Source: Fragilariopsis cylindrus CCMP1102
Taxonomy: Eukaryota > Bacillariophyta > Bacillariophyceae > Bacillariales > Bacillariaceae
Direction of reading: 5' to 3'
Assembly (NCBI GenBank): GCA_900095095.1
Contig: FMBT01000509.1
Span: 1-64,000, forward strand
DNA length: 64,000 nt
Below the pieces are notes generated by a model. That model did no database searches and was not told where the DNA came from. It worked only from the letters and a program-made list of their open reading frames with translations. Both the position numbers and the translations under genes were made by a program. Below, piece after piece: positions 1 to 64,000 of this stretch; the first letter of the stretch is position 1, and every line of letters starts with the position of its first letter.

Positions 1-1
1 C

Positions 2-1426
2 AGTTCCAATTTATTATCACGAACTGATATATGGATGCTATCCAGTTTAGTGGCAACAGAAATTGCTTTACCATTTCTAAACAATGATTTGTTGTTTCCA
101 TTACATTGGATTGGTCGTCAAACATGTGAACAAAAATATTCCGACCAAATTGAAGAGTCAGTACTGGGATTTTGTGGTTTGGATTTTTTTGGTACTCCTA
201 CAAAATGTGAATCAACACTTGGACCACACATTGATCAACCACATGGTTCACTTGGTACACAATCAATTCAAGATTTTTTCGAAGAAGAATTTAATTTTAA
301 TCCACAACAAATAACAGCATTAATGGGTGCACATTCGGTTGGCCGGATGCATCGACATAATTCCGGATTTGATGGAACGTGGGATTTATCAGCAGGATCA
401 TTAGATGGTGGATATTGGTTAGAATTAATTGGCGATCCGCCAGACTATTTTTTAGAATCTATTAATAATAATGATCTACCGGAGATACCAGATCGGAAAC
501 AATGGCGTGCGATAATTAATCATGGTGAAACTGATACTGCTACTGTTGCTGCTGAACAAAAGGAACAAAAACAATTGCAATGTTAAATGTTGATATAGCA
601 TTAGTAAAGAATGTCTTAGATATGGACGAAACAACTGGTGATGTTGGTTGTGGCGAAGTTAATAATCAAAATTTGAATGATTGTTCAGATGAAACACCAT
701 TTTGGCCATTTGCAAATGTATACAACGGTAATAATCGTAAATTCTTAACGGATTTTCGTGACGTATTGAATCATTTGATTGATCATGGTTATAATGATCT
801 AAAACCATTAGGACGAAAAACAGTTTGTCCAAATGGACGTGTTTGTACTTTTGGTTTTACTCACAGTAACGATCCAAAAACTACTGACAGTAGTGAAACC
901 GTTGACATTGCCATAGTAGAAGAATTATCACCACCACCAACACCATCACCCTCAAGATCACCACCAAGAATGATTCCTTGGGTGACGAATGGACCAAAAA
1001 TTGAAATAGATCGTTTATGTTATGATACTGTGGGAGAAAACTTAGTTGTGACGTACAATTTATTTCTAGAAAAACAAGATCGTAGTGTAACCGATATTAC
1101 AATACAAGTATTTGATATGAATAATATTGAAATTGTCATGTTAGAAATTGAAAAAGAACAAGACATTATTTTGAATCCACGTGTATCTAATGATCCATTA
1201 CTATCAAGTTTATCATGTGGTGAAGATACATGTCATACATGGACATCACGTGGTGGATTACAGATGTCAACCACAAATTTAATTGGTAATGGGCAGGACT
1301 ATGGTGTATTATTACTAGCAAACACTAGCCTACAACTGATGATGCCACGCCAACATCAATAATGATAATTCTCGTCTGGAAATATTAGCTGGTGTTTCAT
1401 TCCGATTAGGTGGATGCAATGAATAA
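2..1426 (+). CDS. Heme peroxidase (plant/fungal-type superfamily), 5' end outside window, reading frame broken
   Basis: The reading frame is open from the first bases of the window, so the gene starts upstream and the distal-His region is missing here. The visible part has the proximal heme-ligand motif MGAHSVGRMH (around 331-351) followed by NSGFDGTWD. Next come a MLNVDIALVKN segment and CSDETPFWPF-ANVY, as in class II-like and hybrid peroxidases. A roughly 150-residue C-terminal extension without a recognised domain follows. Frame 2 switches to frame 1 near 555-580, beside the A-rich stretch at 567-571. It returns to frame 2 through two small shifts between about 1325 and 1358, giving the natural end RLGGCNE and a TAA at 1424. 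The enzyme would use H2O2 to oxidise an unknown substrate. Family assignment is firm; whether the breaks are sequencing indels or real is open. Confidence 0.75.
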
Positions 1427-1545
1427 AATATAGTACAGAAGAAGAAAAAATCTCCACGGTATGTTGTTGATCGAAAAAAAAAAGATGATACTTAAATTTG
1501 TAGACAAATAAATAAATAGTTTAAGGGAACGAAAAATAATAACAA

Positions 1546-1632
1546 TAGTACAGTACTAGTATGACTAGCTAATTTGATAAATAGCTAGCAAGTAGCTATT
1601 AGGTGCAGGAGCTCTGTTGGTTTCCTTAGCGA
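1546..1632. repeat. Direct repeat, copy 1 (about 90 bp)
   Basis: Starts around AGTACAGTACTAGTATGACT and runs through CTCTGTTGGTTTCCTTAGCG. The same block recurs, diverged, at 2196-2297. The two copies bracket the DUF6463-like gene and hold the 3' ends of two minus-strand reading frames. Confidence 0.7.
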
Positions 1633-2090
1633 ATTAGTATTTCTTGCCTTTGTGTGGTCATGACTTAAGAGGTGGTCATAGAACGTTAAGAGAGGTAAAG
1701 AGTACTCATTTTGATTTCTTATTATTGGTATGTCATCTTGGTATAGGATGAACATCCCTTGTCCCAAGATCAACCAGAAGCCTGATGCGGGCATCACGAT
1801 TACACCCATCGTACCCATACCAGTAAGATACCAGCCGAACCATTGGGGTGCCTTCTTTCTGTAGCTTGACAATAGTTTCGTAACAGATAGCCCTGTGATA
1901 CCATCATGATCCCGGCCACTTGAAACCAGAAGGAGCATTCTCGTTCGGACCGATCATGCACGTCGGCGATTTGCGTTGTGCGTTCTGTGGCGATGCGCAA
2001 GAGAGGATCACGAAGCTCTGGAATTAACAAGCCGATTCCAGAATGGAGGATTCCTGTGGAGATTAGCAAGTTACTGGAAGTCAAGCTCAT
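1585..2090 (-). CDS. DUF6463-like small multi-pass membrane protein (frameshifted)
   Basis: The ATG is at 2090. The N-terminal piece (2090 to about 1865) contains TGILHSGIGLLIPELRDPL and a hydrophobic FWFQVAGIMMVSQGYLL segment. The second piece, in another frame from about 1870, continues with APQWFGWYLTGMGTMGV and PASGFWLILGQGMFIL. Together they match the usual layout of DUF6463-type proteins of about 120-150 residues: four membrane segments and a TGILH-like N-terminus. The frame change falls in the purine-rich stretch around 1853-1867. The function of the family is unknown. A further shift near the C-terminus is possible, because copy 2 of the flanking repeat reads LRNQQSS where this copy reads LRKPTELL. 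Confidence 0.6.
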
Positions 2091-2195
2091 GATGACAATT
2101 GTACTAGTAGCTGGTATTGTATTTTTATTATATCTTATCCTTCTGATTACTTTTGTCGTGATGTTCTTGGAGTTCTTGGGACTGATAATAACAAT

Positions 2196-2297
2196 ATTAC
2201 AGTACAGTACTAGTATGACTAGCTAAAATGACTAAATAGCTAGCTAGTAGCTACAGTATTAGTAGGTGTAGGAACTCTGTTGGTTTCTTAGCGTCGC
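2196..2297. repeat. Direct repeat, copy 2
   Basis: Diverged copy of 1546-1632 in the same orientation. It shares AGTACAGTACTAGTATGACT, AGCTAGTAGCTA and CTCTGTTGGTTTCTTAGCG. Confidence 0.7.
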
Positions 2298-2438
2298 AAA
2301 GTAGTCATTATTCCATTCCATTAGAGATTTACTGATAGTGCAACGAACGCCGCCATCATACCGTATCGCAATTTTGGGATCAAATCGGCGAATAAGATCC
2401 GGTCGCGCTTGAAGAATTGTGTTCTCTTTAAAATCGTA
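2259..2438 (-). CDS. Orphan terminal-exon-like reading frame
   Basis: Minus-strand reading frame of about 59 codons with coding-like composition (for example RRFDPKIAIRYDGG and LMEWNNDYFATL), ending at TAA 2261-2259. It has no ATG, and an AG precedes its first codon, so it could be the last exon of a gene or a leftover of one. The last residues share their DNA with the 3' end of the DUF6463-like gene through the flanking repeat. No family recognised. Confidence 0.3.
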   Translation of the reverse strand, partial: YDFKENTILQARPDLIRRFDPKIAIRYDGGVRCTISKSLMEWNNDYFATLRNQQSSYTY

Positions 2439-2585
2439 CTAGTGGTACAGTAGTATATGCATAATATAATATTATGTTGAAAAGTTGTTGTATCAACGGT
2501 TGAAAGCAGTATTTATTAATCTGTATTTTTAGTCGCGGTTGACGAACCACAGTAAAAAAGTTTTTAATTATGTTTTGATACAGTA

Positions 2586-2807
2586 CTTCCTCCGTGCAAC
2601 TGTAAACACTCATATGTCTATCGTCTGAAAATTTTGCGCGTAATTAACACCTTCAACGACGAAATTTGCAAGGAGGATGAGGGAAACTTGTGACTTTAAC
2701 CCTCTATTTTGTGAGTAGATCTTAATATTTTAAGGTTTTAGCGTCCTTTTACAACCGCTAAAGTTTCAAACGATAGACCTATGCGCGTTTACAGTTGCAC
2801 GGAGGAA
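2586..2807. mobile_element. MITE-like element with about 44-bp terminal inverted repeats
   Basis: The left end at 2586 begins TTCCTCCGTGCAACTGTAAA. The right end at 2807 is its reverse complement, and pairing continues for about 44 bp with a few mismatches (TCTATCGT against ACGATAGA). No coding capacity. The outer TTCCTCCGTGCA is shared with the hairpin element at 12447-12549, which suggests one family. Confidence 0.65.
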
Positions 2808-3199
2808 TTATTATTCTACAGGAGTTGTAACGTTACTCGTAGAGTAAAAAGCCTAATGCTGGTCGGTGGTGGTCATTGAATTTGGCCGAATCACAGTAGT
2901 AGTACTATAAATAAGGTTTTTCTAGTCATATTCTACTCAGGGAGTTTTTGTTCTTTGTGTTCAAGGAACAAACTTTTATTTTTGTATCAGAGGAAAACTT
3001 GGTGATACAAAACTTGAAAACTAATTTAAAAAAAAATCTTTGTTTCGGGTATTTTCTAATCATACTAGTGTACAAGCAGTATAACCGTCACTTCTATTCT
3101 CATTATTATTTGCTTATCTCTACTAGTATGCTAGAGTAATCGTAAATCTAATACGTGACAATATATATCGACTTACTATTAAGAACCCGAACACTGATA

Positions 3200-3650
3200 C
3201 TAAAGGCTTTGAGAGTGAGACGTCCAAGACTAATAAATAACCCCCTTTTTGGACATTTAAAAAATCCTACATTTAATATATCATAAAATTATATACAGTA
3301 TAGTGAGCAATAATAAAGGACTAAAATTGAGAAATAAGACTGTGAGTAGTAAGACAACGAAGACTAATAACCGCTTTTGCACATTTTAAAAAAATCCTAC
3401 ATTCAATATATCATAAAATTGTATACAGTAGTGAGCAATAAAAGACAAGACTGAAATTGAGATTACTGTGAGAGTTGAGACGTCGAAGACTAATAGTCCC
3501 TTTTCGACATAAAAAAAATCCTAAATTCAATATAAAATTGTATACAGTAACGTTAGTGAGAAATCCTACATTAGATATAAAATAATTGTATACAGTAACG
3601 TTAGTGAGCAATCAAAAGGACTAAAATTGAGAGTACTGTTAGAGTGAGTG
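3200..3650. repeat. Tandem repeat array, about 120-bp unit, three copies plus partial ones
   Basis: Repeated blocks contain AAATCCTACATT-CAATAT, ATTGTATACAGTA, GTGAGCAAT, GACTAAAATTGAGA and GAAGACTAATA. The spacing shrinks towards the 3' end. The array lies directly upstream of the gene starting at 3760. Confidence 0.75.
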
Positions 3651-3759
3651 TGTGAGTGTGTGTGAGTGTGTGTGAGAGAGTAAGAGATAAGAGATCGGGT
3701 AGTACGTGTGATCCAACAAATTAATCACAGAGCAACAACAAGCTATTACACACGACACG

Positions 3760-4234
3760 ATGATGATTGGTGATGAATTATTAACTGATTTAATAGATAT
3801 GATTGAAATTGCTGGAAAGAAAGGAAACACAGTAGTAGTAACATCATCCGACAATGATGACGATGTACAACAAAAACAAAAACAAAAACGACGTAAAACA
3901 ATAGAATTTGAATTAGTAGATGGGATGCTACAACCATTATTTTTTACACGAGAATTAAGACAACAACCACGTAATGGTCGACTACCGCAGTTATTACATC
4001 GACAACAGCCACATCCAATCACAGTCACAAAATCAACAGTCACAGTCACAAAATAATAACTCACAGCCCTATGAGAAAATGAAAAAACGACGAACATTTG
4101 AATTTACAATGATAGATGGTGAGTTAGAGTCACTTGAGTTAGAGTCACTACAGTCACAAGATCAAGATCAAGATCAAGAAAATCCAACAAGAAGTACTAC
4201 TAGGACTAGTAGACGTAATAGTAGAGTAATATAG
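3760..4234 (+). CDS. Hypothetical protein with repeated FEF-x-DG motifs (frameshifted)
   Basis: Starts MMIGDELLTDLIDMIEIAGKK at ATG 3760. The first frame contains KRRKTIEFELVDGMLQPL; a second frame, taking over around 3975-4010, contains KKRRTFEFTMIDGELESL. A third, shorter match (SIEFTLEESTHGRRG) lies just downstream around 4239-4283 in yet another frame. Three related basic-then-FEF blocks in consecutive frames suggest one protein with three repeats, split by small indels in simple-sequence DNA (CAAAAACAAAAA, AGTCACAGTCACA, GATCAAGATCAA). The protein is Gln/Asn-rich and probably soluble. No family recognised and no function can be assigned. The true 3' end may be near 4366-4440. Confidence 0.45.
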
Positions 4235-4440
4235 TAATTCCATTGAATTTACATTGGAAGAAAGTACACATGGACGACGTGGTCAAAAAAGTTTCTTATT
4301 TTCCTTCTTTCAAAACAAAAAAAACAAATACAATTACAAAACAAAAACAAGAACAACAGTATAATAATAATAATAATGATTCACTCACCAGCAATAATAG
4401 CAGCAATAATGGTGAATACGAATGGATACGAATCGTTTAA

Positions 4441-5683
4441 GAGAGAATGATTCTTCAATTGGTGACTCTCGGAACAATGAAAGATAGGAACCAAAGAATA
4501 ATATGAAATGAATGAAAACAATGTGTGACTGACACGTTCGACAATCTCAAACGCGCCTTTCCAACAATAAGCAGCAATAATGATGAAAATGAGGGACAAC
4601 AACAAGAACAACAATTGCTACTTACTACTGTACTACCGGTGGTGCGTGTGCTTTGTTGAATATAAAGTGAAGTGAAGTGAATTGAATTTGAATGACGAGC
4701 ATAATGTTAAAACCGCACCGCACCGCCATACCAGTTCTAAACAAATGAATGAATGAACAAACGAAAGAATCAATCAATGTCAAATTGTATAACTATAGAT
4801 ATTTTAAGTAAAAGTAAATAATACATACTCTGCATATTATATATACGATAGTAGCCTAGTCATTTTTAATATAGGCTTTATCCTATTACATACAATATTA
4901 TTGTAGTAAGTATATATCAAAACACATTTCATTCGTTATCTCTTAACTTACTGTAGTACTTGTATTCTGTTTTCTACGGACGGGACACGGGGGAAGGGAG
5001 TGAGCTTTGATTTTACAATTCGATTCCTTCGATTCTTTCGATACGATACGATACGATACGATACGATTGATTGACAGTGGTCGGATCGGTCTGTTCTTCC
5101 GTTGAAAAGAGTTTGTACTGTATTATATCAAAAAGAAAGTTATTTTGTACTTCGTACTGTAGCATGGCATGGTGCGCACTTGACTGGCAACATTTAGACC
5201 CGTTATACTCGTGTGCGCAAATCAGTGTATTTATTTTCGCACGATTATAACGGGTCTCATGGTGGTTGTCTCCTTTTGGTCAATGTATAAAGTAATCTGC
5301 AATTAATGTTGCTCGTGCAATTTTCAGTTTTCATATAATTAAAATTTGTTAACAAAAATACGACTACTACAATGTGATGAGAATGATTTAAAATATAATG
5401 ATACAGCAGTTGACAAAAATAAGAGTTATTCTTTAATGGTATCAGAGGAATACTTTCTTCCATTAATATTCATTATATGGCTCATACAGTAGTGCTATAT
5501 ACCTTTCTATCTACAAAGATAGTAATAATGATAGTAGTAATTGTTTAATTGACGTGTACATTCTTATTTACAATTGTATAGTATTACATAGTATTCGTTA
5601 CGTTTTATGCACAGCAGTTTGTTCTTTTCCTTACCTTTTTATCCTATCTTTTCTTCATCTTCATCGAAATATTAAACTTAAAG
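4441..5683. other. Intergenic, no supported gene
   Basis: AT-rich DNA. The only structure seen is a GATAC pentamer run at about 5040-5067 and the hairpin at 5197-5256. Confidence 0.6.
5197..5256. repeat. Short hairpin (inverted repeat arms about 20 bp)
   Basis: GACCCGTTATA-CTCGTG-TGCG on the left is mirrored by CGCACGATTATAACGGGTC on the right around a short AT loop. It may be a minimal foldback element or a structured 3' end. No gene partner is evident. Confidence 0.6.
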
Positions 5684-7049
5684 TTAAAATCCAAATGATG
5701 ATTTGAATTGTTCTACTGGGCATGATGATGATGTTGTTGTTGTTGTTGCCGTTGCTGTTGTATCATTTTTGTCATTTTTATCCTCTTGAAGAAAGGAATC
5801 AGGATTAAGATTTGTCCATGATTTGTTATGCATACCATTTATCATAGTAGTATTATGACCATAATGATCTGTACCATCATCGGACAATATCATATCAATG
5901 TCCTCACAACCACTAGTTAGTTCCGAAAGTGAACCAATATTAGGCATAGAATCAAAAGTATGCGATCTTGACATACTCGTAATATTTGTGGTACTGTCTG
6001 AAGTTCCCATCCCCGTTTCCATTTCTTGTTGTTGCTTACGCTGCTGATGCTGCTGCTGTTGGAGATGTTGATACTCTCCCCTTTGTTTCTTTTTGAGTTG
6101 TATATACATATCAAACGGATCAATGCTGTTTTTGTTGTTGGTCACAGTGTTGTTGTTACTTCCACTACTAGACAAGCCACGACCATCGTTGTTTCTACTA
6201 CTGGTATCGTAGTTGTTGAAATAGCTTTCGTTGGAATTATTCGAGGCTTGGCTCAGTCTCCTCATTAATTCTGGCTGGCGTTGTAGCAACGTATGACTTC
6301 TACGATTATTATCCATGGACGAACCATTAATACTACTATTGTTCATTGATGCTGATAAGGAGACTCGATCCAATCTATTAGGCATCAATTGTGTCTGTTG
6401 CTGGATTGTAACAACACAGGATCTATGGAACCATTACTATTGCTGGATGAAAATGACGGCGTTCTTGATGAAGTATTGGATGTAGTGGACGTAGTGGATG
6501 TTCCTGATGCAAATAACGCCATAGTAGAATTACTACTAGTAGACACCGGTTTCCTTCGTAGACGACGAAAACAATGAGCAATTTTTTCACGTGCAATATT
6601 CCGTTCTACTTCTTCGTAATAGTAGTAGTGATCACCATCACTGTTACTGCCACTATTATTATTATGCTGTCTGGCAGTGCTAATTTTTCTCAGAAATCGT
6701 CCACCGCTTTCCTGGATAGCTGTATAATCTGTTCCGACATTTCAGTTTTAATAACTTTATTGGCACTCTCGTATTTTCTGTAGGATGATTTAACTAGTTG
6801 ATCACACATTATATTACCTGAATGTGCTTTGATTATTTTACCTCTACCAAATAATACATCATATTGTCCAGGCTGGATTGCTGTTGTTTCATCTGCTTGA
6901 TAGTGTGCATCATTGTCATTGTCATCAAGACGAGTGGTGTTGATACTCTTCATCGCGGATGATTGGATAGCGATTTGATCCGGAGTATTATCTTGGTTCA
7001 ACATTTTATATTCAGTTTTTCTACCTTCTCGTACGCACCGATATTGCAT
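5684..7049 (-). CDS. DUF6824 domain protein (diatom-type putative regulator), frameshifted
   Basis: The N-terminal frame has YDVLFGRGKIIKAHSGN, the hallmark of DUF6824, followed by FRELV-like CDQLVKSSYRKYE. After a frame change near 6705-6722 the domain continues as AIQESGGRFLRKISTARQ and AREKIAHCFRRLRK, the expected second half. Another frame change near 6390-6420 leads into a Ser/Asn/Gln-rich C-terminal region with poly-Q and poly-Thr. DUF6824 is abundant in diatoms and is thought to be nuclear or DNA-associated; its role is unproven. The precise start is unsure: the first ATG at 7049 is used, with a second Met about 16 codons later. Confidence 0.7.
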
Positions 7050-8403
7050 TGCACAGCACGGTGTATTAACAAATATTAGTAGTAATATTCTGTATTTTGA
7101 GATATAATTATATATGAACTTATATTTGTATACAGCAGGAAGTCAGTAAACGTGAATGATGATGATGATGATGTTGTTGTTTAGCTGTTTGTATGTCTTT
7201 TATTGTGGATCTCGTTTGAATTTTATGTGAATGTCGTTATCTTCTCCCGCTCTACTGTACAGTATTTGACTTGTCTTGTTTTATGCGGTCTCATCACCTA
7301 TGTTCAGACCTTCTTTTCCGGCGAGAAGTGTGATACGATGCGAAATCTAACGATCCAATCGTGCTTGAGCATGAAAAACTCACGATTAATAAATTATTTA
7401 TTTTTTAATATCGCTTTAGTGATATCTAGGCAGCCTTCCAACTTTTGTTTCGCTAGACACGCATGTGAATAGGAACCCTAAGTGCAATCCATTCCAGCCA
7501 TTGATTTTTTGTCCGCAGGAACAACATCCTGGATGAACATTAAAAAAAAATAAGTACCAGATTTCTAATCTTAAGTCCAATCATACGCTACCAGATCTAA
7601 TTTTATTTTTTGTCCCCAAGAACTTTGTAAAATAATAATGTACGTTAGCTTACCGGTACCACCGTATGGGCAAGATCAAAATACGACTAGATCATTGGGT
7701 CGAAGGCATATGAAAATTTTGGGGGTAGAATCGTGCGATGCAATTTCTCTGGGCCTTATACGGGTTTACAGACGCGTATACTTCTATTATGGGATGGAAA
7801 TACGGGTGGGGATGTAAAAGGATTCGCCGACGATGGTCAGCAAATGGAGCTTTCTCTTCTTTTACCCTAATGATATACGGGTGGGGATGTAAAAGGATTC
7901 GCCGAAGATGTTTGGCTATGGCGCTTTCTCTTCTTTCATAGCGTGTTGAATTTGAATGAACAAGACATGTGTTTATATTATTGAATTGGAACAGCACAAG
8001 AAATGCAGCAAAACAGGGAGCAATTGATAAAGCTACAAATAGGCGTATTGTACGGAACAAACAACAAAAGAAAGTTGTATAGTCTACCTCTTTCTTCTGG
8101 CTCCTGCCTTTCCATCCTAAAGTTTGGTTCGTTCTCTATACTTGCTACCATTATTATGTCAAGATTATTGTAAATCCTATCAATATTTAGACTACATGGA
8201 AAAAGAATTCAGTGAACGATCTCGATGGAAAGGACGATGGATAATGTGTATTTACGATGGCGCACTGCAAATAATAAAACGATTCGATTCTTTCTCTTCA
8301 CTGGCATCGTTTCTTCTCGTTTCGACCACAAATTTAGGTAGGAATCAATTGAACAAAATGAAATATCACAGAGACACTAAGATATAGATTGTAATGCGTA
8401 CGA
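7050..8403. other. Intergenic, no supported gene
   Basis: Reading frames here are short, hydrophobic and without recognisable features. A 75-bp tandem duplication lies at 7801-7945. Confidence 0.5.
7801..7945. repeat. Tandem duplication, 75-bp period
   Basis: TACGGGTGGGGATGTAAAAG and the following GATTCGCCGA recur at 7801 and 7876, each followed by CTTTCTCTTCTTT. Confidence 0.8.
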
Positions 8404-8585
8404 CGTAGTTGGTATCGGACTTGTTGTCCTTTTCAATTACTAATTGGGTGTGTGGGACTCGAACTCACTGGTTCCGGTAAAGACTCGCCGGTTTCGGCGT
8501 TGTATCTTGGATTGGCTTTTCAGGAAACCAGTCTAGAAGAACGACATAGTTGGTATCAGACTTGTAGTCCCTTTCAATTAGATCA
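8404..8585. repeat. Two 39-bp tRNA-anticodon-arm-like repeats
   Basis: TAGTTGGTATC-GGACTTGTTGTCC at about 8406 and TAGTTGGTATC-AGACTTGTAGTCC at about 8547 are near copies 141 bp apart, each followed by TTTTCAATTA-like sequence. The second resembles a tRNA D-loop plus anticodon arm (GACTTGTAGTC, anticodon TGT), but no T-arm or acceptor pairing follows. Probably a tRNA-derived repeat or chance. Confidence 0.4.
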
Positions 8586-8643
8586 TAAAATCAAAAACAG
8601 AAACAAGCAATTCAACCAAAATACCAAACAACAAACAAACAAT

Positions 8644-9117
8644 ATGAAATTCTCAACTTCTTTTACTCTTGCAGCAATGACTTTAATGTCTACTTGTACC
8701 GATGCTCGTATCGGCGATGGTCAGCGTGAGCTCAAACAGAAATGTGGTCTTAACCCAGCGTGCCCTACAGGAGAAGTATGCAACAAGACCAGTGTTGGCT
8801 ACCTCTGTGAAGAACCAGATGCTCCAATGTGTGGCCTTAACCCAGCGTGCCCTACAGGAGAAGCATGCAACAAGACTAGTGTTGGCTACCTCTGTGAAGA
8901 ACCAGATGCTCCAATGTGTGGCCTTAACCCAGCGTGCCCTACAGGAGAAACATGCAGCAAGACTAGTGTTGGCTACCTCTGTATAGATTTTGATGTTAGC
9001 AAGAAATGTGATCCTAATTTAGGTGGACAGTGCTTTAGTGAAGGAACAGACTATACCTGCGAAAATTCCAGAGTACAAGGCGAGAGTCCCGACTATCGAT
9101 GTGTTCAAAGCAAATAA
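8644..9117 (+). CDS. Small secreted cysteine-rich protein with three tandem 29-residue repeats
   Basis: 157 residues. ATG 8644 follows an A/C-rich leader typical of a 5' UTR; an upstream in-frame extension to 8452 lacks coding character and would bury the signal peptide. Residues 1-20 (MKFSTSFTLAAMTLMSTCTDA) are a clear signal peptide. From Cys34 a unit CGLNPACPTGE-CNKTSVGYLC, with linker EEPDAPM, occurs three times with an exact 87-bp period (8743, 8830, 8917). The DNA copies are nearly identical, so the expansion is recent. Four Cys per unit suggest two disulfides. The tail has further Cys (KKCDPNLGGQCF, CENSRV, YRCVQSK). No known fold recognised; an extracellular or cell-wall role is an inference. 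Confidence 0.8.
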   Translation: MKFSTSFTLAAMTLMSTCTDARIGDGQRELKQKCGLNPACPTGEVCNKTSVGYLCEEPDAPMCGLNPACPTGEACNKTSVGYLCEEPDAPMCGLNPACPTGETCSKTSVGYLCIDFDVSKKCDPNLGGQCFSEGTDYTCENSRVQGESPDYRCVQSK

Positions 9118-9595
9118 TTGTATTCAATAGATAAGAAAATAATATGAAAAAGTTAGATATATACTAAAACAAGAATATTCAATATACAATTAGTTCAAAC
9201 TGCAAACTGTCATGGCAGTTTTTGGCAGAGTAAGTATATATAAAATCGCTGTATTTTCTCCGACGTTGACGTTGACATTGACATTAGATTGTCTTGAAGA
9301 AGTATTGATTTGAACTGATATATACCATATATTGGCATCTGCTGCCGTTCATTACATTGCATGTTGATGTTTCGTAGTAAATATAATAGCAGTAAACGTG
9401 TATTGACAATTCCCTTATAAGTCAATAAATTAGCGACCCCAAGCATTTTAAGCATTGTACACTATAGACAAAGTCATTAGAAGAAACAAAATAAGTAGTC
9501 CTAGGATATTATACACGTATACACTAGTAGGTAGTTGTTCGTTGTAAGTCTACTAGAGTTGTTATATTACTTTGACTTGTGGAAGATGTTGCACT

Positions 9596-10310
9596 TTAGC
9601 TTGTGGAAGTTATTGCAGTTGGAGAAGCGGACGACAGTGAAAAAACACTTGGAGGAGAAGTAGACGGACTTCTTCTGTCAGCTAAATCGGATGGTGCTTG
9701 TCTGGCATCCGAAGATATTTGTGGAGTTCTGTATTGTGTGGACGCTACTGCACTTGGAGAAGCGGACGGTGAGTTCGTAGGTGAATCTGTAGGTGATGTT
9801 GTGGGCAAATAAGTCGGTGACGATTATGTTGGTGTATCAGTCGGAGATGATGTTGGTGGAATTGTATTCTTGCATTTGTCTTTATAGGTTGCTGGACAAA
9901 AGAATCTAACTTTCTTTCCGGTACCAGGTTGTTTCTTCCTACATCTCTTGTTCGGTTTTTATTGCAAAATATGAATCACATGTCCTTGAGGAATTGCCTG
10001 TAAATTGGAATGAATCCGAATTTTCACATGGACCACGTTCAACTGCTGCTGGTAACAATGGTGATCGTGATTTCTTCTTACATTCTTGTTTACACGTTGC
10101 TGGACAAAAGAATTTAACTTTCTTCCCGGTACCAGGTTGTTCCTTTCTACATCTCGTAACAGGTTTTTTTGGCAACGTATGTCTCACAAGTTCTAGTTGC
10201 ATGACCTTCAAATTCAAAAAGGAGGTGAATTTTAACATCCGTGACTTTTTATGTTGTGTTGATCGTTCCCAACTACTACGGAATTGGTCGCGTTGTTAGC
10301 GGAGGAGCGT
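9596..10310 (-). pseudogene. Cys-rich secreted protein with PT-rich stalk, damaged
   Basis: Read from about 10300 down, the protein has two similar basic Cys modules: RCRKEQPGTGKKVKFFCPAT-CKQEC, then after a frame change near 9955, RCRKKQPGTGKKVRFFCPAT-YKDKC. A Pro/Thr/Ser-rich stalk follows (PTSSPTDTPT, then SPTDSPTNSPSASPS). The module resembles the compact Lys/Cys-rich extracellular modules common in diatom surface proteins. Three lesions are visible: a frameshift near A-rich sequence, a Cys-to-Tyr loss in the second module and an in-frame TAA at about 9817 between PTDTPT and SSPTYLPTTSP. The stop and the lost Cys are substitutions, so this may be a true pseudogene. A signal-peptide exon probably lies at 10516-10609. 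Confidence 0.5.
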
Positions 10311-10515
10311 GGTGCCCGGCAACGAAGATTCTGAAACACATCATAGCAATGTGATAGAAGGGGATAAAAGCAGAAGGAAAAAGTAGAGTGAGGGAGACGA
10401 AAACAAAATCAGACAACATCCCGCATTAATATAGAACAACCGCACATTGCATCGCAAACCCACCACATACTGTGTGGGTGAGCGAAACGTGGTCTACAGT
10501 ATATTGTATTCTTAC

Positions 10516-10609
10516 CTTCTTCTCCTCAACGAGTTGAACAGACGCATGAGCCATCGAAAGCACGACAACAACACACAATAATTTTTTCCATACTAATAAA
10601 CGGCGTCAT
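10516..10609 (-). CDS. Possible signal-peptide exon of the 9.6-10.3 kb gene
   Basis: ATG at 10609 is followed, after a one-base shift, by RRLLVWKKLLCVVVVLSMAHA, a good signal peptide. VQLVEEKK then runs into the donor AAG-GTAAGA at 10516/10515. An intron of about 220-240 bp would connect it to the Cys modules, but the acceptor is not certain. Confidence 0.35.
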
Positions 10610-10610
10610 G

Positions 10611-11401
10611 GTCTATCAACTTAGTTGGGAGACAATAATATTTGGACAATATATTGAGTTTATTGTAATGATTTGTATCATAACGTATTTTTATCTGAAG
10701 TCCTAGTGAAAATAAAGTCATTCCTATCGATTTGCCACATAATAATGATGAGTCAATCATCCCGAAAATGTTAGATCGGATTTTTAAGATTTTTGTATTC
10801 GTAATTTTATAGAACCTTATGTACTGTTATATAACATTGTTCCGTTATATTGAACTCCTGCTGATAATACGATTACGGAGAAATCTCTCTCTCTATTTAT
10901 ACGACGACAAGTAGTACCCTACGAGATTTCGGTGTGTTTCATATTCATTCCCATTTTTTCCTGCCCCTAGAGAACCCATTGCCCTTCCTACTTAGGCTCT
11001 GTTGAAGATGAATGACGCGACGGCGACTTTCTTCCTTATATCGAACACTAGCTTAATTGTATCTGGTTGAATGATCTGTCAGCGACGACGACTCGACTCG
11101 ACTCGACTCATCTCCTCGCAGTATTTTTTTCCAATATCCCTTGGGCACCCATTTCTTTTCCTAACTACATAGTAGGCTACATTATTGCTCCGGAGGTGTT
11201 ACAATCGCAGTGCTTGTGTATTGTACGATACAGTATATGAATCAAGTAGAGAAACATAATAGAATTGATACGGATGTGAAAAATTATTCCTATTACTAGA
11301 CTAGATAGCTAGTAGTCAGATACAACTATTGACTATTCAATATGCGTTTCAATTATTAGTTCGTGTACATTTAATCTTCATTAGAACTACAATATGTTTT
11401 C
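10611..11401. other. Intergenic, no supported gene
   Basis: AT-rich. Only a short ACTCG pentamer run at about 11090-11108 stands out. Confidence 0.6.
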
Positions 11402-12297
11402 TTAAGCTGCAATGCCAGCAACGATATTCTTTGTTTCGTGCTCAAGTCTTTCCAGACAGCAACTAGAGTTCATGATCATTTTGTATAATTTTGAATTCAT
11501 TCTTTCGGGGCAGCTATGTCGTTTGGATGGATACATGTTCGTTTCTTTTGAATCCATGACACTATTTACCTGTGATTCCAAATCGTAACTCGAAGACACT
11601 TCGTACATATATCCTCCATACAGTAAAAGTGCTGCATCGTGTCGTGCCTTCGATCTATCTGCACAAGAGTCATCCACCAAAATGGTTCGGAACCCAAATT
11701 CGAAGCAACCGAATGCACTTTGTTGAACACATACACTTGTGATTAAGCCAGCCACTAGTACTGTTTCTATTCCTTCAATTTTCAATGTTTCTAATAGATT
11801 TGTGTTGTTCGTTGCCGACCAACTTGGCTTCGAAATCACGATGTCCCTTCCTCAGGTGTTGCGAATTCTTCCCAACCTACAAAATCGGAAGAAGATGGAT
11901 TGTAGTGCACTTCTGTAAGATTTCTATTCCCTCTAAGCTTCTGGAATTGTGGTAACCAAGGTGAATGAGAATATCGATAATCGGCACGGATATGAATTAT
12001 TTTGACGTTTTTTTCACGACATATATTAATGGTTCGTTCTAGATTTGTTGGAAATGATGGAAAATCCTTTCGGACAGCTGGACAATCCGTCCAATATTCT
12101 GGTTGGACATCTACTACTAGTAGGGCCGTTGTTTTTGCGTCGATTGGAGGTGTTGTTGATGGGTCGGACGGATACATTTTCGGAAGGGACGATGGTGACG
12201 GTGGTGGGGATAAGAATGCATCGTCATTTTCGATATTGGATTCGTTGATGGTGATAAGACTAGACTGTCGTTTATTAATTCTTCTTGAATAAGTCAT
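11402..12297 (-). CDS. Isochorismatase-like cysteine hydrolase (frameshifted)
   Basis: Starts MTYSRRINKRQSS at ATG 12297. A Ser/Pro-rich leader of about 50 residues precedes the alpha/beta hydrolase core. All three residues of the isochorismatase-type triad are present: Asp in TALLVVDVQPEYW, Lys in DIVISKPSWSA and Cys in GLITSVCVQQSAF. Other core signatures are KIIHIRADYRYS and TILVDDSCADRS. A one-base shift at the CCC run 11845-11847 (GGG on the coding strand) separates PEEG from IVISKP, right before the catalytic Lys; the core is otherwise intact. The family includes isochorismatases, nicotinamidases and ureidoacrylate or biuret amidohydrolases, and the substrate cannot be told from sequence. 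The N-terminal extension does not look like a strong targeting peptide. Confidence 0.8.
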
Positions 12298-12446
12298 TTT
12301 GCTTTGAAAGTGGGTTTCTGTGTGTATATTTATTTACTTGTTCGCGTTTTTGTATGTTGTACTTTTTGATTTTATGAGACCTGTGACAAGTAAGTGGGAA
12401 ATATTTATCTTTCGCTCGATTGTCCCCGCCACATCATTTTTTCTCC

Positions 12447-12549
12447 GAGCAATACTTCCTCGGTGCACCGCTAAGTAGTGACTTCCCGCTATCGCTTGGA
12501 ATTATTAGACAATAAAAGCGCGTAGCGGTGCACGGAGGAAGTATTGCTC
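12447..12549. mobile_element. 103-bp foldback element, 26-bp arms with one mismatch
   Basis: GAGCAATACTTCCTCGGTGC at 12447 is mirrored by GCACGGAGGAAGTATTGCTC ending at 12549; arms extend to ACCGCT/AGCGGT. It shares ACTTCCTC-GTGC with the termini of the 2586-2807 element. No target-site duplication is obvious. Confidence 0.75.
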
Positions 12550-12945
12550 TGTTCGTGGCGCGATCAGACCCGTGCAAAAGTGTACATTTTTTTATCACTC
12601 CTACCGGTACCGGTAACCGCCGAGACAACAACGCGATCTATTCAAAAGCACGAGTAAAAGATTCGTGCTCTAAAAAGTTTTTTTGGTGCGTGAACTTATG
12701 ATTTCAGCATACATAGTTGGAGGAGTGAACAAAATATACTTCATTCCATTGTAGATTATTTAGTAAGAGATAGAGCAGAGGTCGCTGTTTTGAAAGATTG
12801 TTTGTCTATTTTTTGTGCTACGGTACAATGAGAAAATTGTACGGTATTTCCATGCGACAATGCATCATCACGCGACGCGCACCACATGACAAACTCAATT
12901 TAGGTACTCTAAAATTCGGTGAAAATGCAACATCAAATCGCATAT

Positions 12946-13024
12946 TTCGAATGGTCGATGGTTCAATCCCGTCTGGTTGGTTCATACCCAACTATAGCTC
13001 AGTGGTAGAGCGTTCGATTGCAGA
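12946..13024 (+). tRNA. Circularly permuted tRNA-Cys (anticodon GCA)
   Basis: The 3' half comes first. Anticodon 3' stem TCGAA 12947-12951, variable loop TGGTC, T-stem GATGG 12957-12961, T-loop TTCAATC, T-stem CCGTC 12969-12973, acceptor TGGTTGG 12974-12980, discriminator T 12981. Six bases (12982-12987) follow. Then the 5' half: acceptor CCAACTA 12988-12994, TA, D-stem GCTC, loop AGTGGTA, GAGC to 13011, G26, anticodon stem TTCGA 13013-13017, TTGCAGA with GCA at 13020-13022. Joined, the acceptor closes 7/7 (one G-U), D-stem 4/4, anticodon stem 5/5 and T-stem 5/5 (one G-U), giving 72 nt. U73, the GCA anticodon, G37 and a TATAGCTCAGTGGTAGAGC D-region are typical of eukaryotic tRNA-Cys. The B box (12960-12970) precedes the A box (12995-13005). 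The 37/38 join (A13024 or T12946 as base 38) is uncertain. Confidence 0.93.
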
Positions 13025-13025
13025 G

Positions 13026-13032
13026 TTTTTTT
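13026..13032 (+). terminator. RNA polymerase III terminator (T7)
   Basis: Seven consecutive T residues start four bases after the GCA anticodon of the permuted tRNA gene, where a pol III transcript should end. Confidence 0.8.
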
Positions 13033-13690
13033 GTCTTTATTATTTTATTTAAAATTGTAATGATTCATATGATTATTGCTGCTCCCCCTTAGACACCCAC
13101 AACCATGTCTTTGTGCATTACTATCATTTTCGCTTCCCCATCATGTTGCAAACATTAACACTACTATTAAATAGTAAGGAATACTATTATAATTTTGTTG
13201 TCAGACTAACTAATTGATTGTCTTTGTTGTTCACCACATGATCTTAAAAAGATCATATTGTTGATAGGAAATGGATGGGAAAAGAGCACTGCTGGATGGT
13301 AGAGAGAAGTAGTTTAGTTCCAATATGCTGAATGAAGATGGATAATATAATTCCATATCTAACCCAAAGGAATGTCAGATGTTGCTGATGCTGTTGTTGC
13401 TGCTGCTGCTATTGATGTTACTATTATTACACATACTTTGTCAAATGATTGAAATTATTGCTTTGGCAGGCAGCTGCTATGCAATCCAAAGTAACAACAA
13501 ACACAATAGAACCTTGTATCAAGAAAAATGATGGTGAACAACATAGCGCAGAGACAGAGTAAGAAGAAGGAGAAGAAGGAGAAGAAGAAGGAGAAGAAGA
13601 AGAAGAAGAATACCAGCACTTCCTGTATTTTAAACTAAAGTCTGTAGTAAGAAGTAGACTAGTATTATTGTAGATTTACCACTTATGGGT
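13033..13690. other. Intergenic, simple-sequence rich
   Basis: No gene seen. There is a TGCTGCTGT-type stretch at about 13380-13415 and a GAAGAAGGA run at about 13560-13610. Confidence 0.6.
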
Positions 13691-13699
13691 CATATGCAT

Positions 13700-16600
13700 G
13701 TTTCTACTCTATTCCTGTCTACCAAACATAGTGAAACAACTGCTGCTTTGGTGTTGGAGTCTGTTCCAGCAGCTTTGCACATTTGCTCATGCGGGTTATG
13801 TTATTCTATTCCTGTCAACCAAACTGCTACTACTGCTGTGTATGTTGTGTGAAGGAAGTACAACAATGCAGTTGTTGGTATATTACTAGTGAATCCAATG
13901 CTGGCTCATGATGTTTTGCTGTTCCTGTCAACCAAACGATATGAAACAACAACAAACAAGAACTGCTGCAGCGTGAGAATTTACTGTGCCTATTCTTCCT
14001 GTAAAATCTTGCATGTTTAGTCATAAAGGTTGTTTTGTAGATAGATATTTGTGCATGCACATGCACGATCTTTTTTTCCTGTTGTCAATCAATTAGAGCT
14101 GCTGCTGCTGTGAGAGAATTTGATGTGCCATCACTGCTGCTTCTAGACTTGACTAATTAATATAGGCATATCATCACCAATGATCCACTCCCTGGTACAT
14201 GCTCATGTGAGTTCTATTCCTGTCAACCAATAATATTATGAAAGAACAACAGGGAACTGATGCTTGCTATGTGAGAATTGGTTCTGCTAGTACCTCTTGT
14301 AAATAGTCACAGGTAAATAGATGGTACAATATAATAGTAATAGTAATAGTAATAATAATAATAATATGAGCATCATCAAGAAACTGAGCAGCTCTTAAAT
14401 TGCATAAAAGGGCAGGCAGTACAAGATTCACCTTGATATATTGCTGCCAGCTGTGATTGGACCATATCATCAGCTACATGCATGGGTGGGTTTAATAAAT
14501 CATGATACTACATGTACATGTTAAAGCACTGGTTTGATATTCTGCTAGAGATATGATGATTTCTAGGGAGACCTGGTATAAAGTATGATGTATACATTAC
14601 TATATGTTGCAACCAGTAGTGTGTTGTGTGTGTGTGCATGCACGTGCCTGGGGGGGGGGGGGGGGGTTCCATCCCACAAATGTAGGAGGAGATGGGCTCT
14701 GTTCACTTCCATTTTAGTACCTGCTTCATCTCTCTCTCTCTCTCTCCCTCTCTCCCTCCAATAATGCAAGAAGAATGAATAAGAGGGATGATGGTGCTGC
14801 TGAACTGTGAGTGTTTCTGCCCCCACATCATGTTGTGAGCTGATAATAATGGGAAATATTTACTGGTATATGTGTGCATGAATGAATAATGATCTAATTT
14901 TTTTCATGGAGGCTGTTGTTGACAGTAGATAGATAATAGATGATGGACTTTACTGAGTGAGGCAATGTATGGGGTGGGGTGGGGTGATACAGGTGATACA
15001 TCATCCTCATTCCTCTTAATTAAGCAACATTCCTCTTCTCACAGTCATATCAAATTCTGTCGTTAAGTATGCTATTATGCTAATACTATTACATTTTTGT
15101 CAACCCTGCATACCCCACCTACTGTAGCTAACTCATGCTTATTCTATCACCATACACTTTCTATACACTTGCTTACTTAGGTGCAAACAGGATGTGTATG
15201 AACCATCCATGCGCACAGTAGATAGGTTGCATGGTTACAAAGTTATTGTTTTTGCCTCCTACCATCCCTGGTTGTTCATCATCACTTGACTAAAGTAATT
15301 CTAATTGGTATCATTTTTGTCTCTCAAATTCTCCAGTGGAGTTTGGTTACTGGAATATTAAACAACTTTGAATAATAAGATGATGAATAACTTCTCCTTA
15401 GATTCTACAGCCAGCATGGTGCACCAAGATACCACCCAGTCATCCATCCTATATCCATAGGGGATGAACCAAGGGTCATGATTCCTCATAAATACCTTAT
15501 TCTTGCCACCAGAACACAAACATTGCATTTTGGCCAAGATGTCATATTTCCATGCCCAAAAGTACCATTCAGAAATAGGCTGCCAAAACATCAAAAAAAG
15601 GAATTGGACCATGGTTTCAACACCCAGATACCTTCCATATATGAATATGGTCAAAATACACCAACAATACTTAGAACATATTGGTGGGGTGGTGGGGTGG
15701 TGGGGTGGGGAGCAATAAAATAGACATAATAAAATAGCCCAAAATGCACACATTGCAAAAATATTTGAGATGCTACTGCGCTCATACCAGGTATGCTCTG
15801 TCCCAAATGTAATAGCTAGGCATCAATCTAATTCATAAGATTTTGGATTCTACCATTGTTCTAGGTAACCATGCATACATTTGGGGTGTCACGGTACAAA
15901 ACCCACCGCTATTAAAACACACAATTTCTTTAAGTGCCAAGTGCGCGTATAATCAAGGCCGTGATGCACCATCAATACAGACCTGATAACCTTGAGAAAT
16001 TATATCGAGCTCAGCATTTTACCTATGGGTACAAGGTCCAACTATTGCTTAGGGCTGTAGGGAGGTTAGGAAGGTGTCGGGGTGTGCTAAGCCCCCAAAA
16101 GGGTCATTTAGGCCCCAAATAGGTTTTTGCCCTTTAGCACCCACATTAGCTTGGTCCTGCCCATAGATTGCATAGTTTATATTCTCTTTGGTGTATATGG
16201 TCATCCCCATGTGCTTACTTTTGGACAATTCATCTTTTTGAGTGTGTACTAGGTCACATACCCCCCAAAATGGGCAATTTTCCCATGTCCTAGGCTGCAT
16301 CACACCCTTTACCACCTTCCAGTGTGAAGAACACATACCTAGCGCCCCAAAGTCTGGTCCAGATATCCACCTATGCATATCAAGCTCAGATTATACCATC
16401 TGATTGGGACTTTATACATGCTAGGATGGGTTAGAATGCCAGAAAGTGGAGTGGTACAGGTAGCAAGTACCACAGGATGTGTGCTGTGTGTGAGCCTGCA
16501 TTGTGAGATACCAGTAGGCGTACAAGACTAAGGAATATAACAATTCTCCATCCAATAGGTCAGTTGTTTACTTCATAGTCAATTTTTCCAAAAAAATGTC

Positions 16601-16700
16601 TTTTTAGGTGTATATACTTGATGCTAAAGTTGTTATTATATACTAGACTAACAAATACTAGTAAAATTTGGGCATGCTTTAGTCTTTATATTGGCATGAT
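13700..16700 (-). mobile_element. Large dispersed repeat, copy A
   Basis: Base composition and vocabulary differ from the flanks (runs such as G18 at about 14651, TGGGGTGG runs, CTCTCTC). At 13705-14240 a degenerate roughly 100-bp unit recurs (TTCCTGTCAACCAAAC with GAAACAAC; about 13709, 13805, 13923 and 14218). 15340-16380 is the inverted, roughly 85% similar counterpart of 60700-61740. The segment 16480-16700 (GAGATACCAGTAGGCGTACA ... TTGTTATTATATAC) recurs in direct orientation at 63590-63808, as expected if it is a terminal inverted repeat of the element. The reading frames in it are not conserved as protein: most differences between the copies change amino acids. Confidence 0.6.
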
Positions 16701-17908
16701 TTATTCGTACGAGGAATGCTTCCTGTCTTCTTTTTGATGTAAAGTTCAATGTCCAATTAAGACGCCCGTCCAATCTTCTCTTGCGGACAAATATGGCATG
16801 TGTTAACGCGACTAGACTTTTTCTGATACATACATGTGTGGAAGCACGAGTTGAAAACTGCTCGAGCGCCGTTAAAATGATCGCTCCTACTAAATTCTTA
16901 AATTAACGTCACGCATTGTCGAACGAATTAGAACAACACACATTATTATTTTAGGCCCTGAAGAAAAACTGCTTCACGTGGAACTAAATTTTTAAATTAA
17001 CGCATTCTATTTTTGTCGAACGGATTACAGAAATATTAACCTGATAATAAAGACATACATTTTCGTGCCGTTAAAAACTGCTCGTGCCGTTTAAAAACTA
17101 CTCGTGCTATTAAAAACTACTCGTGCTATTAAAAACTGCTCGTGCCTTTAAAATAATGATCACTATTACTAAATTTTTAAATTAACCCGCACGCATTATT
17201 GTCGAACGATTTGGAACAAGACATAACTTTAGGCCCTGATATCTTCAAATCCGATCGAATAGATAACCCCTATCTCAGTATATAACGGGCTACAACATGA
17301 ATGAGTCGAACCGCGTCGAATGAGAAGAAAACTGCTCGAGCGCCGTTCTAGTAACGTGATAGGTTCGCACACACGAGTTGATTACAATAATGATCGCTCA
17401 TTTAACGGACTAACAGTTACAAACATGATGTGAGAAGAAAACTAAATTTTTAAATTAACGCATTCTAACCCTAGGATTCTATTTTTTGTCGAACGCATTA
17501 CGTAAGTAAAAAAAATTCTACCGGTAACCTGATAATACTAAAAGACACACAATATAAAATTTCATTACATTGCTTACGAAATTAACGAAGTAAGTCCCTG
17601 AATTGTTTGTGTAGTACGGTAGTACTGTATTTGTGGTCTTCTGTTACTGAGTTATTTTGGATAAAAGATGTAGAGAGATGACGAGGTTTGTCTTGTCTAC
17701 TGTGTGCGTATCGTATCCACTTTTGTTTCCTTAACTGTCTTAGTTATCTTGGGTAAAAATGAAGATGACGAGGTTTGTTCTTGTCAGAGTGTCTTTCTAT
17801 TGTACGCTTTTGTTGCCATAGTGTCGCACATCTCTCGCATGGACTTTCAAAACGAAACGGATATTTTACGAGTGTGTCAATAACGACAAAGAATCTCGGT
17901 TGCATTTT

Positions 17909-18018
17909 GTCATTTGGGGAAAATTTTATGACGATGTATGTGGGTGGCAGTGGCACATTTCGAATCGCCAGGACTTGCCTGCCACCCATACCACCTCATA
18001 TTATTTTCCCCAAATGAC
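17909..18018. mobile_element. 110-bp foldback element, arms about 43 bp
   Basis: GTCATTTGGGGAAAAT at 17909 pairs with ATTTTCCCCAAATGAC at 18003-18018. Pairing continues inward with gaps to GTGGGTGGCAG and CTGCCACCCAT. Confidence 0.75.
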
Positions 18019-18405
18019 CAAATTCAGCCGAAACTTCTTGTCTGTATTAAGAGTACCAATATCCTATATTTCGTCCTGTTAGTTTGTATCAAACAGATCA
18101 ATATTTATTTAGTTTTGAACAATTTTATTCCCATTGTCATGATGGCTGATGGGATAATTTTCGTCTTCAAAATACAAGTAGTGAAAACGGCTTCGACTCA
18201 TGAATCAAATATTTTTGATTCGAATGGTTGATTGACTAGTTCGATTAAATGTTCGCTGTTTAAAAATGAATCACGCGCGCACACGTGGGGGATGTGAATT
18301 TTCGTTGATTTTCGATTTTTTTTAAATCGAGGAATGTTCCTGATACAGTTCATGTATGCATGTGTGGAAGCACGAGGGAAACCTCGCCCGCGCCGTACTA
18401 ATAGT

Positions 18406-18442
18406 TTCGCACATTTGATTAAAATTTAATCAAATGTGCGAA
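18406..18442. repeat. Perfect 37-bp palindrome (18-bp arms, 1-base centre)
   Basis: TTCGCACATTTGATTAAA, one A, then its exact reverse complement. Confidence 0.9.
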
Positions 18443-18821
18443 TCTACTTCGCCCAAGTCACGTGTAACGCGTTGTAGAACGCATAGAACACAACATTACG
18501 TAAACTCCGACATTTAACGGACTTCAACATGCATTTAACGGACTACAAGCATGTGAAAGAAAGTACTCACGAGTTGATTTAAAATGGAACGCTCATACTG
18601 TACTAAATTTTTAAATTAACGTCACGTATTGCATGTCGAACGCATTAGAACAACACATTACTGTACTTCAAAACGAAACGAAACGGATACTTTACGAGTG
18701 AGTCAATTCATTCATCTCGCTTACACTAAGTTTGCCCCCCCCCCCCCACCCCTCCTCTCCCTGTCCCTCTCAACGTACTACAGTAGAAACGAAAGTAGAG
18801 GAAAGTAAAGTAAAGTACACC

Positions 18822-21039
18822 ATGATGCAGCAGCAACAACTCCCAAACCAAAGAGTTCATTCCTCTCAAGTATCTCCTACGGTACCATCGCGATCATCAT
18901 CGTCATCATCGTCATCCTCCAAATCAGCATCATCGTTATTACAGTCATCATCTGCTGTAGTAAAACCAGTACCAAATAATAGTAATAATTCTATCAATAA
19001 ATCAATGAAATTATTAATCGAATCTATAAAACAATCTGCAACGAGTCGTCAATATATTCAAGAATTTGGTGGTGATCAATTGAAATTACCTAGTACTCCT
19101 ACTACTAGGCCTACTATTACTACTATTACACCTAATACCACGCCTACTACGTTGCTGTGTAGTAGTAATTTCACAAAGATTGATCATTTACGTATCCCAG
19201 ATAAGTTATCTGTCCATAGAAATATGACTATAAATAATAGACACTACTCGTCTGACGATCAAAAAAAAGCATCTTCAATATTACAAGAGGCAGCAACAAC
19301 AATGATGATGATGCATCAATCATCATCATCATCATCATTTCCACAAGATAATCAACGTACTACTACTACTATGACTCGCTTTGGTGGTAGTAAACGTTCG
19401 CTTCTTACTAGTGATAATGATATTGATGGTGGTAGTTATAATGGTAGTAGTAAACGATCGCTTCTTACTAGCAGCGATCACGATACTAATGCCACTGATG
19501 ATACCCATCGTTTTGTTAAGAGCAATACATGGCCAAGATCAATCATATCAGCATCAGCATCAGCAACAGCATCATCAACACCACGTTCTACTGTTCCAGA
19601 ATCACTGAGAAAAAACATATTCCACGACACCATCACCACAACCCTTATCTTGTTTGGCTGATCCATCATCCTATAATTCTTCGTCCCCAAGTCCTCAAAG
19701 TACAAAATCCTTTTTGTTAGATGAAAATCCGTGAAGAAGTACGGACTATGACAGAAGGCACAAGACTTACACCGTTTAACCAAAGCACTACTAAGATAAT
19801 AATAGATGGTGATACAGAAATACGTACACATAAGATATTAGGTATTGGTACATTCTCAACAGTAACTCGTGTAACAATTGATAATAATCAACAGCAACAG
19901 CAACATCAAGATGAACCAACGAATGAAAGCAGGGGTGAAGTTGTTGTTGATCGTCGTCGTCGGTTTGGTTTACGTCGTCCAACAAGATATTATGCATGTA
20001 AATCTGTAAAGAAATCAATTGTAGAAATGGGTGAAAGTGCTGTATTAGTAGGATGTAGGGAAGATAATGTTATGTATCGAAGAGAATATGTAAATGCAAT
20101 AGCACAAATTGCGAATGAGATACATGTATTAAGTTCCTTTGATCATCCAAATATAATCAAGATACGTGGTTCTTATTGTAATGAAAGATCAGTTGTATCA
20201 GCATCAGCATCGGGATCAGCATCGTCAGCATCTTCGTTAGGATCATTCCTTTTAACAGATGTCCTTCAAGAAACACTTGATCAACGGATTGAACGATGGA
20301 AACGAAATATGAATACTCTTGGGGATAGTAATACTAGTGTCTGTAACCAGAGTATTGGTAACAATAGTAATCATTCTGAAACATCAACAGTTTTTTTTCC
20401 GCATCATCAACAACATCATCGCAATCACAACAACATCAAATGAATACTGATAAATTTGATATCTGTTTACAATTAGCATCCGCACTGGAATACGTCCATA
20501 GTCGGAATGTGATATATCGTGATTTAAAATCATCGAATGTTGGTTTTGCTGCGGATGGTACAACACTACAATTATTTGATTTTGGTTTATGTGTGGAATT
20601 AACACCAACTCGACCGGTTGCGGAAGGTATTATTGGTACCTTGCGATATATGGCACCAGAAGTATGCCTTGATCAACAGTATGGATTAGAGGCTGATATA
20701 TATTCATTTGGTATAGTTGCATGGGAAATATGGACCAATAATTTACCATATGAAGAATTAACACCCGACTTATATCGAGATTGGGTCTGTATACGTGGCT
20801 ATCGACCACCAGATCATGATCGTGATTATAATCGTAATATACCCGAACAACCACAACAAAGTAGTAGTTCCTCCGGTAATAGTCCAACAAGTCTACATGA
20901 TGAAGTTACTCATTTACTGTCACAAACATGGAAACAGATACCATCTACTCGTATCTCATGGACACAAATTCAAAATCAATTTGAATTATTCCAACAATTA
21001 GAAGAATTACGTTTAGAAGAATGTGAATTGTTATGTTAG
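18822..21039 (+). CDS. Ser/Thr protein kinase (diatom TKL-like type), frameshifted
   Basis: ATG 18822 in CACCATGATG starts MMQQQQLPNQ; the frame is open further upstream but only from a TTG. A Ser/Thr/Asn-rich region of about 290 residues precedes the kinase domain. Visible motifs are the glycine loop GIGTFSTV, catalytic Lys in YYACKSVKK, helix C with EIHVLSSFDHPNIIKIRG, catalytic loop VIYRDLKSSN, DFG in LQLFDFGLCVEL, APE in GTLRYMAPEV, and YSFGIVAWEIW. All catalytic residues are present; the loop reads YRD rather than HRD, as in many diatom kinases of this type. Three small indels break the frame: near A6 at about 19608-19613, near GATGAAAATCC at about 19720-19730, and at T8 20392-20399. Without them one protein of about 740 residues results. 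Substrate unknown. Confidence 0.8.
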
Positions 21040-21794
21040 ATTTCAGATCATCAGATAATCATACATCAAGATCATACAATCAGATCAGATCATACAATCA
21101 GATCAGATCATGCATACATCATTGCCATTGATCAGGCATAGAATCACGGATGGATGAACGATCAAAAACGTTCCAAATATAGAAAAGCAGTGTCGCCTTG
21201 CGATCTGCTGATACTACCGTAGTAGTTGATTTTTTAAGTTCCATTTATCCACATAAAGAACAATTTAGTTCTTAATTTACATAGTAAATACATTATCACA
21301 GGCAGACGTTTGCGTGGATGATTCGATTCGAACGTACGGATTGTATACGATTCCTAACATTAATAGCTCTTAAGTCTTCAAAGTTTTGTTTAGTGTAAGT
21401 TGCTCCTCTTCGATCACGAGTTTACGTTTCCCCTATTATACAGTAGGTGTAAGTTTCTCTACCACATCTTTTGCTGTACCCAAGAATCATGATTGATTCT
21501 TTTCTCTACGAAAGGCACTTCACCCAAAACTTCAACTTATAGGCATAACGCACCATCACCCTAACAATTCAATGTAGCTACACGTACAGTACAGTATGTG
21601 TGTAGGAATATTGTACAATAGGTATATTATTGTTGAGATCTTTTGCACAAAATAAAATATTGTTGGCACGAATAAAATATATCATGCGTACGTCTTCAAC
21701 CGACATGATATGAAAGAGAACACAAAATGAGAACACTGAAATAGAAATGTAGCACTGAAATGAGAAGTGTGAATGTACTATCTCACATACTGTA
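21040..21794. other. Intergenic, no supported gene
   Basis: Contains GATCAGATCATACAATCA repeats just after the kinase stop (about 21050-21110). Otherwise nothing clear. Confidence 0.6.
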
Positions 21795-22035
21795 ATGAAG
21801 AACAATTGGATACGGCGTGAGAAGTGTAACACTGAAAGTGAGATGAGAAGTGTGAATGCACTATCACACATAATGAAGAACAATTGGATACGGCGTGAGA
21901 AGTGTAACACTGAAAGTGATGAGAAGTGTGGATGTACTATCTCACACATAATGAAGAACAATTGGATACGGCGTGAGAAGTGTAACACTGAAAGTGATGA
22001 AAAGTATGAATGTACTATCACACATACAATGAAGT
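21795..22035. repeat. Three-copy 78-bp tandem repeat
   Basis: ATGAAGAACAATTGGATACG starts at 21795, 21873 and 21951, with a partial fourth ATGAAG at 22029. Each unit carries GTGAGAAGTGTAACACTGAA and a CACACATAATG end. The same vocabulary, inverted, fills 28991-30090. Confidence 0.85.
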
Positions 22036-22100
22036 ACATTTTTGTTGATTGATTAGATTAGATTCGAATTAATAAACTTATACAACAAGTGAAATGAAAA

Positions 22101-22265
22101 ATGGATTCTGATGAGAAAAAGGATCGCAGGAGATGGCTGCAGGAAACCGATAACAGTGGAAAAAGTAATAGTACTATTGTTATTGTAGTTTCTGTTATAA
22201 TTGCACTAACGATAGTTGCAATCGGTGTACTTATTTACTGCAAAAAGCGACGACGACAATCGTGA
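22101..22265 (+). CDS. 54-residue single-pass membrane microprotein (or membrane exon)
   Basis: ATG 22101 to TGA 22265. Residues 1-24 are charged and hydrophilic (MDSDEKKDRRRWLQETDNSG). Residues 25-46 form a strong membrane helix (TIVIVVSVIIALTIVAIGVL), and the end is basic (CKKRRRQS). The positive-inside rule would put the C-terminus in the cytosol. A one-base shift in the AAAAA at 22242-22246 would extend the tail through DDNREIELQADDAV to a TAG near 22320. No signal peptide is needed. Function unknown. It could also be the last exon of a longer type I membrane protein whose upstream exons were not found. Confidence 0.4.
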   Translation: MDSDEKKDRRRWLQETDNSGKSNSTIVIVVSVIIALTIVAIGVLIYCKKRRRQS

Positions 22266-22917
22266 GATTGAACTCCAAGCTGATGATGCTGTTAGTAAAA
22301 CTAGTAGGCATACTATATAGCATCAGATTGAGATTGGGATTGAGACGAGCAGATTGAGAGAGATTAGCGTTACTATATAGTGCGGAAGACTTTGTTAAAA
22401 AAGATAAAGATCCACATACATACATGCATACATATATGCAGCAGTTGGAATCAATCAAATCGTTGCTTACCTCACGCACGGAAAGATAAGCATTTTATTC
22501 ATTGAAGACGCGGAGACGAGGAGAATTTATATAGTAATAAGATCATAATAATAAATCAACTAACTAACATGTGTCGAAAGAATATAAAAGACCTTGAATC
22601 ACACTAAAACAATGACTGCAGTACTGTACGTCGAACAACTTGACTTGACTTGACTTGACTACTAGCTTCGAATAAACCTAACGTCTGATTGCTAATAGTA
22701 ATAAGAATAGTAAGATTTTTGTGATTTATATAATTCCGTTATTCTATTTTCTATTCATTTCATTTATTTACTTTCTTCCATTTTTACGCAACGTACAATT
22801 GTTTTTACAGTAGTTCGTCATACAGACGTAACAGTCCAGTTAGGCCAACTGTTTTTTTGTCTTCGTCAAACATATGACACATTCTATACATATAAAGTAA
22901 TAATATCCATTTTATAA

Positions 22918-23424
22918 TTACAACATTGTAACAATAATTGATGCTGCTGCTGCAACAGTGAAAAGTGCCACACTCACACTAATCATTCCAACTGATGCTA
23001 TGGCACTATTACCACCACCACTACTAACTTCTTTTGATGATGGGTCGGGGGATGAGATTAGAGTCATTGTTTGAATACCTAACATCTCATTGGAATATTC
23101 AGATGGTCCACAGGGTATATCCGATGTGGATTGATAATTTAAAGTCCATATTTGTCCATACACACGACAATATCCATTACGAACATTCAGGATACAACCA
23201 TTCCCTTCGGTGACATTTAAACTACAACATGTTCCTTCCCATTTATGCAATTCAATTAATTCATCACAATGTGTTGGTGTATCTTCATATAATGGTAAAT
23301 CAGAGATTTTATTCCCTATTCCATGAACGACGTGTACACAGGACGTTGTGAAGAATAAAAATAGTAATAGGAAAGCAAGAAAGTTAAACGGTGACTGTTG
23401 TGACTTTGGTAGTGGCGACATCAT
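22918..23424 (-). CDS. Secreted or surface-anchored Cys-containing protein
   Basis: 168 residues, intact frame, ATG-ATG start at 23424. Residues 11-35 (SPFNFLAFLLLFLFFTTSCVHV) form a signal peptide. The mature part has about seven Cys (THCDELIEL, WEGTCCSLNV, NGCILNV, GYCRVYG, IPCGPSEYS). A Ser/Gly-rich linker (SSPDPSSKEVSSGGGNS) leads to a hydrophobic C-terminus (SVGMISVSVALFTVAAAASI) that ends the protein. That layout fits a GPI-anchored or type I surface protein. No family recognised. It lacks the frame breaks seen in its neighbours. Confidence 0.7.
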   Translation of the reverse strand: MMSPLPKSQQSPFNFLAFLLLFLFFTTSCVHVVHGIGNKISDLPLYEDTPTHCDELIELHKWEGTCCSLNVTEGNGCILNVRNGYCRVYGQIWTLNYQSTSDIPCGPSEYSNEMLGIQTMTLISSPDPSSKEVSSGGGNSAIASVGMISVSVALFTVAAAASIIVTML

Positions 23425-24529
23425 ATTCTTGTTTTTGATTGTGTCGGGTTGATGTTGTTGTTTTTAATTTAGTAGGGATTTTTACTAGATTCGATTTCGT
23501 TATTACACAGGTCTTTCAAATAAATACAGTAAGTTTTTTGCAAAAATAGAATCCGATTGATTGATTCGTGGGGATCTTATGTTTCTTGTGAAAAGTGTCT
23601 TGTTTTTGTATCTTGTTTTGTGTCTTGTTTGTGTCCTGGTATGTGTCTCTTGTTTGTGTGACTTGTTTTGTGTCTTGTCTATGATGTATGTGTGACGTAC
23701 GTTATTCAATGCAGAGAGAGAAAAGAAAGAGAACAAGGAGAGAAGAGTACAGTGATGTATTCGCGGCTGTACAAGGAGTATTTTTATGACCTGATTTAAT
23801 TTATTGTGGCAACTTCTGATTATAATTTATTTGTGTCTTGATGTTGTTCTTATGACGGATGTCGTGTAGAATAAAAGAGAACGATGTTCTTTCTACTGCT
23901 TCCCTTTACATTAAGGTAGTTGACTTGTTATTGACATTATGTTGCGCTCTTAAATAGGGGGGCGACAGCTACTACAGTACATTTTGCTAATACTAGTAGC
24001 GGTTACTTTGTGACATTTTTAGTCATTAATAATATAGAAAAAAGTAGGCATAGGCATTGAAATATTGAAAGACTGACATCAGACTAGTACTAACTTGAAG
24101 TTGAATCAGTTATAATACAAGGATAAGGTTAAACAGATCAACGGTATTCAAAAATACCGTTGATAACCCGGAGGCACATACCGTTTGAAAATTATGTGCA
24201 CTAACCGTTGATATCGATGTCAAAAAATAATAGAGGGCGAAGAACAAGATTCGGTACGCGCGATACGATTGGATTGGATGGCATAAATGAAGTTATACCG
24301 TTCAAATTAATTAAAATTAAAAGAACGCTGCTCGAGCAATAATCAATAAAGGAAAGAACAGCAGACAACGGGTCTTCAAACAGAGGTCTATTGGCGAATG
24401 CGATGAATTAAGTCTCAATGTATGTTGCCATATGTATGTGTTCAAATAAACAAAAGTTGGGGAGAAATTAACGACGCCGCTTCTCCACCAATCCCAGGTT
24501 CAAGTACTAGTACGGCAATGGATGGCATA

Positions 24530-25150
24530 GGACTATACTACCTGGAGTGTACTATGTACTGTACAGTAATCCAGAAATATAAAAATAGTAGTAAGTGCAT
24601 CGGCGGGAACTTTGTAATGGTAATAAGTGCATGAGCAGGAACTGTACCGTATTACGGCGATGGATGGCATTCGCTAGCTGGAGTGTACAATGCACTGTAA
24701 TCCAGAAATATAAAAATAGTAGTAAGTGCCTATGGGCGGGAACTTTGTAATAGTAATAAGTGCCTGTGCAGGAACTATACAGTATTACGTACAGCGATTG
24801 ATGGCATGCACTAGCTGGAGTGTACAATATACTGTACATTAATCCAGAAACATTTAAAATAGTAATAAGTGCATCGGCGGGAACTTTGTTATAGTAATAA
24901 GTGCATACAGTAGGCAGGAACTGTATTACTACGTCATCGAACGTATAAAGTGCCTTTGTTATAGTAATAAGTGCATACAGTAGGCAGGAACTGTATTACT
25001 ACGTCATCGAACGTATAAAGTGCCTAGGCAGGAACTAAGTAGCACTGTCTATTACAATGTCATAAGTGCATAGGCAGGAACTATATTACAACGTCATCGA
25101 ACGCACAAAGTGCCTCGGCAGGAACTAAGTAGCACTGTCTATTACAAAGT
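24530..25150. repeat. Tandem array, about 130-140-bp units, then shorter units
   Basis: AATCCAGAAATATAAAAATA, AATAAGTGCAT, GGCGGGAACTTTG and GCAGGAACTGTA recur (CCAGAAA at 24571, 24702 and about 24843). After 24930 a roughly 62-bp unit with CTACGTCATCGAACGTATAA takes over. Confidence 0.8.
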
Positions 25151-25312
25151 CATTAGGTCGTCGAACTAATGTACAATTTATGTGCATTGTCTCAACCACT
25201 CAATTCTACATGCCTTTCGTATTTTCAAGGCGGTTATACGGTAGGTCAAATTTTGTCGGCACTTATTACAACAATTATTACTGGAGACTACTAACAATTA
25301 TTACTGGAGACC

Positions 25313-25600
25313 ACACACCAACCACGTCGATGAATGAATCAATATACCGTACAACATGTTGTAGGACTATGTACAGTAAGTTATGTTGAACCCATATCTT
25401 ATATGATGATTTTTTTCACACACACCAACCACGTCGATGAATGAATCAATATACCGTACAACATGTTGTAGGACTATGTACAGTAAGTTATGTTGAACTC
25501 ATATCTTATATGATGATTTTTTTCACATCATGCGCTACTTCTAAAAAACCTACTATGATTTTTTTCACATCATGCGATACTTCTAAAAAACCTACTATGA
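25313..25600. repeat. Two direct duplications
   Basis: ACACCAACCACGTCGATGAA with about 100 following bases occurs at 25315 and 25425. A 50-bp unit, GATTTTTTTCACATCATGCG, follows twice (about 25515 and 25557). Confidence 0.85.
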
Positions 25601-26388
25601 TTGTGATGTGAAGAAGGTGTAGTATGCAGTAATCATTGTTCTTTGTGTGTTCCTTGCCAATCAATAATAATGATACTGAAATTCTAATTTAAATCCTTCC
25701 GTAAACTCTGGGCCCTGAATCGAAAGTATTCAAACGCCAATGAATCGTAAATATTCAAACACCAATAGCTCAAGTAAATAAACTACGGTAGCTGTATATT
25801 CAAACAAGTAACAGGTAAGTTGTATACTCAAACAAGTAACTAGTAACAAGTAACAAGTTTCTATACAGTACTACGATGAACTATAAGCTATAGTAGCCAG
25901 AATGAAATGAAATATAATAAGAGTGGAGTAGAATTATACGTTATAACATAATAGCTAAGCTTATTTAGAGGTGGACTGTTACCTATTGTAGCAATTTAAT
26001 TTAAATCGTGAACTGAACTTCCGTGTATTACTATATATTATACTATATTCTAGAGCTAGTAAACGTACACATCAGTTATTTTTGTCTTGATTTTGTTTTT
26101 TAATTTTTTGATTATTTATTGTTTCTTTATTAAAATGTTGTTTGTAGGTACATGTGCATTGTGTCTATTGCGTGTGCATTGTGCATTGTGCATTGTGTGT
26201 ATACGTGTGTAAGTGTGTAGTAGTAGTAGTAGTTACTGTGTATGATTATTATTCTTGGTCTTATGATGTTTTGTCTTCCGCGTCCATGATTCTCTTCTAT
26301 TCTTCTTTTTTTGGATTTGATGGTCGACGTAGTTGTTGTTGCTGTTGCCGTTGCCGTTGATGTTGCCGATACTCTTACTGTATGATTG

Positions 26389-28174
26389 TTAATACTGTGG
26401 TTGATAAGACTGATTATTATCTTGGTGGTTGTTGCAATTATTGTAGAAGTTACTATTATTCGTAGTAGACGACTGTGGTGGTTGTTGTTGTTGATTCAAT
26501 AATGTTTCCGATGAAACAAAGTGATGTGATGATGTAGTATTATTAAAGCTGTTATTGTTATTATTGTGCTGATGTTGCTGTTGTTGTTGATGTTGATTGA
26601 CATTTGTATTATTTGGTAGTGCGAAAATATCAATGTTATCATTATCATTAAGATTGTTACCAAATCTATTATTACAATCCATACCATTAAAATTATTATT
26701 AGTATTATAATAGGCATCCGCTGCTGTAGTAAAGTTCTGTTGTTGGGATGATCCTAATAATGATGATGTACTTTGTTGTAATTGTTTATAGGAATCACGA
26801 TTATTAAAATTAGAATGATGTGCCATAATAATGGATGCTGCTGATAAAGCCGATTGTTGTCCATTATTTGAATTCGATGAGGATGAGGATGTTATCTCAT
26901 TTGGTAATACAAATTCATCACAATCAAAACTAAAGATATCGGATGCCATCTTAGTAGTGTATCCATGTGGTGTTGTTGCTGTTGAATTTGTTGTGGTTGT
27001 TGGAATAGAATCAGATGCAATTGAATAGACGGATGAATCATCACTTACAATTGTATTATTTGTAAGTGAAGTGGACATACTGAATATATCCGGATTTAAT
27101 GATAATCCTCCTTTTGATGAAAATAACTTCAATCCTGCGGAGGTATTTTGTAATAAAGTATTTTGAACTTTTAATTTACTTGCTAATAAAGTCTTTTGTA
27201 ACAACTTATTTTGCATCTTCAATGTATTCTGTAATTGTAATAATGATTTGGATTCCGATATTATATCCGTACTAGTATCCATCATACTAGTATTCACACT
27301 ATTCATCATAATATTATTTAATCGCGAAGAACTCATAATTTTATGATCACGATCACAATCGTCACTACTAATACTTCTAGTCCTAGTAGGAGTAGAAGTA
27401 GTCTTAGTAGGAGTAGTCTTGCTAAGAGTAGTCTTCGTATTGATTGGTACCTTCCATGGTCCCTTGTATAATGACTTTTCAGTCTCATACCGTACTTTAT
27501 CTTTTCTGGCCATCTCTTCCCATTTTTCACGTTCGTCTTCGGGTAACGTTTTCCATGCCTTGGAGACCATTTTTGCAATTTCGGTGGTGGAGAGCTGTGT
27601 TATGTTATATAGAAGCAGTAGTAGGAGTAGGAAAAGAGGAGTAGCAGTAGAGTAGAGTGAGGAAAAGTTGAAGATTCAATTCGATTTCACGATTCGATTC
27701 GATTCGTTTCGAATCGATTCGGCGTTCGCATCGTTCTATACCGGCACTAGACTCAGACAACTCAGACTCTTAGACTCGGTATAGACTCAAACTCGTAGGT
27801 TAGAGTAGAATGAGGACAAGATTCGAATCGAATCGATTCGGCGGTGGCTGTTCGCATCGCTCTCTCTATACCGGTATTAGACTCATCAGACAACTCAAAC
27901 TCTTGTAGACTCGATGTAAACTTACCTTGGCATTATCTTGATTTGCTTTTAATAATTCAACACGAATTGATTTATGTTTAATGGTGGAAAAGAAGATATA
28001 CGAACTTTTAAAACGTCTTGGTGCCTGTGGTGCTTTTTTATATTTGATACGACGATTACCAATTGATGTTTGTTTCGTCTTTCTGGTAGTTGTAGTCGTA
28101 CTGCTTGTGCTTGTGCTGACACTGTCACTGCTGACAGTTGTTGCCATTGTATTCATAATTTTTCGACTCATCAT
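26389..28174 (-). CDS. HMG-box DNA-binding protein, two exons
   Basis: join(28174..27926, 27594..26389). Exon 1 starts MMSRKIMNTMATT and carries the first half of the HMG box (APQAPRRFKSSYIFFS, ANQDNAK). The donor AAG-GTAAGT at 27926/27925 and acceptor ACACAG at 27595 define a 331-bp phase-0 intron. Exon 2 restores LSTTEIAKMVSKAWKTL, PEDEREKWEEMA and DKVRYETEK, completing a box of about 75 residues with the conserved W, K and Y positions. The long C-terminal region is rich in Asn, Gln, Ser and Thr, with a coiled-coil-like LQLQNTLKMQNKLLQKTLL segment. It likely binds DNA in the nucleus as an architectural or transcriptional protein. The intron holds a diverged internal duplication (GAATCGATTCGGCG, TATACCGG). 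Confidence 0.85.
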
Positions 28175-28990
28175 CTTGAGATATTGTATATGTATAGATA
28201 TATATTGCTTTTGCTTTTATAAAAAAAATATAAAAAGGAGAAGAAAATAAAAGTGGTGTGGATTTTTTTTTGGTGATGAAATAATTTTATGAATGTATAT
28301 AAAAAGCATGAATGAAAACTAGCGTTGAAAAATGAGATACCTAAATGTATTCGCGAATAATTACGCGTTAGAAAGGAAGGAGAAAGAAGAATCCATAACC
28401 CAGAACAACGGTCAATCAGATAAAGAACAACTGCATTGAGAGAGTGATTTCAATACCTATGTTGATACGGTAATTGCAGCTTCAATATACTGAACTCTAA
28501 CAAAAAGAAATTAGGCTTCTCAGTTTGACAGGAGTAAATGTAAAAGAGAAGGAGAAGACGATGTATGTTAAATGAATGACTTTTTTCGATTAGTTATACT
28601 TATTCTATCGAGGGTTATGTGTTTCAGTCTACTGGGAGTCGTGACAAACTTAGCGCGTTTTAGTCGTCTGAAAAGTTCAAAATCAGATATTATTGCACAG
28701 AGATTAATTAGAGGATCTTAACATCAGCATAAATGGAGAAAATCTGAATACATCGAACTTTACGGAGTAGAACGATTCGCATTGATCGTCATCTTCGAAT
28801 AACATATCTTTGGGTCGCTAAAAATACGACCCTTATTTTTTTATTTAATTAAACCTTACAAGTACTTTTTCGAAGTCAGTCTAACGGCTGTCAATAGTTT
28901 CACTCACTTCTACATTAGAATTTTTTAGAATGTTTAAGGCAAGCTAAATACCGGTATAATTTAATTATATACCGGTATCATCTAAAGGGT
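28175..28990. other. Intergenic, no supported gene
   Basis: Upstream flank of the HMG-box gene; AT-rich. Only short repeats such as ATACCGGTAT pairs (about 28950-28980) are seen. Confidence 0.55.
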
Positions 28991-30090
28991 TCGCATTATT
29001 TCCTCTTGAAACACTATATTGTTCTTTACGAATACAATTGTGTTTGCCTATGCAATTGTTCTTTCATAATGTGTGCCACAATTGTAATCACACTTCTCGT
29101 TTCAGTGATACACTTCTCAGTTGCACTCACATCTACGTAGATTTTTTAGAATGTTTAAGGCAATAGATTATGCGATACTAAGGGATCCCGCCAATCACAC
29201 TTCTCGTTTCAGTGTTACACTTCTCAGTTGCACTCACTTCGACAATTTGTTTACTAATGTTTAAGGCAAAAGATTATGCGATACTAGGGGATCCCCCCAA
29301 TCACACCTCTCGTTTCAGTGTTACACTTCTCAGTTGTACTCACATCGACAAATTTTGTAGAATGTTTAGGGCAATCTAGATTATTTCCTCTCTACACTAT
29401 TGTTCTTTACGAATACAATCGTGTATCCGTATGCAATTGTTCTTCATAATGTGTGATACAATTGTAATCACACTTCTCGTTTCAGTGTTACATTTCTCAG
29501 TTGCACTCTCACTTCGACAATTTTTTTAGAATATTTAAGGCAATCTAAACTATGCATTATTTCCTCTTTTTACACGAATACAATTGTGTATCCGTATGCA
29601 GCTGTTCTGCATAATGTGTGAGTACGATCAACCTTCTCATCTTAGTGTTACACTTGTCACTTCAGTGTTACAATTCTAATCGCATTATGTTGTTATTACC
29701 TCTTTACACTATCGTTCTTTACGAATTCAATCGTGTTCCTGTATGCAATTGTTCTTCATACCAGTAATGTGTGATACTAAATTCAGACTTCTATTCGAGT
29801 GTTACACTTCTCAGACATTGTGTCCTTTTTTGTATGCAATTGTTCGTCATAATGTGTGATACATTCACAATTCTATTCGAGTGTTACACTTCTCAGACAT
29901 TGTGTCCTTTTTTGTATGCAATTGTTCGTTCATAATGTGTGATACATTCACACTTCTATTCGAGTGTTACACTTCCCAGACATTGTGTCCTTTTTTGTAT
30001 GGAATTGTTATTCGTAATGTATGATACATCCACACTTCTATTTCAGTGGTCACTTCTCATTTCAGTGTTACACTTCTCATTTCAAGTCAT
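28991..30090. repeat. Degenerate tandem array related to 21795-22035 (inverted)
   Basis: Units contain TATGCAATTGTTCTTCATAA, TGTGTGATAC, CACTTCTCGTTTCAGTG and TTACACTTCTCAG. These are the reverse complement of the words in the 78-bp array at 21.8 kb. Unit length varies from about 70 to 140 bp. Confidence 0.75.
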
Positions 30091-30190
30091 GTCGTCCAAA
30101 GTCCTGTACATAGTTACATACGCAACAGATATGTACGTTGCACCAACGAGTACAGAAAATAATAATAATTGTTAAATAATAGAATAAAAA

Positions 30191-30632
30191 CATACATAGA
30201 ACCATCATCATCATGCATGCTGTATTGTTCTCTGTTACAAGACTGTTCGCTTATACTGCGTAGGCAGTAATCGCATATATCCAACATACATAGAACCATC
30301 ATCATCATGCATGCTGTATTGTTCTCTGTTACAAGACTGTTTGCTTATACTGCGTAGGCAGTAATCGCATAAGATGTCCATCAGACAAAAATCACTACTG
30401 AATGCGAAAAAAAAGAAGCACGGCTAGTGTACTAACGTTACCGCCATGATGTATGTTTTGCCGTTTTAATATGAAAAGAACGACTACTATGATTACATAC
30501 AATCTGTAGGTGATGATGTCAACACAATCATCGCTTACCCATCGCCTTTATAATACGAAAAGAAAGACTAATATGATTACATACAATCAATAAGTGATGA
30601 TGTCACCACAATCATCGCTTATACCCATCGCC
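30191..30632. repeat. Two tandem duplications (95-bp and 82-bp periods)
   Basis: CATACATAGAACCATCATCA and about 80 following bases occur at 30191 and 30286. AAAAGAACGACTACTATGAT and its variant occur at about 30474 and 30556, each ending in AATCATCGCTTA-CCCATCGCC. Confidence 0.85.
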
Positions 30633-30734
30633 CGCCATCACAAATCAACCACAAACTGTTCCTTGGTTTATTTTCAATATATGGATTCCACGAGAAGGTT
30701 ACCGTAACGTACGAAGTCTTCTGTAGATTCTCCG

Positions 30735-30932
30735 CTTCCACTATCGGTTGCACTCTACTTATTCATGTCCTTTTTCTCAGGTTGTAAACGTTTTGGTGAT
30801 TTTTGTTGTTTGCCTTAGTCTTCTTCTGTATTTTAGTGGGTGCTTTACTGGTCGACCTGCTTGTTTTGGTTCCAGAAATATCAACGAATATAATTGAAGA
30901 AAGTGCTAGACGGACTCATACAAATCAATAAT
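30735..30932 (+). repeat. Inverted-repeat partner (left) around the ABCG/P450 block
   Basis: Contains CCACTATCGGTTGCACTCTA, CTGGTCGACCTGCTTGTTTT and GAAAGTGCTAGACGGACTCA. The reverse complements appear at 38162-38375. Confidence 0.75.
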
Positions 30933-32411
30933 AAACGGTGTAGGATTTCAGACGACTCGACTCGACTCGATTCGGCACCACGAAGAATATTATATTGATT
31001 ACTTACTTTAGGTCAACATACAAGAATCACTCGCCATGCCATCACCCTCACCCACAAACTGCTTGGGTTGTTTGTTTTGTTTTGATTATTTATTTATTCC
31101 AAGAGAAGGGAGTTACTATAATTGTAAGACTATAAAGAAATTTCTTCAGAGGAGGACAGTGAGATATCAGACTCACGACGAATATTAACTCTTCTCATAA
31201 GATAAAAATATAAATAAAATCAAAACGTATGCAAAGATTCGATTAATACAAATAGAATAAAATAATGCTCCCACTTCCAGATTTTACTGTAGTCCAAGAA
31301 TATCACGAGAGTCACGAAATAACTCCAAACCCTACATATATTGTTCCTGTTGAGACAGACTAGAGTTGTTTCGGTTATAAAGAATCGTTAGCTACTCAGG
31401 TTGCTTTTGCACTTGTATATTGGGTAGAGTGGAGCTAAGCTTTGTGAGGCGATATGCCAGCTCATCGGAGCTATTGTATTGTACTCTTTCAGTATGAGTT
31501 GTCTTTTTTAAGCGCGTCGTCTCTTGTCTTAAGCATGCTCATTTCTGTCGCACGCGACTTCATCTCAGCCCATTCTTGTTGCGTGGTTCACGACTGGTAC
31601 TCGACTGAAGGATTCTAACACACCCTTATGCCTTGTAGCGTCGTTGGGCTTGTTGCTTCACTATACAAATAGATTGTTCTCATTTTTCTATGATGATAAA
31701 TGCGATGGTGAGTGTAATTTCGAAAAGTAGTCTGCTAAGTTGTACTTACCTGGTGCCCAATATACTCTGAATTGTCCTTGTTCTACTCGATCCTGTAACC
31801 AGTAGAACCTCATATCCATTGCTTTTGATTGTTTCAGTTTTACTGTTTTGTTCATAATTCCATCAGCGGTGCTATGATCGATGTTATCAACATGTACAAA
31901 CCCCTGTACGTGAGACGAGTGCGCCTACTACACAATAACACTCCTCCTGCTGCAATCATGTTGTTCTTTCTTAGCTGCTGGCTTACTGATCGGAGCGACG
32001 GGTTGACTACTGTAGTTCCCATTCACTAAAAGTACGTGTACCCAACCAATCATGATATTTTCTCTCCGAAAGCACTTTAACCCAAGCTTCAACATTTAGG
32101 CGCACCCACCCAAACAATTTCACTACAAAAGAAGGTGTTCTAAAACTTCAAGATACGAAAAGGAAATAGAATACGATCGTTCTGGCCAGACAGGGATACA
32201 TACACTGTAGCTAGTTTGTGATAATATAGATTGTTCAGGTAGGCGTACAAAGTGCTATTTAATACTATGTGTATGCTATACTATTGCTTTTGTCTATTTC
32301 ACGAAATGGCAGTACTAACTAATGTATAAGCAGAAGTGATACTAAAACAGGACTTTTTTTGACAAATATATGTTCCGTATAATATTAGATACTGTGGTAT
32401 AATTTATTTAT
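30933..32411. other. Intergenic, no supported gene
   Basis: AT-rich; short reading frames here lack coding character. Confidence 0.55.
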
Positions 32412-34583
32412 TTATTCTCTTTCCCCCGCCTTTTTTCTTCTTAACAACGCATATGCGAATAGCCTTGGTATAAAACAAAATAAAAGTAGTATACCAATAT
32501 TCAATCCGAGTGATAATGTGACATTGAATGTTTCTAAAATGTCTTCTGGACTTGCAAATAATACTAATGGTGTAGTCGCATCATCATCATTGATGCTACT
32601 GTTATTACAAAATGGACTCAGTGCACCGGAACCATCGCATGGTATAGGTTTCTGGAACATAAGTTGTAGCGTAGCATTCGATGCGTATGAAAATGGTGAT
32701 AGATATTGTACAAAAGATAACCAAATCGGAATGTTATCGACAAAGAATCCACCTAACAACATCAGAAATAAAATAATTACCCATCCGACGGCTTGACCGA
32801 CTTGTATATCATCAAACGCAGCACCAATTAAAAATCCAAAAGCTTGTCCTGTCATTACACTTAAGAAGGCAATACATGTAATGCTCAGATAAATCGTAAA
32901 ACCAAATCCTACTGGGCATACCATCCAAAAGGATATTGTCATATAAATGAATGGCATTAATAAAAACATTGGTACATCTGCTATAGTCATTGCTGCAAAA
33001 TAGGAACTAAGTCGATAATTGGCACCTGCTCTCTCTTTCAAAATAACTATACGTTCTTGTGGAAAGCTAAATATGCTCTCAAACATACCCTGGACGACCC
33101 TGTATTGTGAATTGGGGATTAAGTAGAGGAAACAAAATTGTCAGGCTCGGTTGGGATAGACTCTGAATGAGAAATTGCTGTCGCGTCTTGCAGTGAGTGT
33201 AGTTCTGACTTACCAAAATTGCATCGTAAAGAAAAAGTATGAGTATATATTTCGTGCATCTGCCTCTGTGTATTTTTGATTGAAATATACAAGTCCGACA
33301 GCAAATCCAATCGCAACCGTTCTGAAAAAATTGACTGGACTAAAGATATTCACTTGACTCTTTGTCAATGCTCTGTGTAACAATGTTGTAAATTGTGTAC
33401 ACCAACTGGTTTTATATTTATTTGTTTTTTCTTCAACACCATTGCCATTGTTATCCAATTGAATTTCTTCAATGGTATCCATTGTTGTAGTCACCTCATC
33501 ATGCTTCCATGCTTTCTCAAGATTTTTACGTGAAGATAATACCATTGCAGTTTCTTCATTAGTAACCAGTAATTCCATCCAGTGGTCTGCTAGGTTGTGT
33601 CCAGGTGGACATGGATACCCTTCTGTACCTAAATATTCAAGCGACTTGTCAGGGGCTCCGAAGTAAACAACATTTCCCTCGCTTAACATCAACAATTTAT
33701 CAAACCCCAAAAAAGCACGAGAATTAGGTTGATGGATACTGCAGACTATTGTTTTCCCATGATTTTTCGCTAAATCCTTTAGGATAGCAAGTAAACTACT
33801 ACTACTTGCACTATCCAACCCACTAGTTGGCTCGTCGAACATAATCACGGCGGGATTTGTGATAAGTTCACTACCAATGTTTACACGTTTCTTTTCGCCA
33901 CCAGAACACATCATTATCTTTGAGTCAGCACATTTTTCTAATTGTAACATCTTAAGAATTTTAATTACCTCCGACTTGATCTTCTTTTGGCGTTCTTCTT
34001 TCCTATAGATAGTATCACTAATGCGTAACTGTGCTGTATAAGTCAATTGCTGTTTGACAGTAAGACTTTGAAAGAATATATCCTGCTGTTTCACGTAGGC
34101 TACCTTTGACATGAAATTCTTCATTTCAGCCCTTCCTAATTTTTTGCCATTGATTGAAATGGAACCATCTTGATATGCTGCACGGCCACTTAATACATTC
34201 ATAAGGCTAGTTTTACCGCTTCCACTAGGTCTACAATGTTAAAGAAAATAAGGAAGAAAGAATGGAAGGTTTGAGAGATTCAGTTTTGGAAGAATATAAT
34301 GAGTCGTCGATATAGAAGATTTATTCATTACGTACCCCATTAAAGCCAAAACTTCGCCCGGCTTAGCTTCTCCACTAATATTGCTTAGTATAATTTTGGA
34401 TGAAGGCATGTCTGTAGCTGTATTTTGGATAACATGTTTTGCCTTAGTCGTCAACTTCGCATCGTCTCTTAACTCAATATTTTTTGTTAATCCTGACCAA
34501 CGAATATGCAGAGGCTTTTGTTCGATAATCTTATCGCTGTTTCCGTGGGCGATCGTAGCTGTTGTTTTACTTTCCTTGTTCAT
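32412..34583 (-). CDS. ABCG-family half-transporter, three exons
   Basis: join(34583..34336, 34230..33214, 33099..32412): 650 residues in one intact frame. Introns are 105 bp (donor GTACGT, acceptor TAG) and 114 bp (donor GTAAGT, acceptor CAG). The nucleotide-binding domain comes first: Walker A GPSGSGKTS spans the first intron. Then Q-loop VAYVKQQDIFF, signature MCSGGEKKRVNIG, Walker B VIMFDEPTSGLDSA and H-loop SIHQPN. The membrane domain follows, with the ABCG-typical FPQERIVILKERAGANYRLS and about six membrane helices. NBD-then-TMD order and length fit a half-transporter that must dimerise, probably exporting a lipid or hydrophobic compound. It is divergent from the P450 gene, 774 bp away. 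Confidence 0.92.
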
Positions 34584-35357
34584 TATATTGCTTTCTGCTC
34601 TTTTTCTTTCTTCTCCTTCGATTTTATGCTTTCTTCTTCTCCTTCTTCGATTTTATGCGATATCAATTATGTTTTAGTAATCTTTCTTTTGGCTGGTCGC
34701 GTAGCTCGTGCTTGAAGATTGATTCACTCGCTCGTGCTTTTTATCGATGCATTCACGCATAAAATTCTTTTTAGTCCGTTGCTTGGGCTTTTTATTCATC
34801 GTGCGTAAAAAGGATCAATTCAAACATAAAAATTCCACCGGTAACTTATTCCAGCGCAAACGAAAATACTACTCGGCCTTTATTGTTCATCGCGCGTCAA
34901 AAGGACCAATTCAAACATGCCATTTTTAATCGGAAATTACTATTTCAGATCGGCGCTTCAAAAGGACCATTTGGGCGCCAGCAGACAATCGGACGCTCAA
35001 CCCTCACTTTCAGGCAGGAACAAAAGTAACACTCAAGTAATTCGGCAACCAAAAGCTTTTATGATTCTTCCCATAAAATAAAAATTCAAACAATCAAACA
35101 ATCAAACAATCAAACAGTCAAACAGTCAAACAGTCAAACAATCAAACAATCAAACAATCAAACAATCAAACAATCAAACAATCAAACAATCAAACAATCA
35201 AACAATCAAACAATCAAACAATCAACCAATCAAACAAACAATCAACCAGTCAAACAACTACAACTCAAGATTCAAGAATTAATTTAGAAAAATCCAAACA
35301 ACAAATAAAAAAGAAAGCAGCCAGAAACTCGAAACTCAAAAGAATTGATAGTTAAAT
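34584..35357. promoter_or_regulatory. Divergent intergenic region between ABCG and P450 genes
   Basis: 774 bp with both start codons facing out; the promoters of both genes must lie here. It includes the AAACAATC array at 35085-35240. A core promoter cannot be pinpointed. Confidence 0.4.
35085..35240. repeat. AAACAATC 8-bp tandem array, about 18-19 copies
   Basis: AAACAATC repeats, with three or four AAACAGTC variants near the 5' end, lie within 120 bp of the P450 start codon. Confidence 0.95.
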
Positions 35358-35799
35358 ATGATGACTTACTTCAGTACCGATATTGTATACGACAACAGTA
35401 CCTGCATTGTCATTGCATTTTTTAGCATGTGGATTCTTCGAAAACATCTAATTCGTGACCCAAGAGAACCTAAGCGTGTGAGCTCTTGGGTTCCATACTT
35501 TGGAGTAGCTTTTAAACTTAATGGTAACTGCTTGAATTTTTTTGCAAAATGTAGGGAACAGGTCAACGATGAGCCCATATTTACGGCAAGACTTATGGGC
35601 AAAGACTGCCACTTTGTCGTGGATTCAAAATATGTGATTGATGTTCCCTACAAACGGGCTCCACAGATGGATGGTGTTAGTCTTCAAAAATTGTTCCTTA
35701 GAAACAATATTGGGATTACTTACGCCGAAACGGAAACCCTTTGTAGTCCCGAAAAACTTAAAGTAAAAAAAGAACTTTTCCATAAGTGAGTTAATATAC

Positions 35800-35836
<37 letters not shown>

Positions 35837-37155
35837 GTGCGTGTGAGTGTGAGTGTGTGTGCGTTTTTTTTTCTCTCTATTTTAAAAAGATTTTTGTCAC
35901 TAACCTGGCTATTCTTTTTTTTATTCTAGAAACTTGCTTCACAAAGAGAGCGGGTCACTACAATCATTAGTTGAGACTTCCCAAATTGAGTTGCTCAAAC
36001 TCACATCAGAAGGACAAGGTGACAATACAGCAACACTCCTCCACAGATTTGCTATCGACTTAGCGGTGAGGGTTTCTGCTGCTCCTATGATAAGTTTATC
36101 TCTTACAACACAAAAAGATTTACCTGAAAAGTTGCTGACTTTCTTGAATGGGACAAGTGCATTGATTGCAGGTGTACCATGGCTGCTATTGCCCGATGTT
36201 ATTAAAGCAAGAGATGATATTGAAAAAATGTTTGAAGCAAAGGAATTCTTAGAAAATGCAACAGATTTTACATTACGTAGGAAGGAAATTGCAAACGCTG
36301 GTGTTATCAGGCAAACTCAAAGAGTTTGGATCAAAACTCAGGTGGCAGCATTAACTGCAACAACTGCTAATTTTGCTCCTACTCTTAGCTGGATTCTATT
36401 CCACTTACTCGATGATCATGTTGCCTACAATGCAGTGGAAAAAGAAGCTATAGTTTTAGGCGAGAAAAAGATCTATGACTTAGAAGATTTAGACGGATTA
36501 CCTGTCTTATCTTCAGTCATCAAAGAAACGATTAGACTTCATAGTGTCCATTTTCCAACAAAAGATATAGTAGAAGATTTTGAAGTAAAGCTTGGTGAGA
36601 AAACTTATCTTTTGAAGAAGGGAAGCCGGTTGATGTCGTACACCCCAATCAAACATTATGACCCGTATCTTTTTTCGAACCCGTTCGACTTCCAGTATGA
36701 TCGTTTTTTGGGTGATGACAAGAAGTTCTATTACAAGGATGGAAAAGACGCAAGAGACCCTATTGCTGCATTTGGTGGCGGGGCACAACTTGTAAGTTTT
36801 TGCTTATTACACATCTAAATCATTCATTTTTCTTTTAAAAATTCTCCTACGAACTTCACTCAACTTTCTCTCTCTCTTGCTCTTCCAACCCACAATCCAC
36901 AATAATAAGTGTCCGGGCCGGCGGTTTACACCGTATGTTCTCAAAACAACTGTGGTAAGGCTAATGAACACGTACAATATGGAGCTTCTTGCTAATGCAA
37001 AGAGACCAGAAGACTTCGTTGCAACGAGGGCCCATATTGTATTTCCAACGGATGTTCACTTTAAACTGGAAAAGAAACAACAACGATGTAACACCAAATG
37101 TCAACAAGGAACAGATACCTTACTATCACAAACCGTCACTGCGCAAGCAGCCTAA
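35358..37155 (+). CDS. Cytochrome P450, CYP7/CYP8-like, three exons
   Basis: join(35358..35785, 35930..36791, 36910..37155): 511 residues. Introns are 144 bp (containing a GT microsatellite) and 118 bp, both GT-AG. The N-terminus has a membrane anchor (CIVIAFFSMWIL) and then a hinge (WVPYFGVAFKL). The I-helix region reads ANFAPTLSWILFHLLDD, without the usual AGxDTT; the Asn/Pro-rich version is typical of CYP7/CYP8-type enzymes. The ExxR is KETIRLHS, and NPFDFQYDRFL is the PERF-like region. The heme loop FGGGAQL-CPGRRF spans the second intron, with the Cys ligand as the first codon of exon 3. Likely ER-bound. Relatives act on sterols or oxylipins; the substrate here is unknown. Confidence 0.9.
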
Positions 37156-38161
37156 ACAATACTTGCATTTGATGTTATAGAACATTTATACATATATGCA
37201 TAGTATCTTCCAATACTTCTATAGATAATAGCTGCACGTAGTATTTGCAGAATCTATCTAATTAAAAAATCCACATTCTCAGTATATCAAGTTAAGAATA
37301 AATAGAAACAAGAGCAACTAGTTTTACTTGTGGTGATAATTAGTTAAACATTATACTATTATATATTTATTTGCAGATATAATGTAAAATCAAGCATAAC
37401 TCATACTATTACTGTGATCGCTTTGAATGTTTTCGTTAACTAATAATCCAATGCATCATAATATTATTCATACGACGTCCATATAATGACTTATTCCTTT
37501 TCTTTTCAAATAAATGTGTTTGTTTTAATGAATAAACGCCATTGCAAGGAGGAAGATTTCAATTTGGCACGTTTGTTGTTTGGGTCCTTGACGACATATA
37601 GTATCAGAATGTATTGTGCTGTTTGGATCTATTACAAAAATAAGAGTTATATGTACATCGAACGAGCCATACTTTAAGAGTAGGTCAGAAATTTGCATAC
37701 CGTATTCATAATGGTATCTGCTTTATATTCTGATCATGTAACTGTTTTGTAATTCGGGGCGGATTTGCCTATCAACTGATATTTGTAAATCTTCTAGCGC
37801 AGCGTAGCACGAACAATTCTCTTCGGGGTCAACTGGGAACGATCGAGCGAATGCCGGATGACTTTTCTATTCTAAAAAATGCTTGCTTGCTTACTTACTT
37901 ACTTTCGTCGTCGTCGTCGTCGTCGGTGTAAAAAGTAGATGTCTAGCGTTATTAATACGATTACTACCACTATTATTGTTCATGTTGTCCATTTTTTGCT
38001 GCATGCGAGGATGAGAAAATAAATTTATCCTCGAGCAGCAACAATTTTCTGTAGATGCTTGCAACCTCCGAAGAGGGTTACTACTCGTAAAAGTTACTAA
38101 TTTCGAGTTATAATAAATAGCGCATCCACGCTAATAAGAACCCTTACTACAAAAACAGTGC
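37156..38161. other. Intergenic, no supported gene
   Basis: P450 3' flank. A CGTCGT run lies at about 37906-37925; nothing else clear. Confidence 0.55.
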
Positions 38162-38375
38162 TTGATTTGTATGAGTCCGTCTAGCACTTTCTTCAATTAT
38201 ATTCATTGCTATCTCTAGAACCAAAACAAGCAGGTCGACCAGTAATGCACCCACTACAATACAGAAGAAAACTAAGGCGAACAACATGCTCACCAAAACA
38301 GTTGCAATACTGGGAAGAAGGAAATCAACAAGTAGAGTGCAACCAATAGTGGAAGTGGAGGATCAGTGTATTGCT
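38162..38375 (-). repeat. Inverted-repeat partner (right) around the ABCG/P450 block
   Basis: Contains TGAGTCCGTCTAGCACTTTC, AAACAAGCAGGTCGACCAGT and AGTGCAACCAATAGTGGAAG, the reverse complement of the words at 30735-30932 with moderate divergence. Confidence 0.75.
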
Positions 38376-40002
38376 GACAGATTTGGCGATGTTCCTACTT
38401 AATAGTGACATACTAATACTAATATAGATTAATCATAGGCGGGGTCGACCGTTGTCTCGCTAGGCTTTCAAAGGCGGTAAGGAGCGGCGCGGCAGGTTTT
38501 TAAATAATACTGTAGCAACTCCCTTCGGAGACCTTCGGGAAGCAGTAAATTTCCTTCAGATGCTCAGCTTCTTTTCCATTTCACTTTTATTGTTTCTCTC
38601 TTAAACTGCTTACAGCAAATGATACTCTTACTTGGTCATGCATTTTCCTTCTTCATACTTTATTTCTACCATAATCAATTACTGTAGTTGCAAGCAACAC
38701 AATCTTCGCGGCATATACATTTTTTGGAGATTTTCACGCCACTTGTTTCTGTTTCCTCAGAAGAAAAAAAACGCGATCTCTCTAATACAAAGCACTCGTG
38801 TGGGAACGAATTGGTACAGTTTTTGAGTGATATTTTTCCACTTGTGCAAATAATTGCAAACTGCTTACAGTACAATAGTACAGTCCTATTACAGTAGTTG
38901 TGTTAGATGTGAGCTCGTCGAGTCATTACTTCATCTCTAATCGTTGAGTTGCAACCTTATTCGCAGACGTATATATACATTTATATTGAGATACTGTACT
39001 GTAGTCGATAATATTATTTTTTCACTTGTCACGAACTCGCGAACCCACGATCTCGCTAATAGTGGTACTAAATAAGCCCTATTTTGGATACCTTTTTTAA
39101 TTGATATTTTTCATTACGCGATCACACTTAGTACTACCGCTGTACTAGTGGAACTGTTCTCCCATTGTTCTCCCATTGATAAGACTACCGTACGATAACT
39201 CTTATGCTGCGACACAATATACGAGGTTGATAGACCCCTTTGTTCCCTCCCATCATAATAAGTTTGGTTCTCTCTTATTCACAGCACCAATATTCCAGAG
39301 TCACAAATGCCCCTTCAACCATGGAAATAACCAATTTTCTCTATTTTATTTCTAATTAAAGCTCTTTTGAAATTGAATAGATGGTTTTGAAATGATATTT
39401 TCGAATGCTATTTTAATTAGGGTACGTCATCGTGACGACATATACTACTGTATAAAGACTGCAGACGCGAAGGAAGGCTTAAAAGTCGGAGAAAAGTTAC
39501 GTCATAGTTAGAAGAAGGGTCGGTGTCAACTAAACGGTATTAGTAGAATGCTGTAGCTAGTTTTGATGTCAATTAACAAATGCTGAATGCCTGTGTGTTG
39601 CGCTGGTTATGAAGAAGAAATTTGCAACTAAAAATGGGAAATTTTGGACAGTTCAAGTAAGAACAAGATAACAACGGGCTGTACTGTAGCGTACTGTACT
39701 GTAGTGGTAGAGATTCTTACTGGTACAGTACAGCAACAGTATAGTACCTCTAGTAACTAAATGTAATGATAGGAAACTTTGCTAGAGTAGAATTAGAAAT
39801 TAGTAATTTGTTAATTGATATGTTATGTTATGTTATGTGATGTTATATACATTAGAAAATCACTACAGTATAATAGATTTAGTATGCTACTACTGTACAA
39901 GTACACTGCAATGTGCAACTTGTATTGAGTGCTATGTGTTTTGTATGATGTAGATGTAGACTGTAGAATGATTCGACTTCGATTTCGATTTCGATTCTTA
40001 TT
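38376..40002. other. Intergenic, no supported gene
   Basis: AT-rich, with many short TACAGTAC words. No coding region recognised. Confidence 0.55.
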
Positions 40003-40932
40003 TTAGAAGATGCAGACAAAAGAATTTCGACGTGCTTTTTTTCTTCCATTCCTTTTAATTGGCATAATTGTATTCTCATCCACAGTCGATGGACAGGATT
40101 CGATTGCTGCTGATAATCGTTTACAATGATTATTACTATTACTATTCAAATTCGAATTCGAATTCGAATTCGAATCAGCACCGGTACCACCAATACCACC
40201 GTCGACCATCATCAACGACTGTGCTGCTTGAAGTATTCTGCTGTTGGTAATATTGTTGTTGTTGTTGTTGTTAACATTATTATCGGGAGTGTTGTTGTTT
40301 GAAATCATAGGTTCTAATAAAAACAATGATGATGATAATATCAACGGTGAAGTATGATGATTCTTCGAAACAACTTTACTAGTAGTAGGTGATAATAATG
40401 TTGTTCGTGATGATGATGGTGATTTCATCGTTGTCTCAACACATGCAATCACACGATAATTTTCCAGTGCACGTTGTTGGCCTGCTATAATACATTCTTT
40501 TGAATGTATGATATAAAATTCTGATAACCATTGTGTAAATAAATCAAATTTTTTAGCTCTTGGATCGGAATTAATAATATATATTCGTTCATTATATTGT
40601 GCTTGTAACATTAAATATTGGACTGCTTTGATACATGTGGAACGTCGTTCCTTTTCATATCGTAAGCAACGATACTCGTGATCTAATTTAAATAATAAAT
40701 AATCATCAGCTGTATACCAGGATGATAATCTTTCATATTCGGTATATGTACAAATGTGTGGTATTTCAGAGATTGTAATAGTATTGTTGAGGCGCACACT
40801 CCTTTTCTTCTTCGTTGTTGTTGTTGTCTTCATTGTAGTATTTGTCTTCATTGTTGTCTTCTTGTTAGCAGTAGAAGTAGCAGTAGTAGTAGTATTGGGC
40901 GTTCTGAGATTGAGACTGAAAGTAGACATCAT
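40003..40932 (-). CDS. Hypothetical diatom protein, 309 residues
   Basis: ATG-ATG start at 40932, preceded by an AAACC context. After a Thr/Lys-rich N-terminus comes RSVRLNNTITISEIPH, resembling the VRFN-type block found in many diatom proteins of unknown function. Then a charged, helix-rich part with SWYTADDYLLFKLDHEYR and NERIYIINSDPRAKKFDLFT. The C-terminal third is low complexity (poly-Asn, and SNSNSNS encoded by a GAATTC hexamer run at about 40147-40174), followed by a basic NGRKKARRNS nuclear-localisation-like stretch. No catalytic motif recognised. The frame is intact. Confidence 0.65.
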   Translation of the reverse strand: MMSTFSLNLRTPNTTTTATSTANKKTTMKTNTTMKTTTTTKKKRSVRLNNTITISEIPHICTYTEYERLSSWYTADDYLLFKLDHEYRCLRYEKERRSTCIKAVQYLMLQAQYNERIYIINSDPRAKKFDLFTQWLSEFYIIHSKECIIAGQQRALENYRVIACVETTMKSPSSSRTTLLSPTTSKVVSKNHHTSPLILSSSLFLLEPMISNNNTPDNNVNNNNNNNITNSRILQAAQSLMMVDGGIGGTGADSNSNSNSNLNSNSNNHCKRLSAAIESCPSTVDENTIMPIKRNGRKKARRNSFVCIF

Positions 40933-41981
40933 GGTTTGTGTTGGTTGTCTTCTTGTCTTTGAACTGAGTATTATGAGTTTTGTTCACCTTTGTGTTCACT
41001 TTTGTTTTTAATTTTGTTTTTGTTGATCGTAACTGTATTGAAGCCAATAATATCAAATCCGATTACGTATTACCTAGGTTCTTGCATTTGTAGACATTTA
41101 CTGTATTCGTAGTAACTTCCTTCACGCGACAATGTTTGTTTTGTTTCTAAAAAAAACTTGGTAATCGGCGGCTCACCACAGTAACGGTAAACTACCAGTA
41201 TTATTTGGAACAAGTAAGAACCGGAGTTCGCGATAAGGATACGGGTACAACACACAATGTGCAACAGCAAAAGGCCCTATCTGTAATAAGTAAGTGTTGA
41301 ATCGTAAGGTCATTCTTTAATCCTTCTTTGTAAAACGGTATGTTGTATTTTGAAAACTTCAATGATTTATTGATTGATTTCGGAGGATGTGTCCGGAATT
41401 TAAAAAACAAATGTTAAATGTAAAATGAAAATACAGCATGACGTATTGAATCTTGATTAACGTTACCGCATAGCGAATGAATCATAAGAGGAATGTTGTA
41501 AGCCCTGCTCAGGAAGAGAAAAATGAGTCCCCATATTGTTGTACCGCATAACGAGATCGTCGAGTCAATAATGTGTGAAAGGACGCGTATACGAGTACTA
41601 AATTCTCCACCATAGGACAAATTAATGACAAACAAAACATTACGCGTCGAAAACAAAAAAGAGTGCATTATTTAATTTCGATATCGTCGCGCTTCTCATT
41701 AACTTATCAGAATACACGTCGCTTTTTTTTTTTGATATAAATAGTAGTCGTAGTTGGGATTAAAAGACGCCAAAATGTATATTAAGTAATTTGTTTTTAG
41801 GAATTAAAAGGGATTGAATCAAATCTACTTCGATATTGTTCTTATGCATTATTCACACAAGTTCAATGCTCGCGACGTTTTGAGACATTATTTTTTAATA
41901 TCATTACAGTAATAATTGCTTACTTAATTATTTCCACAGCAGCAACTGTGTGTTGACAGGAAAAGAAAGTTTTGTGTTGGG
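40933..41981. other. Intergenic, no supported gene
   Basis: AT-rich flank; only short reading frames. Confidence 0.55.
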
Positions 41982-42981
41982 CTTAACTTTTTCCCGCCGC
42001 GTGTTGCCAAATGTTGCCACCTGCGAATGAAAATTATTTTTTTGGAACGCGCAGAAAAAAAACAGCGCAAAATGCATCAATATTGAATCATTATTATCAT
42101 AAAAAATGTAGATAAAAATCCTCCTCCCATGGTAACCCCCAAATTGGCTCTAACTACATCAATAACGGGACCTATCCAATAAATCAAAGATGTAGAAGGA
42201 TGTAATACTACTTCAAAAAGATTTTGACAAAGTGGTAGCTCCCAGGGTTAGGATCTAATGGCGTCATCGCGCGAGCCAAACCATCCTAATAATTTATTTC
42301 AATTCTAACCAAAATTTCGTATACGCGCTGGCGGCTCGTGTAGCTCCATTGGATCCGTTTCCTGGTATCCACCACTTTGTCGTCCTCTTTTTGAAGTAGT
42401 ATTATGGCCTGCTACATATTTGGTTTATTGGATAGGTCCCGTTATTGATGTAGTTAGAGCGAATTTGGATTTTACCATGGGAGGAGGATTTTGAAACGAA
42501 AATCGATTCATAGGCGCGCGCTGCCGGGTCCGCTACCTCCATTGGTGGCTGTCCCTGAGAGCTACCACTTGCTTGATTTCTTTTTGGAGTAGTATTGTGG
42601 CCTGCTACATATTTGGTTTATTGGATAGGTCCTGTTATTGATGTAGTTAGAGCAAATTTGGATTTTACCATGGAAAATAAGTTTGAAATAATATGGGTTT
42701 CTATAATGGCATAAAAATAGCAGTACTACAGTACTACAGGAGAACTAACAAAAATAAAATGATAATAACATGAAATACATGTACTATAGACCTCATTGGA
42801 GATATATGATGGTTGAGATTTCTCATAATGGTCTTTGAATGATGTATATTGACCTTGTATAGCATGGTCAATGGTCAAGAAATTGCAATTTTAATGACAT
42901 TACTAGTAATTTGTGAGGTAAAATATTTTTAGTTTCATGCGCGAAAATCAGAAAATAGGGCGGCGGCGGGAAAAAGTTAAG
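41982..42981. mobile_element. 1000-bp element with perfect 19-bp terminal inverted repeats
   Basis: CTTAACTTTTTCCCGCCGC at 41982-42000 and its exact reverse complement at 42963-42981. There is no transposase gene, so it would be non-autonomous. It contains the nested foldback element at 42116-42492. Confidence 0.65.
42116..42492. mobile_element. Nested foldback element with about 115-bp arms, plus a 3' duplicate
   Basis: The left arm (AAATCCTCCTCCCATGGTAA, GGGACCTATCCAATAAA, TAATACTACTTCAAAAAG) is mirrored on the right up to 42492. The right arm is repeated in direct orientation at about 42539-42673 (GCCTGCTACATATTTGGTTT twice, 190 bp apart). Confidence 0.85.
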
Positions 42982-43543
42982 AGTATCTCTTCAATAAGCA
43001 AGGAGGGAGTCGACATGAAAAAATAATGGATGGTGAGCGAGATAATGGAACTTTTAGTTGTTTTCGTGTCACGTGTAGTGTACTACAGTACGTAGTTCGT
43101 GAGTAATTCGTAAGTTGAAGTATTATTATTTGTGAAAGATACCCTTGGTGCTCTACATAATTTAACTCCGCTCGAACTAATTAGGGAGGTCCTACGGTAA
43201 TTTGCTATTCTTTCAAGATTATTTTCGACTTATACGCGACGTTGCTTTCATACTGGTAGCCACGATCTACTAGTAAATAAATCTAGTACAGTATCGTCCG
43301 TTCTTTCTCGTCTTCATCTTCTATTACGCCTACCTTACTGTACTATATTACCAGCAGAATCCCGAACAAAATATACCTAACAGCAAGACACGAAGAAATC
43401 CCTTGCAACGCAGGATAGATAAGACAAGCAAGCATATATGATTTAGGATATCAACCTCAAATTGATTGTTTCAAATTCAATTTCAATTTCAAATTCAAAT
43501 TCGAACAACATTTTTTTTCCCCTGTCATTCTTCAAAATCAATC

Positions 43544-44923
43544 ATGATGGTGCGTCGTCGTTTTCACCTATTATTTTCTTCACTACTTGTATATTGCATT
43601 ACTAGTAACAACGTCATCGTGGTTGTTAATGCTATCGCCGAAAATGAGGATGCTGCTGTCGAAGTCGATGAGAATAAAGCTGTCGAAGTCGATGAGAATA
43701 ATGCTGCTGGCAATGAGAATAATGCTGGCGATGTAGTAGTAGTAGTACCGCTTGTAGTACCATTTAGGAATGATGAAATTTTGTCATGTCGTGATTCCAC
43801 AGTTAATTTTTTTATAAAAAATCCTGATATTGAAAATGAATGTCATAAATATGCTGAAACATATTCACAACACGAGGGTGCTCAAATGCAAGACATAGAC
43901 GAGTATGGTAATGATATAGTAGACTCGGATGGTAATTTTCTATTTGTATTTGGATATCCAGAGGAATCATTAACAGCATTAGAATCAATTTGTACATCTA
44001 ATAATAATAATGGATATTGGATACAAACAACCATAACCAAATTAGAATTTACATGTACTGTTATGGAAATTGAAAAAAATAAAGTGATTGTAAATAATTA
44101 TGGTGAATGTTTAGCTAATACAGAAGAATGTCGTAATACAAATATAAGTATATTAATGCAAGGTATGTTTGCTGATATGGGTTTTGCATGTTATGAAGGG
44201 GATGTACCACCAGATAATTTTAATGATTTGGTAAAAGAAATTAATTTCAATTATTTCGGTTATGATATATTTGGTCCTGGTGATGATGATGATGAATTTT
44301 ATGATGATGAATTTGATGATGATGATGATGATGATGATTATAATGCATTTGATGACGACGATTATGGAGTAGATGATCTTACTACTATTTTTGATGATGA
44401 TACGATTGATGAAATTATGGAAGAATTAAGAGACGGTCTACCAGAAGATGATAAAGAAGAAGAAACTAAAAATGAAAATGAAGCAACAACAACAAGACCA
44501 CCCGCTACTAGTAGTAGTAATACAATAGAAACGCCACCAGTAGAGGAGGTGGAGTCTTCGCCTACATTATATGCTGGTGCTGGTGATGATGAATCAGGAT
44601 TAGACAATACTAACGGCGGCTTGCTTGAGACACTTGATAGTAGTAGGACAAGTACAAATTCGTCCTATACCATGACAGGTATTATTATTATTATTTCATG
44701 TATTGTGATTGCAACAGTTGGATTCATTTTTACACATTCACATTATTCTAAAATCAATAAACGACATACAGGTGGTGGTGGTGGTAAAGGAGGAACACGA
44801 CGAGGAGAGAGAGGAGGTGGACGACATGCAAAATTATCACAACAACAAATTGGTTATGAAATGATAGGTATATCTTCTGGTGAAAATGATCTTCAATTTG
44901 AATTATCTGGAACTTTAACTTGA
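43544..44923 (+). CDS. Type I single-pass membrane protein with Asp-rich tract
   Basis: 459 residues from ATG 43544; upstream codons are open only to a TTG and look like UTR. The signal peptide covers about residues 1-32 (RRRFHLLFSSLLVYCITS). A short duplicated AVEVDEN unit follows, then a lumenal domain with about seven spaced Cys (LSCRDSTVN, NECHKYAE, SICTSN, FTCTVMEIE, GECLAN, EECRNTN, ACYEGD). Next is a long Asp-rich tract encoded by GAT repeats (FDDDDDDDDYNAFDDDDYG). The linker is Ser/Thr/Glu-rich. One membrane helix, MTGIIIIISCIVIATVGFIF, is followed by a Gly/Arg/Lys-rich tail ending IGYEMIGISSGENDLQF. The acidic tract might bind Ca2+ or silica-associated polyamines, which is speculation. 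No family recognised. Confidence 0.7.
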   Translation: MMVRRRFHLLFSSLLVYCITSNNVIVVVNAIAENEDAAVEVDENKAVEVDENNAAGNENNAGDVVVVVPLVVPFRNDEILSCRDSTVNFFIKNPDIENECHKYAETYSQHEGAQMQDIDEYGNDIVDSDGNFLFVFGYPEESLTALESICTSNNNNGYWIQTTITKLEFTCTVMEIEKNKVIVNNYGECLANTEECRNTNISILMQGMFADMGFACYEGDVPPDNFNDLVKEINFNYFGYDIFGPGDDDDEFYDDEFDDDDDDDDYNAFDDDDYGVDDLTTIFDDDTIDEIMEELRDGLPEDDKEEETKNENEATTTRPPATSSSNTIETPPVEEVESSPTLYAGAGDDESGLDNTNGGLLETLDSSRTSTNSSYTMTGIIIIISCIVIATVGFIFTHSHYSKINKRHTGGGGGKGGTRRGERGGGRHAKLSQQQIGYEMIGISSGENDLQFELSGTLT

Positions 44924-45989
44924 GTAGAGAAATTAAGATGACAAGAAAAAAACAAAATCGTTGCGTTCATCACCAGCTTTTTCGTTGGCTCAATCGGATC
45001 TAATTCTGATGACGTACGAGGAGCAACGACGATTCTGCCCGGTCTTGCATGGCTACGTTACGTTGTGTTGCTTGCATCATAATTGCTGCAAGAGATTCTG
45101 GAACGTTCGTGGAGCGAATCTTGCGATTGAGTTGGGGAAAAAAGCCATTTTCCCGGCTCTCTTTGTCGGCTCCATGGATCGAACCAGCGTAGCGAGGACG
45201 TTATCGAGAATGAGAATCCTGCTAATCTAGATCCTTCTCGTGATGATGATGTCTCTGGTCTTCCTTTGAATTCTGGTGCTAGCTTATGCGTAGACGACAT
45301 GCGAAAAGATGATACGAACGAAGATTGCATCAGCCTTATGATACCATAATTGGCACGTACTTTGCAGGATTCAGATATACTAGTGCCTAGAAGACAAACG
45401 AGTGAGTCTGCTAGTAGTAGATCCAAACAGTCGCACGTCACCCTCGTACCTATACAGTATAACAGTTATGTCCTTTCCTTCTTTAGAATAGTTCGCCTTG
45501 TAGTCCTTCTCTACATCCTTATACGAAATCGTTTCCGACATAGACATGTGCACTTTCTTATGCATGTTGTAGTAAGTGTCGTGATACGTTAGTACGGTAC
45601 AGGCGTATGTTGCGGTAGGAGGAAAGAGAAAAGAATCGAACCTTACTAGTAGTACAGTTCACACACACGCACACGCACACAAACGAGATTAAGTTTGTAA
45701 CTATTATATTTATTTAATGACATTGACTTGACTACTGTATTATTATTTCTTTAATTTTTCAACAACAAACACTCGTATCGTGTCGTAAACTTGTACCTTG
45801 TGTACATGTACACACACACTGCATATTTTGCCGTTGTTACTGTATTTATTTATCTTTCTTTCGTTCTGTTCTGTTTTGTTCTGTTCTGCCTGTAACAATG
45901 CACTTCCGTCCTATTTCTTTTTTTTTCTTCACCTCAATAAAACTTCGCTTTTCGCGATCGCATATATCATCTTATATCTGTTTTGTTTC
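44924..45989. other. Intergenic; possible gene remnant at 45131-45349
   Basis: A 72-codon plus-strand frame without ATG (45131-45349) has coding-like composition (ENPANLDPSRDDDVSG, CVDDMRKDDTNEDCIS). It could be a terminal exon or a remnant. The rest shows no gene. Confidence 0.35.
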
Positions 45990-48900
45990 TTAATGATGTT
46001 GTAATTTACCAGACATACCTGACATAGATTTAGTTTTACCATCCGGGATCATATACAATACAATAGGTTTATCTTTACTACCCCTATAGGGTGCATCCAC
46101 ACGATAAAATCCACGTCTTTCTAATTGAATCACATCACCAACCTTTAATGTTTTTAAATTAATATCACCAATCACATGAGTGGTTGCAATCGTATTCGGA
46201 TTGACATAATCTTCAAACTTATCACCATCTTCTAATTTTTCTTTTGTGACTAAATGATCAAATTCTGTTAATATAGCAGGACAATAATTTGTCGCTTTAA
46301 CTTTATTACTATCATCATCTGCTGCATCATCTACTGCAATCCATGAATATTTACGTTTCGTGGATTTGAAATCACCATCCGGAATTAATTCACCTTCTAA
46401 TTGATCCTCCTTTTTGGATGTAATCTTCACAACACCCCAACGTAACAAGACAATGTTTTCACCAACAATACAATCATCCGCATCAATTTTTTCTAATAAT
46501 ACTTTGGAGGATAATTTCATGGGACGTTTTCCCATTGTTGGATCCTTTGGATGTAATGATGTACTAACATATGTTTCATTATCATTTGTTGGAAAATTAG
46601 GAATAGTTAATGTGGAATTTGTCTTCGAATCAATGGCCATAAAACGACGTGCTGTTTTATCTAATTCTTTTTTATTTTCCGCCCAAAATGAATTCCAGAC
46701 CATATTCACCACACGTCGTGATGCACCTTGACTATAGATATAGGTCTTTAAGGCAGGAATGGAGACACCTCGACGTACCACACCCCGGACTGTGGGAAAT
46801 CGTGCATCATCCCATCCTGTTACTAAATTTTCATTGACAAACCATGTTAATTTACGTTTCGATAATAACGTGTATTGAAAATTCATTCGACAAAAGGAAT
46901 GGATCCGTACACGACGTAATCCCAATGTTTTCAATAAAAATTGATATTGTTCATCCCGATCATTATATTTCGGTGGTACGTAATGCGTGTGTTACACCCT
47001 CTAAGGAATCCACTATGGGACATGCTAAATCATACGTTGGATATGCTTTATGTGTAGTACCCGTACGATGATGGGGTGTTAAATTTTGTCGATACAGTAC
47101 CGGATCACGCATTGTACCATTATCTGATAACATATTAATTTTAGCACGTAAACACCATTGACCACCATTTTCGGATCCGGAACACATATCTAAAAATAAT
47201 AGTTTTGCTTCTTCTGGACTTTGTGTCGATCGATATTTTGATTCTTTTCGTTCCATCCGTTCCTCTTTCATTTGTTCTTGTGGTGTATCATCCATATAGG
47301 CTTGTCCCTTTGCAATCATTTGGAGTGCATATTTTTGTATGGCACTAATATAATCCGATGTATAGGTCAATACATCTCCTTTCACACCCAGTGTGGCCAG
47401 ATCTTCTAATATCGATTGTTGATATTCTTCTTTTTCTTTGGATGGATTTGTATCATCGAATCGTATGATAAGACGTCCCTGATAACGTTTGGCATAATAA
47501 TCATTTAATAGACAGGCTTTCGCATGTCCCACATGTAAATAACCAGATGGTTCTGGTGGAAAGCGTGTCACCACCTGTCCAGGAATGGCACCTTCTAATA
47601 AAGCCATACCAGAAACAAGTGGATCAAGTTTTGTTTCAGAAAATTGTGCCTCAGCATCAGTTGTTGCACTACCAGATGCAGCACCCACCGCTAATTGAGT
47701 TGCTTTCATTAATGCTGGATGTGAACGCATCATTTTAGTCCATCGTGTTGCAATAGGATAATCATCTTGATTCAATGATTCTAATACCGTTGTCTTATCT
47801 TGAATAGTACATGGAAAACCTAATGCCGCAAATAACGCAATATCCGCTAAAGATATTTTATGTCCACATAAGTAGGTACGTTTGGATAAGGCATATTCTA
47901 ATGTCGTTGCAATACCTTTTACTGCTTGTTCGGGATTTAATTGTAGTAAGGATTGTGAATATTCAATCCAGGCATTTTGTTCCGCACGTTCATTGGATGA
48001 GGATGTTGTCAGAACTTTGGAGGATGATGCAATACCACCATCTAATAAATATCGTGCACATGCCAAATCACCAACAATAGCTTGACCATTACTATCACCT
48101 AACATTGATTGTGGTACACGATGATCACTGGTAATAGTTAAATCAATATCAAAATCACATAAGCACGCCACAGCTAATGTAATAATAGGACGTTCATTCA
48201 TACGTACAACATTAGGATTAATGACCAATTGAAGAGGTTTGAGTTTAAATTTTGAAAGATTCGTCAGTGGTGGTGGACCACCATTCTCACTACCAATACT
48301 ACTACCGGATGATGATTTACCCTTGACAGCAGCAAGAACTGATACTATTGCCTTGGCGTTGTTGATTTTCGCGGCAGAGACACGTTTTGTCGCAGAAGTA
48401 TCCGCAGTGTCAGCGGCATCTGTAGCAGTAGCAGTAGCAGAAGGTGCACCAGTAGCAGAACTATCAGTAGTAATACCAGCTTTAAATGCCGCCTTCTTCG
48501 CTTCTTTTTCTGCTTTCTTGGCAGCTTTCTTGGCAGCATTTTTAGCACTTGCCATCACATTTACTACAGCCATAACGTTTGCTTTCTTTTTGTCAGTAGA
48601 TATAGTAGATTTACCATCTACACCAATTCCATTATTCAATACTGCAAATTTTGCTTTTGCGGCAAGTAGTTTTGCAACTAATGGATCCACAATTTTTTTC
48701 ATTTCACTCTTGTCTTCAATATCAGTCTTTGCTGATTTGATGGATCCACCTAAATCATCAATTTCTTTTTTCAGTGCATCCTTTTCAGCATCCGTATCAG
48801 TCGTTGCTGTAATAGTACCAGTTACCTCAGTTTCTTTACCTAATTCAACTTCCACGGCTCCGTCGTCAGTTTCCTTACTACTTAATTCAACTTCAGGCAC

Positions 48901-49065
48901 TTGTGCTGCAACAATTGATGCACGAGCCTTACTAACAGTCTCTTCTGCTTTACCTAAAATTCCTTCCGCTGTAGTTTTTGCTTGATTAATTTCAGTTTCA
49001 TGTTTGGCAGCAAATTCCGTTGCACCATCTTTGAGTTTCTCACCCATCTTTTTTAATGCATCCAT
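45990..49065 (-). CDS. Cytosolic glutamyl-tRNA synthetase (one frameshift)
   Basis: Starts MDALKKMGEKLKDG at ATG 49065; about 1,020 residues if the frame is repaired. Residues 1-240 are an Ala/Lys/Glu-rich coiled-coil-like extension. A GST-like region follows (SLADIALFAALGFP). The class I catalytic core has VVTRFPPEPSGYLHVGHAKA (the HIGH motif as HVGH), IIRFDDTNPSKEKEEY, YMDDTPQEQM, AYPTYDLACPIVDSLEG and, after the break, LLSKRKLTWFVNE (KMSKS motif), GWDDARFPTVRG and a beta-barrel anticodon domain. These match eukaryotic GluRS (with EPRS-like sequences) rather than GlnRS. The frame breaks inside THALRTTEY-NDRDEQ at the AAA of 46968-46970. As this enzyme is essential, an assembly indel is the likely cause. 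Confidence 0.92.
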
Positions 49066-50239
49066 CTTGCTTCTTTTTGATTCCTTTTTTTTGTTTCAGT
49101 ACGTTCAAAGATACTAATAAGTGATGTACGGTAAGGGATGTATTTCTTTCTTTTATCACAACAGCAACACAAGATATTCAATTCGAGAGCTTCTTGTCGC
49201 TATTCTTGTTACGTGTTTTGCACGTCCCGCACAAACGAACGGTTGTCGTTTCATTCGACTCAATCGATTGAATGAATGTTCATGTCGTCTTTCAGTCCGT
49301 CAGTATATTTTCTATTGTTTATTGACCCTACTGTAGAGTGCGCAGTGAACATTACTACCGTGGTATGCATGACGCGAACAAGCCTCAATCACACTTTGAA
49401 TTCAGAAGGAATCAATCGAATCAATCGAATTAACTATGAATCAATCGACAATCGAATCATCGATACGATCGAATCGATCAAAGCTATAGCTGTTGCACGA
49501 TAGATGGCGCTATACGATGCTAATACTACTAACAAAAGGCTAGTATAGCCTGGCATTTCTAACTATCTTATAATAGGGGGATGTTTGTAAAAATTACAGT
49601 GAAAAGAATGGACCTTCAACGTATATATGACAAAGCAAATCACTTCAGGTCTGGATGACATGCCATGTCATATACCGAGGGATTGTAGGATACAGGCGAC
49701 TAAACTGGTAGGCAAATAATAATTAGATATACAATAAATAAGATGAGAGAGAAAGGAGGAGTGGGGATAGAGATCAAAACAAACAACCACTGCTATCGCA
49801 TAAAACTTAGTCTTCCCGCCGGAGTGGAGTGTGAGTCAGTCGATTCGATACTCAATTCGACCTACTATTAGTACGGTAGAACGCACAATAATGATGACGA
49901 CAAATACGAATAACAAGATGAAAAAGATTTTGACCGAGAGAAAACAATTGATCCTATAAAATGCAATCGAGACTGCTGTCCGTGAGATATAAGACACAAC
50001 AAATAACCACTACTACTATTGGAGTTTTGAGTTGAGTTGAATTGAGTCGAGTCGAGTCTCAATTTGACCTACTAGCTAGAACGCGCGTAAAACAATTGAT
50101 CCTGACATAATAACTTGAATATGTGTGGAAACAAAATCCAAGTTCAAGCCAAATACATGTACATTACACTTTAGCTAGAGATAGAATTTACTACTACTGT
50201 ACTGTATAGTAATAGCCAATTTATTTAGAAGTTAATTAA
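49066..50239. other. Intergenic, no supported gene
   Basis: GluRS 5' flank and the 3' flank of the next gene. GAATCAATCGA-like repeats lie at 49400-49470, and a diverged duplicated phrase, with AACAATTGATCCT, lies at about 49870-50100. Confidence 0.55.
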
Positions 50240-52958
50240 TCATAGTAGCCAATTATATGCTTTGTTGCTGTTGTTGCAGTTGTTGTTGCCATAATGATTG
50301 CTGTCTTCATTGCCACTGTCACTGCCATTGCCACTGCCACCATCAGTTTGATGATGAAAACTAAAACAACCTGTACAATTATTAGTTGAACCAACTCCTT
50401 CTCCCAAAAAGGCAGACGATGCAGTTGTTGTTGGTGTTGGTATTGTTGTTGTTATTTTTTGACGTTTGGATTGTAAAAACATGTATTCATCACGCTGCTG
50501 CTCTTCTTTTTGTTGTTGCTGTTGCTGCTGAAATTGTCGTTGATTCTTTCTGCCCCCACTGCTACTACCACTCGTCTCTGTATTATTATTCTTATTATTG
50601 GTGGTGGTGGCGTTTGCGGTAATGTTTGCATTGATCATGTTGTTGGCTATTTCTACTAGTGACAATGATTTCGCATTGTTTGCATTTGCATTGTTTGCAT
50701 TTGCATTGTTTGCATTTTTATTATTTAACGTTGACGTTGACAATGCATTTTGTCGTCCAATACAACTTCTTTTATATTCTTTATAGGAATTGGCAACCTT
50801 TTGTCGTATTGCAAATTTATCATTTACTAATAACCATGCATTACGTTTCTTATTCCATTCTAATATTCTCATTTGTTGCCCTCCTCCACCACCGCCACCG
50901 GCTCCACCGGCACCGCCACTACTACTACCATTACTTCTTGGCGCACTACTAGTAGTATTATTCATGATCTGATCCGCAATTTTTAATGTCATGTCAAATT
51001 TATCTTTCCGATCACTTAACATAAAATGACTATGATGTGTTTCTTCAATTAATGATCGGAAATGTAAATTACCAGGATTATTTTTAAAACTTTTACCTTT
51101 CCTGAAACATATATCATAGGATCGTGGACATTCTACTAGAATGATTTCATCCACATCCTCATCATCATTACTTGCACTTGTATTACTAGCAGCGGTTTGG
51201 TTGGCGTTGGCGTTGTTATTGCCGTTGTCGATAACGTCAGCGTTGCAGCTACTGCTAATGAGTTGTGGCTGCTTTTCATGCTGATTACGTGCACGTTGTT
51301 GTTGTTGTTGTTGTTGTTTCCTTTTGATACTTTGTTTTTGTTTTTCTTCTTGTTGTTCCACTGTTGTACGGAATGTTACCCATTGAGAATGTGCAGTCGT
51401 TTTCACTGTACCACTATATGTCATTGGTAATAAATCGACAGGTATACCATAGCTCTGTAATTTATACAAAATTTCCATTGTATCACCTGTGTTGTTTTAA
51501 AAGAATAGAATAAAAATGATGAGATATCAAATCAAAGTCCTCCAAGATGGAGCTCCTCTCCTCGAGTCTGCCAATATACCACGTTTTACGTTTTACGGTT
51601 TACACTAGTACGGTACGTACCAAAATGTGTTTTATATCGTGATTTGTGATGTGTATTTAAACTAAAATAAAATAAGGAGGATAATACTTTATAGATTGGT
51701 TGATTCTTGGAACAAAAATGAATGGATGTGACCCGTACTGGTAATGCCACATTAAAATTTTGTTTAAATGTTTCAGTATTCTGTTTTTTAATCTTTAATC
51801 GTAAATTACCTTTTTCCCATAAGGATGTATAATTATCTTCATCAGAGGGCCAGGCAATTACCACTATACCCTTTTGTTGTGTTTCAATATCTTCGGATGC
51901 AATCCAATGCAAGTACATTACAATTTTACATCGTAATATAAACTCTAAATCAAATCCCACCTTACCAACTAAGCAATGTATTCGACGTCCAGATCGATCA
52001 CGGAATGGTAAATATTGTGCTCTGGAATTTTGTAATGCACGTATTTCTTCCCTATTACTATTATTATTGTTATTGTTGTTATAAACATCTTTGATTTTCG
52101 GTGGTCGATCAGCAATAAAATTACCAAATATAGCTGTTGAAAATTCTAAAAATGATACAAACCGTTTCACAGCTTTTTTAGAATCAAATGAATCACATCT
52201 CAAGAAACGTAATCTAACATCTGGATCATTTACATAACATAATTCTTTCTTTTCATCTGCTGATTCATTTTGTTGTTGTTTTTCATCTTCATTATCTTGT
52301 TCTTTTTCATCATCCTGTTCATTTTGGTTTTGACTACTACTACTACTACTACTACTACTCTGTGATTGTTGTGATTGTGATTGCATTGGAATTATATTTC
52401 TTAATACATCTGTATCAGAATCTGTATCTTCGGTAGTTTCTTCATTATTATCATTGTTCGCCTTCATCTTCGTCTTTATATTTGGAGTACCTACTTTGAT
52501 TGCTTCTGCTGCTGTTTCTGCTTCTGCTGAAGCGTCTTTTTCCTTTTTTTACTTCTTATTAAAATAATTTTTTGTAATTCTATATCAAATTCAATTAATT
52601 TCTCCTGTAATAATGTAGGTGTTTCTACTTTGTAGGAGGATAAGGATCGTACACCATGTATTTCTTCTTCCATTGCATTACGATCATATAGACTCAATTT
52701 TAATAATTCTTTCGATAAACTATCATTGACTGTTACATTTGTAGGTGGTATAGCAATCCCACCACCACCAATACCATTCGTTGCATAGTCTTGTTGTGCT
52801 TGTGATTGACGTGTACCATTTGTGGTTTGACTTAATTCATCATCATTATCATTAGTATTGCCATTGCCATTGTCATTGCCATTGCCATCATTGTCATTAT
52901 CACTGTCATAATCTTGTAAAAATGTACTATTCGAACGATGCTCCTCCTCCTCCTGCTC

Positions 52959-52994
<36 letters not shown>

Positions 52995-53057
52995 AGTTAG
53001 GGTAGTAGAAAAAGTGGCAGCACCGGCACTGGTATTGGCAATGTCATTATTATTCAT
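50240..53057 (-). CDS. CRAL-TRIO-like/DUF6824 protein, two exons, one frameshift
   Basis: Start at MNNNDIANTS, ATG 53057. The N-terminal part has poly-Q and poly-E/Asp runs, then LSLYDRNAMEEEIHGVRSL and a lipid-binding-like region: CYVNDPDVRLRFLRCDSFDS, KKAVKRFVSFLEFS, YLPFRDRSGRRIHCL, YLHWIASEDIETQQKG and RVTSIHFCSKNQP. The donor TTTTG-GTACGT at 51621/51620 and acceptor ACACAG give a 134-bp intron that rejoins HFG-DTMEILYKLQSYGIPVD. The C-terminal half carries a DUF6824-like block (VECPRSYDICFRKGKSF, NNPGNLHFRSLIEE) and poly-Gly, poly-Asn and poly-Gln tracts. One base shift near 52491 (QKQSK to VGTPNIK) breaks exon 1. This composite is a recurrent diatom architecture as I recall it; function unknown. 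Confidence 0.7.
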
Positions 53058-54657
53058 TATGCCGTTATTATTTATTGGAATTAGCCTACTATGAATACTA
53101 GTAGGTAGTAGTATTTGACTTGACTTGACTTGACCTTCTTGCTTTATTTGACACCAAAAACACAAACACAAAAACACACTCACACAAACACTATAGTATC
53201 TCTCTCTGTCTCTCTTTCACTCTTTTCTTTCTTGGCTGTTTTGTTTTGTTATCTTCTGTTCGACGGTACGTACAGTACAGTATAGGAATCAGGTATTTAA
53301 TTTAATAACGGCGTTTCGATTCTTCGACTTCGAATCTTCGACTTCGGTCTCAGATATTATACGCGGATCGGACACTCGATCACTCGGTCTCAATGAATGA
53401 ATCGAATGGTATGTATGATGTGTAGTATCTCTCTCGTATCTCTCTCTCTGTCTCTCTGTCTCTCTGTTCTCTTTCGTTTCTGTCTTTGTCTCGCTATTAG
53501 TAATAGTAGAAGTAGAAGTAGGTATCCGGTATTCTATTTTTCAGACTCGTGATTGTTTCTTCCTCTATAATATCCAACACCACCACTGATCCACTATCTC
53601 CACTATCGCCTCTCTCTCACTGGCTGTACACACTGCACTCTTGATACTTATAAAAGTCTTGTCATTGAAGTTGTATCGATCTGGATCCTACAATATATTG
53701 ATGCCTAGTACATTAAACAAATAAGAGATTTTTTTCTTTAGCGCTCTTTTAATACACAGTACAAGTAGTCAGTTAAGTTACAAGTTAGTCCACACACATT
53801 CCGACGACGATCATCACTATTTTTTATTTTTGATGATGTACTGTACGAACGTAGTAAAAGAAACAGAGGGGGCTTCTTCAGGGCTTCTTCGCAGAACAAT
53901 ACAAATAGACCAAAATTCTCTATCGCAGAACCGCCAATAGACTAAAATTCTATCAATGTAGCTTTTATTTTTCAAATTATTTATTTATTATTATAATCTC
54001 TTTGATGAACCTTTACGCGACTTCTCAAATGCCATCATAAAAACAATGATAACCAATTACAATAATTTTTTATAACATAAATGTTGAGTATAATAATAAT
54101 ATTATTATTATTATTATATAATTATTTAATTACTTAACGCAACTAAAACACAAAACCTATACAACCCAGGTCGTAATACTGGAGAGCCCGCGATTTATAG
54201 GATTTTCTCTAGCAAATAAATGATTCATTCACTCTTGTGAGATCTTTTCAGATGATGACTTCAAGGTAAGTTACTGGGTACTAGTACTAGTACTAGTAGC
54301 CTACATATATATTATATATATATATATTATGCATCATACCAATGATACGTACTACAGAATAGTCTACTGTACTGCGGAATATCAAATTAATTCATAGAGT
54401 CATTACCAGTGGTGTAAGATGAAGAGACAGGAGAATAGCATATACACAATAGTACTTAACTATTACAAATAAACTAAGGATAATTTCTATTTTAATTAGA
54501 TTATAATATGTATTTATGATGATGCTTCATCTAATAATGCTTTGCTTACTGGTGTATATACACTTCAATTTTATTGATGATATTGACTTTTTTTTTTTTT
54601 TTTTTGGTGAATAATATATATATAAATATCTTTTGTTTTGTTTCTCGTGTTGCATTA
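53058..54657. other. Intergenic, no supported gene
   Basis: TTGAC pentamers (about 53118-53137), CTCTCTGTCTCTC runs (53200-53470), ATTATTATT and ACTAGTACTAGT stretches, and T-runs at 54590-54605. Confidence 0.6.
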
Positions 54658-57055
54658 CTACGGTAGTTCGGACCCGCCTGCTAATGCTGTTACTTTGGCT
54701 GTTTCGACGGACGGATCTGTTTCATCGATGGGAGAGTCGGTTATTGGAGGTGTTGCAGTTGGTTTACCAGTTGGTTCGTTTGTAGTAGGAGTACCCGTTT
54801 CTTCTAGTACTTCGTCCGTTGGTAAGTCGGTAGGAAGTTTGGTCGGTTCCACAACAGGAGTCTCCGTAGGTGATCCTGTAATTGCAACAACTGGTGATCC
54901 TGAAGGAGATTTAGTCGGTTCAACAACAGGAGTCTCCGTAGGTGATTCACTCGATTCAACAACTGGGGTTTCTGTTGGTGATCCTGTAATAATAGCAACA
55001 ATAACTGGTGATTCGGAAGGAGATTTGGTCGGAGTCGATGTCGACGCACTTGGTGATGGACTTGGTTCATCGTATTCAACATCATCTTGTAGCACAACCA
55101 TTAAAAAATCAAGGTTGGTTGCAAAAGTACCAGATTGAATTGATTCCATTGTAGCAGGTACAGCCGTTTCCGGTACGGCAATTGTTGCAGAAGCACACAT
55201 CATTGCTGTTGCATCAATTTCTATTGCACGCGCTTCGGCTTGTTGTAGATATGGACCGAGTGCCACGGAACAATCATCAATGACCAACACACCTCCTGCC
55301 GTTGTCGATGGACTTCCTTCTTCCATCTTTGTTTTGATTGCTACTACTTCTTCTTCGTCGGAGTCATCAGGAGTTCGTGCTATAACGATGTACAACTGAA
55401 TAGATTCAGTAGCAACCATTTCTTCATCAGCGATTGATGGCGACGATGTTGGCGACGATGTAACAATTATAACAGTTGTCTCTTCTGGTACAGGTTCTGG
55501 TGTAGGTTGAGGTACAGGTAGTCTTGGTGATACTGGTGGTGGTGATGGTGCAAGTCCTGCAAAGGCAATAAAGGGTGCAATTGAAACTGTTGGTGCATTA
55601 TTACTACCTTCCAAGAAGACATCATAATTTGTTAATGTATCGTATGTACCAGCACGGACTGCTGCATTAATTGTACGTGGTACACCAGCAGTATAATGTA
55701 TATCAGCTGGCGTTGATGTTGTAACTTGAATTTTCACTTCAACTTCTTTTGTACCAAGTGAATTCATTGATACTAATGTGCTAATAACAGGGATGGTAAT
55801 AGTTGTTACTGTTGGTTGGATTGGGAATGGACTAATAACTGTTGTTGTTGCTTTGATAAATTTCGTCGCAATATCTAAATCAGTTGCATCAATTGGTACA
55901 ATAGCTCGTACGGTAGTATCAATTTTAGAATCAATAGGAACCGGTGTTGGTACTAATGGTGTTGTTGGCCAATTTTGATGAGAGAATACAACAGGAAAAC
56001 CAGCATCTTTTGAATATTTACCCTTAAGGACAGCAAAATTAATTTGATCATTAGCACTATTACTATATCCTTGATTACCAGGTTCAACAATACCTTCTAA
56101 ATTAATTTTAATACATTGAATACCAACTAAATCTTCAGTAGGGACATTCAATATATCAAAACTATCACATGATGTTGGTAATACATCACATGTAATATTA
56201 ATTTGACTAGTAACACCTTCAATAATTGTTTCAACTGATTGTTTAACTTCTAAATCACGATGATCATGTAACGGATTTCGTACCAATTGACGATCATGCA
56301 ATTCCCTATCAGTTAATTCATGTGAATTGATAGTAACAAATTCAGATGATAAATCAATATCATTTCCATTGTCATTTTCATTTTCGTCCAAGTGTAGTCT
56401 TCGCCGTGATAGACCTAAGATACTTAATGTTGTTGAAACAATAGAAGCTGCAGCATCATTAAGATTAGAACCAGATGCAACACCACCAAAAATTTGATCC
56501 AATCCATTTCCAACACCGAAACGTGTTACTAAAGAAATCGTTGGTGCAATTGTTGGTGTTTTCTGTGTATTCGATAATAATAGTAATAGTATTTTTATTA
56601 TTGTTTTTAAGAGGAAGAGGAAGAAACGAAAGATCCGAAGGAAAAAAAAAGGAATGTTAATTTAGAATTAGTGTCGGGTAGTAGAGAATATAACGAATAG
56701 CTGTTCATTTCATTTCGTCTGTTCGTTCGTCGTATCACGAGACGAGAACTCACACACATGCCCCATCACTACACACAATTTTGTTTCTGTATTTAACTTA
56801 CGGAAGGACGTTTTGTTGGACGCTTTGTGGGCTTCTTTGTGGGCTTCTTTGTTGGCTTTTTTGTTGGCTTCTTAGTTGGTTTCTTTGTTGGCTTCTTAGT
56901 TGGTTTTTTCTGTGTACAATAATACGTTCACGAACGAGTAGTGAACGGAATGGAATGGAAAGTATGACAACCCAAAATGAAGAAGAAGAAGTCGAAATAA
57001 TTAGAAATAATACTTAACCTTATTCATGAGAACTGTCACGTGTCACGAGAACAAC

Positions 57056-57088
<33 letters not shown>

Positions 57089-57869
57089 AATTGTAACTTA
57101 CAGTTGGACGTTTCGTTGGACTACGGGTTGGTGAATCAGCATCTTGCACATCTGTACCATTACATGGTAATTGCACAAAACCTGTTATCAAATCAAATGT
57201 AATTTGGTTTGAATTGCTGGAGGAACAATTTTCAGATACGCATAATTGTTCAATACCGATAATATTTTGTGTATTCAGTATAGTTGATGTCTCAACCGGT
57301 ATATCTTGTAATTGTGTATTATATTGACCAACGAGTGTTTCATTGAACGGACCAAAACAATTACAGTCTTCATTAGCAACAGCAATAGGACCAGTTGCAT
57401 TGGTTGATCGATATAATTCTGGTACAACAGCAGCAGCTGATAATGGATTACCAGACGAACTACATGTGTTTCGTCCTGCATTTGTTCTAATTCTTGAACC
57501 AATTAAATATTGTTTTTTAGATGAATCTGCACTTAATACAAATGTTAAACCAATATCTTTAAATCCATTTGTATATTTAGATTCACAGATTTGAAATGAA
57601 TTATATGATTCTAAATACGATGATTCCAATTGTTCTAATGTTGTTATATTATTAAAGTCAAAATTTGGACCATCATATGTAACAGCTGAATAAACAGTTG
57701 TTTGAAATGGATCGACACCAACCGGTACACATGTTGGTAATAGTAATGGTGATTCTGCTTCAACATCTTCATCTTCTCTACGACGAGCAGCAGCACTATA
57801 TATATTACCAACACGAAGAAATGAAACTGGCTGCTCGTGATTATTGTCTTGTTCTTGCTCGACAGTAGT

Positions 57870-57903
<34 letters not shown>

Positions 57904-57992
57904 TTCGCATCGACAACAGAAGCAGCTCCGTCAATAACTGTGCTTAAAATGCAAAGCCCAACAAGGACAGCAAGAAATGTAAAGACTTTCAT
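54658..57992 (-). CDS. Large secreted protein with KKPT linker and PT-rich stalk, three exons
   Basis: join(57992..57102, 56909..56802, 56562..54658): 967 residues, all junctions GT-AG and phase 0 (introns 192 and 239 bp). Exon 1 has a signal peptide (MKVFTFLAVLVGLCILSTVI), poly-Ala and a Cys-containing domain (LPTCVPVGVDPF, IGSRIRTNAGRNTCSSS, EQLCVSENCSSS), ending SPTRSPTKRPT. Exon 2 is entirely KKPT repeats (nine units, the last two KRPT/KRPS). Exon 3 has a Thr/Val-rich domain with Cys in NITCDVLPTSCDSFDI. Its last part is acidic and rich in PTETPVVEPTKSPS repeats. Probably an extracellular or frustule/cell-wall associated glycoprotein: Pro/Thr stalks are usually O-glycosylated, and the KKPT segment is strongly basic. 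Exon 1's domain resembles sequences I cannot assign to a named family. Confidence 0.85.
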
Positions 57993-60199
57993 TGTACGTA
58001 CGTAACTTGTAGGTGGTGCGTGGTTTTGTTTTGTTTTGTTTTGTTTCAGTTCCTGCTGATCTTCTCTTCTCTTAAAAAGCAGAAGGAAGGAGGGAGTACA
58101 GTAGTGTAGTGGGGAAGAGCAAGAAAGGGGATGTTAGTTAGCAAGTCAGTTTCTGGCGTGCGAATCGAGTAAATTCGAATCGAGTAGAAATCGAATAGAA
58201 AGAGGATGGAAATAACATTCGTTTGTTGCGATTCATTCAAGAACGATCGTTCGAACGAATGAACGAATGGAAGATGGAGGGGGGGGGGGGGGGGTTACTT
58301 GTCGCTCGCAAAAATGATGAATGTCATTGCATTGCATTGCATTGGTGGCAGGCAATTAAATGTCATCGAGAGAATCAAAAGTCAAGAATAAAAATATCCC
58401 TAACATGCACAGAAATTAAAAGAAAGGCATTGCAAGGGGGAGATAGCTAACAGTAGTACAACCCAGACATGCAGCCACCATCAATGCCATCGTTTTGTCA
58501 ATGGCAGAGGTGCAGTACAAAACAAATAATTGGAAGAATTTCGCATCACTCGCTACACTTCTCTTGCTCTAATCAATCGGTCTCGTCTACGCGGACGATG
58601 ATGACAACACAAACAAACAAACAAACTTACTCATTCACCGCCTGGCACTCACTTTCTTTCAATAGATCTGTTTTCTTTTTTTCAGAAACTTGCGTGAGTT
58701 GATGGAAAAGCCGATGTGGAAAATGTAGATGGCTTGTGCTGAAAAAGTGAGATATTGTACAGTAGAATGAGAATGTGTTACAGTGTCATATGGAGTTTGG
58801 ATGTACTGTACCGCAAGATGCCGATCAAGCAAAGACTAACTAGATACCTTACATGACGTGAAGGAAACGGCATTTTAAGAAACAAATGAGAAGTACTATC
58901 ATCATTTTCGATTTTCGAATTTCAAATCGCGAAATAGGAAAGAGAAGATCTGAAAGAGAAGAATTCGTGATGTCTTGTAAGTGACTGCTTGGTTTGCGAG
59001 ACTATATGCCCTGATTTGAAACAGAACAGTTAACTTCTGTCACACCCGTGCTCTCTACTGTAGCAATGCATGCTGCAGTACCATCACAACATCAGCCGTA
59101 AATTAGTGAAAGCATGTCACAAAGAAATAATGATGGAATCTTTTAACAAGGGCTTATGATTAATGAGCTTAAGTTGAGATCAAATAATACCGTACAAATA
59201 ATGTATGTAGTTGGCAGGTTTTTCCTCACGTACATTCTTTGAGAAATTCTTTCAATCTCCTTAACCGAGGACATTGCGAACACGCTTTTAATCTGAATCG
59301 TGACGAGGAAGACAAACCTAAAATGCATGTGCTAGAAGAAATTCCATCTAAACAAAATAATCGATACACATGTTAATCTCGTTAGATTTATATTTGATTG
59401 CAAACGATACACATACAAAGCACATACAAATTTAAAATTTCATTTTTGATTCCTTCGTGGCGATCTTCTTGACATTTCTTGAATACGTTTTCGCTTTTTT
59501 CTCAGCGGAATCTACAGTATGTACTATGGTAGCTTCTATTATCACAGAACAGTACTGTATCTACTTTTAGTATGTACAGGACTACCTTTCAGCTATTAGG
59601 TACTTCTATATATGATAGTACAGTTAGTTATCATTAGAATAGTATTATTAGTAGAATAGTAGTCTTCATCCTAACAAAGAAATGTTTTCTGTTGTGCCAT
59701 AAGTCCTACAAAGAAGTCTTCATCGTAACAACACTTATATATATATTGTGTGTCACACAACTTGAACCAAAGAACAATTGCTTCATTCCTTAATCTAATA
59801 ATGTACAACAACATGTACTGCCTTACAGGTACTATTAATCATGTAGATTGTACTTCCTATTATGTAGCAAGGTCCATACAATGCATTATCACAGAGATAT
59901 TGTGATATGATGGTACACAATTATTTGTTGCTCTTGTTGTGGGACCTATATATACACATCATGTCACTTACTCAGCAAAGATTGCACCCATGCTGGCAAT
60001 GGGTCCGGTCCCATTATAATACTCTTCTTCTTATAACAAAACTAAATACACAATATATCAGCATATCAACATATTGGTGGTAGATACATAATACTACCAC
60101 TAATAGGTCCTACTACTATACTACTACTACTCTTGTATCTTTATCTCAGTTAGTCCAGTTAGTAATCATTATTTCTTTAGATGAGACCAGCATGCATCA
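57993..60199. other. Intergenic, no supported gene
   Basis: Upstream flank of the secreted protein gene. A G-run lies at about 58280-58293, CATTGCATTG repeats at about 58325-58340 and many TACAGTAC words are present. No coding region is supported. Confidence 0.6.
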
Positions 60200-63100
60200 G
60201 GGGAACAAATTCTCACATGGTGTGGTACACCAACAATATTGTTGTCATCCTTTTATCTCAATGGATGTCATAACCTGTACACATGCAGAAATTTTCAGGA
60301 AATGTGCAACAAATTCTCACCTCACGCAGCAGTAGCATTTCTTGTTGATGTTTTGAATTATTGTTTGGTTGACAGAATCAAATAGATGGAACCAGCAATT
60401 GGCAGGTGAGTGGAGATCTACCATCAGTGACATACAGATATTATTGTCATGCTTATGCGTGTGTCATTCAACAACAGTTTACTACAACAAGAAGTGTGCA
60501 ACAAATTCTAACATAGTAGTACCATCAGATCTTGTTGTTGTCTTTGCAATGTTCATAGTGTAGCTTCCTGATTCTACTCAAATATTAGCTCTGGAAGGAG
60601 CTTGTCAATTGGCTGTTCTAACCGTACACAGGAATTCCTTGCATTCCCCTGCATGCCTGTGTATGGGTGGTTTAGAAGATTTCCAGGCTCTTGATAGAGC
60701 TATTATTCCAGCAAAAATGGGTGGTAACTGCACGTGCTTTCTCTAGATGTAGGTGCAAAACGAGGTGCGGAATTGGAAAGACATGTAACTTTTTTTACTC
60801 CAGTAACATCCATATTGTTTGGCCCAAAATGGCCCATTTTTTTTGGGGGGGGGGGGGATGTGACCTAGTACACTGTCAAAAATATGAATTGTCCCAAAGA
60901 AAGCACATGGGGTTGACAATATACACTAAAGGGAATATAAATTTGGCGAGCTATGGGCAGGACCATGCTGATGTGGGTGCTAAAGGGGGAACCTGTTTGG
61001 TGGCCTAAATGACCCTTTTTTGGGCTTAGCCTACAGACTTAAGTAATAGTTGGACCTTGTACCTATAGGTATAATGTTGAGCTCCATATAATCTTTCAAG
61101 GTTATTAGGTCTGTATTGATGGTGCATCACAGTCTTGATTACACACGCACTTGGCACTTAGAGGAAATTTGTGTTGAGTGGTGGATTTTGAGCAGTGACA
61201 CACCCAAATATATGTATGGTTACCTAAAGCAATGATATAATCCAAAACCTCTATGAATTAGGTTGATGCCTAGCTATTTTATTTGGGACTCAGCATACCT
61301 GGTATGGGTGAGGTAGCATCTCAAATATTTTTGCAATGTGTGCATTTTGGGCCATGTTATGTCTGTTCTATTGTTCCCCTCCCCACTACACCACCAGTAT
61401 GGCAAATGTTCCAAGCATTGTTGGTGTTCAAACCATGTTCCAATTCCTTTTTTTGATGTTGTGGCAGGGTATTTCTGAATGATACTTTTGGGCATGGAAA
61501 TATGACATGTTGGCCAAAATGCAATGTTTGTGTTCTGGTGGCAAGAATAAGGAAGTATGAGGGACCATGACCCTTGGTTCATCCCCTATGGGTATTGGAT
61601 GGATGACTGGGTAGTATTTTGGTGCACCATGTTGGTTCTAGAACCTAAGGAGAAGTTGATTAATATTCCAATAACCAAACTCCACTGGAGATTTTGTTGG
61701 ATAGAAATGATACCAATCACAATTACTTTAGTCAAGTGATGATGAACCACCAGGGATGGTAGGAGGGAAACACATTCAATCTATCTGGTACAATTAACCC
61801 ATTGTGTTTCATACCAACCTAAACCCGGATCTCCTGTTCACCTAGATAATTTTGTGCCTACCTCATAAGCCACATGAATATAAAAGTTGTAGGAGGCAAA
61901 CACAATGTTCTAGTACACTATGTGGAGGTTTGCTCCCTTTCAAATGAGATATTTTGTGGTTCATCTCTGAACAAAAATCTTGTTATTTGTGTGCCTACCT
62001 CATAAGCAAAACAAATTTTATTCCTCAATCACACGAGCAGAAAAGTTGTAGGAGGCAAACACAATGTTGTAGTACACTATGCAGAGGTTTGTGCACCCAA
62101 CCTATTTGGTGTTGTCCCCTTCAACTCTTTCATCTGGGATATGTTGTGGTTCATTTTGATTGGAAATCTTGTTACTATTTGTGTGCCTACCTCATAAGCA
62201 AAACAAATTTTATTCCTCAACCACACGAGCAGAAAAGTTGTAGAAGGCAAACTCAATGTTCTAATACACTACTATGCGGATGTTTGTGCACCTGACCTAT
62301 CTGGTGTTGTCCCCTGCAATCCTTTCAAATGAGATATTTTGTGGTTCATTTTGATCAAAAATCTTGTTCTTTGTGTGCCTACCTCATAAGCAAAGCAAAT
62401 TTTACTCCTAAAAACATGAGCAGAAAAGTTGTAGGAGGCAAACACAATGTTGTAGTACACTATGCAGAGGTTTTTGCACCCAGCCTTTTTGGTGTTGTCC
62501 TCTGACACCTGCAACTCTTTCATCTGGGATATTTTGTGGTTCATTTTGATTGGAAATGTTGTTACTATTTCTGTGCCTACCTCTTAAGCAAGATAGATTT
62601 TACTCCTCAAAAACATGAACAGAAAAGTTGTAGGAGGCAAACACAATGTTCTATAGGAGGCAAGCAAACACAATGTTCTAGTACACTATGTGGATGTTTG
62701 TGCGCCCAACCTATTTAGAAGAAAAAGTGATAGAAGGGTTAGGCAAGGTCCTCATACGCTATTTGGAGGCTGGTGCACCCAAAGAAATAAAAGTTCTACA
62801 ATGGAACCATTCCAAATAAGAATGTTTGTGGTGCTTTTTGCTACAAAATAGGACTGATTTGAGTGCATACCTACCACAGCCAAATCTACTTCCCTCCTCA
62901 ACCAAACATACGAAAAAGTGATACGAGAGATAGGCAAGGTCCTCATGCACTATTACTTGTGGATAGAAACCATCATCATCCCAACCCACCATTTTTTTGG
63001 ATGAAATTGCAGTTTACCCTGGTTTTCAAAAATATCTCATAATAAAAAGCAGTCAAGGACCGTACTTGAAATAATCACTGTGGGCTGAATAATGCTCCAA

Positions 63101-63808
63101 AACAAATTTTGACATGTATTTTCACACAAATACTCATAAAATAAACTAACCCACCTAAAGCCGAAACCATTGGGGCTTCTGGTTCATATGCTACATCTCG
63201 TGCAAAATTATTTTAAGTGGATTTTAGCTAAAATAGGGTATTTATTGGTGTTTGTTCTGTGACGAAGAAAGTAAACCCCTGGATGTACCCACTGTCTTGC
63301 ATCCATATAAATATTAAGCATATAATGGGTTCCATGATATTATTTTCTGAAAAAAGTTCTTCTAGCAAAAATAATAGCCGCAGCAAATTAACTAGTAACA
63401 TGGTGCGTTAAAGGCTCGTCATGGTACAGGAATGTGTGCATGAACTGAAGGAGTGCATACCCCATATTTTAAGACCAATATTTATTACACACATGGTAAG
63501 GTAGAGGAACTCTCGCTGACCAAAAAAAAAGCATTTTCCTGGAAGTTCTACCCTGCTTTGTGTCCAGAACAAGATATCTAATAAAAAGATGCTGTGTGCT
63601 ATGTGTGAGCCTACATTATGAGATACCAGTAGGCTTACAAGACTAAGGAATATAATATTTCTCTATTCAATAGATCAATTGTAAACTTCATAGTCAATTT
63701 TTCCAAAAAAAGGACTTTTTAGGTGTATATATTTGTTTCTAAAGTTGTTATTATATACCACGCTAACAAATATTAGTAATTTTTTTGGGCATGATTTAGT
63801 TTTTATAT
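60200..63808 (+). mobile_element. Large dispersed repeat, copy B
   Basis: 60700-61740 is the inverted counterpart of 16380-15340: GACCTAGTACAC, GAATTGTCC, GGTGCTAAAGGG, CTTGGTTCATCCCCTATGG and GGATGACTGGGTA in the same order. 60300-60380 matches the inverted unit at about 13920-13990 (TGTTTGGTTGACAG). 63590-63808 matches 16480-16700 in direct orientation, as an end repeat would. The tandem block at 61850-62720 has no counterpart in copy A. No intact gene is recognised inside. Confidence 0.6.
61850..62720. repeat. Tandem repeat, about 190-bp unit, four to five copies
   Basis: GTGCCTACCTCATAAGC starts at about 61855, 61991, 62185, 62375 and (as CTCTTAAGC) 62571. Each is followed by GCAGAAAAGTTGTAGGAGGC or a variant, then AACACAATGTT and TAGTACACTATG. 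Confidence 0.85.
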
Positions 63809-64000
63809 TAATAACTACTTCCACGCGGAGGTTTTATCATTTGATCGAAATGCTGGATGACTGACGGACGCCAAAAAATACGATTTAAAAAGACATATTT
63901 AGTGTTAATTTTGAAGAACATTCGTTCATTCGTTGTGATCCTCATCGGCAACCAGACGATAGACTGCTGTACTCCTGGTACAAGAGATCTATGCTACAAC
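63809..64000. other. Unique flank, nothing recognised
   Basis: Composition changes at about 63809, where similarity to copy A stops. No gene seen. Confidence 0.5.

Follow-up and report, generated by a model that had tools for sequence, protein, structure and literature searches.

A candidate circularly permuted tRNA-Cys(GCA) gene, present in two copies with compensated acceptor-stem changes, in a diatom nuclear genome

Circularly permuted tRNA genes have been described from certain red and green algae, from nucleomorphs of algal origin, and from an archaeon. Thirty-four such genes, spread over six species of alga and a single archaeon, were listed in 2014 (PMC3978253), and permuted tRNA genes are also reported from a further chlorarachniophyte nucleomorph (PMC4494063) and from the green alga Auxenochlorella (PMC12633428). 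Among those listed are tRNA-Cys(GCA) genes permuted at position 37/38 in Ostreococcus lucimarinus, O. tauri, and Micromonas pusilla (PMC3978253, Table 1). As outlined in the same source, the red and green algal transcripts run from leader through 3′ half, linker, and 5′ half to trailer. The splicing endonuclease is the most likely enzyme to cut them at the junction, and the ends are ligated into a circle; the linker is then removed, a step in which RNase P and tRNase Z possibly act, and CCA is added (PMC3978253).

Here we analyzed a candidate gene of this kind in the window, i.e., the whole 64,000-nucleotide stretch of DNA presented above, and in the draft assembly to which it belongs. The diatom gene shares with the Ostreococcus and Micromonas tRNA-Cys(GCA) genes the isoacceptor, the order of the halves, and a junction in the anticodon loop, a likeness drawn from description rather than from sequence comparison. 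It differs in its linkers, which measure 6 and 7 bases in the two diatom copies compared to 26, 38, and 12 bases in the Ostreococcus and Micromonas genes, and in its host; Ostreococcus and Micromonas are prasinophytes, whereas here a diatom carries two copies in one genome. The permuted genes of Cyanidioschyzon merolae have the same half order and likewise a T run after the 5′ half (PMC3978253), and their circular precursor was shown by experiment; their junctions also fall in the D and T arms and they are preceded by TATA-like boxes that are not evident in the diatom copies. The same half order is described for permuted tRNA-Ser genes of chlorarachniophyte nucleomorphs, which differ in isoacceptor and belong to the green algal lineage (PMC4494063), and for the permuted tRNAs of Auxenochlorella, also of the green algal lineage (PMC12633428); the linkers of the Bigelowiella nucleomorph, at 5 bases, are as short as those of the diatom (PMC3978253, Table 1). 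Thermofilum pendens tRNA-iMet and tRNA-Tyr again share the half order (PMC3978253, Table 1), but unlike the diatom gene they have a T-loop junction, an additional intron, and an encoded CCA. No diatom or other stramenopile case was found in the partial literature covered on permuted tRNAs together with diatoms or stramenopiles (including PMC4090602, PMC8450103, PMC12633428, and PMC8007984). By its structure the gene would belong to a known kind, the anticodon-loop or type II permutation, in a lineage that is, as far as we have seen, new to it.

The locus lies on the plus strand of the window, to which all coordinates in the following description refer. The 3′ half (12947–12981; nucleotides 39–73) comprises the anticodon 3′ strand, the variable loop, the T arm with the B box, and the acceptor 3′ strand, and ends in the discriminator T12981. 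It is followed by the six-base linker TCATAC (12982–12987), which would form the acceptor-stem loop of the proposed circular precursor, and by the 5′ half (12988–13024; nucleotides 1–38) with the acceptor 5′ strand, the D arm with the A box, and the anticodon 5′ strand and loop. The anticodon GCA, as called on the rejoined halves, occupies 13020–13022 and is followed by G37. Upstream lies a leader (12935–12946), predicted to be part of the transcript, whose last seven bases (GCATATT, 12940–12946) are identical in both copies; downstream, the trailer GTTTTTTT (13025–13032) consists of a G and seven T and resembles an RNA polymerase III terminator. A sequence-only reading of the window had placed the 3′ half upstream of the 5′ half, six bases apart, with a run of seven T beyond the latter. 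Direct reading of 12947–13024 and of the trailer confirmed both, and the coordinates proved correct apart from one ambiguity: nucleotide 38 is T12946 if the tRNA is joined at 37/38, in which case A13024 is the first trailer base, or A13024 if it is joined at 38/39, in which case T12946 is the last leader base. The locus shows the features that define a circularly permuted tRNA gene, i.e., an upstream 3′ half on the same strand and a short linker between the acceptor ends, and a canonical or intron-containing tRNA gene is ruled out by the 5′ half not lying upstream of the 3′ half. A T run follows the 5′ half and none interrupts the linker in either copy, consistent with a single transcription unit; all 56 tRNA genes examined have at least four consecutive T within 30 bases downstream.

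When the halves were rejoined, ARAGORN called a tRNA-Cys(gca) of 72 bases with 7 acceptor, 4 D, 5 anticodon, and 5 T stem pairs. All 21 stem pairs that had been predicted, including two G-U pairs, were recovered in this fold, as were the expected discriminator U, the anticodon GCA, and G37. Rejoining at 37/38 and at 38/39 both yielded a tRNA-Cys call. In contrast, the same bases in genomic order gave no tRNA by ARAGORN, and the window as it stands contained none by ARAGORN or by Rfam at gathering scores. In standard tRNA numbering, the conserved nucleotides U8, A14, G18 G19, U33, U54 U55 C56, A58, and the discriminator U73 were all present.

Chance pairing of this extent had been judged implausible beforehand, and two null scans bear this out. 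Every stretch of the window was rejoined on both strands into 72-mers, with linkers of 1–40 bases and a spacer of 15 N between units. The 5,112,600 resulting units gave 38 ARAGORN hits, 35 of them at the permuted tRNA-Cys locus; the other three were 92–94 nt long and therefore run across the spacer into the next unit. Five dinucleotide-shuffled windows with linkers of 4–8 bases (3,196,100 units) gave a single hit, 96 nt long and also crossing the spacer.

We also built a covariance model of permuted tRNAs (R1) from 18 sequences, comprising the two real copies and 16 canonical tRNAs of the same genome whose halves were swapped in silico. R1 scored 74.9 bits (E = 8.1e-24) at 12947–13024 and 81.5 bits at the second copy, values that serve as consistency checks because each copy had itself contributed to the model. 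The only other match within the window reached 10.3 bits and covered a D arm alone. Applied to 19 loci, the model produced 53 matches, headed by a single gene represented twice (L014 and L069), then by the window gene (L013), and then by a bacterial locus (L081) at 65.3 bits. Ordinary neighbouring tRNAs reached 46.9 (L082), 45.9 (L078), and 43.5 bits (L080), and R1 scores below about 47 bits therefore mean little. Free-energy tests favour the tRNA only mildly. The folding energy of the rejoined tRNA had z = −2.69 and was matched or bettered by 3 of 200 shuffles; the minimum-energy fold of this tRNA departed from the exact cloverleaf in having three D-stem pairs and a lengthened anticodon arm. 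The z score was −1.23 in genomic order, −1.21 with flanks, and −1.07 and −1.18 for the two copies with longer flanks.

A similarity search of the window’s own assembly (a draft of 67.9 Mb in 818 contigs, with the window locus on contig C595) identified a second permuted copy on another contig, at C83:285803–285881 on the minus strand. When 3 kb around each copy were compared by blastn (E up to 1e-3), only 98 bases aligned, i.e., the gene and its edges. The copies are identical at 33 of 35 positions of the 3′ half and 35 of 37 of the 5′ half, and the four differences constitute acceptor pairs 1:72 and 4:69, each altered on both sides with pairing kept. All 58 positions outside the acceptor stem are the same. 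The C83 linker, GTGAAAC, is seven bases long, contains no T run, and matches TCATAC at one of six positions ungapped or four of six with one gap, an alignment in which C83 differs by one insertion and two substitutions; the C83 trailer reads TTGTTTTTTT. Across a 29-pair structure of the two copies, 98.3% of cells pair and four pairs are altered on both sides, compared to 28–48% pairing and at most one doubly changed pair when the partners were slid by one to three columns. A pair-shuffle control reached the observed value in 26 of 500 trials, which is close to the lowest proportion attainable with two sequences.

An unchanged body, acceptor-stem changes confined to whole pairs, and a more variable linker are the trace expected of selection on the folded, rejoined tRNA. 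The two copies with their compensated acceptor changes are sequence evidence that the permuted form is under selection, and they add to the permuted-gene interpretation a line of support that the sequence-only reading did not have. Many gene matches in this assembly are doubled, with the same score or the same letters on separate contigs (e.g., C581/C268, C90/C331, and C360/C781), as would be seen if both alleles had been retained; the two permuted loci do not form an allele pair of this sort, because their flanks do not align. The flanks may have diverged or one copy may have been inserted elsewhere, and the two copies fit either history. A 5S rRNA gene (L069:192–304, on C83) lies about 1.5 kb from the second copy.

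The sequences flanking the halves are consistent with a splicing substrate. The leader GCA (12940–12942) is able to pair with U33-G34-C35, and both longer transcripts, when folded to minimum energy, contain this pairing beside the anticodon stem. A tRNA-Ser(GCT) gene (L065; C62:187470–187573) shows that the genome also has ordinary substrates for tRNA splicing; in its 22-base intron, GCAA pairs with nucleotides 32–35 to form a four-pair anticodon-intron helix. The leader GCA of the permuted copies falls in the same register, with three of the four central pairs formed in both copies, and this register favours junction 37/38 over 38/39. The remaining pair, 32:i-3, is U-U in both copies; it is usually important for the eukaryotic splicing endonuclease. 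Further out, leader bases 12935–12939 are able to pair with the start of the trailer, giving four of five pairs at C595 (with one U-U mismatch) and five of five at C83, two of them compensated. Leaders taken at random from the window paired to the same extent with the observed trailers in 18% of cases for C595, 4% for C83, and 0.7% for both, in a register picked once the sequences had been inspected. This helix is absent from the C595 minimum-energy fold, and the C83 fold pairs in a different register. Given the post hoc register and the disagreeing folds, the leader-trailer helix is supportive rather than decisive; leader and trailer may form the helix expected of a tRNA-splicing substrate, as a relaxed bulge-helix-bulge-like motif.

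The region upstream of the two copies (−50 to −26) has an A+T content of 0.68 and 0.64, and the window mean is 0.63. The same region in 46 canonical tRNA genes of the genome averaged a higher 0.761 (sd 0.105), so that the stretch before the permuted copies is not notably rich in A+T, with 11 of the 46 at or below 0.68 and 8 at or below 0.64. The upstream regions of 43 distinct canonical tRNA genes are AT-rich but showed no clear positional motif. In the permuted order the A box follows the B box.

The assembly was searched for a canonical tRNA-Cys gene, the finding of which had been named in advance as grounds for rejecting the permuted reading, and none emerged from similarity searching or from two pattern scans of the draft. 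The rejoined tRNA, used as a DNA query in a search that scores only the best candidates, matched the two permuted loci and nothing else, with two pieces at each. A pattern of the 5′ half (T8 to anticodon, up to three mismatches), which is also able to recover a tRNA-Cys interrupted by an intron at 37/38, gave four matches in the assembly and no collinear tRNA-Cys; these were the two permuted loci and two places with TGGA instead of TGCA (L017 and L018), neither of which ARAGORN called a tRNA. An anticodon-arm pattern (up to one mismatch) gave 16 matches, none a tRNA by ARAGORN. Control patterns, reversed in the case of the 5′ half, gave three and two matches, respectively. Within 70 loci examined, ARAGORN called 65 tRNA genes, and none was a tRNA-Cys. 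An RF00005 search of the assembly scored 63 of 2708 candidates and so provides no evidence that a tRNA-Cys is absent. Plastid PsaA and PsaB had no match in the draft assembly, which may also lack a collinear tRNA-Cys gene. On balance, the permuted genes are probably the only kind of cytosolic tRNA-Cys gene in this diatom. One tRNA-Phe(GAA) gene (L025; C782:1808–1880), on a 12-kb contig, is unlike the other tRNA-Phe genes seen and looks organellar by eye.

Three other explanations of the locus can be weighed against this evidence. The two loci could be dead relics, i.e., remnants of tandem tRNA-Cys copies whose outer halves have disappeared, with a working collinear gene missing from the assembly. 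Such duplication and loss is one proposed origin of permuted genes (PMC3978253), and the fragmentation of the assembly into 818 contigs, its lack of plastid PsaA/PsaB, and the small share of candidates scored with RF00005 all leave room for a missing gene. Relics would, however, not be expected to keep pairing, yet all four differences between the halves are compensated acceptor changes and the 58-position body shows no difference between the copies, which lie in flanks that fail to align; the pattern scans also found no collinear gene. We therefore regard this explanation as improbable, though it is the least improbable of the three.

Two dispersed copies with unrelated flanks would also be expected of a tRNA-derived mobile element (SINE-like) or of a tRNA-like structure unused in translation. 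This is harder to reconcile with a 67.9 Mb assembly in which only two places matched (in a DNA search that scores the best candidates only), with copies that have no common sequence beyond leader and trailer, and with the retention of anticodon, G37, discriminator U, and pairing, and we consider it very improbable. Chance juxtaposition or an assembly error is favoured only by the draft state of the assembly, and it is opposed by the rejoining null scans and by a C83 copy with the same arrangement in a different setting of acceptor stem, linker, and flanks; its probability appears close to negligible. The interpretation of the locus as a circularly permuted tRNA-Cys(GCA) gene is supported by the sequence evidence. 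Very likely, the locus is a functional gene with the anticodon-loop (type II) permutation, one of a pair found in this diatom nuclear genome, and it probably represents the sole kind of cytosolic tRNA-Cys gene.

A maturation route like that known from red and green algae (PMC3978253) is proposed for this permuted gene. RNA polymerase III would transcribe leader, 3′ half, linker, 5′ half, and trailer as one RNA, in which leader and trailer would pair around the anticodon to give a bulge-helix-bulge-like substrate. The splicing endonuclease would cut both ends within the anticodon loop and a tRNA ligase would join them into a circular precursor, from which RNase P and RNase Z would excise the linker; CCA would then be added. 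Evenly balanced, in our estimation, is the further proposal that permuted genes supply all cytosolic tRNA-Cys of this diatom, that cysteine decoding in the cytosol hence depends entirely on a circular RNA, and that leader and trailer co-evolve as a splicing substrate.

We searched the genome for enzymes of such a pathway. Exon 1 of one gene (L071) matched the tRNA-splicing endonuclease family PF01974 at 8.2e-9, the only match to this family in the genome, and exon 2 matched no Pfam family; L071 probably encodes a tRNA-splicing endonuclease subunit. The ligase RtcB had no match in this genome, and the control was found in 9 of 14 genomes. The fungal ligase family PF08302 matched nowhere, controls included, and is hence uninformative. 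According to a review, diatoms have Trl1-type ligases (PMC4090602). Elsewhere in the window, 45990–49095 on the minus strand carries a class Ic tRNA synthetase (glutamyl/glutaminyl type) split over two overlapping frames, in which the catalytic domain is preceded by a glutathione S-transferase C-terminal domain.

The earlier description of the DNA as a diatom-like nuclear genome is upheld by silicon transporters (27 matches to the family in the assembly), a large light-harvesting family (104 matches), and one Lhcr protein (L084). Against chains of solved structures, the latter matched 6ly5_A at 295 bits, 6l4u_5 at 282 bits, and 8zeh_G at 211 bits, whereas further chains scored no more than 180 bits; we take these three to be FCPI chains of diatom (Chaetoceros and Thalassiosira) photosystem structures. 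A second light-harvesting protein (L083) was rejected as a diatom marker, since its best matches lay outside diatoms, to 9vfj chains (171 bits and less), and FCPI chains scored at most 82 bits. Taken together, a diatom is the most likely host. To judge from translations read by eye, contig C419 carries reading frames for cox3, cob, and nad and looks mitochondrial.

Permuted-looking tRNAs were also sought with a gapped tRNA-Cys pattern in public collections (eukaryotes not among them), which returned three stretches from viral contigs and two from genome contigs. Two of these (L080 and L082) turned out to be ordinary neighbouring tRNAs. A stretch of Paenibacillus piri (L081:3287–3361, minus strand, NZ_SMRT01000010.1) is a bacterial lookalike of a permuted tRNA-Cys(GCA), scoring 65.3 bits with R1 as given above and yielding no tRNA by ARAGORN. 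Its 3′ and 5′ acceptor strands are complementary with about four bases between them, and its leader CATCGAGG is complementary to its trailer CCTCGATG. The rejoined halves matched only themselves in the P. piri genome, along with one 23-base stretch at 87% (L105) that ARAGORN did not call a tRNA. This locus could be a relic; in the literature covered, no paper names both permuted tRNAs and Paenibacillus. Two 276-kb IMG/VR contigs contain permuted-looking tRNA pieces (L078:4310–4370, minus strand, and L079:3504–3563, plus strand; 41 and 39 bits) with T arm, acceptor 3′ strand, linker, acceptor 5′ strand, and D arm, spanning model positions 10–67 and apparently sitting between the halves of another tRNA. 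They are only a lead, because ordinary neighbouring tRNAs reach 47 bits with R1.

A diatom case adds the stramenopiles, which are distant from both red and green algae, to the lineages with permuted tRNA genes. It suggests a wider origin or persistence of the trait than the listed cases show, with such genes overlooked by ordinary tRNA finders; in this window ARAGORN and Rfam were both blank. The interest of the case lies in its lineage, in the coexistence of two copies with compensated changes, and in the seeming absence of an ordinary tRNA-Cys gene. Should the flanks of the copies have come to differ through divergence and not through insertion, the permuted state would be old in the lineage. 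Genetic tools exist for diatoms, and if an essential tRNA exists only in permuted form here, the use of such genes would become directly testable in these organisms.
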